64,000 nucleotides of DNA from Azospirillum sp. B510 (GTDB lineage Bacteria; Pseudomonadota; Alphaproteobacteria; Azospirillales; Azospirillaceae): contig NC_013854.1 of NCBI RefSeq assembly GCF_000010725.1, positions 1,455,001 to 1,519,000 of the forward strand, given 5' to 3'. How positions within the stretch are numbered: the first letter of the stretch is position 1; each line of letters begins with the position of its first letter. The notes below the pieces were generated by a model. It did not search any database, was not told the DNA's origin, and worked only from the letters and a program-made list of their open reading frames with translations. Shown piece after piece: positions 1-64,000 of this stretch. The translations under genes were made by a program, and so were the position numbers.

Positions 1-1
1 C

Positions 2-418
2 TTCGCGGCCCGTCCGGCCTGCGCCGCCATCACCGTGCTGGTGATCGAGGATGACGAGGTCGTGCGCGAGGGTTTGCGCGCCATGTTGGCGGAGTGGGGA
101 TACGGGGTGCTGTCGGCTGCCTCCTGCGCGGAGGCGCTCGACCTCGCCAATGGCGGCCCGGCTCCCGACCTGATCGTCGCCGACTACCGCCTGCGCGACG
201 GCCGCACCGGGACGGAGGCGATCCGCGAGGTCCGTTTGGCGCTGGGGCGCTCCCTGCCCGGCATCCTGGTCACCGGCGACACCGCTCCCGCCCGCGCGCA
301 GGAGGCGGAGGCCGGCAATTTCCGGGTGATGCATAAGCCGGTGATCGCCGCCGACCTGCGGCGCGCGGTCGCCGAGACGCTGGACCCGCTTCTGCGCGAG
401 GCTCGGACGGTCGCTTGA
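2..418 (+). CDS. Response-regulator receiver domain, 5' end outside window (probably the C-terminus of a hybrid sensor kinase)
   Basis: The reading frame is open from base 2, so the start lies upstream of the window. About 127 visible residues form a complete CheY-like receiver: an acidic pair (IEDDEVV) near the start, a phospho-acceptor Asp in LIVADYRL, the conserved Thr in ILVTGD and the Lys in MHKPV. Nothing follows the receiver before the stop, so there is no DNA-binding output domain. A receiver at the C-terminus with coding sequence running in from upstream is typical of hybrid histidine kinases; a stand-alone receiver starting at the internal GTG at 35 is the alternative. It ends 27 bases from the 3' end of a convergent PAS sensor kinase, a possible signalling partner. 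Confidence 0.75.
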   Translation, partial: FAARPACAAITVLVIEDDEVVREGLRAMLAEWGYGVLSAASCAEALDLANGGPAPDLIVADYRLRDGRTGTEAIREVRLALGRSLPGILVTGDTAPARAQEAEAGNFRVMHKPVIAADLRRAVAETLDPLLREARTVA

Positions 419-444
419 TCGGGGAGGCGGCGAGGCGGCGGCGA

Positions 445-2400
445 TCAGCCGAGATCGGGCGCCCGCCGCGGCACCCGCAGGATGAAGACGGCGCCCTGGC
501 CGGGGTGGCTGCGTACGCTCAACTGGCCGCCCAGCGTCTGGGTGGCGAGATTGTAGGCGATGTGCAGCCCCAGCCCGACGCAGCCGGCATGGCGCGCCGT
601 GGTGAAGAACGGGTCGAACAGCCGTGGCAGGTCGGACTCCAGGATGCCCTGGCCGTCATCGCTGTGCACCACCTCGATCCAGTCGTCGCCGTCGGCGTGG
701 ATCTCGATGTCGATCCGGCCGCTCTGCTCGTGGCGGAAGGCATGGGTCAGCGAATTGCGCACCAGATGGGTCAGCACGCGGGCGAAGGCGCCGGGGAAGC
801 TTTCCAGTTGCAGGGCCTCCGGACAGGCCAGCTCGACCCGGTGTCCGGAGGAACCGATCTGGGTGTGCAGGCTCAGCAGCACATCCTCGGTGTATTCGCG
901 CAGATAGAAGGTGCGGCGCTCGTCGCCGGTCTGGTCGGCCGCCACCTGCTTGAACATGTGGACGAGCGAGGCGACCCGTTCGGTGTTGCCGACCAGAAGC
1001 TGCCCGGCCTCCTGCGCCACCTCCAGGAAGCTGGCCAAAGCCGAGCGGGTCAGGGCGTTGGCGGAGAACTGGCGCTTCACATCCTCCGCCCGGCTGAGCA
1101 GGTGGGAGGCGGTGGTCAGCGCCACGCCGACCGGTCCGTTCACCTCATGCGCCACCCCGGCGACGAGTTGGCCGAGCGAGGCCATCTTCTCGGTCTGGAC
1201 CAGGCTGTCCTGGGCGGCCTGCAATTCGCGATAGGCCTGCTCGACCCGGTCCTTGGCGGCGCGCAGCGCATCCGCGGCGCGTGCCCGCTCGGTGGTGTCC
1301 AGCATGACGCCGAACAGGTGGGTCAGCCGCCCGTCCAGATCGAAGCGCGGCGCGCAGGAGGAGGAGACGTAGCGGGTCTCCCCCGCCGGGTCGATCACGC
1401 GGTATTCGACATAGACGCGGCGGGAATTGCCGATCACGCTTTCCAGCATGTTGCCGAACGACAGGCGGTCGTCGGGGTGCAGGATGCCCAGCAGATTGTC
1501 GAAGGTCGGTTCGAAGCGCTGCGGGTCCCGGCCGTAGATGTCGAAGGCCTCGCGGTTCCAGACCAGCTTGCCGCTGTGGATGCCATATTCCCAATAGCCG
1601 AGATGGCCGGTGCGGTAGGCCTCCTCCAGCCGCTGCTTGGCGGCCTCCAGCTGGGCTGCGGCCTCCGCCCGCTCGGTGCTGTCCATCATGACGCCGAACA
1701 GGTGGGTCAGTCGGCCTTCGCCATCCAGCCGGGGCGCGCAGGAGGAGGAGACGTAGCGCAGCCGCCCCTCCGCGTCATGGACGCGGTATTCGACATAGAC
1801 GCGCTTGGGATTGTCGACCACGCTTTCCAGCAGGTTGCCGAAGCGGGGCCGGTCGTCCGGATGCAGGATGTCCAGCAGATCGTCGAAACCGCCGGTGAAG
1901 CGGTCGCGGCCATGCCCCAGCACGGCCAGTCCGGCGTCGCTCAGCATCAGTTGCCCGGACTGGATGCCGTATTCCCAATAGCCGAGCTTGGCGGTGTGAT
2001 AGGCCTCCTCCAGCTTCTCCGTCGCCAATTCCAGCCCGCGGGCGGTGCGGCGCTGGTCGGTCAGATCCGCCACCGTCGCGATCCAGGGCGGCCCGCCGAT
2101 GCTGATCAGCAGGTCGCACGGCTCGCCCGACGCGGACGGCGCCGTGATCTCCCGCTCCGTTCCGGGGGGCTCATCGGCGAGGTCGGTCGGAAAGACGTCG
2201 GCCCGGCCATAGCGGTCGAGAAGGCGGCGGTTGCCGTAGAGCCGCCCGTCAGCCCCCCGCATCAGGGCGGGGACCGGCAGGGCGTCGAACAGGGCGGTCT
2301 GTGGCGCGGAAGCGGATGCCGCCGAAGTGGCGCCGGCGGTCAGTTCCGGAGCCCCCACCGCGTCGATCATCTCACCCGCTGCCGTCATCTGCGTCTCCAC
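445..2400 (-). CDS. PAS-domain sensor histidine kinase, apparently soluble
   Basis: 651-residue histidine kinase that would autophosphorylate and pass phosphate to a response regulator. A degenerate PAS-like segment (about 40-118) is followed by two PAS/PAC modules (about 129-245 and 257-372) that are near copies of each other. Both contain LGYWEYGI, LHPDDR, RVYVEYRV, YVSSSCAPR and RLTHLFGVM. A HisKA region follows (H-box around 415-422, AHEVNGP), then a HATPase domain with DDGQGI (G1) and GLGLHIAYNL (G2). No signal peptide or membrane span is evident, so the PAS domains probably sense an internal cue. The gene is convergent with the receiver gene at the window edge. The PAS duplication is also visible in the DNA. 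Confidence 0.9.
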   Translation of the reverse strand: METQMTAAGEMIDAVGAPELTAGATSAASASAPQTALFDALPVPALMRGADGRLYGNRRLLDRYGRADVFPTDLADEPPGTEREITAPSASGEPCDLLISIGGPPWIATVADLTDQRRTARGLELATEKLEEAYHTAKLGYWEYGIQSGQLMLSDAGLAVLGHGRDRFTGGFDDLLDILHPDDRPRFGNLLESVVDNPKRVYVEYRVHDAEGRLRYVSSSCAPRLDGEGRLTHLFGVMMDSTERAEAAAQLEAAKQRLEEAYRTGHLGYWEYGIHSGKLVWNREAFDIYGRDPQRFEPTFDNLLGILHPDDRLSFGNMLESVIGNSRRVYVEYRVIDPAGETRYVSSSCAPRFDLDGRLTHLFGVMLDTTERARAADALRAAKDRVEQAYRELQAAQDSLVQTEKMASLGQLVAGVAHEVNGPVGVALTTASHLLSRAEDVKRQFSANALTRSALASFLEVAQEAGQLLVGNTERVASLVHMFKQVAADQTGDERRTFYLREYTEDVLLSLHTQIGSSGHRVELACPEALQLESFPGAFARVLTHLVRNSLTHAFRHEQSGRIDIEIHADGDDWIEVVHSDDGQGILESDLPRLFDPFFTTARHAGCVGLGLHIAYNLATQTLGGQLSVRSHPGQGAVFILRVPRRAPDLG

Positions 2401-2555
2401 GGCCGCCCCATTCGCAAGGCGCGCAACCCACAGCGGACACTACACAAGCAATCCCGTGCGTCCTATGCCCAATTCGGCGCGAATCGTCGCGAATTTACGG
2501 CAAACGTCTGCATGCCCCAAACCCCATGCCCCGCGCCTGACGAACTGCCGGAGCG

Positions 2556-3443
2556 TCATGGAATCAGGCTGTCGAGGTCGAAGTCCTGGGCGAAGGCGAT
2601 CATGGCGCCGCAGGCGCTCGCCGAGCCGACCCGCATCACGCCTTCGCCGACCACGGTCGGGAACTTGCTTTTCTGCAGGGCCTGCTGGGTCTTGACCGGA
2701 TCGGCGACCCGCAGGACGAAGCCGGCGAAGAAGGGCGGGGCGGTGGTGAAGGCCGGATCGGCGGTCCAGGCCCAACGCAGCATGTCCGGCGTGGCGACCA
2801 GCACCGGCACCCGTCCCCCCCCGGCATGGTCCGGCTCCACCACGCGGGCGGCGCCACGGTCGGTCACGGTGCCGCCGAGCAGGCGGGCATAGGTCGCGGC
2901 GACCGCGTCGGGCTCGCTGGCGGCGATGACCAGCGCCTCCAGCCCGGTGGCGCCATTGGCATGCTCCATCTGGTCCGGACGCCAGACCAGATCGGGCGTG
3001 TGGTGCTGGCACAGGAAGACGCGGCCGGCCGGAGTGGTCGCCGGGTCGATCTGGGCGATGGTGAAGCTGGCGTCGCGCCGTCCCTCCGGCAGTTCCACCG
3101 GCCGGCCGAAATCGACGGGCTCCGCCACCGGGAAGCCGGCGGCGGCGAGCGGTGCCGTGGCGGCGCGGGCGTCCGGCGTCTTGAGCGCGATGGCGGCGAT
3201 GCCCTCGCGCTGGCGCAGGAAGGCGGCGTAATGGGCGTTGACCGGCCGCTGCTCCTCGACGCCCAGCAGCTCCAGATAGGTGCCGGTCGGGAAAAGGACG
3301 GTGTGGTTGGCCGATTTCAGCTGGGTGTGGTGGCCACGGGGCGTCACGGCGAAGCCGAGCCGGCTGTAGCCATCGCGCGCCGCGTCAAGGTTGCGGGTCG
3401 CGATGACCAGATGGTCCAGTCCGGTGATGCCGTCGATGCTCAT
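2556..3443 (-). CDS. VOC-superfamily protein (glyoxalase-like domain)
   Basis: 295 residues when started at the ATG at 3443, where conserved sequence begins (MSIDGITGLDHLVIATRNL). An in-frame ATG 54 bases upstream gives an atypical Pro/Cys-rich leader. The N-terminal half has the glyoxalase/bleomycin-resistance pattern: GLDHLVIA, LGFAVTPRGHHTQLKSANHTVLF and TYLELLG. The C-terminal half (from about 160) looks like a second VOC module. This resembles the Glyoxalase_3-like family, whose substrates are mostly unknown. It is last in a minus-strand run behind etfA and etfB, so a role in acyl-CoA or amino-acid catabolism is possible, but that is inference from context only. Confidence 0.8.
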   Translation of the reverse strand: MSIDGITGLDHLVIATRNLDAARDGYSRLGFAVTPRGHHTQLKSANHTVLFPTGTYLELLGVEEQRPVNAHYAAFLRQREGIAAIALKTPDARAATAPLAAAGFPVAEPVDFGRPVELPEGRRDASFTIAQIDPATTPAGRVFLCQHHTPDLVWRPDQMEHANGATGLEALVIAASEPDAVAATYARLLGGTVTDRGAARVVEPDHAGGGRVPVLVATPDMLRWAWTADPAFTTAPPFFAGFVLRVADPVKTQQALQKSKFPTVVGEGVMRVGSASACGAMIAFAQDFDLDSLIP

Positions 3444-3528
3444 TGGCGTCCTGCCGCAGTCGGGTTGTCGTGTCGCCAGCGATAGAACAGCCGGCACCGC
3501 GCGGCAAGGGTGAAGCGGCCGGGCCCCC

Positions 3529-3567
3529 GTCGGCGATGGCGGTCGGCGATGGCGGTCGGCGATGGCC
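3529..3567. repeat. Three tandem copies of a 13-bp unit (gtcggcgatggcg)
   Basis: Units run 3529-3541, 3542-3554 and 3555-3567; only the last base of the third differs. The repeat fills the gap between the start of the VOC gene and the end of etfA. It could be slippage-prone spacer sequence; no protein-binding motif is recognised. Confidence 0.85.
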
Positions 3568-3578
3568 CGGCCTTGCGC

Positions 3579-4520
3579 TCAAAGCGCCTGCTGGAGGTCC
3601 GGCACGGCCTTGAACAGGTCGGCGACGAGGCCGTAATCGGCGACCTGGAAGATCGGCGCCTCCTCGTCCTTGTTGATGGCGACGATGATTTTGCTATCCT
3701 TCATGCCGGCCAGATGCTGGATGGCGCCGGAGATGCCGACCGCGATGTAGAGGTCGGGCGCCACGATCTTGCCGGTCTGGCCGACCTGATAATCGTTCGG
3801 CACGAAGCCGGCATCGACGGCGGCGCGGCTGGCCCCCACCGCGGCGCCCAGCTTGTCGGCGATGCCCTCCAGCAGGTGGAAATTGTCGCCCGACTGCATG
3901 CCGCGCCCGCCGGAGATGACGATGCGGGCGGCGGTCAGCTCCGGCCGCTCCGACTTGGTCAGCTCGGCCGAGACGAAGCTGGACAAGGCCGGATCGGCGA
4001 CGGCGGCGACGGTCTCGATGGGGGCGGCCTCGATGGGGGCGGCGGTGCCGGTGGTGGCGGCCTCGAAGGCGGTGGTGCGGACGGTGACGACCTTCACCGG
4101 GTCGGCGGATTGCACGGTGGCGATGGCGTTGCCGGCATAGATCGGCCGTTCGAAGATGTCGGCGGCGACCACGGCGGTGATGTCGGAGATCATCGCCACG
4201 TCGAGCAGCGCCGCGACGCGCGGCAGCACATTCTTGCCGGCCGAGGTGGCGGCGGCCAGCACATGGCTGTAGCCGGGGGCGAGCGAGACCAGCAATGCGG
4301 CGACCGGCTCGGCCAGGGCATGCTCATAGGCGGCATCGTCGGCGAGCAGCACCTTGGCGACGCCGGAGAGTGTGGCGGCCTGTGCGGCGGCGGGGGCGGC
4401 GGCGCGGCCGGCGACCAGGACATGGATATCGCCGCCGAGCCTGGTCGCGGCGGTCACCGCATGGGCGGTGGCGGGTTTGAGGCCGGCGTTGTCGTGGTCG
4501 GCGAGGATCAGGATGGGCAT
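3579..4520 (-). CDS. etfA: Electron transfer flavoprotein subunit alpha
   Basis: 313 residues from the ATG at 4520 ([13 protein letters not shown]); the frame is open further upstream but conserved sequence begins here. EtfA carries the FAD that relays electrons from acyl-CoA and related dehydrogenases to ETF-ubiquinone oxidoreductase. The C-terminal FAD domain is clear: [12 protein letters not shown], the [23 protein letters not shown] stretch (residues given in two parts: [10 protein letters not shown] and [13 protein letters not shown]), [12 protein letters not shown] and [16 protein letters not shown]. It lies 57 bases after etfB on the same strand, the usual etfBA order, in a run with a MerR regulator and an acyl-CoA ligase, consistent with fatty-acid or branched-chain acyl-CoA oxidation. 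Confidence 0.97.
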
Positions 4521-4577
4521 GGGGGGTTCCTCTTGCGGGCGGGGTGTGGGACGGGCTGGCACGGGGCCGGCGCGCCC

Positions 4578-5327
4578 TCAGATCACCCGCGCCTCGGTCT
4601 TCAGCTTGGTCACCAGGGTGGCGACGTCGGGCACCTTGATGCCGGCCTGGCGCTTGGCCGGTTCGGCCACCTTCAGCGTCTTCAGGCGCGGCGTCACATC
4701 GATACCCAGCGCGTCCGGCGTGACGGTCTCCAGCGGCTTCTTCTTGGCCTTCATGATGTTGGGCAGGCTGGCATAGCGCGGCTCGTTCAGGCGCAGATCG
4801 GCGGTCACCACCGCCGGCAGCTTCAACTCGACCGTCTCCAGCCCGCCGTCGATCTCGCGGGTGACGGCGACCGTGCCGTCTCCGGCGGCGACCTTCGAGG
4901 CGAAGGTGCCCTGGCCCCAGCCGAGCAGGGCGGCCAGCATCTGGCCGGTCTGGTTGCAATCGTCGTCGATCGCCTGCTTGCCGAGGATCACCATCCCCGG
5001 CGCCTCCTTCTCGACCAGGGCCTTCAGGACCTTGGCGACGGCCAGCGGTTCGGTGGTGACATCGGTCTGCACCAGGATGGCGCGGTCGGCCCCCATGGCC
5101 AGCGCGGTGCGCAGGGTCTCCTGCGCCTGGGCCGGGCCGACGGACACCACGACGATCTCGGTCGCGTTGCCGGCTTCCTTGCACCGTACGGCCTCCTCGA
5201 CGGCGATCTCGTCGAAGGGGTTCATGCTCATCTTCACGTTGGCGGTCTCGACGCCGCTGCCATCCGCCTTGACGCGGATCTTCACGTTGTAGTCGACCAC
5301 CCGCTTCACGGGCACCAGCAGCTTCAT
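4578..5327 (-). CDS. etfB: Electron transfer flavoprotein subunit beta
   Basis: 249 residues, full length for EtfB. It starts [19 protein letters not shown] and has the beta-subunit signature near 165-190 ([19 protein letters not shown] followed by KAKKKPL), the segment that serves as recognition loop for partner dehydrogenases. The N-terminal domain with [11 protein letters not shown] and the AMP-binding region around GADRAILV and GKQAIDDD are as expected. It pairs with the downstream etfA. No start ambiguity: an AG-rich Shine-Dalgarno (GGAGAG on the minus strand) lies just upstream. Confidence 0.97.
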
Positions 5328-5368
5328 GATGGTGTGTCTCCTCTCCGGTGGCGTTTTGTTTCAATGGA

Positions 5369-5899
5369 TCAGGCGGTGGCGGACAAGCCTTGCCCGCGCA
5401 AGGCGGCGACCGCATCGGGGATCGGCGGGGAGGCGGTGGCGGCGCCGAGTGCCGCCAGAACCTCGGCCGGGGCGACCACGCCCGTGGTCCCGACGAAGGC
5501 GCCCTGGACGACGGCCAGCGCCGCCAGCCCGCCCCGTGTTTCCATGCGGTGTTCGATGAAGATGTATTTGTCGTCCCAGCACAGCACCCGGCTGACCAGG
5601 GTGAAGCGCTGGAACGGCCGCAGCGAGCGGCGGTAGCGGATGGTCGCCCCGCCCAGTACCGGCCGCCAGCGGTTGCGCAGGATCGCCGGACCCAGCCCGG
5701 CGCGGATCAGCAGATCGGTGCGGCCCAGATCCATCACGCTGAAATAGCGTGCGTTGGTCATGTGCAGATTGATGTCCAGGTCGGTCGGCCAGACCTGGAA
5801 ACGCAGCTCCGACGGATCCAGCAACCCGGCACGGCGGCCGCGCCACGCGGCGAGGATGGCGGCGGCGACGACCGCCAGCAGGCGGAAGATCAGGTTCAT
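5369..5899 (-). CDS. Hotdog-fold thioesterase-like protein
   Basis: 176 residues. An N-terminal hydrophobic segment (LIFRLLAVVAAAILAAW) is followed by a hotdog domain resembling 4HBT/THEM6-type acyl-CoA thioesterases: VWPTDLDINLHMTNARYF, where the Asp and HMTNARY motif is typical. GGATIRYRRSLRPFQRF and DDKYIFIEHRM follow. It would hydrolyse an acyl thioester near the membrane. It is 41 bases upstream of etfB and downstream of a MerR regulator and acyl-CoA ligase, all on the minus strand, which suggests one acyl-CoA regulon. The specific substrate cannot be read from the sequence. Confidence 0.8.
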   Translation of the reverse strand: MNLIFRLLAVVAAAILAAWRGRRAGLLDPSELRFQVWPTDLDINLHMTNARYFSVMDLGRTDLLIRAGLGPAILRNRWRPVLGGATIRYRRSLRPFQRFTLVSRVLCWDDKYIFIEHRMETRGGLAALAVVQGAFVGTTGVVAPAEVLAALGAATASPPIPDAVAALRGQGLSATA

Positions 5900-6019
5900 G
5901 CCCGCTCTCCCGCCCCGCCCGTCGCCTTCGCGGCGCCACGGGCCGCCTTTGGCAATGGCTGTCCCATCATGCTCCGATCCCTTGTGAGGCCGACCGGAGC
6001 GCCGGAGACTTCCGGCCGG

Positions 6020-6412
6020 TCAGGCGTCCTTCGCGGCGGAACTCACCCCCGCCAGGGTATTGTTGACCTGCATCTCGATCTCGCGCAGCTCCTGCACGGT
6101 GGCCTCCAGATCCTCGCGCTGCTGGGCCAGATCCTTCAGCCGCTTCTGCACCCGCTTCAACAGGGTCTTCTGTTGCTCGACCCCGCCATTGACGTTGTAG
6201 AGGTCGAGATATTCGCGGATTTCCGCCAGCGAGAAGCCCAGGCGCTTGCCCCGCAGGATCAGCTTCAGCCGGGCGCGGTCGCGCTTGGTATAGACCCGGT
6301 TGTTGCCGACGCGGTTGGGCGCCAGCAGCCCCTTGACCTCGTAGAAGCGCAGAGCCCGCGGCGTGATGCCCAGCTCCTCCGCAAGCTGGTTGACCGTGTA
6401 GAGCTGTTCCAT
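6020..6412 (-). CDS. MerR-family regulator, LiuR-like
   Basis: 130 residues. An N-terminal MerR winged helix (YTVNQLAEELGITPRALRFYEVKGLLAPNR) recognises DNA, and RGKRLGFSLAEIREYLDLYN belongs to the same fold. A long coiled-coil dimerisation helix follows (about 75-115: QQKTLLKRVQKRLKDLAQQREDLE). No effector-binding Cys cluster is present, so it is not a metal-type MerR. Length and composition match regulators of branched-chain or fatty acyl-CoA catabolism (LiuR group). It sits between the acyl-CoA ligase and etfBA genes, and a candidate LiuR-type operator lies upstream of the ligase, suggesting autoregulation of the block. The LiuR assignment is from pattern and context. Confidence 0.85.
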   Translation of the reverse strand: MEQLYTVNQLAEELGITPRALRFYEVKGLLAPNRVGNNRVYTKRDRARLKLILRGKRLGFSLAEIREYLDLYNVNGGVEQQKTLLKRVQKRLKDLAQQREDLEATVQELREIEMQVNNTLAGVSSAAKDA

Positions 6413-6526
6413 CCCCGGAAAGACCTTTTGTTCGTGTCCGGCACAATGCGCCTTCCGTTTGGTAGCACAGCTGCCGTGGCGTGATAAGGCTTCCCTTTAC
6501 GTCCAGGGCAGGACGATGACCATGTG

Positions 6527-8275
6527 TCATTCTCCGGTCGACAGGGCTTGCCGCGCCTCGGCGATCAGCTCCTTCTTCGACAGCTTGCCGACGGCGGTTT
6601 TCGGCAACTCCTCGCGGAACTCGATGGCCGTCGGCATCTCGATGCGGGAGATCTTGTCGCGCAGGAAGTCGCGCAGGGCCTCCGCGGTCAGGGTGGCGCC
6701 CGGTTTCAGCTGGACGAAGGCCTTCGGCGTCTGGCCGCGGTAATCGTCGGGCAGGCCGATGACGCAGGCGGCGACCACGTCGGGGTGCTGGTAGATCGCC
6801 TCCTCGATCATGCGCGGATAGACGTTGTAGCCGCTGCAGATGATGAGGTCCTTCAAGCGGTCGAGCAGGAAGACGTAGCCATCCCCGTCCATCGTCCCGA
6901 CATCGCCGGTCAGCAGGAAGCCGTCGACGACCGTGCGGTCGCTTTCCTCGGCCCGTCCCCAATAGCCGGCCATCACGTTGGGACCGGCGATCGCCACCTG
7001 TCCCTTCTCACCGATGCCGAGTTTGCGGGTGGAATCCTCCAGGTCGCGGATCTCGATGGAGATGCCGGGCAGCGGCAGGCCGATCGAGCCCTCCTTGTTG
7101 ATGCCGTTCAGCGGGTTGGCGGCGCAGACGGGGGAGGCCTCGGACAGGCCGTAGCCCTCGATCAGGACGCAGCCGGTCGCCGTCTCGAACTGGCGCTTCA
7201 GCTCCATCGGCAGCGGCGCGCCGCCGGAGATGCAGTAGCGGATCGAGGTCATCGGATAGCGGGCGGTCTGCGGATGCCCGAGCAATGCCTTGTACATGGT
7301 GGGCACGCCGGGAACCAGGGTCGGCTTGCGCCTGGCGATGGTCTTCAGCACCTGCTCGGTCTCGAAGCGCGGCAGCATGACCAGCTCGGCCCCGCAGGCC
7401 AGCCCCATGTTCAGCACAACGGTCATGGCGAAGACATGGAAGAAGGGCAGCACGGCGAGAACCCGTTCCTGTCCCAGCGCCACGTCGGGGAACCAGGCCT
7501 GCACCTGCCGGGCGTTGGACAGCAGGTTGTGATGGGTCAGCATCGCGCCCTTCGGCACGCCGGTGGTGCCGCCGGTGTATTGCAGGACGGCGACGTCGCG
7601 CAGACCGTCGATGCGCACCGGGCGCAGCGTGCCGTCGTTGGTCAGCAGGCTGGAGAACTCGACATGGCGGTCGTCGCGCGGCACCGCCGCCAGCTCGCCG
7701 CGCTTCAGCACGCTGAACAAAGCCTTCTTCACCGCCGGCAGGATGGTCGCCATCCGGCAGACGACGACCCGCTTCAACGGCGTGCGCGCCAGCATCGCCG
7801 CGACGCGCGGGTAGATCAGCTTCAGATCCAGCGTCACCATGATCTCGGTCTGCGAGTCGGTGATCTGGTGCTCCAGCTCGCGCTCGACATAGAGCGGGTT
7901 GTAGTTCACGACGGTTCCGCCGGCCTTCAGCACCGCGAAATAGGAGATGACGTAGGTCGGGCAGTTGGGCAGGCACAGGCCGACCCGCACCCCCGGCCCG
8001 ACGCCGAGATCCTGGAAACCGCGGGCGGCGCGGTTCACCAGATCGAGAACCTCGGCATAGCTGTAGCGGCGGCCGAGGAAATCCAGGCAGGGGCGGTCGG
8101 CATAGCGCCTGGCCGCCTCCTCGAACAGCAGATGCAGCGGCATCGGCGCAAATTGCTGGTCCCAGGCGATCCCGGCGGGATAATGGGTCAGCCAGGGATG
8201 AGGGGCTCCGTTGATGGCGGCGGCGGTGAGGGCGGAAATGGGCGGGATGGCGCTCTGCGCAAGCGGCTCGGGCAT
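6527..8275 (-). CDS. Long-chain fatty acid-CoA ligase (AMP-forming)
   Basis: 582 residues of the adenylate-forming superfamily. It activates a carboxylic acid with ATP to acyl-AMP, then forms acyl-CoA. Visible motifs are the P-loop-like YTGGTTGVPKGAMLTH, the GYGLSEASPV adenine-binding motif, LLTGDVGTMDGDGYVFLLDR with RLKDLIICSGYNVYP (hinge), and the C-terminal catalytic Lys in AVGKLSKKEL. Length suits FadD-type long-chain enzymes; medium-chain or dicarboxylate ligases (PimA-like) are close alternatives. It is first in the minus-strand run ligase-merR-thioesterase-etfB-etfA and is divergent from an SCP2-like gene across a shared regulatory region. Confidence 0.93.
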   Translation of the reverse strand: MPEPLAQSAIPPISALTAAAINGAPHPWLTHYPAGIAWDQQFAPMPLHLLFEEAARRYADRPCLDFLGRRYSYAEVLDLVNRAARGFQDLGVGPGVRVGLCLPNCPTYVISYFAVLKAGGTVVNYNPLYVERELEHQITDSQTEIMVTLDLKLIYPRVAAMLARTPLKRVVVCRMATILPAVKKALFSVLKRGELAAVPRDDRHVEFSSLLTNDGTLRPVRIDGLRDVAVLQYTGGTTGVPKGAMLTHHNLLSNARQVQAWFPDVALGQERVLAVLPFFHVFAMTVVLNMGLACGAELVMLPRFETEQVLKTIARRKPTLVPGVPTMYKALLGHPQTARYPMTSIRYCISGGAPLPMELKRQFETATGCVLIEGYGLSEASPVCAANPLNGINKEGSIGLPLPGISIEIRDLEDSTRKLGIGEKGQVAIAGPNVMAGYWGRAEESDRTVVDGFLLTGDVGTMDGDGYVFLLDRLKDLIICSGYNVYPRMIEEAIYQHPDVVAACVIGLPDDYRGQTPKAFVQLKPGATLTAEALRDFLRDKISRIEMPTAIEFREELPKTAVGKLSKKELIAEARQALSTGE

Positions 8276-8391
8276 GGTTCGCTCCCCTTGGCGGTGGCGC
8301 GTTCCGGATCACCTGACGGCCGGCCCCCATGGATGGCGATGGGAGGCGGCAACGATGGGCGGCGGGCGTCTGAAACGCTTTCGTTATGACG

Positions 8392-8406
8392 TTGACGTAA
8401 ACGTAA
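8392..8406. promoter_or_regulatory. Candidate LiuR/MerR-type operator (TTGACGTAAACGTAA)
   Basis: Imperfect dyad TTGACGTAAACGTAA in the 184-base gap between the divergent acyl-CoA ligase (minus) and SCP2-like gene (plus). It closely resembles the ACGTnnACGT-type palindromes described for LiuR-family MerR regulators of acyl-CoA catabolism, and a gene for such a regulator lies just beyond the ligase. No footprinting data; the match is by eye. Confidence 0.5.
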
Positions 8407-8459
8407 TGCGAGCCTACTGTCAAGCACAGTCCTGCGAACAATCACGAGGTCACGCTTTC

Positions 8460-8762
8460 ATGGTCGACGACATTCTTGAGGAGCTGCGCAACCGCAGCGG
8501 CGATCTGCGTTCGCTCAACGCCTCGGTGCGCTTTCTGCTGGGCCAGGAGGGCGAGGTGATCCGTGTCGACGGCCGCGCCAGCCCGATCAGCATCACCCGC
8601 GAGGATGGCGACTCCGACTGCACCATCCGCATCTCGCCGGAAAACCTCCAGAAGCTGATCAACGGCAAGCTGAACCCGATGCTGGCCTTCACCATGGGCA
8701 AGCTGAAGGTCGAGGGATCGATGGGCGTGGCGATGAAGCTTGCCCAGCTGCTGGACGACTGA
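8460..8762 (+). CDS. SCP2 sterol-binding-like lipid carrier domain protein
   Basis: 100 residues from the ATG at 8460. A single SCP2-like fold is suggested by FLLGQEGEVIRVDGR, DCTIRISPENLQKLINGKL and NPMLAFTMGKLKVEGSMGVAMKLAQLL; the last part is the characteristic C-terminal GK.KV.G....A.KL segment. Such small proteins bind acyl-CoAs or other lipids in a hydrophobic tunnel. It is divergent from the acyl-CoA ligase and probably shares its operator. In-frame sequence is open for 83 codons upstream, but that stretch crosses the regulatory region and has no family similarity, so the shorter start is preferred. Confidence 0.88.
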   Translation: MVDDILEELRNRSGDLRSLNASVRFLLGQEGEVIRVDGRASPISITREDGDSDCTIRISPENLQKLINGKLNPMLAFTMGKLKVEGSMGVAMKLAQLLDD

Positions 8763-8812
8763 GCGGCCGGAAGAGCCGCGAACGAACGATCGCCAACCGG
8801 GAGGAAACGCAC

Positions 8813-9481
8813 ATGACCAAGCCGCGCATCACAGGCGCAATCCTGACCACCGCCCTGTCCGCCGTCCTGACGGCGGCCACGCTGCTGACCGCTCTGCCGG
8901 GGACCGCTCTCGCCCAGGGCGCCGCGCGGACCCTGACCTACCAGATCCTGATGGGCGAGGATCCCATCGGCAGCGAGCAGGTGCGGATCGAGCCGCAGGG
9001 CGACCGCACCAAGGTCACCGTCACCACCACCACGCGGGTGAAGGTGCTGTTCATCGACTTCAGCTACGACCACAAGCGGGAGGAGATGTGGAAGGGCGGG
9101 GCGCTCGAGTCGATGACCGCCACCACCGACGATGACGGCGAGCCTCACAAGATCGAAATGACCCGCGATGCCGACGGATACCGGCTGACCGTGGACGGCA
9201 AGACGCGGCAGGCGCCGGCCGGCGTTCTGCCGCTGACCCTGTGGACCCCCGAAGTCCTGAAACACACGGAGCTTCTGTCGGTGATCGACGCCGAACCCTA
9301 CAAGGTGACGGCGCGCAAGATCGGGGCGGAGACGGTGGAGGCCGGCGGCAAGTCCCAGCAGGCCGCCCATCACCGGATCGAGGGCGGTGTGGAGCGCGAT
9401 CTGTGGTATGCCGCCGACGGGACGCTGCTGAAGACACGCTTCAAACGCAGCGGTTATGATATCACCTTCGCGCTGAAGTGA
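8813..9481 (+). CDS. Exported DUF6134-type protein of unknown function
   Basis: 222 residues. An N-terminal signal peptide (ILTTALSAVLTAATLLTALPG, cleavage likely near TALAQG) is followed by a beta-rich periplasmic domain with LTYQILMGEDPIGSEQVRI, KVTVTTTTRVKVLFIDFSY and a C-terminal DLWYAADGTLLKTRFKRSGYDI. The pattern is that of DUF6134, whose function is not known. A good Shine-Dalgarno (GGGAGGA) precedes the ATG. It lies 50 bases after the SCP2-like gene and may be co-transcribed with it. Confidence 0.8.
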   Translation: MTKPRITGAILTTALSAVLTAATLLTALPGTALAQGAARTLTYQILMGEDPIGSEQVRIEPQGDRTKVTVTTTTRVKVLFIDFSYDHKREEMWKGGALESMTATTDDDGEPHKIEMTRDADGYRLTVDGKTRQAPAGVLPLTLWTPEVLKHTELLSVIDAEPYKVTARKIGAETVEAGGKSQQAAHHRIEGGVERDLWYAADGTLLKTRFKRSGYDITFALK

Positions 9482-9514
9482 GCGTGACCTGAGCCACCGG
9501 CAGCCGAGGATCCG

Positions 9515-9799
9515 ATGCCCATCTTCCTGTTTCCCGACGATCCCTTCTGGAACGAGGAGGCCGACGCCGTCGAGTTCGCGGTGCAGGTCGGGGAGTATCA
9601 GGGCCGGGTCTTCGTCACCCGCCGCACCCTTCAGGGCATCGTCGGCCATACCCCGAAGCCGGACGAGGCGGTCCAGCAGGTCTGCATGAACCGCCCGCTG
9701 TTCGAACGGGCGGCCGAACAGCGCATCATGGCCCGCGCGCTCGACCCCGACGCCAACATCCACCTGACCGGCCGCGACCTTCACCGGGCGGCCGGCTAG
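9515..9799 (+). CDS. DUF1488-like small protein
   Basis: 94 residues, soluble, acidic at the N-terminus. The start PIFLFPDDPFWNEEADAVEFAVQVG and the following RVFVTRRTLQ resemble DUF1488 proteins, a small family (about 90 residues) of unknown function. It is 33 bases downstream of the DUF6134 gene on the same strand and ends 9 bases before the 3' end of a convergent flavin reductase gene. Codon use matches its neighbours. Confidence 0.7.
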   Translation: MPIFLFPDDPFWNEEADAVEFAVQVGEYQGRVFVTRRTLQGIVGHTPKPDEAVQQVCMNRPLFERAAEQRIMARALDPDANIHLTGRDLHRAAG

Positions 9800-9808
9800 T
9801 TTGGGCGC

Positions 9809-10300
9809 TCACCCCAGCTTGGCGTAGCGGCCGCGGAAATACAGCAGCGGGTCGCCGCTGTCGCGCGAGGTGATCTTGCGGACACGGCCCAGCACGATGA
9901 CATGGTCGCCACCGTCCAGCAGATGCTCGCGGTCGCATTCCAGCGTGGCGAGGCAACCGCCCAGCAGACGGACGCCGCCGCGGCCGGTGATGGTCTCCAG
10001 GCCGGTCCAGCGTTCCTGCAGGTCGCGGCGGGAGAAGCGGTTGGACAGATCCTCCTGGTCGGAGGCCAGGATGTTCACCGCGAAATGCGGGGCGGCGTTG
10101 AAGGCCTCGAAAGACATCGCGGCACGGCCCAGGCAGAACTGCACCAGCGGCGGATCGAGCGACACCGACGAGAAGGAGTTCACCGTGACCCCCAGCGGCA
10201 GCCCGTCCGGGGCGATGGTGGTGATGACGGCGATTCCGGTGGCGAAACAGCCGAGGGCGGAACGGAACGCGAGCGGATCGATCGGCTGGTCGGTGATCAT
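9809..10300 (-). CDS. Flavin reductase-like domain protein
   Basis: 163 residues, the usual size of the small component of two-component flavin monooxygenases. Family pattern: LGCFATGIAVITT, GVTVNSFSSVSLDPPLVQFCLG, FAVNILASDQEDLSNRFS and a C-terminal DPLLYFRGRYAKL. It would reduce FMN or FAD with NAD(P)H. No partner monooxygenase gene is adjacent, so the reduced flavin acceptor is unknown. It is divergent from motB across a 374-base region rich in dyads. Confidence 0.9.
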   Translation of the reverse strand: MITDQPIDPLAFRSALGCFATGIAVITTIAPDGLPLGVTVNSFSSVSLDPPLVQFCLGRAAMSFEAFNAAPHFAVNILASDQEDLSNRFSRRDLQERWTGLETITGRGGVRLLGGCLATLECDREHLLDGGDHVIVLGRVRKITSRDSGDPLLYFRGRYAKLG

Positions 10301-10387
10301 GACGTCCTGTGAGCTGGGCCGGAGGGATGGAGGCGGGTAGGCGGGCAGTGCTTGAAGATGATACTCAAGGTAGGAAATACCGCGAAT

Positions 10388-10427
10388 TATGGCGTCGTGC
10401 GTTTGTTATGAAACGCACGACGCCATA
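10388..10427. repeat. Perfect 17-bp inverted repeat with 6-base loop
   Basis: Arms tatggcgtcgtgcgttt (10388-10404) and its exact reverse complement (10411-10427) flank gttatg. It lies in the 374-base gap (10301-10674) between the flavin reductase gene and motB, both of which read away from it. Neither side has a U-run and no gene converges on it, so it is not an ordinary terminator. Further imperfect dyads with GATCGGA/TCCGATC follow at about 10440-10490. It could be an operator or an RNA structure. Confidence 0.9.
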
Positions 10428-10539
10428 GCTTTAGTCTGACGATCGGATTCACGCGTCAGATCGAGTCCGATTTCACGCGATCCGATCTAATCCAGCGCGC
10501 CACCCGGCGCAAGCCGCATCTCCACCCCGGACAACGTCG

Positions 10540-10554
10540 TTAAACGGATCTTAA
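10540..10554 (+). promoter_or_regulatory. CtrA-type binding site upstream of motB
   Basis: TTAA-ACGGATC-TTAA, matching the alphaproteobacterial CtrA consensus TTAA-N7-TTAA(C) except for the final C. It is about 120 bases before the motB start. In Rhodospirillales CtrA is known mainly as a motility and chemotaxis regulator, which fits the downstream gene. Confidence 0.6.
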
Positions 10555-10674
10555 TGAAACCCGGTCAGGGTTTGGCCGCGGCGGTCGGCCGCCGCGTCCT
10601 CCGCGGCGCCGCGCACGGACATCCGATACGGGAAATCGGCCTCAGGGCCGCGAACCATTCGCCACGGCCAGGGC

Positions 10675-11835
10675 ATGAGCGGGAATTCCGGCGGCAACGA
10701 GCAGCCTATCATCATCAAGAAGAAGAAGGGCGGGCACGGCGGCCACCATGGTGGCGCGTGGAAGGTGGCCTATGCCGACTTCGTGACCGCGATGATGGCC
10801 TTCTTCCTGCTGCTGTGGCTGCTGAACGTCACCACCTCGGACCAGCGCAAGGGCATCGCCGATTATTTCTCGCCCGTCTCGGTCAGCCGCGAGCAGTCGG
10901 GTTCCGGCGGCATGCTGGGCGGCAAGACCATCACCGTGCCGGGCGCGCAGGTCTCCCCCAGCTCTCCCATGTCGGCCGATGTGCCGGTGTCGGGGCCGCC
11001 CGGCTATTCGTCGCAGCAGAGCGACGACGCCGACGATCCGACCGAGGCCACCTCCGGCCCCGGCCAGGGCACCGGGCCGGGCAAGCCCGCCAAGGCCGCC
11101 CCCGACGCCGACATCGCCGACCAGAAGCCGAACGAGACCCGCGCCGAATTCCAGAAGCGGATGGAGGAGATGGCCAAGCAGTTGGGCATCCCCGGTCAGA
11201 AGCCCGGCGAGAAGCTGTCGGACTTCGGCGAACGCGTGAAGGAGGCGATGAACAGCCTGCAGGGCGCGGCCAAGGAGGCCCGCCAGTTCCAGCAGGCCGC
11301 CACCGAGATCCGCCAGGCCATCCAGTCGGTGCCGGAACTGGAGCCGCTGGCCCAGAATCTGATGATCGATCAGACGCCGGAAGGCTTGCGGATCCAGATC
11401 GTCGACCAGGACCGGGTATCGATGTTCCCCGCCGGCTCCGGCCAGATGTATCCGCAGACCCGGCAACTGGTGCAGCAGGTGGCGAAGGCGTTGACGAAGC
11501 TGCCGAACAAGCTGTCGATCAGCGGCCACACCGACTCCTCGCCTTTCCCCGCCGGGTCCGGGCGCGACAACTGGGATTTGTCGACCGAGCGGGCCAACGC
11601 CACCCGGCGCGCCCTGCTGGCCGGCGGCATCAACCCGTCGCGAATCCAGAATGTCGTCGGCAAGGCGGACACCGACCCGCTGGTCGCCGATCAGCCCAAC
11701 AGTCCACGCAACCGCCGTATCACCATGGTCCTGCTGCGCGAAGCCCAGGCGGCAGCGGCGACGGGCGGCCAATCGGGCGGCGGCGGCGCTCCCGGCGCTT
11801 CCCCCACGCCGCCCGCCGCTACCAAAGCACGGTGA
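10675..11835 (+). CDS. motB: Flagellar stator protein MotB family
   Basis: 386 residues. A Lys/His-rich cytoplasmic N-terminus (KKKKGGHGGHHGG) is followed by one membrane span containing the proton-relay Asp (WKVAYADFVTAMMAFFLLLW). Next is a Pro/Gly-rich periplasmic linker (about 75-210), and then an OmpA/MotB peptidoglycan-binding domain (LSISGHTDSSPF, NWDLSTERANATRRALL, VVGKADTDPLV). MotB anchors the stator to peptidoglycan and with MotA conducts protons. There is no motA next to it, so the partner is elsewhere. A CtrA-type site lies upstream. The C-terminus has a low-complexity Pro/Ala/Gly tail. Confidence 0.95.
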   Translation: MSGNSGGNEQPIIIKKKKGGHGGHHGGAWKVAYADFVTAMMAFFLLLWLLNVTTSDQRKGIADYFSPVSVSREQSGSGGMLGGKTITVPGAQVSPSSPMSADVPVSGPPGYSSQQSDDADDPTEATSGPGQGTGPGKPAKAAPDADIADQKPNETRAEFQKRMEEMAKQLGIPGQKPGEKLSDFGERVKEAMNSLQGAAKEARQFQQAATEIRQAIQSVPELEPLAQNLMIDQTPEGLRIQIVDQDRVSMFPAGSGQMYPQTRQLVQQVAKALTKLPNKLSISGHTDSSPFPAGSGRDNWDLSTERANATRRALLAGGINPSRIQNVVGKADTDPLVADQPNSPRNRRITMVLLREAQAAAATGGQSGGGGAPGASPTPPAATKAR

Positions 11836-12044
11836 GTTTTCAACCACATCGGTACTTTGGCGTTGATTTTCAAAAGCGCCCGCGTCCGATTTCTTGTTTT
11901 GTCGCGGTACCACACAACGGCGCGCGCGTTTGCCCTGTTCAAAGCGCGCGGCGATGGGTCATACTTCCTGCACAATGCGACATGGCCGGGGCGATGCCGC
12001 CCGGCCCGCGATGATCGGTCTGATACAAGCGCGGGGGAGTGTCT

Positions 12045-13514
12045 GTGAGCGTACCCGAGGGCAAACCGTCTGACCTTTTGTCATCCTACAATCCCGGCCT
12101 CTACTTCGACGAGTTGTTCGGGGCCATGGATTTACCGGCCGAACATACGGCGCTGATCCGCCAGAGGCTTGCCGCGCTCGACTTCGATGAACTGCGCCGC
12201 CGCGCGCAGGATGCCGAGCGGGAGCTTTACAATCTCGGCATCACCTTCATCGTCTATTCCGACAAGGACGCCGTCGACCGCATCCTGCCGTTCGATGTCA
12301 TCCCGCGCGTCATCTCCGCGCCGGAATGGGCCCATCTGGAGGCTGGCGTCAAGCAGCGGGTCGCCGCGCTGAATCTGTTCCTGCACGACATCTATCACGA
12401 CCAGAAGATCCTGAAGGATGGCGTCATTCCGCGGGAACTGGTGGAAGGGAACCATAATTTCCGGCCGCAGATGATCGGGCTGGACGTTCCCTTCAACACC
12501 TACATCCACATCATGGGCACCGATCTGGTGCGCGACCGCCACGGCACCTTCCGCGTGCTGGAGGACAATGGCCGCGTGCCGTCCGGCGTCTCCTATGTCG
12601 TGGAGAACCGCCACATGATGCAGCGGGTCTTTCCCGACCTGATGCAGGACATCGGCATCCGCCCGGTCGACAATTACGGCCACAAGCTGCTGGACGCCAT
12701 GATGGAGATCGCGCCATCCGGCGTCGATGATCCGCAGGTGGTGCTGTTGTCGCCCGGCACCTACAACTCCGCCTATTTCGAGCACATCTTCCTGGCGCGC
12801 GAGATGGGCGTGCCGCTGGTGGAGGGGCGTGATCTGGTGGTCGACAACGACCGGGTCTTCATGAAGACGACCAACGGTCTGGCCCCGGTCCATTCGATCT
12901 ATCGCCGGCTCGACGACGCCTTCCTCGATCCCAAGGCCTTCAATCCGGACAGCCTGCTCGGCGTGCCCGGCATCCTGGAGGCCTACCGCAAGGGCAATGT
13001 GGCGCTGGCCAACGCCATCGGCACCGGTGTCGCCGACGACAAGGCGGTCTATTGCTACGTCCCGCGGATGATCAAATACTATCTCGACCAGGACCCGATC
13101 ATCCCCAACGTCGACACCCGCATCTGTCGCGAGCCCGACGCCCTGCAATACACGCTCGACAATCTGGCCGATCTGGTGGTGAAGCCGGTGGGCGAGGCCG
13201 GCGGTTACGGCATCACCATCGGTCCGCGCGCCAGCAAGGCCGAGTTGGAGGATTGCCGGGCCAAGCTTCTGGCCGATCCGTCCAACTACATCAGCCAGCC
13301 GGTGGTCGACCTGTCGGTCTGCCCGACCGTCTGCGACGATGCCATCGAACCGCGCCATGTCGATCTGCGCCCCTTCGCCATCACCGGCAAGAGCACCTGG
13401 GTCCTGCCCGGCGGCCTGTCGCGCGTGGCGCTGAAGAAGGGCACGCTGATCGTCAATTCGTCCCAGGGCGGCGGCTCCAAGGACACCTGGGTTCTGGAAG
13501 GTGGTGCGGCATGA
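12045..13514 (+). CDS. Circularly permuted ATP-grasp family protein
   Basis: 489 residues from the GTG at 12045, which follows the GGGGGAG ribosome site at 12033-12039. A GTG at 12039 overlaps that site and is less likely. It belongs to the DUF404/DUF407-type ATP-grasp family, with the permuted fold seen as NPGLYFDELFG and FNTYIHIMGTDLVRDRHGTFRVLEDN near the start, LVVKPVGEAGGYGITIGP for nucleotide binding, and RPFAITGKSTWVLPGGLSRVAL near the end. ATP-grasp enzymes make carboxyl-amine bonds; peptide-like product formation has been proposed for this family but the substrate is unknown. The stop overlaps the next gene's ATG (ATGA). Confidence 0.93.
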   Translation: MSVPEGKPSDLLSSYNPGLYFDELFGAMDLPAEHTALIRQRLAALDFDELRRRAQDAERELYNLGITFIVYSDKDAVDRILPFDVIPRVISAPEWAHLEAGVKQRVAALNLFLHDIYHDQKILKDGVIPRELVEGNHNFRPQMIGLDVPFNTYIHIMGTDLVRDRHGTFRVLEDNGRVPSGVSYVVENRHMMQRVFPDLMQDIGIRPVDNYGHKLLDAMMEIAPSGVDDPQVVLLSPGTYNSAYFEHIFLAREMGVPLVEGRDLVVDNDRVFMKTTNGLAPVHSIYRRLDDAFLDPKAFNPDSLLGVPGILEAYRKGNVALANAIGTGVADDKAVYCYVPRMIKYYLDQDPIIPNVDTRICREPDALQYTLDNLADLVVKPVGEAGGYGITIGPRASKAELEDCRAKLLADPSNYISQPVVDLSVCPTVCDDAIEPRHVDLRPFAITGKSTWVLPGGLSRVALKKGTLIVNSSQGGGSKDTWVLEGGAA

Positions 13515-14488
13515 ACCTGCTGTCCCGTTACGCGGAATGCATTTTCTGGATGGCCCGCTACATGGAGCGGGCCGAGAATCTGGCCCGAATCCTCGACGTG
13601 CATGAAACCTTCGCGCGCGACACCCGCGGGGCGACCAACTGGTTTTCCATCGTCCAGTTGAACGCCGACGAGAAGGACTTCTTCAGCCGGCATGATCGCC
13701 CGACGGCCGAGGCGGTGATCCACTATTATATGTTCGACGCGCAGAACCATAATTCGCTGCTGTCGATGCTGCGGATGGCGCGGGAGAACGCCCGGACGCT
13801 GCGCCCCTGGATCTCGACCGAGATGTGGACCCAGATCAACGTCTTCCACAACAAGCTGTTGGAGATGTCGGTCAAGGATGTGGCGGCCCAGAACCTGTCC
13901 AAGGTCTGCACCTGGATCAAGGAGGAATGCCAGACCCACACCGGCATCACCGAGGGCACCTTCTACCGCGACCAGGGCTGGTATTTCTACCAGATGGGCA
14001 AATACATCGAGCGGGCCGACCAGACCACGCGGCTGCTCGACATCAAGTATCATACGCTTCTGCCGTCGCCGCTCGATGTCGGCTCCACGCTGGATGTCAG
14101 CCAGTGGACGACGGTGCTGCGCAGCACCGCCGGCTACCACGCCTTCCGCCGGGTCTATCCGCGCGGCATGTCGCCGACCACCGTCGCCGGTTTCATGCTG
14201 TTCAACGAGGGATTTCCGCGGTCGGTGGTGATGTGCGTCCGCCAGATCGACGGGGTGCTGACGCGGATGCGCTCGCGCTATGACCTGCGCGGCGGATCGG
14301 CGGCGATGGAGCGGGTGGACGAACTGCTGGCCGCCCTGCTGGCCCGGCCGATCGAAGCGGTGTTGCGCGACGGCCTGCACGAGTATCTCGACTGGATCCA
14401 ACTCCAGTTGAGCGGTGTGACCACCGAAATCGCGCAGGCCTTCTTCGGCTTCCAGCCGCCTCTGGCGGATCAGAGCCAGTCGCAGTAA
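13511..14488 (+). CDS. Alpha-E domain protein (DUF403)
   Basis: 325 residues starting at an ATG that overlaps the ATP-grasp stop by 4 bases, so the two are translationally coupled. The alpha-helical protein opens LLSRYAECIFWMARYMERAENLARILDVHE and repeats a related helix further on (GKYIERADQTTRLLDI), the two ERAxxxxRxLD segments characteristic of alpha-E. This family is almost always encoded with the permuted ATP-grasp protein and often with transglutaminase-like genes. A transglutaminase-like gene is absent here; the next gene is bpt. It is presumed to work with the ATP-grasp enzyme in making or modifying a peptide. Confidence 0.93.
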   Translation: MNLLSRYAECIFWMARYMERAENLARILDVHETFARDTRGATNWFSIVQLNADEKDFFSRHDRPTAEAVIHYYMFDAQNHNSLLSMLRMARENARTLRPWISTEMWTQINVFHNKLLEMSVKDVAAQNLSKVCTWIKEECQTHTGITEGTFYRDQGWYFYQMGKYIERADQTTRLLDIKYHTLLPSPLDVGSTLDVSQWTTVLRSTAGYHAFRRVYPRGMSPTTVAGFMLFNEGFPRSVVMCVRQIDGVLTRMRSRYDLRGGSAAMERVDELLAALLARPIEAVLRDGLHEYLDWIQLQLSGVTTEIAQAFFGFQPPLADQSQSQ

Positions 14489-14559
14489 GCTTGGGGGTCG
14501 GTGGAGGGGCTTCGGCATCCTCCGCCTCCCTCCCACTGCCGTGGTGGTTGTCGGTCAGA

Positions 14560-15309
14560 ATGTCGGTCATCCAGCCGCCGCAGCGTCCATTGCAGCAATT
14601 CTTCCGCTCGGGGCCGATGCCTTGCCCCTATCTGCCCGGACGTGTCGAACGCAAGCTGTTCACCCGCCTGATCGGCCCCTATGCGACGGAGGTCAATTCC
14701 ACACTGTCGCGCGCCGGCTTCCGCCGCAGCCACGACATCGTCTATCGCCCGGTCTGCCCCAATTGCCAGGCCTGCGTTCCGGTGCGCGTTCCGGTCGCCG
14801 AGTTCGTCCCCACCCGCTCGCAACGCCGGGTGTTGAAGCTGAACGAAGGGGTGATGCTGGCAGAGCGGCCGGCCTACGCCACGTCGGAGCAGTACCGGCT
14901 TTTCGCGCTGTACCAGAACTCACGCCACGGCGACTCCGACATGGCCCGGATGGCGATGGGCGATTTCGCCGCCATGGTGGACGAGGGCAGGGCGGACACC
15001 AACCTGCTGGAGGCGCGCGACCATCTTGGCCAACTGGTCGGCTGCATGCTGACCGACCGGCTGTCGGACGGCTATTCCGCCGTCTACAGCTTCTACGATG
15101 CGGCCCAGGACCGCCGCAGTCTCGGCACCTTCATGATCCTGGGGCTGATCGAGCGGGCCCGGCTCGCCGGTCTGCCCTATGTCTATCTCGGTTACTGGAT
15201 CGCCCACAGCCGCAAGATGGCCTACAAGGCGAAGTTCCATCCCCTGGAATGTCTTGGGCCCGACGGCTGGCGGGTTGCGGAGACCCTGCCGGACGGGGAT
15301 GCGGAATAG
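14560..15309 (+). CDS. bpt: Aspartate/glutamate leucyltransferase (arginyl-tRNA-protein transferase family)
   Basis: 249 residues from the ATG at 14560; the frame is open 23 codons further but the extra part is a low-complexity Gly/Ser/Leu stretch. The N-terminal ATE domain shows CPYLPGRVERKLFTRL, GFRRSHDIVYRPVCPNCQACVPVRVPVAEF and the C-terminal domain SFYDAAQDRRSLGTFMILGLIERA plus YVYLGYWIAHSRKMAYKAKFHPLE. The enzyme adds Leu (or Arg) from aminoacyl-tRNA to N-terminal Asp/Glu of proteins, making them substrates of the ClpS/ClpAP N-degron pathway. It follows the ATP-grasp/alpha-E pair by 71 bases on the same strand. Confidence 0.95.
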   Translation: MSVIQPPQRPLQQFFRSGPMPCPYLPGRVERKLFTRLIGPYATEVNSTLSRAGFRRSHDIVYRPVCPNCQACVPVRVPVAEFVPTRSQRRVLKLNEGVMLAERPAYATSEQYRLFALYQNSRHGDSDMARMAMGDFAAMVDEGRADTNLLEARDHLGQLVGCMLTDRLSDGYSAVYSFYDAAQDRRSLGTFMILGLIERARLAGLPYVYLGYWIAHSRKMAYKAKFHPLECLGPDGWRVAETLPDGDAE

Positions 15310-15366
15310 GGGGCGCCGGCACCGCCTGTGCGGCTGGCGATGCCCCCTGTGGTGCCATGAAAGCGG

Positions 15367-17058
15367 TCAGGCGGCCTTGATGTCGCCGAGGAAGGCCTCG
15401 ACGTCGCGGCGCATGCTCTCGGCCTGCCGGGACAATTCGGCGGCGGCGGACAGCACCTGGCCGGCGGCGTCGCCGGTATCGCCGGCCGCTTGGTTCACCT
15501 GGACGATGCTCCCCGTCACCTCCTCCGTTCCGGCGGCGGCCTGCTGGATGTTGCGGGAGATCTCCGTGGTCGCCGCACTCTGCTCCTCGATGGCGGCGGC
15601 GATGGCGGTGGTGATGTCGTTGATGCTGCCGATGGTCCCGCCGATCCCGGCGATCGCCGTCACCACCCCTTGCGTCGTCTGCTGAATGGCGCCGATCTGG
15701 CTGGCGATCTCCTCCGTCGCCCTGGCGGTCTGACCGGCGAGGCTCTTGACCTCGCTGGCGACCACGGCGAAGCCCTTGCCGGCCTCGCCGGCGCGGGCGG
15801 CTTCGATGGTGGCGTTCAAGGCCAGCAGGTTGGTCTGGCTGGCGATGTCGGTGATCAGGCCGACGACCTCGCCGATCTTCTGGGCGGCCTCGGCCAGGCT
15901 GCGGACGGCATCGCTGGTCTGGTTCGCCTCATGCACCGCCTTGCCGGCGATGTCGGCCGATCTTGCGATCTGGGTTCCGATTTCGCGGATGGAGCTCGCC
16001 ATTTCCTCGGTCGCGGTCGCGACGGTCTGGACGTTGGCGCTGGTCTGCTCGGCGGCCGACGCCACCACGGTGGCCTGGCTGCTGGTCTGCCGGGCCATCG
16101 CCGACATGGAATGCGCGGTGGCGTCCAGTTCCGATGCGGCGGCGGACACGGTGCGCAGGGCCGCGCTCGACGAGGATTCGAAGCCGGCAATCAGCCGTTC
16201 GACGGCCTGGGCCCGGCGCATCTTCGCCTGTTGTTCGGCAGCCTCGGCGGCGGCCAGGCGGTCGGCCTCGAGCAGGCCGTCCTTGAACACCCGGACCGCA
16301 CGCGCCATGGCGCCCAGCTCGTCCTTGCGGTCGGTTCCCTCCACCGCCACCGACAACTCGCGGCTCGCCAAGCGGTCCATGGTGCCGGTCAGGGTCAGGA
16401 TCGGCCTGACGACGCTGGACAGCAGCGAAAGGGCGAGACCGACGCAGATCAGCGTCACCAGCATGGATGCGGCAATCAGCAGGGTTCTGCTGGTTTCATA
16501 CCGATTCTGGCCATCATCGGCAGCTTTCGCGCCCTCGCGCGTGTTGAAGTCGATCAATTGTTGCAGGAAAGCCTTCGCCTTGCGGTATTCCCCTCGCTCG
16601 TCCCCGCGGAAGATCACTCCCGCCTCGGCATCCTTATCGGCACGGGACAGGGGGATCACGGAGTTCTTGCTGATCGCCAGATAATTGTCCCAGGCCGATT
16701 TGAAGGCGCGATAGGTATCGGTCTCAAATCCCGGCATCAGGTTTGTTGAATATTCCTTATCGGACTTTTCAAAGGCGATAAGGACGTCCGACATGGTTTT
16801 CTCTTCTGCATTCCTATCCTCCTCATTGTTCGCAACTATGTGGGCACCTTCCACAATTCGATAAAAGTCAAAAAGGGTGTAGATGTTTGCGATTGTCGCG
16901 ACGGAGGGGAGCCAGTTGTTCCTGATCTCGAGGGATTTCTGGTTCATGGCCGCCATTTGCAGGATCGAAAAAACTCCGAATCCGATCATCATCACGACAA
17001 CGGCCGTGAACGAAGCAATCGTCCTCGTCCGGATGGTCATGTTCCGCAGCCACGTCAT
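15367..17058 (-). CDS. Methyl-accepting chemotaxis protein
   Basis: 563 residues from the ATG at 17058, which is 6 bases after a GGGAGG site; the ATG two codons upstream touches that site. Membrane span 1 is near 10-32 ([24 protein letters not shown]) and is followed by a periplasmic four-helix-bundle-like sensor. Span 2 is at about 197-220 ([21 protein letters not shown]), then comes a HAMP domain, and the signalling domain carries the highly conserved hairpin with [21 protein letters not shown] and [15 protein letters not shown]. It signals through CheA/CheW. The ligand is not evident. It is transcribed divergently from the TRAP transporter genes, which could reflect a shared ligand, but this is speculative. 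Confidence 0.95.
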
Positions 17059-17523
17059 TCTCATCCTCCCTCAATAAAAACCAGTCCATCCGGAACACGC
17101 CGTGAAATCGTTGGAATCAGAAGTTTCGATTTCTTTCTTGACGGTCCGAACACGGACCTTCCAGGCACAGCAGAAATCGTGCCAATCCGGCGCAATCGGC
17201 GGGACCACCGAAAACGCGCTCTGAACATCCCCGTCAATCCCGGAATGCGATGACCTTCGGGGCCGTCCGGCCTGGACAGGGGAATGGGTCGCCGTCTGCG
17301 AGGCGATTTGCGAGGCATTACGCGCTATATGCCTACGGGATTATACGTAAATCCAACGTCTCCCTTGCCGCTTGCCGACGGGAAAGGAATAGTCCCTTTA
17401 ATTCCTATCTTTTGATATATCCTCCAACCGAGAGAAGGTCGCGATCCGCCGCACCCGTGCGGCTGCGACAAAAGCAAAAGGGGACGGTCAAAGCCGTGCG
17501 CCCGCAACAGGGAGGTTTCTCCT
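17059..17523. other. Intergenic region between chemoreceptor and TRAP genes
   Basis: 465 bases between divergent genes, visibly lower in GC than the surroundings, especially about 17330-17430. No convincing gene. Near its end is the ACAGGGAGG ribosome site (17507-17515) of the TRAP gene, whose complement occurs in the 5' seed of the small RNAs described elsewhere in this annotation. Confidence 0.6.
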
Positions 17524-18195
17524 TTGAGGCATCTGCTGACAAGCACGATAATCGGCCTGCTGATAGGTCTGGTGGCCAGTCCCTGGCTGAACTGGCAGAT
17601 CAGTCCTTGGGTGGGGCTTTTGATTGGTTTTCTGATCGGATTGTTGATCAGCTTCCCGGAGGGGCCGCTCAAAGTAAGCGCGCTGATCGATGCCGTGAAC
17701 GAGGGCATCGGCAAGCTCGCCTATTGGCTGGTGCTGGTCGCCGTGGTGGTCAGCTCGGTCAACGCGGTCATCCGCTACGCGTTCAACATCAGTTCCAACG
17801 CCTGGCTGGAACTGCAATGGTACCTGTTCGCCGCGGTGTTCCTGCTGTGCGCCGGCTATACCTTCCTGCGCAACGAGCATATCCGCATCGACATCATTCT
17901 GGGCCGCTTCTCCAAGCGGGTCCAGGCCTGGGTCGACATCTTCGGCATCGTCGTCTTCATGTTCCCGATGACGATCCTGATCCTGAAGCTGTCGCTTCCG
18001 ATGTTCTGGGACAGCTTCAGCACCAGCGAGATGTCGAGCGATGCCGGCGGCCTGATCCGTTGGCCCGCGAAGCTTCTGATCCCGGTCGGCTTCTTCCTGC
18101 TCACCGCGCAGGGTGTGTCGGAACTGATCAAGCGCGTCGCTTTTCTCACCGGTGACCGTGACGAGCCGGGCGAGAAGATGCACAGCCATTCCTAA
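17524..18195 (+). CDS. TRAP transporter small permease subunit (DctQ-like)
   Basis: 223 residues from a TTG at 17524, placed 8 bases after the strong GGGAGG site at 17510-17515. An extra N-terminal hydrophobic segment with alternating Ile/Leu/Gly (STIIGLLIGLVASPWLNW and GLLIGFLIGLLISFPEG) precedes the usual four-helix DctQ domain (AYWLVLVAVVVSSVNAVIRY, WLELQWYLFAAVFLLCAGYTF, HIRIDIILGRFSKR). DctQ and DctM form the membrane part of a Na+-driven tripartite periplasmic transporter. dctM follows after 20 bases. No periplasmic binding protein gene is nearby, so the ligand, probably an organic acid, is unknown. Confidence 0.92.
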   Translation: MRHLLTSTIIGLLIGLVASPWLNWQISPWVGLLIGFLIGLLISFPEGPLKVSALIDAVNEGIGKLAYWLVLVAVVVSSVNAVIRYAFNISSNAWLELQWYLFAAVFLLCAGYTFLRNEHIRIDIILGRFSKRVQAWVDIFGIVVFMFPMTILILKLSLPMFWDSFSTSEMSSDAGGLIRWPAKLLIPVGFFLLTAQGVSELIKRVAFLTGDRDEPGEKMHSHS

Positions 18196-18215
18196 GGACC
18201 GGGAGCGCCCCCCAG

Positions 18216-19727
18216 ATGGTCGAATTCGTATCCGCCAACATGGCGCCGCTGATGTTCGGCGCCCTGGTGATTTTCCTGTTGATGGGCTTCCCGGTCGCCT
18301 TCGCGCTGGCCGCCAACGGTCTGGTGTTCAGCCTGATCGGCATCGAGCTGGGGCTGCTGACCCCGGCACTGTTGCAGGCGCTGCCGGAACGTGTGTTCGG
18401 CATCATGCGCAACGACACACTGCTGGCGATCCCCTTCTTCACCTTCATGGGCCTGATCCTGGAGCGATCCGGCATGGCCGAGGATCTGCTCGACACCATC
18501 GGGCAGCTGTTCGGTCCGATCCGCGGCGGTCTGGCCTATGCGGTGATCTTCGTCGGGGCGCTGCTGGCGGCGACCACCGGCGTGGTGGCGGCCTCGGTCA
18601 TCTCCATGGGGCTGATCTCGCTGCCGATCATGCTGCGCTACGGTTATGACCGTCGCGTCGCATCAGGCGTCATCGCCGCGTCCGGCACGCTGGCCCAGAT
18701 CATCCCGCCGTCGCTGGTGCTGATCGTGCTGGCCGACCAGCTCGGCCGTTCGGTCGGCGAAATGTATGCCGGCGCGCTGATCCCCGGCCTCGTGCTGACC
18801 GCGCTCTATGCCGGCTATATCCTGCTCACCAGCATCATCAGGCCGGAAATGGTGCCGGCCCTGCCGCCGGAGGCCCGCAGCCTGCGCGGCGGCAAGCTGC
18901 TGCTGCGCGTCATCACCTCGCTGGTGCCGCCGCTGGTGCTGATCTTCCTGGTGCTGGGCACCATCTTCCTCGGCATCGCCACCCCGACGGAGGGCGGCGC
19001 CATGGGGGCCGCCGGCGCCATCCTGCTGGCATTGGCCAAGCGGCAGCTGAGCTGGAACCTGATGCGTCAGGCGATGGACTCGACCGCCAAGCTGTCGTCC
19101 TTCGTGGTGTTCATCCTGATCGGCTCGACGGTGTTCGGTCTGGTGTTCCGGGCGGTGAACGGCGACCTGTGGGTCGAGCATCTGCTGATCGGCCTGCCGG
19201 GCGGCGAGCTGGGCTTCCTGATCGTCTGCAACATCCTGGTCTTCGTCCTGGCCTTCTTCCTCGATTTCTTCGAGCTGGCCTTCATCATCGTGCCCCTGCT
19301 GGGGCCGGTGGCCGACAAGCTGGGCATCGACCTGATCTGGTTCGGCGTGCTGCTCGGCGTCAACATGCAGACCAGCTTCATGCACCCGCCTTTCGGCTTC
19401 GCGCTGTTCTTCCTGCGGTCGGTGGCGCCGAAGACCGATTACCTCGACAAGATCACCGGCAAGAAGATCGGCAGGATCACCACCGGCCAGATCTATTGGG
19501 GTGCCGTGCCCTTCGTGATCATCCAGATCATCATGGTCGGTCTCGTCATCGGCTTCCCGCAACTGGTCGATGCCGGCCGCGACAAGGGACCGGTGATCAA
19601 CCTGAACGACGTGAAGATCGAGATCCCGGCCTTCGACAACCAGGATGTCGCACCGCCCTTCGGCGGCCCGTCCCAGCAGGACAACAACCAGGCCGACGAC
19701 ATCATGAAGCAGCTTCAGGGCAAGTGA
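18216..19727 (+). CDS. TRAP transporter large permease subunit (DctM-like)
   Basis: 503 residues, longer than the usual ~430 of DctM and closer to the mannitol/chloroaromatic-type large subunits (COG4664 group). About twelve hydrophobic segments are visible, with family motifs NDTLLAIPFFTFMGLILERSGMAEDLL, ASGTLAQIIPPSLVLIVLADQ, TPTEGGAMGAAGAILL and NMQTSFMHPPFGFALFFLRS. A polar C-terminal tail of about 45 residues (from IEIPAFDNQDVAPPF) extends past the last span. It forms the ion-coupled channel with the small subunit encoded 20 bases upstream. A hairpin terminator follows. Confidence 0.95.
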   Translation: MVEFVSANMAPLMFGALVIFLLMGFPVAFALAANGLVFSLIGIELGLLTPALLQALPERVFGIMRNDTLLAIPFFTFMGLILERSGMAEDLLDTIGQLFGPIRGGLAYAVIFVGALLAATTGVVAASVISMGLISLPIMLRYGYDRRVASGVIAASGTLAQIIPPSLVLIVLADQLGRSVGEMYAGALIPGLVLTALYAGYILLTSIIRPEMVPALPPEARSLRGGKLLLRVITSLVPPLVLIFLVLGTIFLGIATPTEGGAMGAAGAILLALAKRQLSWNLMRQAMDSTAKLSSFVVFILIGSTVFGLVFRAVNGDLWVEHLLIGLPGGELGFLIVCNILVFVLAFFLDFFELAFIIVPLLGPVADKLGIDLIWFGVLLGVNMQTSFMHPPFGFALFFLRSVAPKTDYLDKITGKKIGRITTGQIYWGAVPFVIIQIIMVGLVIGFPQLVDAGRDKGPVINLNDVKIEIPAFDNQDVAPPFGGPSQQDNNQADDIMKQLQGK

Positions 19728-19760
19728 CGGCAGGCGTCACGCCATTCGGAAGTCCATGAT

Positions 19761-19786
19761 GGGGGCCGGTTCGTCCGGCCCCCTTT
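19761..19786 (+). terminator. Intrinsic terminator after the TRAP genes
   Basis: GGGGGCCGG (19761-19769), loop ttcgt, CCGGCCCCC (19775-19783), then TTTCGTTT. It lies 34 bases past the dctM stop. Confidence 0.8.
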
Positions 19787-19826
19787 CGTTTGGTGGGTTC
19801 CTTCGCCGCGTCCGGGTGGGAAGGGG

Positions 19827-20306
19827 TCAGCGCGGTCGGCCTGCGCCCTTCCCGCCGGCGGCCGGTGCGGGGCCGGCGGGCAGGGTCGTTTCGCCGCCGC
19901 TTTCTCCGCCGCCGAACGAAACCATGCGGTCGCTGCGGCCGACCGGGGGCAGGGCGGCGAACTCCTCCGCCGACATGCCGGTGAGGATCACGGCCTGCCG
20001 GTCGCGGGCATAGCGCAGATTGTCGCTGGCGACCGCCACCTTGTGTTCGTTGGGAAACAGCGGGGCGCCGACGGTGACGACCGCCTGTTCGACCCGGTTG
20101 GTCGGGCCGATCACGAGGTCGGTGACATTGCCGAGCATGCGGCGTCCATCCGGCGTCTGCACCGTCAGCCCGACCAGTTCCAGCGGTGGCTCGGTCGCCA
20201 TCTCCGCCGCCGGGACACCGCCCATGTCGGAACTGGCGCAGGCGCCGAGAGTCAGGACCGGAAGACCGGCGAAGAGCAGACGCAAGGAAAGGCGGCGGTG
20301 GTCCAT
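19827..20306 (-). CDS. Small lipoprotein with PRC-barrel-like domain
   Basis: 159 residues. The N-terminus (LSLRLLFAGLPVLTLGACASS) is a lipoprotein signal with lipobox LGAC, placing it in the envelope. The core (LVGLTVQTPDGRRMLGNVTDLVIGPTNRVEQAVVTVGAPLF followed by HKVAVASDNLRYARDRQAVIL, quoted as LVGLTVQTPDGRRMLGNVTD and HKVAVASDNLRYARDRQAVI) resembles a PRC-barrel: a short beta barrel with G.V.DLVI and a VAV..D.L segment. The C-terminus is Gly/Pro-rich. Function unknown. It stands alone between the convergent TRAP terminator and the RTX gene. Confidence 0.65.
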   Translation of the reverse strand: MDHRRLSLRLLFAGLPVLTLGACASSDMGGVPAAEMATEPPLELVGLTVQTPDGRRMLGNVTDLVIGPTNRVEQAVVTVGAPLFPNEHKVAVASDNLRYARDRQAVILTGMSAEEFAALPPVGRSDRMVSFGGGESGGETTLPAGPAPAAGGKGAGRPR

Positions 20307-20370
20307 CGGTTTCAGCCCCTTTGCTGACGGCGCGGATATGTGTCTTCCGACAACAGCACGAGCATCGTCG

Positions 20371-20418
20371 GAGGTCTTCCGCGCCGATGGGGTGCCTCCA
20401 TCGGCGCGGAAGCACCTC
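20371..20418 (-). terminator. Long hairpin downstream of the RTX gene
   Basis: A perfect 15-bp stem (20376-20390 with 20398-20412, seven-base loop) is extended by five more pairs (gaggt 20371-20375 with acctc 20414-20418) across a one-base bulge. It is 25 bases past the RTX gene stop on the minus strand. There is no U-run, so it may act as an RNA-stabilising or Rho-linked 3' end. Confidence 0.6.
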
Positions 20419-20443
20419 GTCCGGAGAGCCGGCCGCCGTTCGC

Positions 20444-21127
20444 TCAGGTGAAGATGAAGTCGTGACCGGCGCTCAATCCGAGCTGGTCCACCGTCAGCGA
20501 CGAACCGTCGGCAAAGGTGAAGATCGAATTCGTCCCATCGGTGGTCAGCGCCATTTGCGAGGCGGTGTAGCCGTGGAACTCGATCTGGTCGATGCCCTTC
20601 TCGAAATATCTGATGGTGTCATGGCCGAAGCCGCCGGCGGCCCGCTCCATCAGGAAACGGTCGATCTGGCCGTCGGTGTAGCTGACCATCAGGTCGTCGC
20701 CGGTACCGGGCTGGAACAGGTCGGCGCCGCCGTCGCGATAGCTGTCATACAAGGTGTCGTTGCCGGCACCGCCGATCATGGTGTCGTCTCCGCGCATCCC
20801 CTTCAGAATGTCGTTGCCGGTGCCGCCATCCAGCATGTCGTTGCCGTCGCCGCCGAACAGCTGATCGTTGCCGGCATCGCCCCACATCGAATCGTTGCCG
20901 GCCTCGTTTCCGCCATAGGGATCGCCGAGCCAGTCATTGCCGTCACCGCCATGGAGCTGGTCGTTGCCCAGCCCGCCGATCAGCGAATCATTCCCCTGTT
21001 CGCCATAGAGCTGGTCGTTGCCGGCGCCGCCGTCGATGCGGTCGTCGCCATTCAAACCGTCGATGCGGTCGTCATAGGCGGTACCGGTCATGACGTCGGC
21101 GTTCGAAGTCCCCCAGAACTGGCGCAT
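20444..21127 (-). CDS. RTX-type calcium-binding protein
   Basis: 227 residues. About ten GGxGxDxxx nonapeptides (for example [45 protein letters not shown]) occupy residues ~25-125 and would form a Ca2+-bound beta roll. The C-terminal ~90 residues ([50 protein letters not shown]) resemble the RTX C-terminal secretion module of type I-exported proteins. No N-terminal signal peptide and no catalytic domain, so it is a minimal RTX protein, perhaps adhesive or matrix-associated. Two perfect CtrA-type sites sit just upstream of the start. No secretion ABC gene is nearby. Confidence 0.9.
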
Positions 21128-21148
21128 GGCGTCTCTCCATCAGTGCCG

Positions 21149-21164
21149 TTAACGTGTTGTTAAC
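21149..21164. promoter_or_regulatory. CtrA-type site 1 upstream of the RTX gene
   Basis: TTAA-CGTGTTG-TTAAC, a full match to TTAA-N7-TTAAC. Preceded by G, it reads GTTAAC at both ends and so matches on both strands. It is 21 bases upstream of the RTX start codon. Confidence 0.65.
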
Positions 21165-21166
21165 GA

Positions 21167-21182
21167 TTAATGAGATGTTAAC
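21167..21182. promoter_or_regulatory. CtrA-type site 2 upstream of the RTX gene
   Basis: TTAA-TGAGATG-TTAAC, again a full consensus match, starting two bases after site 1. The pair spans 34 bases, suggesting cooperative binding of two CtrA dimers near the promoter. Confidence 0.65.
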
Positions 21183-21530
21183 CATGGGGTCAGAGCAGTC
21201 GAAAAGCGATAAAGGGGCAGTACAATGGAGACCGGAGAAGATGACACAGATAATTGGAACTTGTCGGGATTCAGGAATTCAACTGTTTCCATTATCGAAG
21301 CATATGTGACCAAAAACAGGATTTTCCTGTGACTGAACTGGAGTTTTCTCACCCATTCGGACAGGTTTTGGCCGGCGGAAGGGAGCAACCCACCACGCCG
21401 AAGGCGATGCGATGCCGGAATGGCCCTAGGCTGCCGTCCGGACACCCGGCCGGACCGGATCGTCCGAAAGAGGTTCGATGACGCGAACGCGCCATTCGAT
21501 ATCCACGATCGCGGATGGGACCGTGCCTGC

Positions 21531-21594
21531 AAAAAATAACCGGGCGTCCAAAGGAACGCCCGGTGCAGTCTTATACAGGGAGGGTTAGAGACAA
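21531..21594 (-). ncRNA. Putative FNR-activated small RNA, copy C
   Basis: About 64 nt on the minus strand. The 5' end (inferred at 21594) is UUGUCUCUAACCCUCCCUGU, shared with two RNAs at 29.4-29.7 kb (19 of 20 bases). After a short linker comes an intrinsic terminator: arms 21553-21564 and 21539-21549 on the plus strand with one bulge, then six U (21536-21531). A perfect FNR-type box lies with its centre 41.5 bases before the inferred start, and a -10-like GATACA (minus strand, 21607-21602) sits between. There is no ORF. It is placed between hisI and the RTX gene. The start site is inferred from geometry. Confidence 0.75.
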
Positions 21595-21628
21595 GACGAT
21601 GTGTATCCCCTTCGGTTGGGCTGTCGCC

Positions 21629-21642
21629 TTGATGTGGATCAA
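21629..21642 (-). promoter_or_regulatory. FNR/FixK-type box upstream of small RNA C
   Basis: On the minus strand TTGATCCACATCAA, i.e. TTGAT-N4-ATCAA, the full consensus for FNR/Anr/FixK proteins. Its centre (21635.5) is 41.5 bases from the start of the conserved RNA sequence, the spacing of class II activated promoters. Confidence 0.75.
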
Positions 21643-21699
21643 GAACCGTCGCGGCGGCGCCGAATCGCCGGTCCCGTCCTGTCTCCCAGCCCTGCCCGT

Positions 21700-22134
21700 T
21701 CAACCATGGCTATGCGCATGCCCGCCATAGAGAATGGCGGGATCGGTCTGCACCTCCTGGATCGTCTCCAGCGTCCCGTTGCGCCAGGCGCGGTAGAAAC
21801 AGCTGCGCCGGCCGGTATGGCAGGCGACGCCATCCTGCTCGACGATCAGCAGCAGGGTGTCGCCGTCGCAATCCACCCGGAAATCCTTCAGGCGCTGAAC
21901 CTGGCCGGAGGTCTCGCCCTTGCGCCACAGCCCGCCGCGCGAGCGCGACCAGTAGCAGACGCGGCCGGTGGACAGGGTCTCCAGCACCGCGTCGCGGTTC
22001 ATCCAGGCCATCATCAGAATCTCACCGGTGCCGTCGGCCTGGGCGATCGCCGGCACCAGACCGTCCGCGGTGAAGCGGATGGCGGCCAGCACCTCCTCAA
22101 AGGCGGCGGCATCGATCGACGGTGCGTCCGTCAT
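21700..22134 (-). CDS. hisI: Phosphoribosyl-AMP cyclohydrolase
   Basis: 144 residues, the single-function HisI of histidine biosynthesis step 3 (opens the adenine ring of PR-AMP). Family motifs: LVPAIAQADGTGEILMMAWM, GRVCYWSRSRGGLWRKGETSG, the Mg-binding VDCDGDTLLL and zinc-binding CHTGRRSCFYR. No HisE domain is fused. It is 31 bases downstream of metC on the same strand, not in a his operon, as is common in alphaproteobacteria. Confidence 0.97.
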   Translation of the reverse strand: MTDAPSIDAAAFEEVLAAIRFTADGLVPAIAQADGTGEILMMAWMNRDAVLETLSTGRVCYWSRSRGGLWRKGETSGQVQRLKDFRVDCDGDTLLLIVEQDGVACHTGRRSCFYRAWRNGTLETIQEVQTDPAILYGGHAHSHG

Positions 22135-22165
22135 GACAAGTCACTCCTTCACGGGGCCTTGCAGC

Positions 22166-23344
22166 TCACAGGGCGGCGGCCATCCGGCGGAAGCCGGCTT
22201 CGAGGTCGCGGATCAGGTCGTCGGGGCTTTCCAGGCCGGCATGCAGGCGCAGGAGTTGCCCCGGATCGCTCCAGCGGGTGGCGGAGCGCACCGCCGCCGG
22301 CCGGGCCGGCAGGATCAGGCTCTCGAACCCGCCCCAGCTGTAGCCCATGCCGAACAGTTCCATCCCGTCCAGCATCGCCGCCAGCGCCTTGCGCGGGACC
22401 GGGTTGACGATGATGGAGAACAAGCCGCTGGAACCGGTGAAGTCGCGCTTCCACAGCGCATGGCCGGGGAAGTCGGGACGGGCGGGATGCAGCACCCGCG
22501 TCACCTCCGGCCGGGCCGCCAGCCAGTCGGCCAGCGCCAGCGCGCTGTCCTGATGCTGGCGCATGCGCACCGCCATGCTGCGCAGGCCGCGCAGGCCGAG
22601 ATAGAGGTCGTCCGGCCCGCCGCAGACGCCGAATCGGGTGGCGGTCTTCTTCACCACCGTCCAACTCGCCTCGTCGCGGCAGGTGATGACGCCGAGCATC
22701 GCATCGGCATGGCCGACCATGTATTTGGTCGCGGCATGGATCGACAGATCGACGCCATGGTCGAAGGGGCGGAAGAACAGCGGAGTCGCCCAGGTGTTGT
22801 CGATCATGACCGTGGCGCCGACGGTCTTGGCCGCGGCGGCGATGGCCGGCACGTCCTGAATCTCGAAGGTCAGCGATCCCGGCGATTCGAGGAAGACGAC
22901 GCTGGTGTTCGGCCGCAGCAGCGCCGCGATGCCGGCGCCGATGCAGGGATCGTAGAACTCGACCTCCACGCCATAGGGGGCCAGCGTCTCCCTGGCGAAG
23001 CGGCGGGTCGGGCCGTAGGCGCTGTCGGTGATCAGCACATGGTCGCCGGCCTTGGTGAAGGCGGACAGCGCGACGGCGATGGCGGCGAGGCCCGAGCCGG
23101 TGTTCACCGACCGGTAACCACCCTCCAGCGCCGCCGCCGCCTCTTCGAAGGCGAAGGTGGTGGGGGTGCCCATGCGGCCGTAATTCACGCTGGTCAGCAT
23201 GTTACGGTCGGCTTCCTCCAGCGCGTCCAGGGTCGGGAACAGCACGGTCGAGCAATGATACACCGGCGGATTGACGATGCCGTGGTTGTTCCGCGGATCG
23301 CGGCCGGCATGAACGAGAATGGTGTCCTTGGTGACGTCCTTCAT
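22166..23344 (-). CDS. metC: Cystathionine beta-lyase / Cys-Met metabolism PLP enzyme
   Basis: 392 residues, fold type I PLP enzyme. It starts DTILVHAGRDPRNNHGIVNPPVYH; the PLP-binding region has the phosphate-loop area NTGSGLAAIAVALSAFTKAGDHVL, IDNTWATPLFFRPFDHGVDL and the Schiff-base Lys in SIHAATKYMVGHADAMLG. It cleaves cystathionine to homocysteine, pyruvate and ammonia; cystathionine gamma-synthase and related lyases are near relatives, but the overall pattern (SWGGFESLILP near the C-terminus) is that of beta-lyases. It is divergent from the aap operon, whose general amino-acid substrates are metabolically related. Confidence 0.92.
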   Translation of the reverse strand: MKDVTKDTILVHAGRDPRNNHGIVNPPVYHCSTVLFPTLDALEEADRNMLTSVNYGRMGTPTTFAFEEAAAALEGGYRSVNTGSGLAAIAVALSAFTKAGDHVLITDSAYGPTRRFARETLAPYGVEVEFYDPCIGAGIAALLRPNTSVVFLESPGSLTFEIQDVPAIAAAAKTVGATVMIDNTWATPLFFRPFDHGVDLSIHAATKYMVGHADAMLGVITCRDEASWTVVKKTATRFGVCGGPDDLYLGLRGLRSMAVRMRQHQDSALALADWLAARPEVTRVLHPARPDFPGHALWKRDFTGSSGLFSIIVNPVPRKALAAMLDGMELFGMGYSWGGFESLILPARPAAVRSATRWSDPGQLLRLHAGLESPDDLIRDLEAGFRRMAAAL

Positions 23345-23531
23345 CGACTGTCCGTTTGGCTGGAGCGGCGCAAGCCGGCCCTTCGAGCCGGACCGGCGGG
23401 GAACCCCCGGCCGAGCCTGTGGGCGCGGCCGAACATTGTGTCATCCCGAACGCCCTTCGGCCATCGCCCATTGCGCGCAAAGACCGTTGGTGGACAGGAT
23501 ATTCTGGTATCACCACCACCGCACAGAGGAT

Positions 23532-23559
23532 TCGACAAGTCGGATCAAGCTGCTACACT
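23532..23559 (+). promoter_or_regulatory. Candidate sigma-70 promoter for aapJ
   Basis: TCGACA (23532-23537), 16-base spacer, TACACT (23554-23559) in the 375-base gap before aapJ. The remaining part of that gap shows no gene. Assigned by eye; the long leader of about 155 bases to the ATG is untested. Confidence 0.35.
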
Positions 23560-23719
23560 CTTGTCCCACGCGCATGGCTGCGTCGCGATCCTGACAGGAC
23601 CGGTCCGGTGGGGGGGATCCCGAGAGGTCGGTCCGACCGGATCGCAAGGCCGGCGTGACCAGGCGCGTCGTCAGATCGCTCCAATGCGAAGAACGCAAGA
23701 ACAGGGTGGAGTTCATAAT

Positions 23720-24739
23720 ATGAAGTCAGGGTTCCTGGCCGCCGCCGCGGCGGCCGTGGTCGTTTCCGCCAGCGCCGTTGCCGGCGCCGCCACGCTCGAC
23801 ACCGTCAAGCAGCGCGGCTTTGTGCAATGCGGTGTGAACGCCGGCCTTCCGGGCTTCGGCAACCCCGACAGCGCCGGCAACTGGACCGGCCTGGACGTCG
23901 ATTATTGCCGTGCCGTCGCCGTCGCCATCTTCGGCGACGCCAACAAGGTCAAGTTCACCCCGCTGTCCGCCCAGCAGCGCTTCCCGGCCATCCAGTCGGG
24001 CGAGGTCGATCTGCTGTCGCGCAACACCACCGTCACGCTGACCCGCGACACCTCGGTCGGTCTCAATTTCGCCCCCGTCACCTATTATGACGGCCAGGGC
24101 TTCATGGTTCCGAAGAAGCTGGGCGTGAAGAGCGCCAAGGAGCTGAACGGCGCCACCGTCTGCGTCCAGTCCGGCACGACGACCGAACTGAACCTGGCGG
24201 ATTATTTCCGTGCCAACAACATGACCTACAACCCGGTCGTCATCGAGTCGAACGACGAGGTCAACGCCGCCTATTTCGCCGGCCGTTGCGACGTGCTGAC
24301 CACCGACGTCTCCGGTCTGGCCGGCACCCGCGCCGGTGTCGCCCCGGTTCCCGACGACCATGTGATCCTGCCGGAAGTCATCTCCAAGGAGCCGCTGGCC
24401 CCCGCCGTGCGCCATGGCGACGACCAGTGGTTCGACATCGTCAAGTGGACGGTCTATGCGACCATCCAGGCGGAAGAGTTCGGCATCACCTCGAAGAACA
24501 TCGACGAGTTCGCCAACTCCAAGAACCCGGACATCCAGCGCTTCCTCGGCACCTCGCCGGGCATGGGCAAGGCGATGGGCCTGGACGAGAAGTGGGCCTA
24601 CAACATCGTGAAGAAGGTCGGCAACTATGCCGAGATCTTCGACCGCAACGTCGGCCCGGCCACCCCGCTGAAGCTGGAGCGCGGGCTGAACGCCCTGTGG
24701 ACCAAGGGCGGCCTGATGTACGCGCAGCCGTTCCGGTAA
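23720..24739 (+). CDS. aapJ: General L-amino-acid ABC transporter, periplasmic binding protein
   Basis: 339 residues from the ATG at 23720, after GGTGGAG. Signal peptide: KSGFLAAAAAAVVVSASAVAGA. The mature part is a family-3 solute-binding protein of the AapJ/BztA type: LDTVKQRGFVQCGVNAGLPGF, DYCRAVAVAIFGDANKVKF, LLSRNTTVTLTRDT, and GRCDVLTTDVSGLAGTR. It is larger than typical HisJ-type proteins (~260), as AapJ is. It delivers amino acids to AapQM. The frame stays open far upstream, but that stretch is antisense to metC. A hairpin between this gene and aapQ probably lowers downstream expression. Confidence 0.95.
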   Translation: MKSGFLAAAAAAVVVSASAVAGAATLDTVKQRGFVQCGVNAGLPGFGNPDSAGNWTGLDVDYCRAVAVAIFGDANKVKFTPLSAQQRFPAIQSGEVDLLSRNTTVTLTRDTSVGLNFAPVTYYDGQGFMVPKKLGVKSAKELNGATVCVQSGTTTELNLADYFRANNMTYNPVVIESNDEVNAAYFAGRCDVLTTDVSGLAGTRAGVAPVPDDHVILPEVISKEPLAPAVRHGDDQWFDIVKWTVYATIQAEEFGITSKNIDEFANSKNPDIQRFLGTSPGMGKAMGLDEKWAYNIVKKVGNYAEIFDRNVGPATPLKLERGLNALWTKGGLMYAQPFR

Positions 24740-24754
24740 GGCTCGCCACCGTTT

Positions 24755-24786
24755 GAAGGCCGCCCGTCTGTTCAGGGGCGGCCTTC
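24755..24786 (+). terminator. Hairpin between aapJ and aapQ
   Basis: GAAGGCCGCCC (24755-24765), ten-base loop, GGGCGGCCTTC (24776-24786). No U-run. Such hairpins after binding-protein genes commonly protect the upstream mRNA and attenuate transcription into permease genes. Confidence 0.7.
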
Positions 24787-24944
24787 CGGTAGAGGGGCGG
24801 TCGCGCAAGGGCGTCAACGAAACGCCCGCGCAAAGGACCGCATGTGGAGACATGTCGCATCCCCTACGGTGTGGGAAATGCCCGGCGGAACGTCCGGGAC
24901 CGCGTGGGCACCGTATGGGCGCGATGGTTGGGGGAGAGTAGTCC

Positions 24945-26144
24945 GTGGCGACCGAGACCCGGACCACCCAAGGCGCTCCGCCGCCGGGTGGCGTATCGTT
25001 TTCCCTCAGCGACCCGACGTTCCGCGCCATCGTCTACCAGATCCTGGTGGTCGGCGCGGTCGTCCTGGTCGGCTGGTTCCTGATTTCAAACACGCTCGAC
25101 AACCTCGCGCGGCGCTCGATCGCGACCGGGTATCATTTCCTGGAGCGTGAAGCGGCCTTCGGCATCGGCGAGTCGCTGATCGACTATTCGCCGAAGGACA
25201 GCTATGGCCGGGCCTTCCTGGTCGGTGTCCTGAACACGCTGAAGGTGTCGATCATCGGCGTCGTCCTGGCGACGGTCATCGGCACGATCATCGGCGTCGC
25301 CCGCCTGTCCAGCAATTGGCTGATCGCCAGGCTGGCCTCGACCTATGTCGAGATCATCCGCAACATCCCGCCGCTGCTGCAACTGTTCTTCTGGTACGCC
25401 CTGGTGTCGGACGGACTGCCGCCGGTGCGCCAGGCGCTGAATCCGTTGCCGGGCGTCTTCCTGTCGCAGCGCGGCCTGCGCGTGCCGGTTCCCGCCGCCG
25501 ATCCGGTCTGGAGCAGCATGGGCATCGCGTTCCTGGTCGGCATCGCCGCCGCCTGGGGGGTGTCGCGCTGGGCCAAGGCGCGGCAGGCCCGCACCGGACA
25601 GCGGTTCCCCGCCGGCTGGGCCGGGCTCGGCCTGATCATCGGCCTGCCGATCCTGGCCTGGCTCGCCGGCGGAGCGCCGACGGCGCTGGACATGCCGACG
25701 CTGGCCGGCTTCAACTTCTCCGGCGGCCTCGCCATCTCTCCGGAATTCTTCGCGATCCTGACCGGCCTGACCCTCTACACCGCGGCCTTCATCGCCGAGG
25801 TGGTGCGCAGCGGCATCAAGGCGGTCAACTGGGGCCAGACCGAGGCGGCCCGCGCGCTGGGCCTGCCGAGCGGCCCGACCCTGCGCCTGGTGATCCTGCC
25901 GCAGGCGCTGCGGGTGATCGTGCCGCCGCTGACCAGCCAGTATCTGAACCTGACCAAGAACAGCTCGCTGGCGCTGGCCATCGGCTATCCCGATCTGGTG
26001 TCGATCGCCAACACGACGCTGAACCAGACCGGTCAGGCGATCGAAGGCGTGACGATGATCATGGGCACCTATCTGGTCATCAGCCTCAGCATCTCGATCT
26101 TCATGAACTGGTACAACAAGCGCATCGCGCTGGTGGAGCGGTAA
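24945..26144 (+). CDS. aapQ: General L-amino-acid ABC transporter permease
   Basis: 399 residues from a GTG at 24945 that follows GGGGGAG. About eight membrane segments. The split His/Glu/Gln permease pattern includes FLVGVLNTLKVSIIGVVLATVIGTIIG, the STYVEIIRNIPPLLQLFFWY signature, an AapQ-specific insertion (about 165-250), and the EAA loop EAARALGLPSGPTLRLVILPQALRVIVPP that contacts the ATPase (motif core EAARALGLPSGPTLRL). It pairs with AapM 5 bases downstream. Confidence 0.95.
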   Translation: MATETRTTQGAPPPGGVSFSLSDPTFRAIVYQILVVGAVVLVGWFLISNTLDNLARRSIATGYHFLEREAAFGIGESLIDYSPKDSYGRAFLVGVLNTLKVSIIGVVLATVIGTIIGVARLSSNWLIARLASTYVEIIRNIPPLLQLFFWYALVSDGLPPVRQALNPLPGVFLSQRGLRVPVPAADPVWSSMGIAFLVGIAAAWGVSRWAKARQARTGQRFPAGWAGLGLIIGLPILAWLAGGAPTALDMPTLAGFNFSGGLAISPEFFAILTGLTLYTAAFIAEVVRSGIKAVNWGQTEAARALGLPSGPTLRLVILPQALRVIVPPLTSQYLNLTKNSSLALAIGYPDLVSIANTTLNQTGQAIEGVTMIMGTYLVISLSISIFMNWYNKRIALVER

Positions 26145-26149
26145 CGGCC

Positions 26150-27256
26150 ATGACCGACAACGTGCAAAGCGTCGGCCTGCCGGACGAGCGTCCGCCGGCC
26201 AACACCGTAGGCCCGATCGCGTGGCTGCGGAACAACCTGTTCAACAGCTGGTACAACGCCATCCTGACCATCCTGGTCATTGGTCTGCTCGGCTCCGCGA
26301 TCCCGCCTTTTCTCAACTGGCTGCTGATCCGCGCCCACGGCTTCGAGTCCACCTCCGCGGTCTGCCGGCAGGATGCCAGCGGCGCCTGCTGGGGGTTCAT
26401 CAGCGAGAAGCTGCGCTTCATCATGTTCGGCATGTTCCCCTGGGAACAGCAGTGGCGGCCGCTGGTGACCATCGGCATCTTCATCGCCCTGCTGGTCGCC
26501 AGCTGCGACCGCCGTTTCTGGAAGCCGTGGCTCGGGCTGGTCTGGGCCGCCGGGCTGGCGCTGGTGGCGGTCCTGATGTGGGGCGGCGTCCTTGGCCTGA
26601 CCTATGTCGAGAACACGCTGTGGGGCGGCCTGCCGCTGACCATTATCCTGTCGGTGATCGGTCTGGCCGTCGCCTTCCCGCTGTCGATCCTGCTGGCGCT
26701 GGGCCGGCGGTCGAACATGCCGGCGGTGAAGGTGCTGTGCGTCACCTACATCGAGCTGATTCGCGGCGTGCCGCTGATCAGCCTGCTGTTCATGGCCTCG
26801 GTGATGCTGCCGCTGTTTCTGCCGAACGGCGTGTCGATCGACAAGCTGCTGCGGGCGCAGATCGCCTTCATCCTGTTCGCCGCCGCCTATATGGCCGAGG
26901 CGATCCGTGGCGGCCTTCAGGCGATCCCGAAGGGGCAGTATGAGGCGGCCGACGGGCTGGGGCTCAGCTATTGGCAGAAGATGCGCAAGATCGTCCTGCC
27001 GCAGGCGCTGGCCGTCGCCATCCCGCCGCTGGTGAACACCTTCATCAGCTTCTTCAAGGACACCTCGCTCGTCATCATCATCGGCCTCTACGATCTGCTC
27101 GGCACCGCCAAGGCGGCGCTGTCCGACCCGTCCTGGCGCGGTTTCTACCGCGAGGCCTATCTGTTCATCGGCGTGATCTACTGGATATTCTGCTTCAGCA
27201 TGTCGAAATACAGCCAGAAGCTCGAACGCGATCTCAATCGCGGCCACCGCCGCTAG
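26150..27256 (+). CDS. aapM: General L-amino-acid ABC transporter permease
   Basis: 368 residues from the ATG at 26150, five bases after the aapQ stop. Domain layout resembles AapQ: an N-terminal span ([21 protein letters not shown]), a polar region containing three Cys, a mid-protein pair of spans, then the His/Glu/Gln permease core with [20 protein letters not shown] and [20 protein letters not shown] (EAA loop). It forms the membrane channel with AapQ. A much longer in-frame opening exists upstream but lies within aapQ in another frame. Confidence 0.95.
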
Positions 27257-27285
27257 ATCCTTGCCGTCAGGGAGACGTAAGATCC

Positions 27286-28071
27286 ATGTCCCAGGCCATG
27301 TCCCAGGCCGCCAAGCCGAAGCACACCCTCAGCGGCGAGGAGATCATCCGCTGCTCGGGCGTCAACAAGTGGTACGGCGAGTTCCACGTCCTGAAGGACG
27401 TCAATCTCCGCGTCCAGAAGGGCGAGCGCATCGTCGTCTGCGGCCCGTCCGGGTCGGGAAAATCGACGATGATCCGCTGCCTGAACCGGCTGGAGGAGCA
27501 TCAGAAGGGCACGATCGTCATCGACGGGATCGAGCTGACCAACAACCTGAAGAACATCGAGCTGGTCCGTCGCGAAGTCGGCATGGTGTTCCAGCACTTC
27601 AACCTGTTCCCGCATTTGACCGTGCTGGAGAACTGCACGCTCGCCCCCATCTGGGTCCGCAAGATGCCGAAGGCGGAGGCGGAGGAGCGGGCGATGAGCT
27701 ACCTGAAGCGGGTGCGCATCGCCGAGCAGGCCAAGAAATATCCGGGCCAGCTGTCGGGCGGCCAGCAGCAGCGCGTCGCCATCGCGCGGTCGCTGTGCAT
27801 GAGCCCGAAGGTGATGCTGTTCGACGAGCCGACGTCGGCGCTCGACCCCGAGATGGTCAAGGAGGTGCTGGACGTCATGATCGGGCTGGCCGAGGACGGC
27901 ATGACCATGCTGTGCGTCACGCACGAGATGGGTTTCGCCAAGTCGGTCGCCGACCGCGTGATCTTCATGGACCGTGGCGAGATCGTCGAGCAGGACACGC
28001 CGGACGCCTTCTTCTCGAATCCGAAGTCCGAGCGTACACGCCTGTTCCTCAGCCAGATCCTGAACCATTGA
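27286..28071 (+). CDS. aapP: General L-amino-acid ABC transporter ATP-binding protein
   Basis: 261 residues. Walker [11 protein letters not shown]-loop [15 protein letters not shown], signature [15 protein letters not shown], Walker [14 protein letters not shown] and H-loop VTHEMGFAK are all intact. It energises AapQM. A GGGAGACG ribosome site precedes the ATG at 27286; an in-frame ATG four codons later is less well placed. It is last in the aapJQMP order and is followed by a strong hairpin. Confidence 0.97.
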
Positions 28072-28077
28072 TCACCG

Positions 28078-28110
28078 GACGGATCGGCGGTTGATTTCCG
28101 CCGATCCGTC
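28078..28110 (+). terminator. Hairpin ending the aap operon
   Basis: GACGGATCGGCGG (28078-28090), loop ttgattt, CCGCCGATCCGTC (28098-28110): 13 perfect pairs starting 7 bases after the aapP stop. No U-run follows. Confidence 0.75.
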
Positions 28111-28236
28111 ATATGGAAACAAAACACCTCGACTTAAGGTGCGCGGCGCAATGTCCTGTGGCGCCGCGCCCCCGTTTGCGGTTCAATCGGTCGCCTGACG
28201 TGCTGTTCGACCGATCCGCTTACGGAGATCGAGGTT

Positions 28237-29322
28237 ATGGACCTGCTCAGCCCCCGTCCCAGCGTTGGCCAGATCAAGCCGTACCGTCCCATCCGCCCGC
28301 CGCGTGACGGCCGCCGATGGATCGACCTGTCGCTGACCCACAATCCCCTCGGCCCCAGCCCGTTGGCTCTGGATGCCTATTGCGAGGCGGCGACCCGGAT
28401 CCACCGCTATCCCGACTGGGACCAGGAACCGTTGCGCCACGCCATCGCGCGCCGCCATTCCATCGATGCCGAGCATATCGTCTGCACCGCCGGATCGGAG
28501 GAGCTGATCCATCTGGTCGCCCAGGCCTTCGCCGGTCCGGGTGACGAGGTGCTGTGCCATGAGCGGGGTTATCGCGGATTCCTCAAGGCGATCCGCGCCG
28601 CCGGCGCCACCGCGGTCGTCGCCGCCGAGCGCGACATGGTGGTGGATGTCGAGGCGCTGATCGACCGCGCCAGCGAGCGGACGAGAATCTGTTTCCTCGC
28701 CAACCCCAACAACCCGACCGGGACCTACATCCCGGCCGACGCGGTGCAGCGCCTGCGCGCCGGCCTGCCGTCCCACACGCTGCTGGTGCTGGATTCGGCC
28801 TATGCCGATTATTGCCGGCTGCCCGACTACAGCGACGGCACGGAGATCGTCGAGACCTCCGACAATGTCATGCTGATCCGCACCTTCTCGAAAATGCATG
28901 GGTTGGCGGGGCTGCGGGTCGGCTGGGGCTATGGTCCGGCCACGGTGATCGAGGCGGTGAACGCCATCCGCGGCGCCTTCAACGTCTCGCTGCCGGCGCA
29001 GTTGACCGCCGCCGCCGCCCTGAGCGATGCCGAGCATGAGGAGGCGACCTTCGCCCACAATGCCCAATGGCTGCCCTGGCTGTCGCGCGAGCTGGCGCGG
29101 GTCGGGCTGCGGGTCTATCCCAGCGTCTGCAATTTCGTGCTCGCCCGCGTGCCGACCGATCCGTCGCTCGGCACCCAGGCGGTCATCGACCATCTCGCCC
29201 GCCGCGGCATCCTGGTGAAGGCGGTGACCGAATACGGCCTGCCCGACTGCCTGCGCATCACCGTCGGCCGGGAAGAGGAGAACAAGGCGCTGGTTGTGGC
29301 GTTGGCGGAGATTCTCGGGTGA
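28237..29322 (+). CDS. Class I/II aminotransferase, histidinol-phosphate aminotransferase-like
   Basis: 361 residues, HisC/CobD-type fold I aminotransferase. Motifs: LSLTHNPLGPSP at the N-terminus, CTAGSEELIHLVAQAF (PLP phosphate side), FLANPNNPTGTYIP, VLDSAYADYC, and the Lys loop IRTFSKMHGLAGLRVGWGYG; the final Arg lies in CLRITVGREEEN. It transfers an amino group, in HisC from glutamate to imidazole acetol phosphate; aromatic amino-acid aminotransferase is a real alternative, since alphaproteobacteria often carry several HisC paralogues. The leader (28112-28236) holds two hairpins, GCGCGGCGC/GCGCCGCGC and ATCGGTCG/CGACCGAT, which could be regulatory. Confidence 0.85.
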   Translation: MDLLSPRPSVGQIKPYRPIRPPRDGRRWIDLSLTHNPLGPSPLALDAYCEAATRIHRYPDWDQEPLRHAIARRHSIDAEHIVCTAGSEELIHLVAQAFAGPGDEVLCHERGYRGFLKAIRAAGATAVVAAERDMVVDVEALIDRASERTRICFLANPNNPTGTYIPADAVQRLRAGLPSHTLLVLDSAYADYCRLPDYSDGTEIVETSDNVMLIRTFSKMHGLAGLRVGWGYGPATVIEAVNAIRGAFNVSLPAQLTAAAALSDAEHEEATFAHNAQWLPWLSRELARVGLRVYPSVCNFVLARVPTDPSLGTQAVIDHLARRGILVKAVTEYGLPDCLRITVGREEENKALVVALAEILG

Positions 29323-29386
29323 TGAAAGGGGGCGGGAGGGCTGCGGCGGAACGACGCGCGCAAACAGTCGGGAGACATACCCGCTT

Positions 29387-29400
29387 TTGATGCAGATCAA
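29387..29400 (+). promoter_or_regulatory. FNR/FixK-type box upstream of small RNA A
   Basis: TTGATGCAGATCAA, a full TTGAT-N4-ATCAA match. Centre at 29393.5, exactly 41.5 bases before the conserved RNA 5' sequence. A -10-like GATAAG (29422-29427) is correctly placed between them. Confidence 0.75.
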
Positions 29401-29434
29401 CGAAGGAGCTAGGTCAATCCGGATAAGGTCCTTC

Positions 29435-29496
29435 CTGTCTCTAACCCTCCCTGTATCACTGAGCCGGAGCATCCGCATGGATGGCTCCGGTTTTTT
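29435..29496 (+). ncRNA. Putative FNR-activated small RNA, copy A
   Basis: About 62 nt. It begins with CUGUCUCUAACCCUCCCUGU, identical to copy B and 19/20 with copy C. After AUCACUGAG-type linker sequence comes a terminator: 29464-29474 pairs with 29479-29490 around loop gcat with one bulge, then UUUUUU (29491-29496). There is no start codon followed by a sensible ORF, and the 20-mer is the only part shared with the other copies apart from the promoter, so it is likely the functional seed. It lies 112 bases past the aminotransferase stop, in its own transcription unit. 5' end inferred. Confidence 0.75.
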
Positions 29497-29557
29497 CTTT
29501 GCCGGTCTGCCGCGGCATGGTGCGGCTGCTGGAAGGCATCGACAAAGTATCGGCCGG

Positions 29558-29571
29558 TTGACATGCATCAA
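29558..29571 (+). promoter_or_regulatory. FNR/FixK-type box upstream of small RNA B
   Basis: TTGACATGCATCAA, one mismatch (T to C at position 5) from TTGAT-N4-ATCAA. Centre at 29564.5, 40.5 bases before the conserved RNA sequence; -10-like GTAGAC at 29593-29598. Confidence 0.65.
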
Positions 29572-29604
29572 CGCGGGAGGGGGCCGATCGGCGTAGACCT
29601 TTGG

Positions 29605-29663
29605 CTGTCTCTAACCCTCCCTGTTTCACAGGAGGCGCCGGTTCCGGAGCCTCCTGTTTTTTT
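29605..29663 (+). ncRNA. Putative FNR-activated small RNA, copy B
   Basis: About 59 nt, a tandem neighbour of copy A. It opens with the same 20 bases (CUGUCUCUAACCCUCCCUGU), then UUC, then a terminator whose arms are ACAGGAGGC (29628-29636) and GCCTCCTGT (29649-29657), ending in a run of seven T (29657-29663). The hairpin sequence is unrelated to that of A or C. It ends 25 bases before the 3' end of the converging DUF6460-like gene. Confidence 0.75.
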
Positions 29664-29687
29664 GTCCGGATTTCTCGGGAGCGGGAC

Positions 29688-29933
29688 CTACGAGTGCGTG
29701 CGCGAGCGGCTCCAGCGCAGCACCAGCCCGATCAGCGACAGCGGCACCACCACGACGGCGCCGATCAGGATGTAGGGCAGGGCCCAGCGGCCGGCGTCGA
29801 TCGCCAGTTCCGCGATGTCGCGCACCGTTTGCCAGCTGTTCGTCAGGATGCTGGCCGGATCGATGTGCAGGAACGACAGCAGGAAGCCGACGACGAAGCA
29901 CAGCACCAGCGTCCGGATGATCCATTCCACCAA
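29688..29933 (-). CDS. Small membrane protein, DUF6460-like
   Basis: 81 residues with two hydrophobic segments: IIRTLVLCFVVGFLLSFLHI (about 5-24) and YILIGAVVVVPLSLIGLVLRW (about 54-74), joined by WQTVRDIAELAIDAGRWALP. This resembles a small alphaproteobacterial inner-membrane family of unknown function (DUF6460, assigned with moderate certainty). It is convergent with small RNA B. Confidence 0.7.
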   Translation of the reverse strand: MVEWIIRTLVLCFVVGFLLSFLHIDPASILTNSWQTVRDIAELAIDAGRWALPYILIGAVVVVPLSLIGLVLRWSRSRTHS

Positions 29934-30068
29934 GGGCCAACCTCACACGCGTCGGGGCGGCGCATCCGCCCGGCCTGAGACAACGCGCCGCCCCGCGATC
30001 GGGTTCCGGCGCCTTGCCGTAGATGGGGCGGAGTGGGCGCGCTGGTCAAGGGGGGCGTCGCCCCGGTC

Positions 30069-30686
30069 TCACCCCGCCAGCGGGATATGGGTCGCGGCGC
30101 CGCGCGGGATCACGCCGTCAAGCCGCGGGTCGCGGACCTCGCGGGCGACATGGCGGGTCGGGACGAAGCCCATGCTCTGATAGAGCGGCAGCGCTTTCGG
30201 ATGGTCGAAGGTGCAGGTATTGACGACCAGGGTCTTCGCCCCGCCGTCCCATGCCTTGCGGATCGCGCTGTCGAGCAGCCAGGGACCGAGCTTGTGACCG
30301 ATGAAATCGGGAATCAGGCCGAAATAGGCCAGATCGGTCTCCGCGCTCCGCCGATCCAGCTCGGCGAAACCGGCCGGCGTGCCGTCGACATGGAGCACCC
30401 ACACCTCCACCAGCGGGTCGTGGATCGAGCGCTCCAACTCCTTGCGCGGCATGCGGCGGCGTTCGTGCCACAGCCAGGGCTCCCCCACCGTGTCGTAGAG
30501 GTAGCGGTAGAAGGACCAGCTCGGCGGATTGGCCCGGACCAGCGCCAAGTTGCCCGCCGGCTGGCGCAGCGGCGCATGGGCGGGCGGTGCCGTCATCCTC
30601 AGATAGGTGACGATCACCGGCAAATGGCCCGGCCGGCTCGCGGCTGGCGGAACCGGACGGGTCAGGGAGAAGGGTTGGTCAGCCAT
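30069..30686 (-). CDS. GNAT-family N-acetyltransferase
   Basis: 205 residues. The acetyl-CoA site is in the middle: VEVWVLHVDGTPAGFAELDRR, AYFGLIPDFIGHKLGPWLLDSAIRKAW and VNTCTFDHPKALPLYQSMGF. The segment IVTYLRMTAPPA before the core is common in this subfamily, which favours the ATG at 30686 although it overlaps the upstream ypeA-like gene by 25 bases; an ATG at 30596 (residue 31) has no good ribosome site. Substrate unknown. It is last in the minus-strand run from the Nudix gene. Confidence 0.85.
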   Translation of the reverse strand: MADQPFSLTRPVPPAASRPGHLPVIVTYLRMTAPPAHAPLRQPAGNLALVRANPPSWSFYRYLYDTVGEPWLWHERRRMPRKELERSIHDPLVEVWVLHVDGTPAGFAELDRRSAETDLAYFGLIPDFIGHKLGPWLLDSAIRKAWDGGAKTLVVNTCTFDHPKALPLYQSMGFVPTRHVAREVRDPRLDGVIPRGAATHIPLAG

Positions 30687-31096
30687 TTCTGCATCAGCGT
30701 TGAGGGTGGCTTGGCATAACCCAGCCGCTCATAGAAGGCCAACACCTTCTGGTTGGTGCTCCTGACCAGAAGCTGAACCTTCGGCATGCCGGTGGCGGCC
30801 AGCCAGGATTCGGCTTCAGCGACCATGCGGCGGCCAAGGCCCCGGCCCTGCTGGGCGGGATCGACGGCGAGGTAATAGATCCAGCCGCGATGACCATCCT
30901 GCCCGACCATGGCGGTCGCGACGATCCTGTCGTCGATAAGACAGGCCAGCACGGTGGAATTCTCCTTCGACAATGCAAGGGCGAAATCCGCCGCGGGGTC
31001 GTTCCAGGGGACCAGCAGTCCGCAGGCGGACCACAGGGCGACGACGGCGTCGCGGTCCTCCGCCGCGCAGGCCCTGACAGCAATGGAATCGGTCAC
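30662..31096 (-). CDS. YpeA-type GNAT acetyltransferase
   Basis: 144 residues from a GTG at 31096 that overlaps the stop of the sulfurtransferase gene (GTGA), implying translational coupling. An ATG 48 bases upstream adds residues with no family match. The sequence tracks E. coli YpeA closely: VALWSACGLLVPWNDP, VGQDGHRGWIYYLAVDP, GRGLGRRMVAEAESWL, PKVQLLVR and FYERLGY. Acetyl-CoA binding is in QGRGLGRRM. The biological acceptor is unknown. Confidence 0.88.
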   Translation of the reverse strand: MTDSIAVRACAAEDRDAVVALWSACGLLVPWNDPAADFALALSKENSTVLACLIDDRIVATAMVGQDGHRGWIYYLAVDPAQQGRGLGRRMVAEAESWLAATGMPKVQLLVRSTNQKVLAFYERLGYAKPPSTLMQKWLTNPSP

Positions 31097-31980
31097 GGCT
31101 GGCGTGGCCCGGTTTCCAGCGGCAGATCCTCCCGCAGGCCCCATTCGGCCCAGGAGCCGTCATAGATCGCCACGTCCGCCTTGCCGGCGGTGGCGAGGCC
31201 GAGGGCGATGACGCAGGCGGTGATGCCGCTGCCGCAGGACGCCACCACCGGCCGCTCCAGATCCAGCCCGGCGGAGCGCGCCTTCGCGGCGATGGCGTCC
31301 GGCGGCAGCAGAGTTTTGGTTTCGGCGTCGATCAGGTCGGTGTGGGGCAGGTTGAAGCTGCCGGGGATCCGGCCGCTGCGCCGTCCTGGCCAGGGCTCCG
31401 CCACCGTCCCTTCGAAGCGCGGCTGGGCGCGGGCGTCGGTCACCTGATCGGATCGGGTGTCGATGTTGGCCAGAACCTGATCGGCGCTGCGGATCAGCTC
31501 CGGCCGTTTGCGGGCGGTGAAGGCCGCCGGCTGGACCGCGGCCGGGTCTCCCGAGTCGGTCGGGTGGCCCTCGGCCAGCCATTTCGGCAGGCCGCCGTCG
31601 AGGACCGCGACCCGCTCGAAGCCGAACAGGCGGAACAGCCACCAGACGCGCGCCGCCGCCGTCGCCATGCCGGCGCTGTCATAGACGACCACGGTATCGC
31701 CGTCGCCGATGCCGAGCGCGCCGACCTTCGCGGCGAAAATGGCCTCGTCCGGGGCCATATGGGGCAGGGGATGGGTATCCGGCGCCGCCACCTCGTCGAC
31801 ATCGAACAGCCGGGCGCCGGGAATGCGGCAAGCCGCGAACTCCGCCCGGATGTCGCGCTTCAGGGCCGGCATGTGCCAGGACCCGTCGAGCGGCTTCAGG
31901 CCGGTCCGGCCCAGGTTGCGGGCGAGCCAGTCGGTGGAGACGACGGGGCCGGTCAGCGGTTCGACACTGTTCTCGCTCAT
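31093..31980 (-). CDS. sseA: 3-mercaptopyruvate sulfurtransferase
   Basis: 295 residues, two rhodanese domains. The N-terminal one lacks a catalytic Cys, and the C-terminal one has the active loop CGSGITACV, which is diagnostic for mercaptopyruvate rather than thiosulfate as donor. Other landmarks: VVSTDWLARNLGRTGLKPLDGSWHMP (start), VVVYDSAGMATAAARVWWL and GRIPGSFNLPHTDLID. It transfers sulfur from mercaptopyruvate to thiols or cyanide. The genes for cysteine synthase and an alanyl-tRNA editing protein lie just upstream in the same run, so a cysteine-handling operon is likely. Confidence 0.95.
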   Translation of the reverse strand: MSENSVEPLTGPVVSTDWLARNLGRTGLKPLDGSWHMPALKRDIRAEFAACRIPGARLFDVDEVAAPDTHPLPHMAPDEAIFAAKVGALGIGDGDTVVVYDSAGMATAAARVWWLFRLFGFERVAVLDGGLPKWLAEGHPTDSGDPAAVQPAAFTARKRPELIRSADQVLANIDTRSDQVTDARAQPRFEGTVAEPWPGRRSGRIPGSFNLPHTDLIDAETKTLLPPDAIAAKARSAGLDLERPVVASCGSGITACVIALGLATAGKADVAIYDGSWAEWGLREDLPLETGPRQP

Positions 31981-32014
31981 GCTGCGCGTCCTTGGGTGGG
32001 CGATGGAAGGGGGC

Positions 32015-32722
32015 TCAGTCCTTCAGCGCGATGACGACGCGCCGGTTCTGCTTGCCCTTGTTTTCGATCTTCGTGACCTCGATTCCGCCGATCTCGCCGG
32101 TGCGGGCGACATGGGTGCCGCCGCAGGGCTGCAAATCGACGCCCTCGACATTCAGCAGGCGCACCCGGCCGCCGCCGGCCGGCGGCTTCACCGACATGGT
32201 GCGCACCAGCTCCGGCTGTGCCGCCATCTCCTCGTCGCTGATCCAGCGGGTGCCGACCGGCGTGTCGGCGGCGATCAGCCTGTTGACCGCCTCGGCGAGG
32301 ACGTCCTTGTCGAGGGATTCGGCCGGGACGTTGAAGTCCAGCCGGCTCTTGTCCGCCCCGATCTGGCCGCCGGTCACCGATCCCGGCACCACCGCGCACA
32401 GCAGATGGAGCGCGGTGTGCATGCGCATGTGGCGATAGCGGCGCTCCCAATCGATCTCCGCCTCCACCGCCGTGCCGGGGTCGGGCAGCTCCTGCCCCTC
32501 CTCCGGCACATGGATGACGTCGTCGGGGCCGGCGTCGCCCTTGACGGTGTCCTTGATGCGGACGGTGAAGCCGTCGAAGCGCAGGGCGCCGCTGTCGCCC
32601 GGCTGGCCGCCGCCGGTCGGGTAGAAAACGGTGCGGTCGAGCCGGATGCCGCGCTCATCCACCGTCGTGACGGTGGCGACGCAGTTGCGGGCGTAGGCGT
32701 CCTCGCGGAACAGCGCGTCCAT
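32015..32722 (-). CDS. Alanyl-tRNA editing protein (AlaX type)
   Basis: 235 residues, free-standing homologue of the AlaRS editing domain that hydrolyses Ser- or Gly-tRNA(Ala). N-terminal beta domain: RTVFYPTGGGQPGDSG. Zinc site: HMRMHTALHLLCAV (His-x3-His) and CGGTHVARTGEIG (Cys-x3-His). The length fits the AlaX-M group. It lies 34 bases upstream of sseA and 30 bases after cysK, a neighbourhood consistent with Ser/Cys homeostasis. Confidence 0.93.
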   Translation of the reverse strand: MDALFREDAYARNCVATVTTVDERGIRLDRTVFYPTGGGQPGDSGALRFDGFTVRIKDTVKGDAGPDDVIHVPEEGQELPDPGTAVEAEIDWERRYRHMRMHTALHLLCAVVPGSVTGGQIGADKSRLDFNVPAESLDKDVLAEAVNRLIAADTPVGTRWISDEEMAAQPELVRTMSVKPPAGGGRVRLLNVEGVDLQPCGGTHVARTGEIGGIEVTKIENKGKQNRRVVIALKD

Positions 32723-32752
32723 GTCTTCCCTGGATTCCTTAATCAGAGCGAC

Positions 32753-33754
32753 TCAGGCCAGCCAGTCTGGCACCGGAAGATTCTTCTCACGGAGGAAGTC
32801 GGGATTGAAGAGCTTCGATTGGTAACGCTGCCCCCCGTCGCACAGGATGGTCACCACCGTATGGCCGGGACCGAGATCGCGCGCCACCCGCATCGCCGCG
32901 GCGATGTTGATGCCCGACGAGCCGCCCAGCACCAGCCCCTGGGTCTTGATCAGGTCGAAGACGATCGGCAACGCCTCCTCATCCGGGATTTGCAGGGCGT
33001 CGTCGATGGGCGCCCCCTCCAGATTCGCGGTGATGCGGCCCTGGCCGATGCCTTCGGTGATGGAGCTGCCTTCCGACTTCAGCTCGCCCGTCTTGTAATA
33101 GCTATAGAGGGCGGCCCCCAGCGGATCGGCCAGGGTGATGCGGATGTCCGGGTTCCGCTCCTTCAGCGCCAGCGCGATGCCGGCCAGCGTGCCGCCGCTG
33201 CCGACCGCGCAGGTGAAGGCGTCGAGCCTGCCGCCGGTCTGCTCCCAGATTTCCGGGCCGGTGGTGGTGCGGTGGCCTTCGCGGTTGGCGGTGTTGTCGA
33301 ACTGGTTGGCCCAGATGACGCCGTTCGGCTCGGTCTTCGCCAACTCCTCGGCCAACCGGCCGGAATAGCGGACGTAATTGTCGGGGTTGGAATAGGGGAC
33401 CGCCGGGACCAGCCGGAGGTCGGCGCCGATCAGGCGCAGCATGTCCTTCTTTTCCTGGCTCTGGGTCTCCGGCATCACGATGACGGTGCGGTAGCCCAGG
33501 GCGTTGCCGACCAGCGCCAGCCCGATGCCGGTGTTGCCGGCCGTGCCCTCGACGATGGTGCCGCCGGGGCGCAGCGCGCCGCGTTCTTCGGCATCGCGAA
33601 CGATGGCGAGGGCGGCGCGGTCCTTGACCGATCCGCCGGGGTTCAGGAACTCGGCCTTGCCCAGGATCTCGCAGCCCGTCGCCTTCGAGGGCCCTTCCAG
33701 GCGAATCAGCGGCGTGTTGCCGATGGCGCCGATGAAGCCGTTGCGGATATCCAA
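32753..33754 (-). CDS. cysK: Cysteine synthase A (O-acetylserine sulfhydrylase)
   Basis: 333 residues, fold type II PLP enzyme. PLP Lys in FLNPGGSVKDRAAL, Asn/Thr substrate loop in VEGTAGNTGIGLAL, and phosphate-binding GSGGTLAG. It makes cysteine from O-acetylserine and sulfide. It is slightly longer than the classical ~310-residue enzyme, with ASRG-type features replaced by QSQEKKDMLRLIGADLRLVP, as in the variant found in many alphaproteobacteria. Cystathionine beta-synthase is unlikely as there is no regulatory domain. Head of the cysK-alaX-sseA-GNAT-GNAT run. Confidence 0.94.
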   Translation of the reverse strand: MDIRNGFIGAIGNTPLIRLEGPSKATGCEILGKAEFLNPGGSVKDRAALAIVRDAEERGALRPGGTIVEGTAGNTGIGLALVGNALGYRTVIVMPETQSQEKKDMLRLIGADLRLVPAVPYSNPDNYVRYSGRLAEELAKTEPNGVIWANQFDNTANREGHRTTTGPEIWEQTGGRLDAFTCAVGSGGTLAGIALALKERNPDIRITLADPLGAALYSYYKTGELKSEGSSITEGIGQGRITANLEGAPIDDALQIPDEEALPIVFDLIKTQGLVLGGSSGINIAAAMRVARDLGPGHTVVTILCDGGQRYQSKLFNPDFLREKNLPVPDWLA

Positions 33755-33916
33755 GGCGGGTACTCCCGAAGTCTGATGTGGCCAAATCCGGTGTGGATTT
33801 CAGCCGATACTATCAGGGCAGTGGACGGCGGTTTCAAGGCTGGGGGTGTGAAACACAGCATTGAACGGGAGTCGCGTGTGAAAATCGGGGCGACGGGCGG
33901 GAGCCGCCCCGACCCT

Positions 33917-34528
33917 TCACGCTTCGCCGAGCCAGCGCTTGCGCAGGGAGTCGCGATGACGGGCGAGCCAGCCGATGGCGATGATGGCGACCGAATTGCA
34001 CAGGCGGTTCTCGTCCATCAGGCGGATCGCCTCGTCGGCGGGCAGGGCCATGATCCGGATATCCTCATGCTCCTCCTCCAGCCCGCCGGTGGCGGCGAGG
34101 TTGCGGCTGTCCACCCGGCCGCAAAAGACGGAAACCAGCTCGGTGAAGGCGCCGGGGCTGACATAATAATCGCAGATATGCTGGATCTCGCCGATGGCGC
34201 AGCCGGCCTCCTCCAGCGATTCTCGGCGGGCGACCTGCTCCGGCGCCTCGCCTTCGCCGACCATGCCGGCGACGATCTCGGTCATCCAGGCCGGCCCGCC
34301 GGCCGCGGCGGACCCAACCCGGAACTGCTCGATCATCACCACCTTGTCGAGGTCGGGGTCATAGAGCAGGACGCCGACAGCCGGGCCGCGGTCGCACACC
34401 TCGCGCGGGGGAAGCGCCTCGGTCCAGGTGCCATCGAACTTCCTATGGCGCAGACGGTAGACGTCGATGGTCAGGAAGCCCTTGTAGACGGTCTTCCGGT
34501 CGAGGATTTCGATGTCGGGATGGTTCAT
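33917..34528 (-). CDS. Nudix hydrolase, ADP-ribose pyrophosphatase-like
   Basis: 203 residues from the ATG at 34528 (MNHPDIEILDRKTVYKGF); an ATG 63 bases upstream gives an unlikely leader. The Nudix box GX5EX7REUXEEXGU is complete, with GMVGEGEAPEQVARRESLEE followed by AGC, and is preceded by VMIEQFRVGSAA and YYVSPGAFTE downstream, as in NudF. It would hydrolyse ADP-ribose or related nucleotide sugars to AMP and a phosphosugar. It is in the same orientation as cysK, 162 bases upstream of it. Confidence 0.9.
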   Translation of the reverse strand: MNHPDIEILDRKTVYKGFLTIDVYRLRHRKFDGTWTEALPPREVCDRGPAVGVLLYDPDLDKVVMIEQFRVGSAAAGGPAWMTEIVAGMVGEGEAPEQVARRESLEEAGCAIGEIQHICDYYVSPGAFTELVSVFCGRVDSRNLAATGGLEEEHEDIRIMALPADEAIRLMDENRLCNSVAIIAIGWLARHRDSLRKRWLGEA

Positions 34529-34628
34529 GATCGGGGCGGTTCCATGGGTGGCTGTTCGCGGCAGGGTGCTACGCCCCGGCTCCGGCCACAAGCCATCCCG
34601 GCGGGGAGTCCCGGCTGGGGACTGCCCA

Positions 34629-35675
34629 TCACAGCGTCGGGTTCAGCCGCAGGAAGCGCACGCGGTCGGCCGAGGTCACCGGGACGGGGGTCAGGGTGGA
34701 GCCGCGCATCACCTCCAGCGGCACGACGATGCCGGCCGGCCCCAGGCCCCAGAGCTTGCGGTAGAAATCGGCCAGCCCGCTGAAACGCTGGCCGCCGACG
34801 CCGACGATCCAATCGCCCGGACGCAGGCCCGCCGACTCGGCCGGACCGCGCGGCGACACCTTCTCCACCAGCAGCCGCCCCATCTCCTCGCGCAGGGTGA
34901 CGCCCAGCCAGGGCCGCGCCGGTTCCTGCCGCCGGCCGTAGGCCAGCAGATCGGCCAGGATCGGTTCCAGGGCCGAGACCGGAACGAACATGTTGCCGGG
35001 CAGGCCGCGGCCCGGCACCGCTTCCGCCACCAGAAGCGAGCCGACTCCGACCAGCCGCCCCTCGCGATTGACCAGGGCGGCGCCGTTGAAGGCGCGAATC
35101 GGCGGGAAGGTGAACAGCGCCTCATCCACCAGATATTCCCAATAGCCGGCGAACTCCCGCTTGCCGACCAGCTTCACCGCCGTCGCTCCGCGATTGCCGC
35201 CGCCGCTGAGCGCCAGCAGCGTGTCGCCCTCCTTCACCGCACCGGTCACCGTGTCCGCCTTGGCCAGCCGCATCCAAGGAGCCGAGAACCCCATCTCCGC
35301 CCGCAGCAGGGCGAATCCGCTGACGGGATCATAGGCGACCATGTTGGCGGGATAGCTGCGTCCGTCGGCGGCGGCGACCTGGATCTGCGACGCTTCCATC
35401 ACCGTATAGCCGATGGTCAGGATCAGGCCGGACCCGTCGATGACGATGCCGCTGCCCTGGCGCTCCGTTCCCAGCGTCCGGGCGCTCTGGCTGTCCGGCG
35501 GCACGACGGCGCTGATGCCGACGACCGAGCGCAGCACCCGCTGCGGGTCCAGTTGCTCCGGTTCCGCCGCCCGCGCCAGGTCTGCCCGCAGCCCCATCAG
35601 CCCATACGGGCCCATTGGGCTGAGGAGGATCGCGGCCGCCAGCCGCAGCACGACCGTTGTTGAGACGACCCGCAT
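34629..35675 (-). CDS. HtrA/Deg-like PDZ protein lacking the protease triad
   Basis: 348 residues from the ATG at 35675, which starts a signal peptide (RVVSTTVVLRLAAAILLSPM, cleavage near ADLARAAEP). A chymotrypsin-like fold follows, then a PDZ domain (about 250-340; LVEKVSPRGPAESAGLRPGDWIVGVGGQRF). Aligning by eye with DegP, the catalytic His is Tyr (LTIGYTVMEA for LTNNHVVEDA), the Asp is Gly (YDPVSGFALLR for SDPRTDLALLK), and the Ser loop GNSGGPLVN is AFNGAALVN. All three triad residues are therefore missing, so it is probably a non-proteolytic periplasmic sensor or scaffold. The overall fold and PDZ are intact, which argues against simple decay. Confidence 0.85.
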   Translation of the reverse strand: MRVVSTTVVLRLAAAILLSPMGPYGLMGLRADLARAAEPEQLDPQRVLRSVVGISAVVPPDSQSARTLGTERQGSGIVIDGSGLILTIGYTVMEASQIQVAAADGRSYPANMVAYDPVSGFALLRAEMGFSAPWMRLAKADTVTGAVKEGDTLLALSGGGNRGATAVKLVGKREFAGYWEYLVDEALFTFPPIRAFNGAALVNREGRLVGVGSLLVAEAVPGRGLPGNMFVPVSALEPILADLLAYGRRQEPARPWLGVTLREEMGRLLVEKVSPRGPAESAGLRPGDWIVGVGGQRFSGLADFYRKLWGLGPAGIVVPLEVMRGSTLTPVPVTSADRVRFLRLNPTL

Positions 35676-35901
35676 GACGCCGCACTCCCGCGCTGGGCAG
35701 GGCCAAGGGCACGCCCGCCGCCGCGCGGCCCTGTCCGTCGCGACTCGGGTGACACGGACATGACATTGCGCCTGAAGCACGACTCATCAAGCGGTGCGCC
35801 CCTGGTCGCGGCACAAAAGCGTGGTGGCGTCCGGGGCAACCTACCGCCACCGTCCGCTGTTGTTCCGTCCTGGTGCGAAAACCGTCAGGAAAGGCGACAG
35901 C

Positions 35902-36081
35902 ATGCCCATCGACAGCGAACAGGAGTTGGAACGGGCCGTCCAGGAGTTCCAGCGTCTGAGCGACGCGCCGGAGGGCTCCGAGGAGGAGCGCCGCCGCAGT
36001 GTTCTGGACGCCGACATCAAGGCGTATTACGCCAGATGCGCTCACACGATGCGGCCGGCCAAGCCGCCCTCCACCGGCTGA
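35902..36081 (+). CDS. Small acidic protein, unknown
   Basis: 59 residues from the ATG at 35902, preceded by AGGAAAGG. It is Glu-rich and predicted helical (DSEQELERAVQEFQRLSDAP, EEERRRSVLDADIKAYYARC). A further 36 codons are open upstream but overlap the promoter region of the divergent HtrA-like gene and have no good ribosome site. No family recognised. Coding character (GC3) is like neighbouring genes. Confidence 0.6.
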   Translation: MPIDSEQELERAVQEFQRLSDAPEGSEEERRRSVLDADIKAYYARCAHTMRPAKPPSTG

Positions 36082-36168
36082 CGGGACGGCGGGCGCGGAT
36101 GCCGGCCGGCCCTGCCGGTCGTCGGCATCGGCCGTCGGCATCGGCGATCAGAAGGAGAGCGGTCCGCG

Positions 36169-36411
36169 ATGAAGCGACTCGATACCTGCTACACCTGCCG
36201 CTTCTGGGAAGGGCAGGGGCTTCGTCAGCGCGGCCCCAAGGGAACCTGCCGGCGCTATCCGCCGGTGGTGACCCCGCGCAGCCCCGAGGGCGACTTTCCC
36301 ATCACCCTGTCGACCGACTGGTGCGGGGAATGGAAGCGGGTGGCGGTTGGTGCCGCGGCCGGCGATCCCTCGGAGTCCGGCGACAGCCTCTATGACGATC
36401 TGGTGGAGTAG
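36169..36411 (+). CDS. Small CxxC protein, unknown
   Basis: 80 residues. The N-terminal half has four Cys in metal-site-like order: CYTCRFWEG, then CRRYPP, then DWCGEW, suggesting Zn or Fe-S binding. PPVVTPRSPEGDFPITLSTD links them. The C-terminus is acidic. AGGAGAG lies 8 bases before the ATG. It lies 87 bases after the 59-residue gene in the same direction. Related short proteins with CxxCRFW are seen as hypotheticals in proteobacteria; function unknown. Confidence 0.7.
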   Translation: MKRLDTCYTCRFWEGQGLRQRGPKGTCRRYPPVVTPRSPEGDFPITLSTDWCGEWKRVAVGAAAGDPSESGDSLYDDLVE

Positions 36412-36417
36412 AGCGCC

Positions 36418-36726
36418 TCACCGTGGATGGGGCGGGATCACCAGAACCGGCGTGTTCTCGTAGGCCTGCGGCCTGCTGCCGGCCGTGAGGCCCTCCCATC
36501 CGGTGAAGACCAGAAGGGCGAGCAGCACGGCGACCAGGAACAGCAGGGCGGCGGTGACACAGTCCACCGTCCGGAGCGGATGATCACCGGGTCCGGACGC
36601 GCGATGGCCGGAGCTGCCAAGCGGCGGGGCGGTGCGGAAATGATCGGACTGGAATGGCAGAAGCACGGCGATCCTCCATCGGCTGGGGACGCCCGGCCCA
36701 TGACTTCGGACCCGGATTGTTATCAA
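36418..36726 (-). CDS. Possible small membrane protein
   Basis: 102 codons at most. The only recognisable feature is one hydrophobic span near the C-terminus (CVTAALLFLVAVLLALLVFTGW). The N-terminal ~55 residues are Arg/Pro/Ser-rich and look poorly coding; the true start may be further in (a GTG at about codon 54 just before the span). No Shine-Dalgarno supports the first ATG. It occupies most of the gap between the CxxC gene and tRNA-Asn. Confidence 0.35.
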   Translation of the reverse strand: MITIRVRSHGPGVPSRWRIAVLLPFQSDHFRTAPPLGSSGHRASGPGDHPLRTVDCVTAALLFLVAVLLALLVFTGWEGLTAGSRPQAYENTPVLVIPPHPR

Positions 36727-36893
36727 GTCTACGCCTGGATCGCCGCCCGTGGCAGCTCGCTTCCGGCAAGTCAGGATCGTCTTTTGGGACTAGGTCTCGC
36801 CATGGCGGACGACCGTCGGTCCTAGCCCGCCTGCTGTAAACCGAATTCGGTTACTGAGGTGCCACAGTCAAGGCGCAATGACGCGGAAAGAAG

Positions 36894-36926
36894 AAAGGGC
36901 CGGATGCGCTTTGCATCCAGCCCTTT
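36894..36926 (-). terminator. Terminator of tRNA-Asn
   Basis: Fourteen-base arms 36894-36907 and 36913-36926 with one G-U-type mismatch and loop gcttt; on the minus strand it follows the tRNA by 5 bases and ends in CTTCTTTCC. Confidence 0.75.
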
Positions 36927-36931
36927 CAATC

Positions 36932-37007
36932 TGGCTCCCGGTGCTGGACTCGAACCAGCGACAAGCGGATTAACAGTCCGCTGCTCTACCAACTGAGCTA
37001 ACCGGGA
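36932..37007 (-). tRNA. tRNA-Asn (anticodon GTT)
   Basis: 76 nt with encoded CCA. On the minus strand it reads TCCCGGTTAGCTCAGTTGGT at the 5' end, an anticodon arm GCGGA-CTGTTAA-TCCGC giving anticodon GUU, and a GGTTCGAGTCC T arm. Acceptor TCCCGGT pairs with ACCGGGA, discriminator G. Confidence 0.97.
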
Positions 37008-37160
37008 TCGGTGACCGGCCTTTCGGTGGCCGCCGTCGTTGGCGTGGCGGGTGTATAGCCGAACCTTCCGGCCCTGCCAAGCCAATTCCAGCAAGAAAAC
37101 GAATTTTCTTCCGGACGGGGCGGAGAAGGCATTCCGTCAACGAAAACAAGGCCCAAATGC

Positions 37161-37184
37161 AAAAAGCCCCGCCAGGGCGGGGCT
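37161..37184 (-). terminator. Terminator of tRNA-Cys
   Basis: AGCCCCGC (37165-37172) and GCGGGGCT (37177-37184) with a CAGG loop; on the minus strand it ends in TTTTT (37165-37161) and lies 54 bases past the tRNA. Confidence 0.8.
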
Positions 37185-37238
37185 GTGTCCGAGCTATCCG
37201 AGGATGCTCGCAAGTTTGTCGGTCAAATTTGCCAGGGT

Positions 37239-37312
37239 TGGAGGCACGGGCGGGAATCGAACCCACGTACACGGATTTGCAGTCCGCTGCATCACCACTC
37301 TGCCACCGCGCC
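37239..37312 (-). tRNA. tRNA-Cys (anticodon GCA)
   Basis: 74 nt with encoded CCA. Minus-strand GGCGCGGTGGCAGAGTGGTG at the 5' end, anticodon arm GCGGA-CTGCAAA-TCCGT with anticodon GCA, T arm GGGTTCGATTCCC, acceptor GGCGCGG with CCGTGCC, discriminator U as required for CysRS. Confidence 0.97.
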
Positions 37313-37615
37313 AACCCTGACCGGCACCGGCGCTCCGTTTCCGTCGCGCCCTCGGTGTGGAGCGGTGGTATAGCGGCCCGGAACGGTGCGGTCAAGGCGA
37401 ATGGTGACGATTTTTGAACATCACCCGCCGGCTTCCCGCATGCCTGCGGCCCGAGCCGCCGCCCCTCGGCGAGGATCAAGGTCTGCGCCCGTGGCAATGA
37501 ACCCCTGTGGCGTTGTGTTCGCCAAGCCTTTGCGGCTATATACCGCCATGGCAGGAAGCCGTTCGCTGTTCGGCTTGGTGCCGGTGTCGTCACAACACAT
37601 CAATAAGCGACCGCC
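37313..37615. other. Intergenic region upstream of the pcm-like gene
   Basis: 303 bases between tRNA-Cys (minus) and the pcm-like gene (plus). It must hold both promoters; no convincing motif, ORF or repeat was found. Confidence 0.5.
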
Positions 37616-38272
37616 ATGACCGATTTCGCCGCCGCACGCTATTTCATGGTCGAGGGACAGATCCGTCCCAACAAGGTGACCGATCACCGTCTCGTCGACG
37701 TCCTGTCGGAGCTTCCGCGCGAAGCCTTCGTCCCAGAATCGGCGCGCGGCGTCGCTTATGTCGATGACGATCTCCCCATCGGCAAGGGCCGCTTCCTGCT
37801 GGAGCCGATGGTCTTCGCCCGCATGCTCCAGGCCGTCGCCGTGCAGGAGACCGACCGTGTTCTCGACGTCGGTGCCGCCGGTGGCTACTCCACCGCTGTG
37901 CTGGCCCGTCTGGCGTCGTCGGTGGTCGGGCTCGATTGCGACGACGCGCTGACCGCCGCCGCCTCGGCGGCGCTGGCAGGGCAGGGGATCGCCAATGCCA
38001 AGACCGTCACCGGTCCGCTGGCGGAGGGGTACGCCCAAAACGCCCCTTACGACGTCATCGTCGTCGAGGGTACCGTGCCGGAGGTTCCGGCGTCGCTGAC
38101 CGGCCAACTGGCGGAAGGCGGGCGTCTGGTCGCCATCGTCCAGGGCACGGGCGGCGTCGGCGAGGTCCGCCTGTTCCAGCGCGTCGCCGGCGTGGTGTCC
38201 AGCCGCATCCTGTTCGAGGCCCGGCCGCACGCGCTGCCTGGCTTCGAAAAGAAGGCGTCCTTCGTGTTCTGA
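37616..38272 (+). CDS. Protein-L-isoaspartate O-methyltransferase family protein
   Basis: 218 residues. SAM-binding motif I DRVLDVGAAGGYSTAVLARL and an N-terminal region typical of PIMT (MVEGQIRPNKVTDHRLVDVLSELPREAFVP). Catalytic-region sequence is more divergent than in E. coli Pcm (which has ..GSGYQTA..), so activity on isoaspartate is not certain. In many alphaproteobacteria this gene sits beside rhodanese and tolC genes, as here: the rhodanese gene follows after 102 bases. A direct role with TolC is not established. Confidence 0.85.
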   Translation: MTDFAAARYFMVEGQIRPNKVTDHRLVDVLSELPREAFVPESARGVAYVDDDLPIGKGRFLLEPMVFARMLQAVAVQETDRVLDVGAAGGYSTAVLARLASSVVGLDCDDALTAAASAALAGQGIANAKTVTGPLAEGYAQNAPYDVIVVEGTVPEVPASLTGQLAEGGRLVAIVQGTGGVGEVRLFQRVAGVVSSRILFEARPHALPGFEKKASFVF

Positions 38273-38374
38273 CCGGAACCTCCGGTTGAACCGACTTTGA
38301 ACTGAACCGTGCAGTTTACCTTGGCGCGGTTCTGCGTTACCGTCGCCATCGCCCTTGCACGAAAGTGAGCACCC

Positions 38375-38701
38375 ATGGCCGCGCCGTTTGAGATCGAGGT
38401 GGAAGAACTGGACCGCCGCCGCAAGGCGGATGACGGGCCGGTGATCCTCGACGTGCGCGAACCATGGGAGTTCGCGCTGTGCGCCATCGACGGCAGCCTG
38501 CATATCCCGATGAACGGGCTTCCCGGTCGGGTGGACGAGCTGCCGAAGGACCGCGATGTCGTCGTCGTGTGTCACCACGGCGGCCGCAGCGCGCAGGTCA
38601 CCATGTGGCTGCGTTCCAAGGGCTTCGACCGCGCCATCAACCTGGATGGCGGCGTCGATGCCTGGGCGCGCCGAATCGACCCGAACATGAAGGTCTACTG
38701 A
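38375..38701 (+). CDS. Single-domain rhodanese
   Basis: 108 residues, one rhodanese domain with active-site Cys in VVVCHHGGRSAQVTMWLRSKGF. Earlier VILDVREPWEFALCAIDGSLHIPM is the CDC25-like CH2 motif. It would transfer sulfane sulfur; the CHHGGRS loop is common in proteobacterial stand-alone rhodaneses (GlpE-like group). The stop codon is 2 bases before the tolC start, so they are probably co-transcribed. Confidence 0.92.
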   Translation: MAAPFEIEVEELDRRRKADDGPVILDVREPWEFALCAIDGSLHIPMNGLPGRVDELPKDRDVVVVCHHGGRSAQVTMWLRSKGFDRAINLDGGVDAWARRIDPNMKVY

Positions 38702-38703
38702 AC

Positions 38704-40104
38704 ATGACCGTGCGAAGCCGTTTTGCGCGCCGCTGGCTGCTGGCGACGGCCCTGACCCTGACCGCCATGGGCACCGCAGTGACCGGCGCTGGTACGGCCC
38801 AGGCGCAGTCCCTGGAACAGGCCCTTGCCCAGGCCTATGCCAACAACCCGACCATCGGCGCCCAGCGCGCCCGCCTGCGCGCTGTCGATGAAGGCGTGCC
38901 CCAGGCGCTGTCCGGCTATCGTCCGACGGCCCGCGTGACCGCCGGCGTCACCCGCTCCATGGGTGAGAGCAAGTTCAACGGCGGCTCGACCGGGTCGGAA
39001 ACCAACGCCAAGAGCGTCGGCGTTACCGCCACCCAGCCGATCTACGACGCCACCGTCGCCCCGGCCGTCCGCCGTGCCGAGCGGCTGGTCGAGGCGCAGC
39101 GCGCCACCCTGATCGCCTCGGAACAGTCGGTTCTGCTGGCCGCCGCCCAGGCCTATCTGGACATCGTCCAGAACCAGGCCATCCTGCAACTCCAGACCAA
39201 CAACGAGCAGGTGCTGCGCCGCCAGCTCGACGCCGCCCGCGACCGCTTCCGCGTCGGCGAATACACCCGTACCGACGTCAGCCAGTCCGAGTCGCGTCTG
39301 TCGGCCGCCATCGCGTCGAAGATCTCGGCCGAAGGCACCCTGCGCGCCTCGCGCGCCACCTATGAGCGTCTGGTCGGCGCCGCCCCGGGCGAGCTCAAGG
39401 CGCCGAAGCCGGCCTTCCGCCTGCCCAAGAATCTCGACGAGCTGGTCGAGTTGGCCCGCGCCAACAATCCGAACGTCCTGTCCGCCTCCTACACCGAGGC
39501 GGCGCAGCGCGAGGCGGTGGACCAGCAATATGGCCGCCTGCTGCCGTCGGTGAACCTTCAGGCCAGCGGCAGCCGCACCTATGATCCGGGCCGTTCGTCC
39601 GGCATCGACCTGAACCGTTCGGACAGCGCCCAGCTGACCGCCCAGGTGACCATCCCGCTCTATCAGGCCGGTCAGCCGGAGGCGCTGGTCCGCGAGGCCA
39701 AGCAGACGGCCAACCAGGCCCGCCTCCAGATCGAGGAGACCCGCCGCCAGGTGACCGAATCGGCGGTCAGCGCCTGGCAGGCCTTGCAGACGGCGCGGGC
39801 CAGCATCGAGTCCTACACGGCGCAGATCAAGGCGGCGCAGATCGCCTTGGAGGGTGTCCGCCAGGAGGCGCAGGTCGGGTCGCGCACCGTTCTCGACGTG
39901 TTGAACCAGGAACAGGAACTGCTGAACGCCCGCGTCTTCCTCGTCCGCGCCCAGCATGACGAGATGGTCGCGGCCTTCAATGTCCTGTCGGCCAGCGGAC
40001 AGTTGACGGCGGACCGCCTGAACCTGCCGGTCGAGAAATACGACCCGCAGGCGAATTACGACAAGACGCGGGGCAAGTGGTTCGGAACGTCGGTGACCGA
40101 ATGA
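38704..40104 (+). CDS. tolC: TolC-family outer-membrane efflux/secretion channel
   Basis: 466 residues from the ATG at 38704, two bases after the rhodanese stop. The signal peptide (RRWLLATALTLTAMGTAVTG, cleavage near AQAQS) is followed by the TolC repeat pair: SLEQALAQAYANNPTIGAQRARLRAV and NLDELVELARANNPNVLSASY. The helical parts show TATQPIYDATVAPAVRRAE and VTIPLYQAGQPEALVREAKQ. Near the C-terminus is VGSRTVLDVLNQEQELLNAR, typical of type I secretion outer-membrane proteins. It could serve RTX export, and an RTX gene is present elsewhere in the window, though unlinked. Terminator follows. Confidence 0.95.
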   Translation: MTVRSRFARRWLLATALTLTAMGTAVTGAGTAQAQSLEQALAQAYANNPTIGAQRARLRAVDEGVPQALSGYRPTARVTAGVTRSMGESKFNGGSTGSETNAKSVGVTATQPIYDATVAPAVRRAERLVEAQRATLIASEQSVLLAAAQAYLDIVQNQAILQLQTNNEQVLRRQLDAARDRFRVGEYTRTDVSQSESRLSAAIASKISAEGTLRASRATYERLVGAAPGELKAPKPAFRLPKNLDELVELARANNPNVLSASYTEAAQREAVDQQYGRLLPSVNLQASGSRTYDPGRSSGIDLNRSDSAQLTAQVTIPLYQAGQPEALVREAKQTANQARLQIEETRRQVTESAVSAWQALQTARASIESYTAQIKAAQIALEGVRQEAQVGSRTVLDVLNQEQELLNARVFLVRAQHDEMVAAFNVLSASGQLTADRLNLPVEKYDPQANYDKTRGKWFGTSVTE

Positions 40105-40109
40105 ACGAG

Positions 40110-40135
40110 ACGGCCCGCGCAAGCGGGCCGTTTTT
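40110..40135 (+). terminator. Intrinsic terminator after tolC
   Basis: ACGGCCCGC (40110-40118), GCAA loop, GCGGGCCGT (40123-40131), then TTTTTG. Starts 5 bases past the tolC stop. Confidence 0.9.
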
Positions 40136-40200
40136 GTATTGTGGCTTTTTTGCCAGCCCTGCCCTAGGTTTGGGTCAGGTTGACGTCTTGGGTTGCCACG

Positions 40201-40887
40201 ATGAGCGATAAGGGCCAGCAAGAACCTTCGATGGAGGAAATCCTCGCCTCCATCCGGCGGATCATTTCCGAGGATGGCGAGCCGGCCAAGTCGGAAACCC
40301 AGGCGCCTTCGCCGCCTCCCCCTCCGCCGCCTCCGCCGCCCCCCCCTCCGCCGCCCCCGCCACCGCCGGTCGATGAGGAGGACGATGTCCTCGAACTGAC
40401 CCAGATGGTGGAGGACGAACCGGACGAGCGGCCCGCCTTCGGTCAACCGAAGCCGGACCCATGGGCCGAGGAGTCGTCCTTTCCGGAGCCGTCGCCGTCC
40501 CCACCGCCGCGTTGGGACGAACCGGAGCCCGAACCGCCGCCGCGCCCCGCCGCCCGGCGGCCGATGCCGGCCTTCGACGATTTCGAGGATGACGAACCGC
40601 CGCCCCCGCCGCGTCCGCGCCGCCGCATGGTCGATCCCGACGATGGCTTGATCTCGCGTCGCACCGCGGAGGATGCCTCGCACCATCTGACCCATCTGGC
40701 GCGCGAGCTGGGCGACGACCTGTCGATCGGCCCGATGCCCATCGGCATCCGGACGGTGGAGGAGGTCGTGCGCGAATTGCTGAAGCCGCTGTTGAAGGAA
40801 TGGCTGGACGAGAACCTGCCGACGGTGGTGGAGCGGCTGGTGCAGCAGGAGATCGACCGCATGATCCGGCGGTCGCAGAAGTTCTGA
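40201..40887 (+). CDS. PopZ-like polar organising protein (DUF2497)
   Basis: 228 residues from the ATG at 40201, which begins MSDKGQQEPSMEEILASIRR; an open frame 7 codons upstream is less conserved. The N-terminal helix MEEILASIRRIISED and the C-terminal helices (VEEVVRELLKPLLKEWLDEN and VVERLVQQEIDRMIRR) are the hallmarks of PopZ, which self-assembles at the cell pole and anchors ParB and signalling proteins. Between them lies a disordered, acidic and proline-rich linker, here with an unbroken run of about twenty Pro (near residues 35-55). PopZ of Caulobacter also has a Pro/Glu-rich linker. It is followed by valS, a conserved arrangement. Confidence 0.88.
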   Translation: MSDKGQQEPSMEEILASIRRIISEDGEPAKSETQAPSPPPPPPPPPPPPPPPPPPPVDEEDDVLELTQMVEDEPDERPAFGQPKPDPWAEESSFPEPSPSPPPRWDEPEPEPPPRPAARRPMPAFDDFEDDEPPPPPRPRRRMVDPDDGLISRRTAEDASHHLTHLARELGDDLSIGPMPIGIRTVEEVVRELLKPLLKEWLDENLPTVVERLVQQEIDRMIRRSQKF

Positions 40888-40951
40888 TCCGCCTTTCCGA
40901 GCCCCGCTTTTTGATCCCTGGTTGAGACGTTTCTAGCGAAAGTTCGTGGTG

Positions 40952-43600
40952 ATGTTGGAAAAGACGTACCGGCCCGCCGAGGTCGAGGAGAAGCACTACC
41001 GCCTGTGGGAGGAGTCGGGCGCCTTCGCCGCCCAGCCGCAGGGGAACGGCAAGCCCTACACCATCATGATGCCGCCGCCGAACGTAACCGGCAGCCTGCA
41101 CATGGGCCACGCGCTGACCTTCACCATCCAGGACGTGCTGACCCGCTACAACCGCATGCGCGGCCGCGACGCTTTGTGGCAGCCGGGAACCGACCATGCC
41201 GGCATCGCCACCCAGATGGTGGTGGAGCGCAACCTGGCCAAGGACGGCAAGACCCGCCACGATTTCGGCCGCGATGCCTTCATCGACAAGGTGTGGGAGT
41301 GGAAGGCCGAATCGGGGGGTACCATCACCCGCCAGCTGCGCCGGCTGGGCGCCTCGCCCGACTGGCCGCGCGAGCGCTTCACCATGGATGACGGGCTGAG
41401 CCGCGCCGTCCGCAAGGTGTTCGTCGAACTGCACCGCCAGGGGCTGATCTACAAGGACAAGCGGCTGGTCAACTGGGACCCGAAGCTGCACACCGCCATC
41501 TCCGACCTCGAGGTCGAGCAGAAGGAGATCAAGGGCAACCTCTGGCACTTCCGCTATCCGATCGACGGGGAGGACGGGCGCTTCATCGTGGTCGCCACCA
41601 CCCGCCCGGAAACCATGCTGGGCGATACCGGCGTCGCGGTGCACCCGGAGGATGAGCGTTACAAGGACCTGATCGGCAAGATGGTCCGCCTGCCGCTGGT
41701 CGGCCGTCTGATCCCGATCGTCGGCGACGAATATGCCGATCCGGAGACCGGGTCGGGCGCGGTGAAGATCACGCCGGCCCACGACTTCAACGATTTCGAG
41801 GTCGGCAAGCGCTGCGGGCTCGAGCAGATCAACATCATGGACCGCGACGCCCGGCTGAACGACAATGTTCCCGAGGCCTATCGCGGGCTCGATCGCTACG
41901 AGGCGCGCAAGAAGATCGTCGCCGAACTGGAGGCGCTGGAGCTTCTGGAGAAGATCGAGCCGCATACCCACATGGTGCCGCATGGCGACCGCTCCGGCGT
42001 CGCCATCGAGCCCTGGCTGACCGACCAGTGGTATGTCGATGCCGCCACCCTGGCCAAGCCGGCGATCGAGGCGGTGGAGACCGGCAAGACGGTGTTCGTG
42101 CCCAAGCAGTGGGAGAACACCTATTTCGAATGGATGCGCAACATCCAGCCCTGGTGCATCAGCCGCCAGATCTGGTGGGGCCATCAGATCCCGGCCTGGT
42201 ACGGTCCGGACGGCGCCTTCTTCGTCGAAGAGACCGAAGAGGAGGCGCGCGCCGCCGCCGCCAAGCATTACGGCAAGGATGTCGAGCTGACGCGCGACGC
42301 CGATGTGCTCGACACCTGGTTCTCGTCGGCGCTCTGGCCCTTCTCGACGCTGGGCTGGCCCGACCAGACGCCGGAGCTCGACCGCTACTACCCGACCGAC
42401 GTGCTGGTGACCGGCTTCGACATCATCTTCTTCTGGGTCGCCCGGATGATGATGATGGGCCTGCACTTCATGAAGGATGTGCCCTTCCGCACCGTCTACA
42501 TCCATGCCCTCGTCCGTGACGAGAAGGGGCAGAAGATGTCGAAGTCAAAGGGCAACGTCATCGACCCGCTGGAGATCATCGACCAGTACGGCACCGATGC
42601 GCTGCGCTTCACCCTGTCGGCGATGGCGGCGCAGGGCCGCGACATCAAGCTGGCGGTGAACCGGGTCGAGGGCTACCGCAACTTCGCCACCAAGCTGTGG
42701 AACGCCGCCCGCTATTGCCAGATGAACGGTTGCGAGCCGGTCGCCGGCTACAGGCCGGTCGGGCTGACCCAGACGGTCAACCGCTGGATCGTCGGCGCGC
42801 TTGCCGATGCGGCGAAGAAGGTCGCCGACTCCGTTGACGCCTACAAGTTCAACGAGGCCGCCGGCGCCGCCTACCAGTTCACCTGGGGCACCTTCTGCGA
42901 CTGGTACATGGAGTTCACCAAGCCGATCCTGGCCGGCACCGACGAGGCGGCGAAGGCCGAGACGCGGGCGACCACCGCCTGGGTGCTCGACCAGATCCTG
43001 CACATCCTGCACCCGCTGATGCCCTTCATCACCGAGGAGCTGTGGGAACAGCTGTCGCCGGCCCGCGGCAACCGCCTGATCTCGGCCGAATGGCCGGAAT
43101 TCGCCGCCGACATCGTCGATCCGGCGTCGCGCGACGAGATGGACTGGGTGGTTCGGCTGATCACCTCGGTCCGCTCCATGCGGTCGGAGATGAATGTCCC
43201 GCCGGCGGCGCAGATCGAGCTGAAGCTGAAGGAACCGAACGCGGTCAGCCTGAAGCGGCTCGATACCCACCGCGACCTGATCTTGCGCATGGGCCGCCTG
43301 TCCAGCGCCGAGCCGCTGCGAGGCGACGTGCCGAAGAGCAGCGTCCAGGCGGTGCTGGACGAGACCACCCTGGTGCTGCCGCTGGAAGGCATCGTCGATC
43401 TTGACAAGGAGAAGGCGCGGCTGGCCAAGGAGATCGACAAGCTGGCGAGCGAGATCAAGAAGATCGACGCCAAGCTGTCGAACGAACAGTTCGTCGCCAA
43501 GGCTCCGGAAGAGGTGATCGAGGAGCAGCGCGACCGCCGCGAGGCCGCCGATCAGGCCCGCGACAAGCTGCAAAAGGCGCTGGAGATGCTGGCGGGGTGA
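40952..43600 (+). CDS. valS: Valyl-tRNA synthetase
   Basis: 882 residues from the ATG at 40952; two in-frame GTG codons lie directly before it. Class I synthetase with HIGH motif HMGH in [14 protein letters not shown], the KMSKS motif in [15 protein letters not shown], a CP1 editing domain (about 190-330 with [19 protein letters not shown]), and a C-terminal coiled coil (from about 815, [20 protein letters not shown]) that contacts tRNA. It charges tRNA(Val) and clears Thr. Ends in a tRNA-binding arm typical of bacterial ValRS. Confidence 0.98.
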
Positions 43601-43688
43601 TCGGCCGGCAGCCGCATGCCCCCACCCTGACCCTCCTCCGCTCGGCGGGGGAAGGATGGGGAGGGGGCATGCGCCCCCAGAAACTCCC

Positions 43689-43832
43689 CTACAGCGTAAA
43701 GATCGCCAGCAGGACCAGAACGGCGATCACTCCCGCGATGCCGAGCTTCATGAATCTGGTGAAGGCGATCCACATTTCCTGATGGGCGCGGACGGTCGCC
43801 TCACTGACCGGGTTCGGACTTGTCGCAGCCAT
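43689..43832 (-). CDS. aa3-type cytochrome c oxidase subunit IV
   Basis: 47 residues from the ATG at 43832; an earlier ATG adds 18 residues lacking family character. It matches the very short bacterial aa3 oxidase subunit IV: a polar N-terminus ending EATVRAHQEMWIAFTRFMKLG and one membrane span (IAGVIAVLVLLAIFTL). It associates with the proton-pumping low-affinity oxidase; its role is minor or unknown. The ribosome site on the minus strand is GGAGGGTT, whose complement AACCCUCC is inside the seed of the FNR-controlled small RNAs described here. It is not next to other cox genes. Confidence 0.85.
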   Translation of the reverse strand: MAATSPNPVSEATVRAHQEMWIAFTRFMKLGIAGVIAVLVLLAIFTL

Positions 43833-43953
43833 ATCGATCAACCCTCCAACAGTTTCCCCTGTCGGCGATTTTTGACGCGGGCGCACGGAAAGGCAACAGA
43901 TTCCGAGCGGAACCGTCGGCCATGCCGGAGGAGCGGTGATCGGAGGAACCGGC

Positions 43954-44610
43954 TTAAAGCGGCGGGTTCATCATGGCCGCCAGAGCTGGAACCGGGCCGC
44001 CGATCCGCACCTGATCGCCATCGACGCGGGCGCGGCCTTCCGCGATCAGGCGGACGGCATGCGGATAGAGCGCGTGTTCGGAGTCCAGGACGCGGTCGGC
44101 CAGACTATGGGCGTCGTCGCCGGGCAGGATCGGGACGGCGGCCTGGGCGATGATCGGACCCTCGTCCATCTCGGGCCGCACATAATGGACGGTGCAGCCA
44201 TGGAAACGGACCCCGGCCGCCAGCGCCCGCTCATGGGTCTCCAGCCCCTTGAAGGAGGGCAGGAGGGACGGGTGGATGTTGATGAGCGCGTTGTGCCATT
44301 CCCCGACGAACCAGGGCGACAGCAGCCGCATGAAGCCGGCGAGACAGACCAGCTCGACGTCCGCCTCGCGCAGCCGCGCATCCATCGCCGCCTCGAAGGC
44401 GGGCTTGTCACCGGGATAATCGCGGTGGCCGACCACCGCGGTGGCGATCCCGGCCCTGGCCGCACGCTCCAGGCCGAGAGCGTCGGCCTTGTTGGACAGC
44501 ACCAGGGCGATCTCGGCCGGAAAGTCCGGCGCGGCGCAGGCATCGATCAACGCCTGTAGATTGCTGCCGCGCCCCGAGATCAGGACACCGAGCTTCAACT
44601 TGCTCATCAA
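43954..44610 (-). CDS. purN: Phosphoribosylglycinamide formyltransferase
   Basis: 218 residues, PurN/GART fold. KLGVLISGRGSNLQALIDAC binds the phosphoribosyl substrate. Catalytic Asn/His/Asp appear in LINIHPSLLPSFKG (Asn and His) and YVRPEMDEGPIIAQAAVPIL (Asp). It formylates GAR with 10-formyl-THF in purine synthesis. It is 35 bases downstream of purM, the usual purMN arrangement. The C-terminus is slightly longer than in E. coli. Confidence 0.96.
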   Translation of the reverse strand: MMSKLKLGVLISGRGSNLQALIDACAAPDFPAEIALVLSNKADALGLERAARAGIATAVVGHRDYPGDKPAFEAAMDARLREADVELVCLAGFMRLLSPWFVGEWHNALINIHPSLLPSFKGLETHERALAAGVRFHGCTVHYVRPEMDEGPIIAQAAVPILPGDDAHSLADRVLDSEHALYPHAVRLIAEGRARVDGDQVRIGGPVPALAAMMNPPL

Positions 44611-44645
44611 ACGATCCTTGGGACTCTTCCTTGGGTGGGTGTCCC

Positions 44646-45707
<1,062 letters not shown>

Positions 45708-45804
45708 GTTATAGGACTGGGTGCTGATGGTATCCTCGCTTGGGCTGAGCTATATACCGGGCCTTGGGCTCGGGCCGAACATACTCGAATCGGAAGGCTT
45801 TGCA

Positions 45805-47265
45805 ATGCTCCACCGCCGCCGCGCGCCGCTCCCCGCCGGTCTTGCTGCCATGTCCACCGCTCTGGTCCTGACCATGACCGGGCCGGCGGGGGCGCAGACC
45901 GGGTCCCTGCCGCCGGCCGCTCCTCCCGCCGCCGCTTCCGCCGCTTCCGCAGGCGCCGCCGCCGCCCCGGCATCGGCGGACGCCTTCGCGGTGACCGGCG
46001 TCCGGGTCGACATCAACGGCAGCAACCCGACGACCGTGCGCGATCAGGCGATCCGCGAGGCGCAGGCCAAGGCGTGGGCCGAGCTGTACCGGCGCCTCGT
46101 CCCCGGCGGCGGCAACCCGCCCCGCCTGTCCGATATCGAGATCGCCAAGCTGGTCCAGGGCTTCGAGATCGACGACGAGAAGGTGTCGGCCAGCCGCTAT
46201 GTCGGCGCCATCACCGTGCGGTTCCGCCCCAACGCGGTGCGTGACGCCCTCGGCCAGAGCGGCGGGGCCGCCCAGTATGTCGAGCCGCCGTCACGCCCCT
46301 TCGTCATCCTGCCGGTGACGCAGACCGATGGGCGCACCATCCTGTGGCAGGACCGCACGCCGTGGCGCGCGGCGTGGGAGGCGCGGCAGCCCGCCGCCTC
46401 GCTGGTGCCGCTGGTGGTGCCGGACGGCGAGCTGTCCGACGCCCAGGCGATCAGCGGCGAGGACGCGCTGGCCGGCAACGCCGACGCGCTCGCCCGTATC
46501 GCCCAGGCCTACAAGGCCGGCGGCGTGGTGGTGGCGCGGACCGATCTGCCGGCCAACGGCGCCGATCCGGCGCGCGGCCTGTCGGTGGAGGTCACCCGCT
46601 ATGGCCTGGACGGCACCCGCGACAACCAGACGGTCCAGGTCAAGGGCGGCACCAGCGCCGACGATCTGCTGGCCCGCGCCGTCGCGGCGGTCGGCGGCCA
46701 GCTCGACGAGTCGTGGAAGCGCGAGCACACCACCGCCACCGGGCCGGAGCAGACCAGCACGGTCCGCGTGCCGCTGACCGCGGTGAATGACTGGGTGGAG
46801 ACCCGCAAGCGGCTGTCGGCGACCAATGCGGTGGGCCGGACCAGCCTGATGTCGATCAGCCGCAACGAGGCGCTGATCACCATGACCTATCGCGGCGATC
46901 CCGACCAGCTGGCCCAGGCGCTGGCCCGTCAGGATCTGGGATTCACCCGCGCCGCCGCGCCGTCCGCCGCTTCGCCCGGCCTGCCGCTGCCGGCGCAGTC
47001 CGCCGACTGGCAGCTGACCCTGCTGCCGCGCGGGTCGGGCGCGGCCTCGGCCGGCGCCGTTCCCGCCTCCGCCACGCCCGTGACGGCCCCGACGTCATTG
47101 GCACCGACGTCATTGCCTCCGACGTCAGTGGCCCCGACCTCGCCGACCCCCTCCCCGCTGGCGCCCTCGGCGCCGATGGACGCGGGCCTGGGGGCGTCCG
47201 GCACGGCGACCATGGGCGCGCCGCCGCGCAATCTGGGGACGCTGCCGGCCCGGACGGTTCCGTGA
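45805..47265 (+). CDS. DUF2066 exported protein
   Basis: 486 residues from the ATG at 45805 after CGGAAGG. Signal peptide (LPAGLAAMSTALVLTMTGPA, cleavage near AGAQT), then an Ala/Pro-rich stretch. The DUF2066 core starts at about 60: FAVTGVRVDINGSNPTTVRDQAIREAQAKAW and RFIL-type SRPFVILPVTQTDGRTILWQ. The last ~90 residues are low-complexity, with repeated PTSxAPTS units. Function unknown. Its stop overlaps the GTG of the phosphatidyltransferase gene, and in related genomes it commonly precedes pgsA, an AI-2E permease and hdaA, as here. Confidence 0.88.
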   Translation: MLHRRRAPLPAGLAAMSTALVLTMTGPAGAQTGSLPPAAPPAAASAASAGAAAAPASADAFAVTGVRVDINGSNPTTVRDQAIREAQAKAWAELYRRLVPGGGNPPRLSDIEIAKLVQGFEIDDEKVSASRYVGAITVRFRPNAVRDALGQSGGAAQYVEPPSRPFVILPVTQTDGRTILWQDRTPWRAAWEARQPAASLVPLVVPDGELSDAQAISGEDALAGNADALARIAQAYKAGGVVVARTDLPANGADPARGLSVEVTRYGLDGTRDNQTVQVKGGTSADDLLARAVAAVGGQLDESWKREHTTATGPEQTSTVRVPLTAVNDWVETRKRLSATNAVGRTSLMSISRNEALITMTYRGDPDQLAQALARQDLGFTRAAAPSAASPGLPLPAQSADWQLTLLPRGSGAASAGAVPASATPVTAPTSLAPTSLPPTSVAPTSPTPSPLAPSAPMDAGLGASGTATMGAPPRNLGTLPARTVP

Positions 47266-47822
47266 GCATTCCCAACATCATCACCTTCCTGCGCATCGTG
47301 GCGGTTCCGGCCGCGATGTACATGATCCTGACCGGCAGGATGGAATGGGCCTTCGTCCTTTTCGTCGCCGCCGGCCTGTCCGATGCGTTGGATGGTGCCA
47401 TCGCCCGCATGTTCCGCGCGCGTACGGTGCTGGGCGGCTATCTCGATCCGCTGGCCGACAAGGCGCTGATCGTCGGGGTGTATGTCGCGCTGGCCTGGGT
47501 CGGGACGCTTCCGCTTTGGCTGGCGATGATGGTGGTTTTCCGTGACATCATGATCATCGGCGGCGTCATCCTGCTGTTCACGCTGAAGGAGACGCTGGCG
47601 ATGCAGCCGCTCTACATCAGCAAGCTGAACACGGTGGTGCAGATCGCGTTGGCCGCCGCGGTGCTGGCGCCGCCGGCGCTCGGCCTGCCGGACATCCATC
47701 TGTACGGGTGGGAGCTGGTCGATGTGCTGGTGTACGCCTGTACGGTGACGACGGTGCTGTCCGGGGTTCTGTACGCGCGGCGCGGGGCGCTGTTGTTCAA
47801 TCGGCTCGGCGGCGTTCCGTGA
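47262..47822 (+). CDS. CDP-alcohol phosphatidyltransferase (PgsA-like)
   Basis: 186 residues from a GTG overlapping the previous stop (GTGA). Full CDP-alcohol motif DGX2ARX8GX3DX3D in LDGAIARMFRARTVLGGYLDPLADK, and five or so membrane spans. It transfers a phosphatidyl group from CDP-diacylglycerol to an alcohol, most likely glycerol-3-phosphate (phosphatidylglycerol or cardiolipin precursors). The short length resembles PgsA. The next gene again overlaps by GTGA, so the run is translationally coupled. Confidence 0.9.
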   Translation: MSIPNIITFLRIVAVPAAMYMILTGRMEWAFVLFVAAGLSDALDGAIARMFRARTVLGGYLDPLADKALIVGVYVALAWVGTLPLWLAMMVVFRDIMIIGGVILLFTLKETLAMQPLYISKLNTVVQIALAAAVLAPPALGLPDIHLYGWELVDVLVYACTVTTVLSGVLYARRGALLFNRLGGVP

Positions 47823-48886
47823 CGCCGGCCAAGCAACTCCGCTTCTGGCTGATCGGGCTCGGACTGTTCGTCCTGGCGCTGTGGCTGCTTTCGGACATGC
47901 TGCTGCCCTTCGTGGTCGGGCTGGCCATCGCCTATCTGCTCGACCCCGCGGTCGACCGGCTGGAGGTGGCGCGGCTGCCGCGCTGGCTCGGCACCACGCT
48001 GGTGCTGCTGGGCTTCCTGCTGGTCATGGTGATGATGGCGCTGCTGCTGCTGCCCCTGTTGCAGGGCCAGATCGCCCATTTGCTGGAGGTGCTGCCGACC
48101 TACGCCACGCTGGTGAAGGAGCGGCTGATCCCCGCGCTCAACCGCTTCATCCACCGGCTGCCGCAAGACGATGTGGAGCGGTTGCGCGCCGCCGCCGGCG
48201 CCTATGCCGGGGAGCTGGCGTCGCTGGTCGGCAACATCGTCACCCGCATCCTGTCGGGCGGGCTGGCCCTGTTCGACATCGTGACGCTGATGTTCATCAC
48301 GCCCGTCGTCGCCTTCTACATATTGCGCGACTGGGACCTGATGGTGGGCAAGGTCGATTCCTGGCTGCCGCGCCAGCATGCCGAGACCGTGCGCGAGCAG
48401 GCGCGCGAGGTGAACGCCACCCTGTCCGGCTTCCTGCGCGGGCAGGCGACGGTCTGTGTGGTGCTGGGCGTCTTCTATGCGCTGGCGCTGTCGGTGGCTG
48501 GGCTGGATTTCGGGCTGGTGATCGGCCTGCTGGCGGGCCTGTTGTCCTTCATCCCCTATGTCGGCACGCTGTTCGGCTTCGTCTCCAGCACCGGCCTCGC
48601 CCTGTTGCAGTTCGACGAGCTGTGGCGGGTCGGCATCGTCGTCGGCATCTTCCTGTTCGGTCAGGCGGTGGAGGGCAATGTCCTGACACCGAAGCTGGTC
48701 GGCGACAAGGTCGGGCTGCATGCGGTGTGGGTGATGTTCGCGCTGCTGGCGGGCGGCAGCCTGTTCGGTTTCGTCGGCGTGCTGCTGGCGGTGCCGGTCG
48801 CCGCGGTGATCGGCGTGTTGACCCGCTTCGCCTTGCGACAGTATCTCTCGAGCTCCTATTACCGCGGCACCGACGCGGAACGCTGA
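47819..48886 (+). CDS. AI-2E family membrane transporter (PerM/TqsA type)
   Basis: 355 residues from the GTG at 47819, coupled to the previous stop by GTGA. Seven to eight membrane spans: LIGLGLFVLALWLLSDMLLPFVVGLAIAYL is the first pair, and the family core is LVIGLLAGLLSFIPYVGTLFGF (fragment IPYVGTLFGFVSS) plus EGNVLTPKLVGDKVGLHAVWV. Members have been proposed to export AI-2, lipids or Na+; the substrate here is unknown. In-frame codons upstream belong to the previous gene's region. Confidence 0.92.
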   Translation: MTPAKQLRFWLIGLGLFVLALWLLSDMLLPFVVGLAIAYLLDPAVDRLEVARLPRWLGTTLVLLGFLLVMVMMALLLLPLLQGQIAHLLEVLPTYATLVKERLIPALNRFIHRLPQDDVERLRAAAGAYAGELASLVGNIVTRILSGGLALFDIVTLMFITPVVAFYILRDWDLMVGKVDSWLPRQHAETVREQAREVNATLSGFLRGQATVCVVLGVFYALALSVAGLDFGLVIGLLAGLLSFIPYVGTLFGFVSSTGLALLQFDELWRVGIVVGIFLFGQAVEGNVLTPKLVGDKVGLHAVWVMFALLAGGSLFGFVGVLLAVPVAAVIGVLTRFALRQYLSSSYYRGTDAER

Positions 48887-48899
48887 TGGGTGTGTCCGC

Positions 48900-49607
48900 A
48901 TGAGCTTGCCGGCGCAGATACCGCTCGATCTCGGGCACCGGACGGCGATGGGGTGCGAGGATTTCCTCGTGGCGCCCAGCAATGCCGATGCCGTGGCGTG
49001 GCTGGACCGCTGGCCGTCCTGGCCGGCCCCGGCGCTGACGCTGTTCGGCCCGGCCGGCTGCGGCAAAACCCACCTGGCCCAGGTCTGGCGGGCCCACAGC
49101 CACGCCCTGGTCACCCGGGGCGATGCTCTCGAGTCGGGCGTCGTGCCGTCCCTGCTGGCGCCCGCCAACGCCGTGGTGGTCGAAGATGCCGATCTGGTGG
49201 CCGGCAAGCCGGAGCGGGAGGAGGCGTTGTTCCACCTGTACAACCTCGCCCGCGAACAGCGCGGCCATCTGCTGCTGCTGTCGCGCAAGGCGCCGTCGCG
49301 CTGGCGGACAAAGCTTGCCGATCTGCGGTCGCGCCTCAAGGGTGCGCCGGCGGTGGAGGTGAGGCCACCCGACGACGCCCTGCTGGCCGCCGTGCTGGTC
49401 AAGCTGTTCGCCGACCGCCAGTTGCGGCCGGGGATGGAGGTCATCACCTATCTGCTGGCCCGGATGGAACGGTCGCTGGATTTCGCCCGCCGTCTGGTGG
49501 CGGCGCTCGACCATGCGTCGCTGGCCGCCCATCGCGGCGTGACGGTGCCGCTGGCCCGCGAAGTCCTTTCGGACCTGCAACGATCCGGTTCCAGAACGAC
49601 CCGCTGA
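48900..49607 (+). CDS. hdaA: DnaA-related regulator HdaA
   Basis: 235 residues. N-terminal QIPLDLGH matches the QxPLxL beta-clamp-binding motif of Hda. The AAA+ domain has Walker A GPAGCGKTH, Walker B-like VVVEDADLV and sensor sequences LLLLSRKAPSRW and DLRSRLKGAPAVEV; a DnaA-type DNA-binding domain is absent. It stimulates DnaA-ATP hydrolysis on the sliding clamp after initiation, preventing reinitiation. It begins 13 bases after the AI-2E gene. Confidence 0.93.
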   Translation: MSLPAQIPLDLGHRTAMGCEDFLVAPSNADAVAWLDRWPSWPAPALTLFGPAGCGKTHLAQVWRAHSHALVTRGDALESGVVPSLLAPANAVVVEDADLVAGKPEREEALFHLYNLAREQRGHLLLLSRKAPSRWRTKLADLRSRLKGAPAVEVRPPDDALLAAVLVKLFADRQLRPGMEVITYLLARMERSLDFARRLVAALDHASLAAHRGVTVPLAREVLSDLQRSGSRTTR

Positions 49608-49630
49608 ATATATAAGGGGAAGAGACGATC

Positions 49631-50410
49631 ATGGATTTGGGCATCGCCGGCCGCCGCGCCATCGTCTGCGCCGCCAGCAAGGGGCTGGGCCGCGCCTGCG
49701 CCGTAGCACTGGCCCGCGAGGGGGTTCACGTCACCCTGACCGCCCGTAGCGCCGATGCGCTGGAGGCGACGGCGGAGGAGATCCGCGAGGCGACCGGCGT
49801 CACCGTCACCACCGCCGCCGGCGACATCGCGACGGAGGAGGGGCGGGCCGCGGCATTGGCCGCCTGTCCCGAGCCCGACATCCTGATCAACAATGCCGGC
49901 GGCCCGCCGCCCGGCGATTTCCATGATTGGGAGCGCGAGGACTGGATCCGCGCGCTCGACGCCAACATGCTGGCGCCGATCTTCCTGATCAAGGCGACGG
50001 TGGACGGCATGATCGCCCGGAAATTCGGCCGCATCGTCAACATCACCTCGGCCGCCGTGAAGGCGCCGATTCCGATCCTGGGCCTGTCGAACGGCGCGCG
50101 CGCCGGCCTGACCGGCTTCGTCGCCGGCCTGTCGCGCCAGACGGTGAGGCACAACGTCACCATCAACAACCTGCTGCCCGGTCCCTTCGAAACCGATCGC
50201 CTGCGCAAGACGATGGAGGGCGGGGCGAAGGCCGCGGGGCGCAGCATCGACGAAGAGATGGAGTTGCGCCGCAAGACCAACCCGTCCGGCCGATTCGGCG
50301 ATCCGGAGGAGTTCGGTGCGGCCTGCGCCTTTCTCTGCTCCGCCCGGTCCGGTTTCATGACCGGTCAGAACATCCTTCTGGATGGCGGCGCCTTCGCCGG
50401 TACTTTGTAG
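49631..50410 (+). CDS. SDR-family oxidoreductase
   Basis: 259 residues, classical short-chain dehydrogenase. The dinucleotide motif is altered: CAASKGLGRACAVALAREG in place of TGxxxGxG. NNAGG, the catalytic Ser around ITSAAVKAPI, and downstream LSNGARAGLTGF occupy the YxxxK position: Tyr is replaced by Ser/Asn (LSNGARAG), so the usual YxxxK is not evident. This is characteristic of a subset of FabG-like proteins (e.g. 3-oxoacyl-ACP reductase homologues) and may mean altered activity. The C-terminus is DGGAFAGTL. A GGGGAAGAG site precedes the ATG. Confidence 0.88.
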   Translation: MDLGIAGRRAIVCAASKGLGRACAVALAREGVHVTLTARSADALEATAEEIREATGVTVTTAAGDIATEEGRAAALAACPEPDILINNAGGPPPGDFHDWEREDWIRALDANMLAPIFLIKATVDGMIARKFGRIVNITSAAVKAPIPILGLSNGARAGLTGFVAGLSRQTVRHNVTINNLLPGPFETDRLRKTMEGGAKAAGRSIDEEMELRRKTNPSGRFGDPEEFGAACAFLCSARSGFMTGQNILLDGGAFAGTL

Positions 50411-50619
50411 GCAACCGCCATTTTTGGGGGGGAGGGTGGCGGGCGTCCCAAGTTTGTCCCCCCAATTCGTCCTAAAATCCGCCCATCGTCACAGGCCATC
50501 AAGAAACGGCGACGGGAAGAGGTGCCGCGGCATCGCTTCTCCGGTCCGCCGACCGGCAGACGCGGCGCCGCCGCGGCAAGACCGGGCAACGGCTTTTGCT
50601 GGCCACTGGCACGGGAACG

Positions 50620-51108
50620 ATGAGCATGCAGCAGAGTGTGGCGGCCCCCGCGGTCTACACCGACCTTGGCCGCGTCATGGAAAGCATCACCCGACGCTTT
50701 CTCGACGTGCTTCGGATGGAACTGGCCCGCATCGGCGTGACCGACCTCAGCCCGACGCAAGCGTTGATGCTGCTGCACATCGGCACCGAGGAACTGTCCG
50801 TCCGTGACCTGCTGGAGCGCGGCTATTATCTGGGGTCAAACGCCTCCTACAATCTGAAGCACCTGGTCGAGGCGGGCTATGTCGACCGCAGCCCGTCCCA
50901 GCGCGACCGCCGGGCCGCGCGGCTGAAACTGTCCGACCAGGGGCTCGCCACCTGCGAGGCGCTGAGGAAGCTGGAGGCGATGCGCGCCGACAGCCTGCTG
51001 CGCACCGACAGCGACGGGGCCGACTTCGAGACCACCTATCGAACGCTTCGCCGGCTGGAGCGCGCCTGGACCGACCTGATCCGCTACGACGATGCCGACC
51101 CCGCCTGA
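50620..51108 (+). CDS. MarR-family regulator (LdtR-like)
   Basis: 162 residues from the ATG at 50620; a TTG 24 bases upstream is possible. Winged-helix MarR domain: LRMELARIGVTDLSPTQALM, LLERGYYLGSNASYNLKHLVEAGYV, RSPSQRDRRAARLKLSDQG (wing). The RGYYLGSNxSYNLK recognition helix resembles LdtR-type regulators. A ligand is not evident. The 209-base gap upstream contains a G-run near 50430 and no obvious operator. No neighbouring target gene is clear. Confidence 0.85.
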   Translation: MSMQQSVAAPAVYTDLGRVMESITRRFLDVLRMELARIGVTDLSPTQALMLLHIGTEELSVRDLLERGYYLGSNASYNLKHLVEAGYVDRSPSQRDRRAARLKLSDQGLATCEALRKLEAMRADSLLRTDSDGADFETTYRTLRRLERAWTDLIRYDDADPA

Positions 51109-51273
51109 CGGCTTCCCGGTGTCGCGCAGTTTTCTGTCAGCCCGCCTTTTCGCTCTGTGTCCAATATGGAACACTCGCGGTCTTAACGGGAACATTGAGT
51201 GAACTGACTGATTGATGTTCCGCCTCCGTTCTGTTAGCTCTGGAGGAACAAGACGCGAACAATGGAGGTTGGC

Positions 51274-51372
51274 ATGTCGGTTCTGGCTTTCCTGCGCGAA
51301 TGCATGACCCTGGCGGTGTTCCTGGCGGTGCTGTATGGCTGGGCGACGGTCGGGCCGATCCTGGTCGGTTGA
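51274..51372 (+). CDS. Very small membrane protein candidate
   Basis: 32 residues: the ATG at 51274 follows TGGAGG by 5 bases, and an in-frame ATG at 51262 lies on the other side of that site. The product is one hydrophobic span (TLAVFLAVLYGWATVGPILV) after MSVLAFLREC. Strong ribosome site, clean GC3 and a single-span layout support translation. It is below the usual size cut-off. Function unknown. Confidence 0.5.
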   Translation: MSVLAFLRECMTLAVFLAVLYGWATVGPILVG

Positions 51373-51587
51373 GCGATCCGAAACTCCCATCGGGCCGTCC
51401 CCGGCGCTCCCTCTTCGGAAGAGGTCACCGGATTGGAGTGCCGCGTCGGTATTATATCCGAAATCCCAGCCCACCCTGGCCGGCGCAGCGCTTACATCGG
51501 GAACACGCGGAGCCGTCCCCGGCCCATTCGAGAAGCCGAAAGGGGGCCGGTTCCGCGAACGCCGACAACGCGTGGGGATTGGGACGG

Positions 51588-53276
51588 ATGCGGAATTTCT
51601 TTCGAAAGCGTCGTTCGGCCGCTGTGGCTGACGAGCGCATTCCGGCGGCCGGCGGTGCCGGCGGTCCGGGCATCACCGGAGGCGGTCCGGCGTCCGGCCC
51701 GTTGACCGGCGGATCGGGGATGGCCGGTTCCGGTGCCGGCAATCCGGCTGTCGGCAATCCGGGCCTTGCCGGCTCGGGCCTCGGCGCGGCCGGCGGCTTT
51801 TCCAGCACGCCGGGATTCTCCCGGGCGGGCGGGGGCCACCATCTGCGTCCGGTGGACGGAAATATCGGCGGTATGCCGGGTGGCCGGGGCGAGGGCGGAA
51901 TGATGCGCGGCCCGGCATCACCTCCCCGTCAGCCTGACATCATCGACACCGAGACCACCGGCGACCGCCGTGGTCACATGTTCCCGCCGCCGGGGGGCCG
52001 GGATGACAATGGCGATGGCGAGCATGATTTGCCGCGCTTCACCATGTCGGTCAATGGCGGCTATCGCGGCGGCATGGGCGCCAACGCCCCGGCGATGCTG
52101 AAGGGATTGACGCCGGAGCTGAACGGCCTTCTGCGCGAGGCCTTCACGCCGACCCGGCCGAAACAGCAGCTGAACGGCCTCTTCATCGGCCGTAACGACA
52201 CCCTGCGCCGCATCATCTCCGCCATTGAGGAGGAGCGGGCGCATGTCATTCTTTACGGCGACCGCGGCCGCGGCAAGACCTCCGTCGCCAACGCCATCGA
52301 GAAGATCGCCGGGCAGGCGGGCTATCTGTCGCTGAAGCTGACCTGTAGCGGCGAGTTGAGCTTCGAGGACATCTTTCGGCATTTCCTGAAGAAAATCCCC
52401 TCGACCTATTATCGCTCGGCGCTGGACAACCCGTTCGCGGCGCGGCGCAACTTCGCCAGCCTGAACGAGCTGCTGCCCGACGGCGGCTTCAGCGTCACCG
52501 AACTGAACGAGGTGCTGGCGGGTATCCACGCCACCCATGTGCTGCTGATCCTGGACGAGTATGACCGGGTCCTGGATGAGGATTTCCGCAACAAGCTGGC
52601 CGAGCTGTTCAAGAATCTGACCGACAGCTCGATTCCCGTCACCCTGCTGGTGGTGGGGGTCGCCGAGAATCTCGACCAGCTTCTGGGCAAGCACCCGTCG
52701 ATCCAGCGCTCGCTGGTGCCGGTCCATCTGCCGCTGATGACCGATCAGGAGATCGGCCGCCTGATCCAGGCCGGCGCGCAGAACGCCGGCATCGAATTCA
52801 CCGCCGACGTGGTGAGGCGCATCGCCGAGTTCGTGCGCGGCCTGCCTTACTATGCGCAGCTGCTTGGCCTGCACGCGGCGCGCAGCGCCGTCAGCCGCGG
52901 CGGCAAGCTGGTGGAGCGGCCGGACCTGGCCTATGCCGTCGCCCGCTGCCTACAGGAGGCCGAACGCGGCATCGTCGACAGCTACGCCCGCGCGCTGGCC
53001 GCCGACCGCAGGGTGGAGCTGGAGGATGCGCTGCTCGCCGCCGCGCTGTGTCCGACCGATTCCTACGGCGTGTTCGATCCCAATGACTTGGCGGGTGACA
53101 GCGGCGAGTTGCCGGGTGCTGCGACGCTCGATCTGCTGAAACGCCTGACGCGCGAGGATCATGGCGCTGTGCTGGCCCCGGTGGTGGAGCCGGGGCTGGA
53201 ACGCTACCGCTTCCGCAATCAGATGATGCGCCAGTATGTCCTGATGCGTCAGGCGAGCGAGCGCGGCCAGATCTGA
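51588..53276 (+). CDS. AAA-type ATPase with Gly-rich N-terminus
   Basis: 562 residues from the ATG at 51588 after GGGGATTGGGACGG; further open codons upstream cross the end of the small membrane ORF. Residues 1-~170 are basic then a Gly/Pro/Ala low-complexity stretch. The rest is a STAND/ORC-like ATPase: Walker A YGDRGRGKTSVANAIEKIAG, Walker B HVLLILDEYDRVLDE, sensor VTLLVVGVAENLDQLLGKHP, and a lid with RIAEFVRGLPYYAQLLGLHAAR. The C-terminus resembles a winged helix (LLKRLTREDHG, RYRFRNQMMRQYVL). It may act in DNA or stress signalling, but no partner is adjacent. Terminator follows. Confidence 0.8.
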   Translation: MRNFFRKRRSAAVADERIPAAGGAGGPGITGGGPASGPLTGGSGMAGSGAGNPAVGNPGLAGSGLGAAGGFSSTPGFSRAGGGHHLRPVDGNIGGMPGGRGEGGMMRGPASPPRQPDIIDTETTGDRRGHMFPPPGGRDDNGDGEHDLPRFTMSVNGGYRGGMGANAPAMLKGLTPELNGLLREAFTPTRPKQQLNGLFIGRNDTLRRIISAIEEERAHVILYGDRGRGKTSVANAIEKIAGQAGYLSLKLTCSGELSFEDIFRHFLKKIPSTYYRSALDNPFAARRNFASLNELLPDGGFSVTELNEVLAGIHATHVLLILDEYDRVLDEDFRNKLAELFKNLTDSSIPVTLLVVGVAENLDQLLGKHPSIQRSLVPVHLPLMTDQEIGRLIQAGAQNAGIEFTADVVRRIAEFVRGLPYYAQLLGLHAARSAVSRGGKLVERPDLAYAVARCLQEAERGIVDSYARALAADRRVELEDALLAAALCPTDSYGVFDPNDLAGDSGELPGAATLDLLKRLTREDHGAVLAPVVEPGLERYRFRNQMMRQYVLMRQASERGQI

Positions 53277-53300
53277 TCCATCCCCGATCAGGCCGCCCTG

Positions 53301-53339
53301 TGGCCCTTCCCTGGCGACGGGGAAGGGCCATTCCTTTTT
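53301..53339 (+). terminator. Intrinsic terminator after the AAA-type ATPase gene
   Basis: TGGCCCTTCCC (53301-53311), short loop, GGGAAGGGCCA (53320-53330), then TTCCTTTTTG. On the minus strand it also lies beyond hutG, so it may serve both. Confidence 0.85.
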
Positions 53340-53376
53340 GACCGTTGGAAAACCGGCTTTCTGGAAAAAGCCGGCG

Positions 53377-54201
53377 TTACAGGAACGCCGCGCGCCGCCG
53401 GCCGCTGGCCTTCTGCCAGGCCCATTCGACGACGACGCTCATCAGCCGTTCCAGCGACGGCTTCACCTCGGCCGCCAGATTGGGGCGGAAATGGTAAGGC
53501 GGTTCCTCGTCCATATAGGTTGATTGGGTCAGTTCCAACTGGATGGCGTGGATGTTCTCTTCGGGCTGACCATAGCTGCGGATGATGTAACCGCCGCTCA
53601 GCCGGCCATTCAGTGCGGCGGAGTAACGTTCCGACGCCGAAAGGACGTTCATCAGGCGAACGACCAGGGGCTGGGCGGTGCTGCAACCTTCGCCGGTGCC
53701 CAGGTTGAAGTCGGGAAGGGTGCCGTCGAAGAGGCGCGGAACCCGGCTGCGCACGGAATGGGCATCGAACAGGATCGCGACGCCGTAACGGTCGCGCAGG
53801 GCGCGCAGTTCGCTGCGGAGCTGTTCATGGTAGGGACGCCAATAGGCGCCGATCCGCCGCTCGACCTCCGCCCGATCCGGTTCCTGTCCCGGCCGGTAGA
53901 TCGGCGCGCGTGCGAAGGTGGTCAACGGGCAGATTTCGGTCGGATCCAGCCCCGGCTGCGGCATGATCCCGGCGGGGTCGCGGTTCAAATCGGCCACATA
54001 GCGCGAACAGAGGGATGTCAAAAATCCGATTCCGAGCGCCGGGGCGAAGTGATACAACCGATCCAGGTGGCGGTCGACGTCGGGCTGCGCCAGCCCCTCC
54101 TCCGTCATCGTTGCGGCGATGTCCGGTGGAATCATGGTCCCGACATGCGGAATGCTGAGCAGGACCGGGGTTTCGCCCGGCTGGAAGCGGAAGGTTTCCA
54201 T
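53377..54201 (-). CDS. hutG: N-formylglutamate deformylase
   Basis: 274 residues, N-formylglutamate amidohydrolase family: VLLSIPHVGTMIPPDI at the start, SRYVADLNRDPAG, YWRPYHEQLRSEL and LFDAHSVRSRVPRLFDGTLPD with the metal-binding Asp/His. A C-terminal HAIQLELTQSTYMDE is typical. It hydrolyses N-formyl-L-glutamate to glutamate and formate, the last step of one histidine degradation route. No other hut gene is nearby. Confidence 0.93.
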   Translation of the reverse strand: METFRFQPGETPVLLSIPHVGTMIPPDIAATMTEEGLAQPDVDRHLDRLYHFAPALGIGFLTSLCSRYVADLNRDPAGIMPQPGLDPTEICPLTTFARAPIYRPGQEPDRAEVERRIGAYWRPYHEQLRSELRALRDRYGVAILFDAHSVRSRVPRLFDGTLPDFNLGTGEGCSTAQPLVVRLMNVLSASERYSAALNGRLSGGYIIRSYGQPEENIHAIQLELTQSTYMDEEPPYHFRPNLAAEVKPSLERLMSVVVEWAWQKASGRRRAAFL

Positions 54202-54593
54202 GGCTCGTCTCGTCGGCGGAACGGCTTGCGCGGGGCTGTGTGCGGTGCGGCAGGGGCAGCGCTGGGACTATGGAGCGCCGCGCCGCATGCCGTCAAACAG
54301 ATTGCGTTTTTTTGAAAAGGGCAGGGCTTCGATCTCGGCCCGCGCCGGAAAACAAAATTGCGGCGATCCAGGGCTCTCGTGCCCCCCTCCCTGGGGGAGA
54401 CTGTCGAAATCACCGTTGACCGGGGAGCGAGGTTGCCCGAGACTCCGCCGCGTTTGGCGACAGCCCGGAAGAAGGCGTCGCCCCGCACCGGACAAAGCTG
54501 TTTCCCGGCGACCGGACCAAAGACCTCCACAAGACACGGCGCCTCTGTTTCGCAGCCCCGGTGACGAAGCAACGCAGCAGGGGAGAAGCGTCC
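54202..54593. other. Intergenic region hutG to exopolysaccharide locus
   Basis: 392 bases between divergent genes. A T-run (about 54307-54313) lies without a stem; no convincing ORF or known motif seen. Confidence 0.5.
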
Positions 54594-55097
54594 ATGAACA
54601 CCGCCACCCGCCTTGGCGCGGCCATGCCCGGCCGGCGCCAGATTCTGCTCCCTCTCGCGCTCGCCCCGGTCGCGGGGTGGGCCGTCTGGGCCGCCGGGGC
54701 GCCGGATCTGCCCAGCCATCCCGCCGGCCCCTTCCATCTGCCGTTGGACGAGACGACGGCGATCTGGCGCGACCTGTGCGCGGCGCGGATGGGTGGGCCC
54801 GCCGGCGACCCGAAGCTGCCGGTGAGGATCTCGGCCCTGGATGGCCGCCCGCTCACCGTCCGGGGCTTCATGGTGCCGTTGAGCGATGGCGCCACCCACG
54901 ACCGCTTCATCCTGTCCGCCAATCCGATGGGCTGTCCCGCCTGCGAAAGCCCCGGCCCGTCGACCATGCTGCATGTCCACAGCGCCATCGCCCTGCCGGT
55001 GACGCGGGAGCCGCTGATCCTGACCGGCATTCTGCGCCTGCGTCCGCAGGACGGGTTGATCTACCGGCTGGACAGCGCCGAGCAGCGCTGGACCTGA
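54594..55097 (+). CDS. Exported DUF3299-like protein
   Basis: 167 residues from the ATG at 54594 after GGGGAG. The N-terminus has a possible twin-arginine signal (GRRQILLPLALAPVAGWAVW). The body resembles DUF3299-type OB-fold domains: RISALDGRPLTVRGFMVPLS, FILSANPMGCPACESPGPS (two Cys in CPAC), MLHVHSAIALPV, and LILTGILRL. CPAC could be redox-active or metal-binding. Function unknown; it opens the plus-strand run of envelope polysaccharide genes, but a role there is only inferred. Confidence 0.65.
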   Translation: MNTATRLGAAMPGRRQILLPLALAPVAGWAVWAAGAPDLPSHPAGPFHLPLDETTAIWRDLCAARMGGPAGDPKLPVRISALDGRPLTVRGFMVPLSDGATHDRFILSANPMGCPACESPGPSTMLHVHSAIALPVTREPLILTGILRLRPQDGLIYRLDSAEQRWT

Positions 55098-55128
55098 CGC
55101 CGGCGGTTGCCGCCTCGGGTTTCCGGCC

Positions 55129-56364
55129 GTGACGGTCGAGGCGGGTGGCGGAGGCGGGCGGGGCGGGATCGGCGCGCTGTCGATGATGGCGGCGCTGTTT
55201 CTCTATGGCGGCTTCAGCGTTCCCGCACCGCCGTCCGTGCGCGGGGCCGAACTGTCGATCGGCCTGTTGATCCTGCTGGCCGTCGGCTGGAAGGCACCCT
55301 TGGCGGTCGTGAGCGGCCATGCTCTGCGCGCGCCATCGGAGGCGGGATGGATGCCGGCGGCGGTCGCCGCCTTCGGCTGGCTGCTGTGGGTTCCGCTGCT
55401 GCGCGGGGCGGCGCTGGGATGGGAGGTGACCGACATCCTGCGCGATGTCGTGCCTCTGGTCTTTCTCTTCCTCCCGGTGCTGCTGGTGCCGGCCTTGCGC
55501 GGCGGCGGACCGGTGGGCACGCGCGCGCTGGCGGCCGGGCTGGCCGTGGCCGGAGTCCTGTTGGCTTTGCGCTGGTGGCGGCAGGCGGATTGGGAATTCG
55601 CGGCCATCGGCCGGCGGGCGATGGCCGATGGCGGCGTCTATCTTCTCAACGCACCGTCGGTTCTGTTCGCCGCTGTCGCTTTGCCGGCTCTGGCGGTATC
55701 GCTGCTGGCCATCGATGGCAGGATGCGATCCTGGCCGGCGGCGATCGCCTGTATGGCCGGCGGGGCGCTGTGTCTCGGCGCGCTGGCGGGTGCGGTGCAT
55801 CGGACGGCCCTTGGGCTGGCGGTCCTGTCGCTCGCGCTGATCGCCCTGTGGTGGATAAGCCGTCGGCCATGGCTGGCCTTGCCGTTGCTGTTGGTGCTTG
55901 GCGTGCTGGTGTCCGTCGTCGGGGATGAACTGGTCGGCGCGTGGCGGCAGGCTGCGGAAAAGACCCGGCTGACCGGTGTGAACGCAAGGTGGGAGGAGGG
56001 GCTGGCGGTGATCGATCATGCCGTCGCCACCCCGTGGACATTGATGATCGGCGACGGATGGGGGGCGCGCATCGCCAATCCGGCGGTGGGCGGCTGGCGC
56101 GTCGGCTACACCCACACGCTGGCGGGCTACAGCCTGCTGAAGACCGGGCTTCTGGGCATGATCGCGTTGGGCGTCTATCTGGCCGCGCTTGTCCGGCCCT
56201 GGCTCCGCTTGATGGCGTCCGATCCGCCGCTGGCCCTTGCGGTGGCGCCGCCCCTGCTGATGTCGCTCTGTCTTCATACCAGCTTCAAGTATCTCGATAC
56301 CGGCGTCCTCCTGTCGCTGATTCTTTTTGCGGTGGAGCGCAGGAAAGGGTTGTCGCCGTCCTAG
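55129..56364 (+). CDS. Polytopic membrane protein, O-antigen ligase/polymerase-like
   Basis: 411 residues, GTG start, about eleven hydrophobic segments (for example LSIGLLILLAVGW, LVFLFLPVLLVPALRG, LALPLLLVLGVLVSVVG). A large loop near 280-320 (NARWEEGLAVIDHAVATPWT, GWRVGYTHTLAGYSLLKTG) contains the H-T-G-type spacing seen in Wzy/WaaL proteins. It probably polymerises or ligates an exported polysaccharide. It is in the plus-strand run with a GT4, a Wzz-like and a GT2 gene. Confidence 0.75.
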   Translation: MTVEAGGGGGRGGIGALSMMAALFLYGGFSVPAPPSVRGAELSIGLLILLAVGWKAPLAVVSGHALRAPSEAGWMPAAVAAFGWLLWVPLLRGAALGWEVTDILRDVVPLVFLFLPVLLVPALRGGGPVGTRALAAGLAVAGVLLALRWWRQADWEFAAIGRRAMADGGVYLLNAPSVLFAAVALPALAVSLLAIDGRMRSWPAAIACMAGGALCLGALAGAVHRTALGLAVLSLALIALWWISRRPWLALPLLLVLGVLVSVVGDELVGAWRQAAEKTRLTGVNARWEEGLAVIDHAVATPWTLMIGDGWGARIANPAVGGWRVGYTHTLAGYSLLKTGLLGMIALGVYLAALVRPWLRLMASDPPLALAVAPPLLMSLCLHTSFKYLDTGVLLSLILFAVERRKGLSPS

Positions 56365-56392
56365 GAGATATGCATACTTCCGCGTGCAATTC

Positions 56393-57673
56393 ATGATCCG
56401 GTGCGCCGTGATATTCTCACCGCCAGCCATCCTTTTCCTCAATCGGGTGTTTCCGCCGGATCGCGGTGCCACCGGTCATTGCCTGTGGGACCTCGCGGGT
56501 CGCCTCTCGGCTGCGGGATGGCGGGTTACGGTGGTGTCGGACGGGGGGGGCGGGTTCGGCAACGCGGATGATGCGGGTTACGGGGAGGTGCCGGCCGGTG
56601 TCACGCTGTGTCGCACCGGCGGCGGAATCGTCGAATCCGACCGGCCAGACGTCCGCGCCTATCTGGCGTCCTTGTGCCGTCTGACCAGCCGGGCCCTGCG
56701 CCTGCCGCGTCATGACCTTGTCGTGACCATGACCGACCCGCCGATGCTGGCGCTGGCCGGTCCGATGCTCGCCGCGCGGCACCGCGCGGCCTCGCTGCAT
56801 TGGTGCCAGGATCTCTATCCCGATCTGTTGCCGGTGCTCGGCGTTCGGATGCCGGCCACGCTCCGCTGGGCCGCCGGTCTGGGCATGGCGCGGACCCTGC
56901 GCCGGCATGACGGGGTCGTCGCGATCGGCCGTTGCATGCGTGAGCGCCTCCTTTCCGCCGGTGTGGCGGAGGACAGGGTGACGGTGCTGCCGAACTGGCC
57001 CGATCCCGCCATCCGCCCCCTGGAGAAGGGCGGCAACAGCCTCCGCCTTTCGCTGGGGCTGGAGGCGGAGGGCCGACGGTTTCTGGTGGTCTATTCCGGA
57101 ACGCTCGGGCTCGCGCATCCGATGGAGGGTGTTCTGGAGGCGGCGTCGCGGTTGCAGGACCGTGATCCATCCGTGCTTTTCCTGCTGGTCGGGGAGGGCA
57201 GAGGATTCGCCGCGGTGGAAAGGGCCGCGCACCGCCGGGGACTGCGCAATCTGCGGCGGCTTCCCTGGCAGCCTGCCGGGCGGCTGGCGGAATGCCTGTC
57301 CGCCGCCGACCTGCATCTGGTGACGATGGACCCGGCGGCGGCGGGGCTGCTGGTGCCGAGCAAGCTGGCCGGCGTCCAGGCCGCCGGCCGCCCTTGCCTG
57401 TTCCTGGGGCCGCGCGGGAGCGAGGCGGCGGCGCGGGTGGACGGCTGCGGGCAGGTGATCGATCCGTTCGACGGCGCCGCCATCGCCGATGCGGTGCGTG
57501 CCTATGCCACCGATCCGCTGCGGTGCGCGGTGGAGGGGGCAAGGGCCCTCAGCCGCGCCGGGGATTGGAACGCCGATCGGGCCGCGACGGCTTTCGCCGG
57601 TCTGGCCGAACGCCTCCTGCTCGCCCGACAGGTTGGGCGGCCGTTGATGGGGAGGCCGCTGCCCCATGCCTGA
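56393..57673 (+). CDS. GT4-family glycosyltransferase
   Basis: 426 residues from the ATG at 56393; no clear ribosome site, so a GTG at 56408 is possible. GT-B fold. N-terminal domain: LNRVFPPDRGATGHCLWDLAGRLS. C-terminal donor domain: VVYSGTLGLAHPMEGVLEAA, LVGEGRGFAAVERAAHRRGL and the E-x7-E-like LVPSKLAGVQAAGRPCLFLG. It would transfer a sugar from a nucleotide donor to a polysaccharide lipid intermediate. It overlaps the Wzz-like gene by 8 bases. Confidence 0.88.
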   Translation: MIRCAVIFSPPAILFLNRVFPPDRGATGHCLWDLAGRLSAAGWRVTVVSDGGGGFGNADDAGYGEVPAGVTLCRTGGGIVESDRPDVRAYLASLCRLTSRALRLPRHDLVVTMTDPPMLALAGPMLAARHRAASLHWCQDLYPDLLPVLGVRMPATLRWAAGLGMARTLRRHDGVVAIGRCMRERLLSAGVAEDRVTVLPNWPDPAIRPLEKGGNSLRLSLGLEAEGRRFLVVYSGTLGLAHPMEGVLEAASRLQDRDPSVLFLLVGEGRGFAAVERAAHRRGLRNLRRLPWQPAGRLAECLSAADLHLVTMDPAAAGLLVPSKLAGVQAAGRPCLFLGPRGSEAAARVDGCGQVIDPFDGAAIADAVRAYATDPLRCAVEGARALSRAGDWNADRAATAFAGLAERLLLARQVGRPLMGRPLPHA

Positions 57674-58655
57674 CGGCCTTGTCGCCCAGCCCCCGCCCGA
57701 GGCGATGACACTGGTCCGGCCCGTTGCGGGTGGGGAGGGGGATCTTCGTGCCCTGATCCATGTCCTGGGGACCGGGTGGCGTTGGCTGGCCGCCGGGGGC
57801 GTGGGCGGTCTGGCCCTTGCGGTGCTGGCGCTGTGGATGGTGACGCCGGCCTATACGGCGACGATGATCATCGGGCCGACGGCGCGGGTGGGGTCCGCCG
57901 CGATGGGCGCGCGGGTGCCGGCGCTGAGTGGTCGCGACTCCGCAGGCGTCGCCGAACCGGGGGCGGGGGACGAATCCTTGTCGGACTTCGCCCGCTATCT
58001 GGAGTTGTTTGGAGCGGGACCGGTGGCGGAACGGCTGTCCCGCGACCCCGATTGCCTGTCCGCGCTCTTTTCCGACCGTTGGGATGCCGAGGCCGGGCGC
58101 TGGCGACCTCCGCCCGGATTGTTTCCCAGGCTGAGGCGGGCGTTGCTGGCGCTGGTCGGGCGCGAGGATTGGGTGGAACCGGACGGCGACCGCGTGGCGC
58201 GCGCCCTGCGCGAGCGGCTGGTGATCGACATGCTGCGGTCGGGACCGATGCGGCGCATCACCATCCACCATGCCGACCGGGCGACGGCCATCGACCTGCT
58301 GGGGCGGATCGCGCTGGCCACCGACAGCCATCTGCGGGCGGAGGCGGCACGGCGCAGCGCCGCCCAGATCGCCCATATCAGGCAAAGGCTGGGGGCGGTC
58401 ACCGTGGCGGAACACCGGCAGGCGCTGAGCGACCTGCTGCTGGACCAGGAGCGGGTCGCGATGATGATCGGCGTCGACCTGCCCTTCGCCGCCGACGTGA
58501 TCCAGCCGCCGATGGCGTCGGCCCTGCCGGACTGGCCGAACCCGGTTCCGGTGGTTCCGCTGGCCGGTTTGGCCGGGCTGGCCGCGGCCGGCTTCGCCCT
58601 GTCGGCCCGCCATGCGCTGAAGGATCGCCGGGACGGCACGAGGGGAGCCGCATGA
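57666..58655 (+). CDS. Wzz-like chain-length determinant protein
   Basis: 329 residues. First span at about 40-62 (LAAGGVGGLALAVLALWMVT), followed by PAYTATMIIGP, the start of a Wzz/PCP domain; second span near 300-320 (PVVPLAGLAGLAAAGFALSA). The periplasmic part has a heptad-like helix (AAQIAHIRQRLGAVTVAEHR). PCP proteins set polysaccharide chain length and coordinate export. No kinase domain is fused. The stop overlaps the GT2 start by ATGA. Confidence 0.8.
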   Translation: MPDGLVAQPPPEAMTLVRPVAGGEGDLRALIHVLGTGWRWLAAGGVGGLALAVLALWMVTPAYTATMIIGPTARVGSAAMGARVPALSGRDSAGVAEPGAGDESLSDFARYLELFGAGPVAERLSRDPDCLSALFSDRWDAEAGRWRPPPGLFPRLRRALLALVGREDWVEPDGDRVARALRERLVIDMLRSGPMRRITIHHADRATAIDLLGRIALATDSHLRAEAARRSAAQIAHIRQRLGAVTVAEHRQALSDLLLDQERVAMMIGVDLPFAADVIQPPMASALPDWPNPVPVVPLAGLAGLAAAGFALSARHALKDRRDGTRGAA

Positions 58656-59689
58656 CTTCCCTCATACCGGTTTCCGTGGTGGTGATGACGCGCAACGAGG
58701 CGGCGAATCTGTCGCCTTGCCTGACCGCGCTTCATCGCTTCGCCGAGTGTTTCGTGGTCGACAGCGCCAGCGATGACGGCACGCCGGACATCGCCCGTTC
58801 CCATGGCGCCCGTCTGGTCTCCTTCCGGTGGAACGGCCGCTATCCCAAGAAGAAGCAATGGTGTCTGGACGTACTGCCGTTGGCCCATGACTGGGTCCTG
58901 TTCGTCGATGCCGACGAGCGGCCGACGACGGGGCTGGTGGAGGAGATCGCCGGGGTGATGGCGGGAGGGGCCGCGGATGGGCTGGCTCACGCCGCCTATT
59001 GGATCGACGGCCGGCCGGTCGTCCGTGGCCGGCCGCTGCGCTTCGGCTGCTGGAACCGCAAGCTTGCCCTGCTCGACCGCCGGCGCGCGCGCTTCGCCGA
59101 CCAGCCAGACCTGGATGTCGGCTCCATGTGGGAGGTGGAGGGGCATTACCAGCCGCAGGTGGCCGGCTCGACCGGCCGGCTCCGCCATCCGATGGACCAT
59201 GACGATGCCAAGCCGCCCTCGGCCTGGTTCGAGCGCCACAACCGCTATTCCGATTGGGAGGCGGCCTTGCGCGCCGATGGCCGGATGGAACGGCTCATCG
59301 ATGGCGAAGCGGACGGCGGGGGACGCATCGCTGGGGGTCCCACGGGCGGCCTCATGGGTGGCCTTATCGGCCGGCGGACGCAGAAACGCTTGTTCCAGAG
59401 ACTGCCCGGACGGCCGTTCTGGGCTTTCCTGCACGCTTATGTGCTTCGTCTCGGCCTCCTTGACGGGGTCGAGGGTTTGGACCATGCCCTGGGGCGCGCC
59501 TTCTACTACTGGCAGGTTGGCCTCAAGATGCGCTCAGCGGAGAGGGTGCGGGAAGCGAAAGCGCATCCCCCGTTGGCAGAGCCCCCCTCTGCCAAGCTCC
59601 CGTCTGTCGGCCTCCAGCCGGTCGGCCCCCCGCCTGACCATACGCTGTTCGACCGTCTCGGGATTGCCCGCCGCGTGGGCGGTCCTTAA
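58652..59689 (+). CDS. GT2-family glycosyltransferase
   Basis: 345 residues from an ATG overlapping the previous stop. GT-A fold: PVSVVVMTRNEAANLSPCL, FVVDSASDDGTPDIA, RYPKKKQWCLDVLPL and DXD motif FVDADERPT. This WaaE/KdtX-like layout is found in lipopolysaccharide core and EPS transferases. The last 50 residues are Pro-rich and likely disordered. The stop codon is 4 bases into the 3' end of the convergent XRE gene. Confidence 0.9.
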   Translation: MTSLIPVSVVVMTRNEAANLSPCLTALHRFAECFVVDSASDDGTPDIARSHGARLVSFRWNGRYPKKKQWCLDVLPLAHDWVLFVDADERPTTGLVEEIAGVMAGGAADGLAHAAYWIDGRPVVRGRPLRFGCWNRKLALLDRRRARFADQPDLDVGSMWEVEGHYQPQVAGSTGRLRHPMDHDDAKPPSAWFERHNRYSDWEAALRADGRMERLIDGEADGGGRIAGGPTGGLMGGLIGRRTQKRLFQRLPGRPFWAFLHAYVLRLGLLDGVEGLDHALGRAFYYWQVGLKMRSAERVREAKAHPPLAEPPSAKLPSVGLQPVGPPPDHTLFDRLGIARRVGGP

Positions 59690-60153
59690 TCTTCGAGCAG
59701 TGCGATCTTGTCGCCGCCCAGCGCCTTCAGCAGGTCGAAGGTGCGCTTGCGTACGCCCGGATCCTCGATCCGGTAATAGGCGCGTACCAGTTCCAGCGTC
59801 TCGCGGCGGGCCATCGATTCGAACTCGTCGGTCTCGCTCATGCTCTCCGACGGGGTTTCCGCGGTGATCTGGTCGGGCGAGGGCATATCGTCGAAGAAGT
59901 AGCTGACCGGCACGCCGAGAACCTGGGACAGATTGTAGAGGCGGCTGGCGCTGATCCGGTTCGATCCGCGCTCGTATTTCTGGAGCTGCTGGAAGGTGAT
60001 CCCGACCGCCTCGCCCAGCTTTTCCTGGCTCAGGCCGAGCAGGGTGCGGCGAAGCCGCAGGCGGGCGCCGACATGGATGTCGATGGGGTTGGGACCTTCG
60101 CCGCGGCGCGACAGGGTGTGGGCGGGGGCGAGTTTGGTTTTGGTCGCGCTCAT
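59686..60153 (-). CDS. XRE-family regulator (PraR-like)
   Basis: 155 residues from the ATG at 60153; an ATG 42 bases upstream is also open. HTH domain at about 27-90: VGARLRLRRTLLGLSQEKLG, EAVGITFQQLQKYERGSNRI and SASRLYNLSQVLGVPVSYFF. The C-terminal region with MARRETLELVRAYYRIEDPGVRKRTF is shared with PraR/PhrR-type regulators of alphaproteobacteria that control surface attachment, quorum sensing and EPS. Its position inside an EPS locus fits that. Confidence 0.88.
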   Translation of the reverse strand: MSATKTKLAPAHTLSRRGEGPNPIDIHVGARLRLRRTLLGLSQEKLGEAVGITFQQLQKYERGSNRISASRLYNLSQVLGVPVSYFFDDMPSPDQITAETPSESMSETDEFESMARRETLELVRAYYRIEDPGVRKRTFDLLKALGGDKIALLED

Positions 60154-60287
60154 AAGTCGTACCTCGAATGGAAAGCCGGGGGGAAGGCACCGCAAGAATG
60201 CTTAGTTCAGAAAGTAAATTCTATGCAACCATTTGTGCGTATCAACGGTCCGTTTCGGTGCAGGTGGGGCAGTCCGTGCGAAAGACA

Positions 60288-61082
60288 TTAAGCATCCGGG
60301 CATCGGAAACGTAATTTCGCGTATGCCCCGGGAAAATGCTGGCGCAGCGCCAGCGCGACTCGCTGCGCCATGGCGATCATGGTTCCTCGCAGCGGTCCAT
60401 GGCCGAAATGGCGTTCCCGAATCGCCGCCTGCTCCCGGCGGCCGGCGGCCGCCTCCCGTTGCGACAGGCCGCCGGGCGCGAACAGGCAGACGGGCCAGTC
60501 CAGCCTGACCGCCTTTCCCCGTTCCAGAACGGCAAGGGTGAAGGCGTAATCCGCCGCGATCCGGTAAGCGGGATCGAAGCGAAGACCCGAGAGGGCGGCG
60601 ACACGGTAGATCATGGCCTGATGGTGGGTGAACATCCCGAAGGGTGCCCACCGGCGGGACCGCGCCCGCTTCAGCAGGATACGTCCGTCCTCCAGCCGTT
60701 CCAGCGCATCGCCATAGAGAAGGGCGCAGGCGGGGTGGCGGCCGATGGCCCGCATCAGACGGCCGGCACCATCGGCCGCCGCCAGCCTGTCCCCCGCGTT
60801 CAGAAACAGGAGGTGGCTGGCGCCGAGCCCGCGGGCGGCGTCGATCGCCTCGTTCATCGCGTCATACAGTCCCGAGTCGCAGGCCGAGCGCCACCAGGCC
60901 GGGATGTCGGCATGGTCAGCCAGCCAGTCCGCGCCACCGTCGCTGGAGGCGCCGTCGGCGACCAGCCAGAGCACATCCGGCCCCAACTGTCCGCGCAGGC
61001 TGTCATGGGTGTCGACCAGCCCGGCGAGGTCGTCGCGGACCACCGTCACGATGGCGAGACGGGGGGGCGACGGCACGGTCAT
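60288..61082 (-). CDS. GT2-family glycosyltransferase (WcaA/colanic-type)
   Basis: 264 residues. RLAIVTVVRDDLAGLVDTHDSL, LVADGASSDGGADWL, SGLYDAMNEAIDAARGLGAS and LFLNAGDR match the short GT2 family that adds sugars during EPS repeat-unit assembly (WcaA/AmsE-like). HHQAMIYRVAAL and DPAYRIAADYAFTLAVLERG are the C-terminal acceptor-side motifs. The start overlaps the stop of the multi-SLBB gene by four bases. Confidence 0.9.
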   Translation of the reverse strand: MTVPSPPRLAIVTVVRDDLAGLVDTHDSLRGQLGPDVLWLVADGASSDGGADWLADHADIPAWWRSACDSGLYDAMNEAIDAARGLGASHLLFLNAGDRLAAADGAGRLMRAIGRHPACALLYGDALERLEDGRILLKRARSRRWAPFGMFTHHQAMIYRVAALSGLRFDPAYRIAADYAFTLAVLERGKAVRLDWPVCLFAPGGLSQREAAAGRREQAAIRERHFGHGPLRGTMIAMAQRVALALRQHFPGAYAKLRFRCPDA

Positions 61083-64000
61083 CGCGTGATCACCGAGATC
61101 GAGGCGGCGGTGATCGCCAACTGGCTCAGGATGTTGCCGATCGCCTTGGTGGCGTCCAGCCCGTCGAAGGGGCGGGGATCGCGGGGCACCACCAGGATCG
61201 AGCCCGGCGGGATCGCATCGACCCGGTGGTTCCAGGAGGACAGCGCCAGCGGCCGCGCCCGCCCGTCGGGCAGGACCAGGAAGCTGCGGCCGGTGTCGGC
61301 CTCTCGGGTCGGGCCGCCAGCCTCGTTCAGATAATCCTCGGCGGTCTTGCCGCTGACGAATTGCGCGGCCGTGGGATGCAGAACCTCACCCGACACCGCC
61401 ACCGTCAGCGGCCTTTTGGGGATCAGGATGCGGTCGTCGGGCTCCAGCAGCGGGTCCAGCTCGGGACGGCCACGCAGGACGGCGGGATCCGCCTCCACCA
61501 CCACGCGGCCGAACGGCTCGGCGCCGCGGAGCTGCGCGGCGAGCTGGCGGGCCAGCGCGACATTCTCCGTCTTCACCGGCTCGCCCTTCTCCACCTCCAG
61601 GGCGAGCGTCCGTTCCAGCTCGCGCGCCTGACGCTGGAACTGCTCCTTCTCGCGGCGGCGTTCGCTTTCGCGGGTCAGGACGGCGCCGGCAGGATAGGCG
61701 TCGTCCATCAGGCCGCCGGCCCGCGCGATCAGGGAGGACAGGGTCTCGCCGCGGCCGATGTCGTAGCGGCCCGGACGGCGGACCGCGCCGTCGATGGCGA
61801 CGGCCCGCGCCTCCAGCGCCTGGGGACGCGGGTTGATCCGCACGGCGTCGCCGGGGGCGACCGGACGGGCGCCATCGCGGGCGAGATCGACGCCGCTGCG
61901 CGTGCCGTTCGCCGCCGTCAGCTCCGTCGCCGCCGGATCGGCGTCGGCGGAAAGCCCCCCGGCCGCCGCGACCAGGGCGGCCAGCGGCGTACGGTCGGCG
62001 ATGGGATAGCCGCCGGGATCACGCACCGCGCCGCGCAGCTGGACCGTCCGTTCGCCGATCACGGAGACGATGGCGGGATCGAGAAGGGCGGCCAGCATCG
62101 ACGGTTCGTTTGCCGTGTCGGTTCCGGCTTCGGTGTCGGCGGCCGTGACGGATTGGGCGGGCTTCGCCACGCCGCGGATGTCGTCGGTGGCGAACAGGTG
62201 GATGCGGTCCCCGTCGGCAAGTCCGCGGTCGGCACGCCCGGCGGCGACCTCCTGCGGCGAGAAGGGAAGATAGACCCGGGTCAGGGTCCGCCGGTCATAG
62301 CGCTCGACAAGGCCGAGCAGCGGGTAGGCGTCGCGTTTCAACGCCTTGCCGTCGGCGAGGGCCCTGCGGAGCGTTGTTCCGGCCGCCAGCCTGCGGGTGC
62401 CGGGGCGGCGGACATGGCCGAGCAATTCATAGTGCGGCGCGTCCGACTCGACGATTGTCTCGCGGGCGGCGGTGTCTTCGGACCCGTCGGCGATCGGATA
62501 GAAACCGGGGCGCGGCACGCCGGTCAGGCGCAGCACCGAATCGCGCAAGGCCAGCGGCAGCAAATCGGGTACCGCGACGAACAGCGGCGGACAGGGCGCG
62601 CGGGACCCGGTCAGGGTGGCGGCGGCACGGGTTTGCGGGCCGGTGGCGAGCGGGCCGTCCGGCTCCGCCGCCAGGCTGCGGGCCAGCGCGACCAGACCGG
62701 GGCAGGCCTCTTCCGCCGGCTGGCGGTCGCCGCGCAGGAGGGCCAGCACCGGTTCCGACGTGAGGAAATCGACGTCGGCGGCACCCAGCACGAAAAGCGT
62801 GTCCCCCTCGTCCAGCCGGCGCCGGTCGCGGCCGCTCAGGACCGCCGACAGATCGACCGGCCGCAGCCGGCGCGCTCCCGTGGCGGTGACGGAACTCTCC
62901 AGGGCGGCGAAGGGCAGATAGGGATCCGGGCGCAGATCGCTGCGCGACAGCAATCCCGTCAGGGTCTTCGCCTGCGCCCAGGCGCGCGGACCGGGGCGCA
63001 GCACATGCCCCTCGAGCCGGACTTCCCCGCGGCGGTCCTCCCGCTGCGGGGCGAGCATCAGCAGGTCGCCGTCGCCGAACCGCTTCGTGTCGGCATCGGC
63101 GATGTCCTCGGTCGCCTCCTCGCCCGCCGGCCCGATGCCGAAGCGCAGCAGCCGGCTCCGGCCGGGCCGCAGGGCGCCGCCGGCGAGTTCGCGCAGTTCC
63201 GACGCCGACAGCGGGCCGCCGCCGGGCGGCAGCTCGTAGATGCCCGGACGCTTCACCGGGCCGGCGACGGCCACCGTGGCGCCCAGCGGTGGAACGAACA
63301 GGCGGTCGCCGTCGCGCAACGGCATGTCCGCGTTGCCCGCCGCCCCGGCGATCTGGAGGGCGTACAGGTCGATGGTGACGGCAGCGCCGGGCCGCATCAG
63401 CCGGATGGCGCGCAGGCTGCCATTGCGCTCCACGCCGCCGGCCGCGGACAGCGCGTCCAACACGCTGGCGAAGGCGCTGATCTCCTGCCGGCCGGGGCGG
63501 TGGACCGCGCCGGAGACCAGCACGGCGATCCGCCGCACCTCCGCCAGCGAGGCGAAGGCGTCGGTGCTGGGCCAGGTGGCGGCGGCCGTGGCGGCAAGCT
63601 CCCGCCGCAGGGCGTCGAGCGTCAGCCCGGCGGCGGGCAGCGGGCGCAGGTCGTCCACCACCAGTTGGCCGTTGCGGTCGATGGTGAACCGCTTGCTGAA
63701 GGATTTCTGGCCGCGCAGCGTCACCAGCAGGGCATCGCCGGTGTTCAGCACATAGTCGCCCTGGATGGCGCCGGGGGCTGACTCGGTCTTCGCCGCCGCG
63801 TCGGCGATGAACAGATCATAGCCGAACTGGCGCAGCCGCTCGCCGGCGCGGGCGGAGAAGGCGGCTTCCAGAGGGGAGTCGGCGGAAACCGTCGGGCTTG
63901 GCGTGGCCGCAAGGGAATCGGTTCGCGCCGGTCCGGTGGCGAACACGGTCCATGCCGACAGCGTCAGCACCGCTGCGAGCGCCGTGCGGGCGAGTTTTCT
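61079..64000 (-). CDS. Multi-SLBB polysaccharide export protein, 5' end outside window
   Basis: At least 973 residues visible. The frame stays open to the window edge with a hydrophobic start (RKLARTALAAVLTLSAWTVFA), clearly a signal peptide, so the start codon is just outside. After an N-terminal poly-export segment (DYVLNTGDALLVTLRG, RFTIDRNGQLVVDDLRPLPA) there are about eight SLBB-like repeats ending in RPG-type turns: VSGAVHRPG, VAGPVKRPG, LEGHVLRPG, VPRPGFYPI, LGHVRRPG, LRGAVRDPG, IDGAVRRPG and VSGEVLHP. Wza-type proteins usually have two or three. The C-terminus has a hydrophobic stretch (ILSQLAITAASISVI). It would form or extend an outer-membrane export channel. Confidence 0.85.
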   Translation of the reverse strand, partial: RKLARTALAAVLTLSAWTVFATGPARTDSLAATPSPTVSADSPLEAAFSARAGERLRQFGYDLFIADAAAKTESAPGAIQGDYVLNTGDALLVTLRGQKSFSKRFTIDRNGQLVVDDLRPLPAAGLTLDALRRELAATAAATWPSTDAFASLAEVRRIAVLVSGAVHRPGRQEISAFASVLDALSAAGGVERNGSLRAIRLMRPGAAVTIDLYALQIAGAAGNADMPLRDGDRLFVPPLGATVAVAGPVKRPGIYELPPGGGPLSASELRELAGGALRPGRSRLLRFGIGPAGEEATEDIADADTKRFGDGDLLMLAPQREDRRGEVRLEGHVLRPGPRAWAQAKTLTGLLSRSDLRPDPYLPFAALESSVTATGARRLRPVDLSAVLSGRDRRRLDEGDTLFVLGAADVDFLTSEPVLALLRGDRQPAEEACPGLVALARSLAAEPDGPLATGPQTRAAATLTGSRAPCPPLFVAVPDLLPLALRDSVLRLTGVPRPGFYPIADGSEDTAARETIVESDAPHYELLGHVRRPGTRRLAAGTTLRRALADGKALKRDAYPLLGLVERYDRRTLTRVYLPFSPQEVAAGRADRGLADGDRIHLFATDDIRGVAKPAQSVTAADTEAGTDTANEPSMLAALLDPAIVSVIGERTVQLRGAVRDPGGYPIADRTPLAALVAAAGGLSADADPAATELTAANGTRSGVDLARDGARPVAPGDAVRINPRPQALEARAVAIDGAVRRPGRYDIGRGETLSSLIARAGGLMDDAYPAGAVLTRESERRREKEQFQRQARELERTLALEVEKGEPVKTENVALARQLAAQLRGAEPFGRVVVEADPAVLRGRPELDPLLEPDDRILIPKRPLTVAVSGEVLHPTAAQFVSGKTAEDYLNEAGGPTREADTGRSFLVLPDGRARPLALSSWNHRVDAIPPGSILVVPRDPRPFDGLDATKAIGNILSQLAITAASISVITR

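Follow-up and report, generated by a model that had tools for sequence, protein, structure and literature searches.

Multi-copy units with an FNR/FixK box and an anti-Shine-Dalgarno seed as candidate oxygen-responsive small RNA genes in Azospirillum and other Alphaproteobacteria

Three short units built on one plan are found in the genome of Azospirillum sp. B510 (7.6 Mb, seven contigs), all of them in the stretch of 64,000 nt analysed here (the window, contig C1 1455001-1519000): an FNR/FixK box is separated by 33-34 nt of unrelated sequence, which contains a weak -10, from a 20-nt seed, and an intrinsic terminator follows the seed after a few bases. Box, spacing, seed and terminators are conserved in relatives, and the seed is complementary to the leaders of two mRNAs. 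The units are best read as very small RNA genes under FNR control whose seed is anti-Shine-Dalgarno, and this reading is a supported one. We consider it likely that they encode FNR/FixK-activated, trans-acting RNAs of about 60 nt that block the translation of aerobic genes (ctaD and a peroxiredoxin gene) at low oxygen, and from the sequence we infer their transcription, its dependence on oxygen and FNR, in vivo pairing, the resulting repression and a possible requirement for Hfq or another RNA chaperone.

Anatomy and genomic context of the three units

The original prediction described two tandem units, each with a box, an identical 20-mer and a different hairpin with a T-run, and all of these elements were found at 29387-29663. 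Unit A (29387-29496) and unit B (29558-29663) lie on the plus strand; the third copy, unit C, sits on the minus strand at a distance of about 8 kb (21642-21532). It was absent from that prediction, as were the conservation in and beyond the genus and the probable targets. The box of copy A, TTGATGCAGATCAA followed by CG (29387..29400), agrees with 11 of the 12 specified positions of the FixK/FnrN consensus TTGANCNNGATCAANG (PMC4999443). Those of copy B (TTGACATGCATCAA followed by CG, 29558..29571) and copy C (TTGATCCACATCAA followed by GG, 21629..21642, minus strand) agree with 10 and 11, respectively, and a trailing G stands after the box in all three copies, as in the consensus. The spacer between box and 20-mer, put at about 33 nt beforehand, measures 34 nt in A and 33 nt in B, and the weak -10 expected within it was recognised by eye as TAAGGT in A (29424..29429) and TAGACC in B (29594..29599), with TACACA as its counterpart in C (21600..21605, minus strand). 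A TA step recurs near the -10 area of copy A in relatives.

The seed, which is the predicted 5' end of the RNA with a start placed to within about 2 nt, occupies 29435..29454 in A, 29605..29624 in B and 21575..21594 (minus strand) in C, where the first base is T for C and the rest is identical. FNR activates class II promoters from a box centred at about -41.5, the position also anticipated for these units, and counting +1 from the start of the 20-mer puts the box centres of A and B at -41.5 and -40.5 (-42.5 and -41.5 if the T of TGTCTC is taken as +1). In agreement with the proposed unpaired seed, its mean unpaired probability is 0.98 in the predicted RNAs of both A and B, where it is open, and 0.67 in that of C, where the predicted fold pairs part of it. 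The intrinsic terminators consist of a hairpin and T6 in copy A (29461..29496; z -3.3 for the whole RNA) and a hairpin and T7 in copy B (29628..29663), and that of copy C lies at 21532..21564 on the minus strand. Outside the units, copy A is preceded by a gene for a HisC-like class I/II aminotransferase (28237..29322, plus strand; TIGR01141 269.3 bits, just below the cut-off of 276.55) and copy C by the phosphoribosyl-AMP cyclohydrolase gene hisI (21700..22134, minus strand), while the ORF 3' of copy B is convergent (29688-29933, minus strand).

The exact 19-mer TGTCTCTAACCCTCCCTGT occurs three times in the whole 7.6 Mb genome, each time inside one of the units, and the 20-mer has three matches with up to three mismatches in the window vs none in 100 dinucleotide shuffles. 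The sole further place in the genome within three mismatches of the 19-mer, C1:1771253, is a probable target instead of a unit. The 11-mer core of the seed, CTAACCCTCCC, is also found at nine further places, which were rejected as extra units given that all carry a different 20-mer, CCCWYCCTAACCCTCCCCCG; no FNR box was seen by eye in the roughly 90 nt upstream of any of them. This CCCWYCCTAACCCTCCCCCG repeat (C1:270546, 835208, 1088063, 2591048 and 2979837; C2:894723; C3:364613; C5:171028 and 373810) is followed by a G-rich, roughly complementary stretch in eight of the nine copies, as judged by eye, and apparently has the 11-mer core in common with the seed by coincidence.

Conservation in the genus, the family and the class

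In line with the genus Azospirillum, a 4-kb piece of contig C5 has its best matches in plasmids of A. lipoferum 4B (89.8%), A. ramasamyi and A. oryzae. Relatives were gathered by the seed alone, with up to three mismatches, across 82 genomes of the family, 45 of them from the genus. Such a match is present in 44 of the 45 Azospirillum genomes, G040 being the exception, and in 56 of the 82 family genomes, some of the matches with two or three mismatches being coding or target sequence. A box and an intrinsic terminator accompany the seed in all 97 fetched units with at most one mismatch (77/77 exact, 20/20 with one mismatch), counts that do not represent independent events because the genomes are related. 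Occurrence of the 20-mer in unrelated contexts, named at the outset as evidence against small RNA genes, was thus not encountered among exact and one-mismatch copies. The TTGA-N6-TCAA box is perfect in 95 of these units and retains seven of its eight bases in the other two, its centres range from -39.5 to -42.5 (T of TGTCTC as +1), a class II position, and the same test shifted 200 nt upstream of the same units found no box at all. Box and terminator were also present at seven of eight fetched loci with two mismatches and at three of seven with three mismatches, where the failures had neither.

A search for the box-gap-seed pattern gave a consistent picture, with 57/82 family genomes vs 0/82 in the reversed control and a few of the listed matches judged by eye to be chance; the pattern was absent from 25/82, including 7/7 genomes of the genus g10 and 10/11 of g11. 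Box, seed and -10 area are common to the copies, the bases just after the seed less strictly so, and spacers and terminator stems vary, conservation being highest in box and seed. The GUCUC half of the seed hardly varies, if at all, among 114 units, which were picked for seed similarity. The number and orientation of units differ among genomes.

Beyond the family, a covariance model made from 33 units matched 11 of 385 class-wide genomes, three within the family and eight outside it, in four other families. Seven of the eight outside matches possess a box and a terminator-like end, and in them GUCUC precedes ACCCUCCC, ACCCUUCCC or a close variant; the weakest covariance match, G413 (E 0.005), has AUCUC for GUCUC. 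In the order of one outside-family genome, 7 of 17 genomes match the model, three of which were already counted. Two family members (G067, G069) had no match in the search of the 385 genomes, whose filters may lose weak matches. The class-wide pattern search returned 13/385 genomes (three in the family) vs 2/385 in the reversed control; among its ten outside-family matches only G228 has seed and terminator, G234 and G209 were rejected by eye, and the other seven showed no seed when the listing was inspected by eye. A scan of a genome collection yielded five stretches, of which three (L180-L182) are real units, identical in sequence to those of G447, G167 and G370 and named in the collection as alphaproteobacterial or Rhodospirillales metagenome-assembled genomes; inspection by eye suggests that L179 and L183 are chance matches. 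The pattern and covariance searches proposed along with the original prediction placed units in relatives across the genus, the family and other families of the class.

Candidate target leaders and the alternative readings

An anti-Shine-Dalgarno seed had been proposed, and its CCCUCCC is complementary to the Shine-Dalgarno sequence; going beyond that claim, GUCUC complements the bases adjoining the start codon. Taken as a whole, the seed is complementary to the stretch from ribosome-binding site to start codon in the mRNAs of two unrelated genes, ctaD and a peroxiredoxin gene. The near-match at C1:1771253 is the seed complement, and its other strand reads as the ribosome-binding site and start of the peroxiredoxin gene (Redoxin, PF08534). 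The ctaD gene of the same genome (cytochrome c oxidase subunit I, C1:1405893) passes the TIGR02891 CtaD/CoxA equivalog cut-off, and its product belongs to an aa3-type oxidase by family name. Predicted duplexes reach -29.5 kcal/mol for the peroxiredoxin leader and -23.7 for that of ctaD, whose site is without one T, and 79 background starts of the window gave a best value of -23.7 (equal to ctaD) and a median of -12.8.

Across the genus, GGGTTAGAGA-N(0-9)-ATG returned 46 rows in 38/45 genomes vs 4 in the reversed control, one site being listed twice and five rows being the antisense strand of RNA units. The 30 loci that were read comprise 15 peroxiredoxin genes, 10 ctaD genes, three other genes and two antisense strands of units. 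Leaders of both genes were then taken genus-wide by protein homology, which gave 44 peroxiredoxin loci (one close homologue in 44/45 genomes, G041 having a distant one only) and 45 ctaD loci, oxidase homologues of 39-46% identity being left out. GAGAC lies within 1 nt of the ATG in 38/44 ctaD leaders (L301 left out) and in 33/43 peroxiredoxin leaders, or 35 with the starts of L218 and L219 corrected (L281 left out).

The duplex test comprised 42 peroxiredoxin leaders (36 distinct), 44 ctaD leaders (31 distinct) and six second-copy leaders, G032 being left out of scoring for both main genes; two wrong peroxiredoxin starts may be included, which would only weaken the result. Mean seed duplexes were -22.5 kcal/mol for the 36 distinct peroxiredoxin leaders and -22.7 for the 31 distinct ctaD leaders, vs -14.9 and -14.7 for seeds permuted outside CCCUCCC, with 0/500 permutations as good for either; since both genes were picked via the seed complement, this measures the specificity of the match, and neither genome-wide significance nor a best-in-genome ranking. 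Six genomes (G032, G018, G028, G029, G011 and G040; L303-L308) possess a second ctaD-like gene with 84-86% identity to the query. Its mean duplex is -9.0 kcal/mol, with 400/500 permutations as good, and because this leader has no pairing site, some of the oxidase might remain outside the control of the RNA.

The strength of the sites varies within the genus. Duplexes of -22 kcal/mol or better were obtained for 37/44 ctaD leaders and 16/43 peroxiredoxin leaders; L218 and L219 score -29.5 from their correct starts, and one large species group has a peroxiredoxin site of just -18.6. Both leaders pair weakly in two genomes with the RNA (G018, -17.8 and -15.8; G023, -17.2 and -11.4), and in G015 the ctaD duplex is -16.0 and the peroxiredoxin leader has no GAGAC. 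G040, the genome with no seed match, has poor sites too (-10.4 and -15.6) and may belong to the same divergent group. A compensating change is possible in G017 and G042, where the seed variant UAAACC meets a peroxiredoxin leader with GGTTTAGAGAC and pairs at -23.1 with its own seed vs -18.8 with the canonical one, perhaps as one event given that the two leaders are identical. G012, in which both units are variant and yet the canonical peroxiredoxin leader is retained, counts against such a matched change.

The seed complement is not enriched in the B510 genome, with 43 wobble-tolerant matches of up to one mismatch vs 38 in the reversed control. Three of the 43 are the antisense of the units, and among the 27 others that were read (of 40), the peroxiredoxin leader alone holds the whole GGGTTAGAGAC. 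The looser AGGG-N(0-6)-GAGAC-N(0-3)-ATG is found at 24 places vs 2 in the reversed control, an unfair control because real start regions favour purine-ATG strings, and is too loose to name more targets. Three loci are nevertheless recorded. L318 (C1:2835511; GAGAC near the start codon, duplex -21.0 kcal/mol), which we take to be glutathione-transferase-like, and L325 (C3:523992; likewise with GAGAC near the start codon, -23.5), presumably RpoH-like, are possible further targets and leads only. L328 (C5:117549) starts with GAGAGAGACATG, has a duplex of -19.0 kcal/mol and presumably encodes an oxygen-using enzyme resembling 4-hydroxybenzoate hydroxylase. CGTCTTGAACCCTCCCTGT, recurrent in several genomes, was dropped as a target; its copy L091 lies within an ORF, by eye, and has no box. 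Another sequence met in the target search, GGGAGGGTGAGGGGT, is a dispersed repeat with 12 exact places in the B510 genome (e.g. C1:290990, C2:319094 and C5:162844).

The breadth of these start-site matches bears on an alternative that we regard as possible but doubtful, namely that the FNR-controlled RNAs are real while their seed is a broad anti-Shine-Dalgarno element dampening many mRNAs when oxygen is low, with ctaD and the peroxiredoxin gene not being the main targets. CCCUCCC pairs with any strong Shine-Dalgarno sequence, and the 24 AGGG-GAGAC-ATG places, which include the three loci just described, would suit such a role. Against it, permuting the rest of the seed with CCCUCCC fixed costs about 8 kcal/mol on both leader sets, albeit for genes picked by complementarity, and GUCUC is nearly invariant, among units chosen by seed similarity. 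Alternatively, the seed might serve as a sponge or a target in interactions with another RNA, or bind protein as a DNA element, instead of acting antisense. Several copies of identical sequence would fit this as well, and so would the 43 complement matches in the genome, but the exact complement stands beside the start codons of two unrelated mRNAs in many species and is kept whole by the peroxiredoxin leader only among the other matches read, which makes this very unlikely.

We find it harder still to see the units as FNR-dependent attenuators or leaders of their neighbours, or as transcriptional roadblocks, even though A/B and C lie downstream of the hisC-like and hisI genes on the same strand: each unit is closed by its own terminator, the ORF beyond copy B runs towards it, genomes differ in the number and orientation of their units, and box and seed are the most conserved parts. 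Chance, or a mobile repeat resembling a gene as the multiple copies might suggest, has a negligible probability in view of the box at 97/97 close seed copies and of units that share box, seed and -10 area while differing, unlike a mobile repeat, in spacers and terminator stems.

The reading as trans-acting RNAs that silence ctaD and the peroxiredoxin gene would work as follows. Each unit would be a free-standing gene of a regulatory RNA of about 60 nt. At low oxygen, an FNR/FixK-type protein would occupy the box at about -41.5 and transcription would begin at the seed, ending at the hairpin and U-run, such that the RNA would consist of little beyond an exposed 19-nt seed and a terminator. The seed would pair with the Shine-Dalgarno sequence, the spacer and the bases up to the AUG of ctaD and the Redoxin-family peroxiredoxin and block ribosome entry; blocked ribosome binding is the simplest action since the predicted pairing spans all three parts. 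Several copies would raise the RNA dose. Given that the seed matches start sites of an oxidase and a peroxide enzyme, the RNAs probably turn those genes down at low oxygen. While FNR would turn on low-oxygen genes directly, the low-affinity oxidase and the peroxide defence would be shut down via the RNA, by which FNR would gain an indirect repressing arm. The logic seems sensible, as both would be less needed once oxygen drops.

Known small RNAs and possible meaning for the oxygen response

The family had not been recognised in the original prediction, and at Rfam gathering scores the whole window contains only two tRNA genes (36935-37007 and 37242-37312, minus strand). In permissive Rfam scans the most relevant near-misses were SorX and mmgR, other matches being taken for chance. 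FnrS, for which Rfam holds a model, was compared via Rfam only and was not listed among matches up to E 10 at 29370-29680 or around copy C. In Escherichia coli, FNR activates the small RNA FnrS, which at low oxygen represses genes of aerobic respiration and oxidative stress (PMC8139620). Box and position in the units fit an FNR-dependent promoter, and the complementarity to the ctaD and peroxiredoxin leaders would suit a similar repression. The units differ in their predicted length of about 60 nt, their multiple copies and a seed with which the predicted RNA begins.

SorX (RF02784) of Rhodobacter sphaeroides scores 17.7 bits for both copy A and copy C, far below the threshold of 46.6 bits, and has AC-CUCCCUGU and a GC-rich terminator in common with the units, whereas its Rfam consensus is without the GUCUCUAA part. 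RNase E releases it from the ompR-1 3' UTR (PMC8625941), in contrast to the units, which follow hisC-like and hisI genes and have promoter-like boxes of their own. SorX still deserves notice as a lead, since ChIP-seq placed an FnrL site in the presumed promoter region of RSs2461 (PMC4263372) and SorX originates from that locus (PMC5502269). The mmgR/suhB model (RF00519) gives 16.6 bits for copy B and 15.6 for copy C, below the threshold of 41 bits; a single-stranded CUCCCU ahead of the terminator is shared, but the consensus has an additional 5' hairpin.

Other alphaproteobacterial RNAs resemble the units in different ways. The alpha-r14/NfeR1 RNAs likewise have an invariant anti-Shine-Dalgarno seed and varying stems, which is also true of the CcsR ("cuckoo") RNAs of this class. 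The seed of the units is ACCCUCCCUGU in a 5' end predicted to be unpaired (A and B) instead of the CCUCCUCCC in hairpins by which alpha-r14 and CcsR are recognised. In alpha-r14 the CCUCCUCCC motif is found in three hairpins, and LsrB and NtrC control NfeR1 (PMC10746234). PcrZ of Rhodobacter sphaeroides is a low-oxygen-induced small RNA that depends on PrrA and, possibly indirectly, on FnrL, and it targets photosynthesis mRNAs (PMC8139620), so that by description it is like the RNAs predicted here in being an alphaproteobacterial small RNA tied to low oxygen but differs from them in its targets.

Parts of the seed or of its complement were not found spelled out in the literature text searched, nor was a description of the present RNA family, in a coverage that leaves out most subscription papers, preprints and supplements. 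The main text of a small-RNA study of Azospirillum brasilense Sp245 does not contain "Fnr", and the study may hold reads from such RNAs (PMC7685610); passages of a further article, examined for FnrS-like RNAs, have nothing on the present family (PMC11475020). On balance, we lean slightly towards an RNA family that has not been named before, is driven by FNR/FixK, exists in multiple copies and spans several families of the Alphaproteobacteria. With a bare 19-nt seed and a terminator, it would silence the aa3-type oxidase and the peroxiredoxin as the repressing arm of oxygen control, and SorX and mmgR, under other promoters, could be distantly related to it.

Azospirillum is a nitrogen-fixing partner of plants, and its nitrogenase needs low oxygen. 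Accounts of how alphaproteobacteria switch from the aa3 oxidase, with its low affinity, to oxidases of high affinity usually centre on transcription factors; if the proposed reading is true, Azospirillum would use a dedicated RNA for the repressing half of this switch. The family would then be an alphaproteobacterial counterpart of FnrS, with no kinship detectable by Rfam scans, and a very small and easily tested regulator with named candidate targets, for which the second ctaD-like gene, lacking the site, would provide a natural control.
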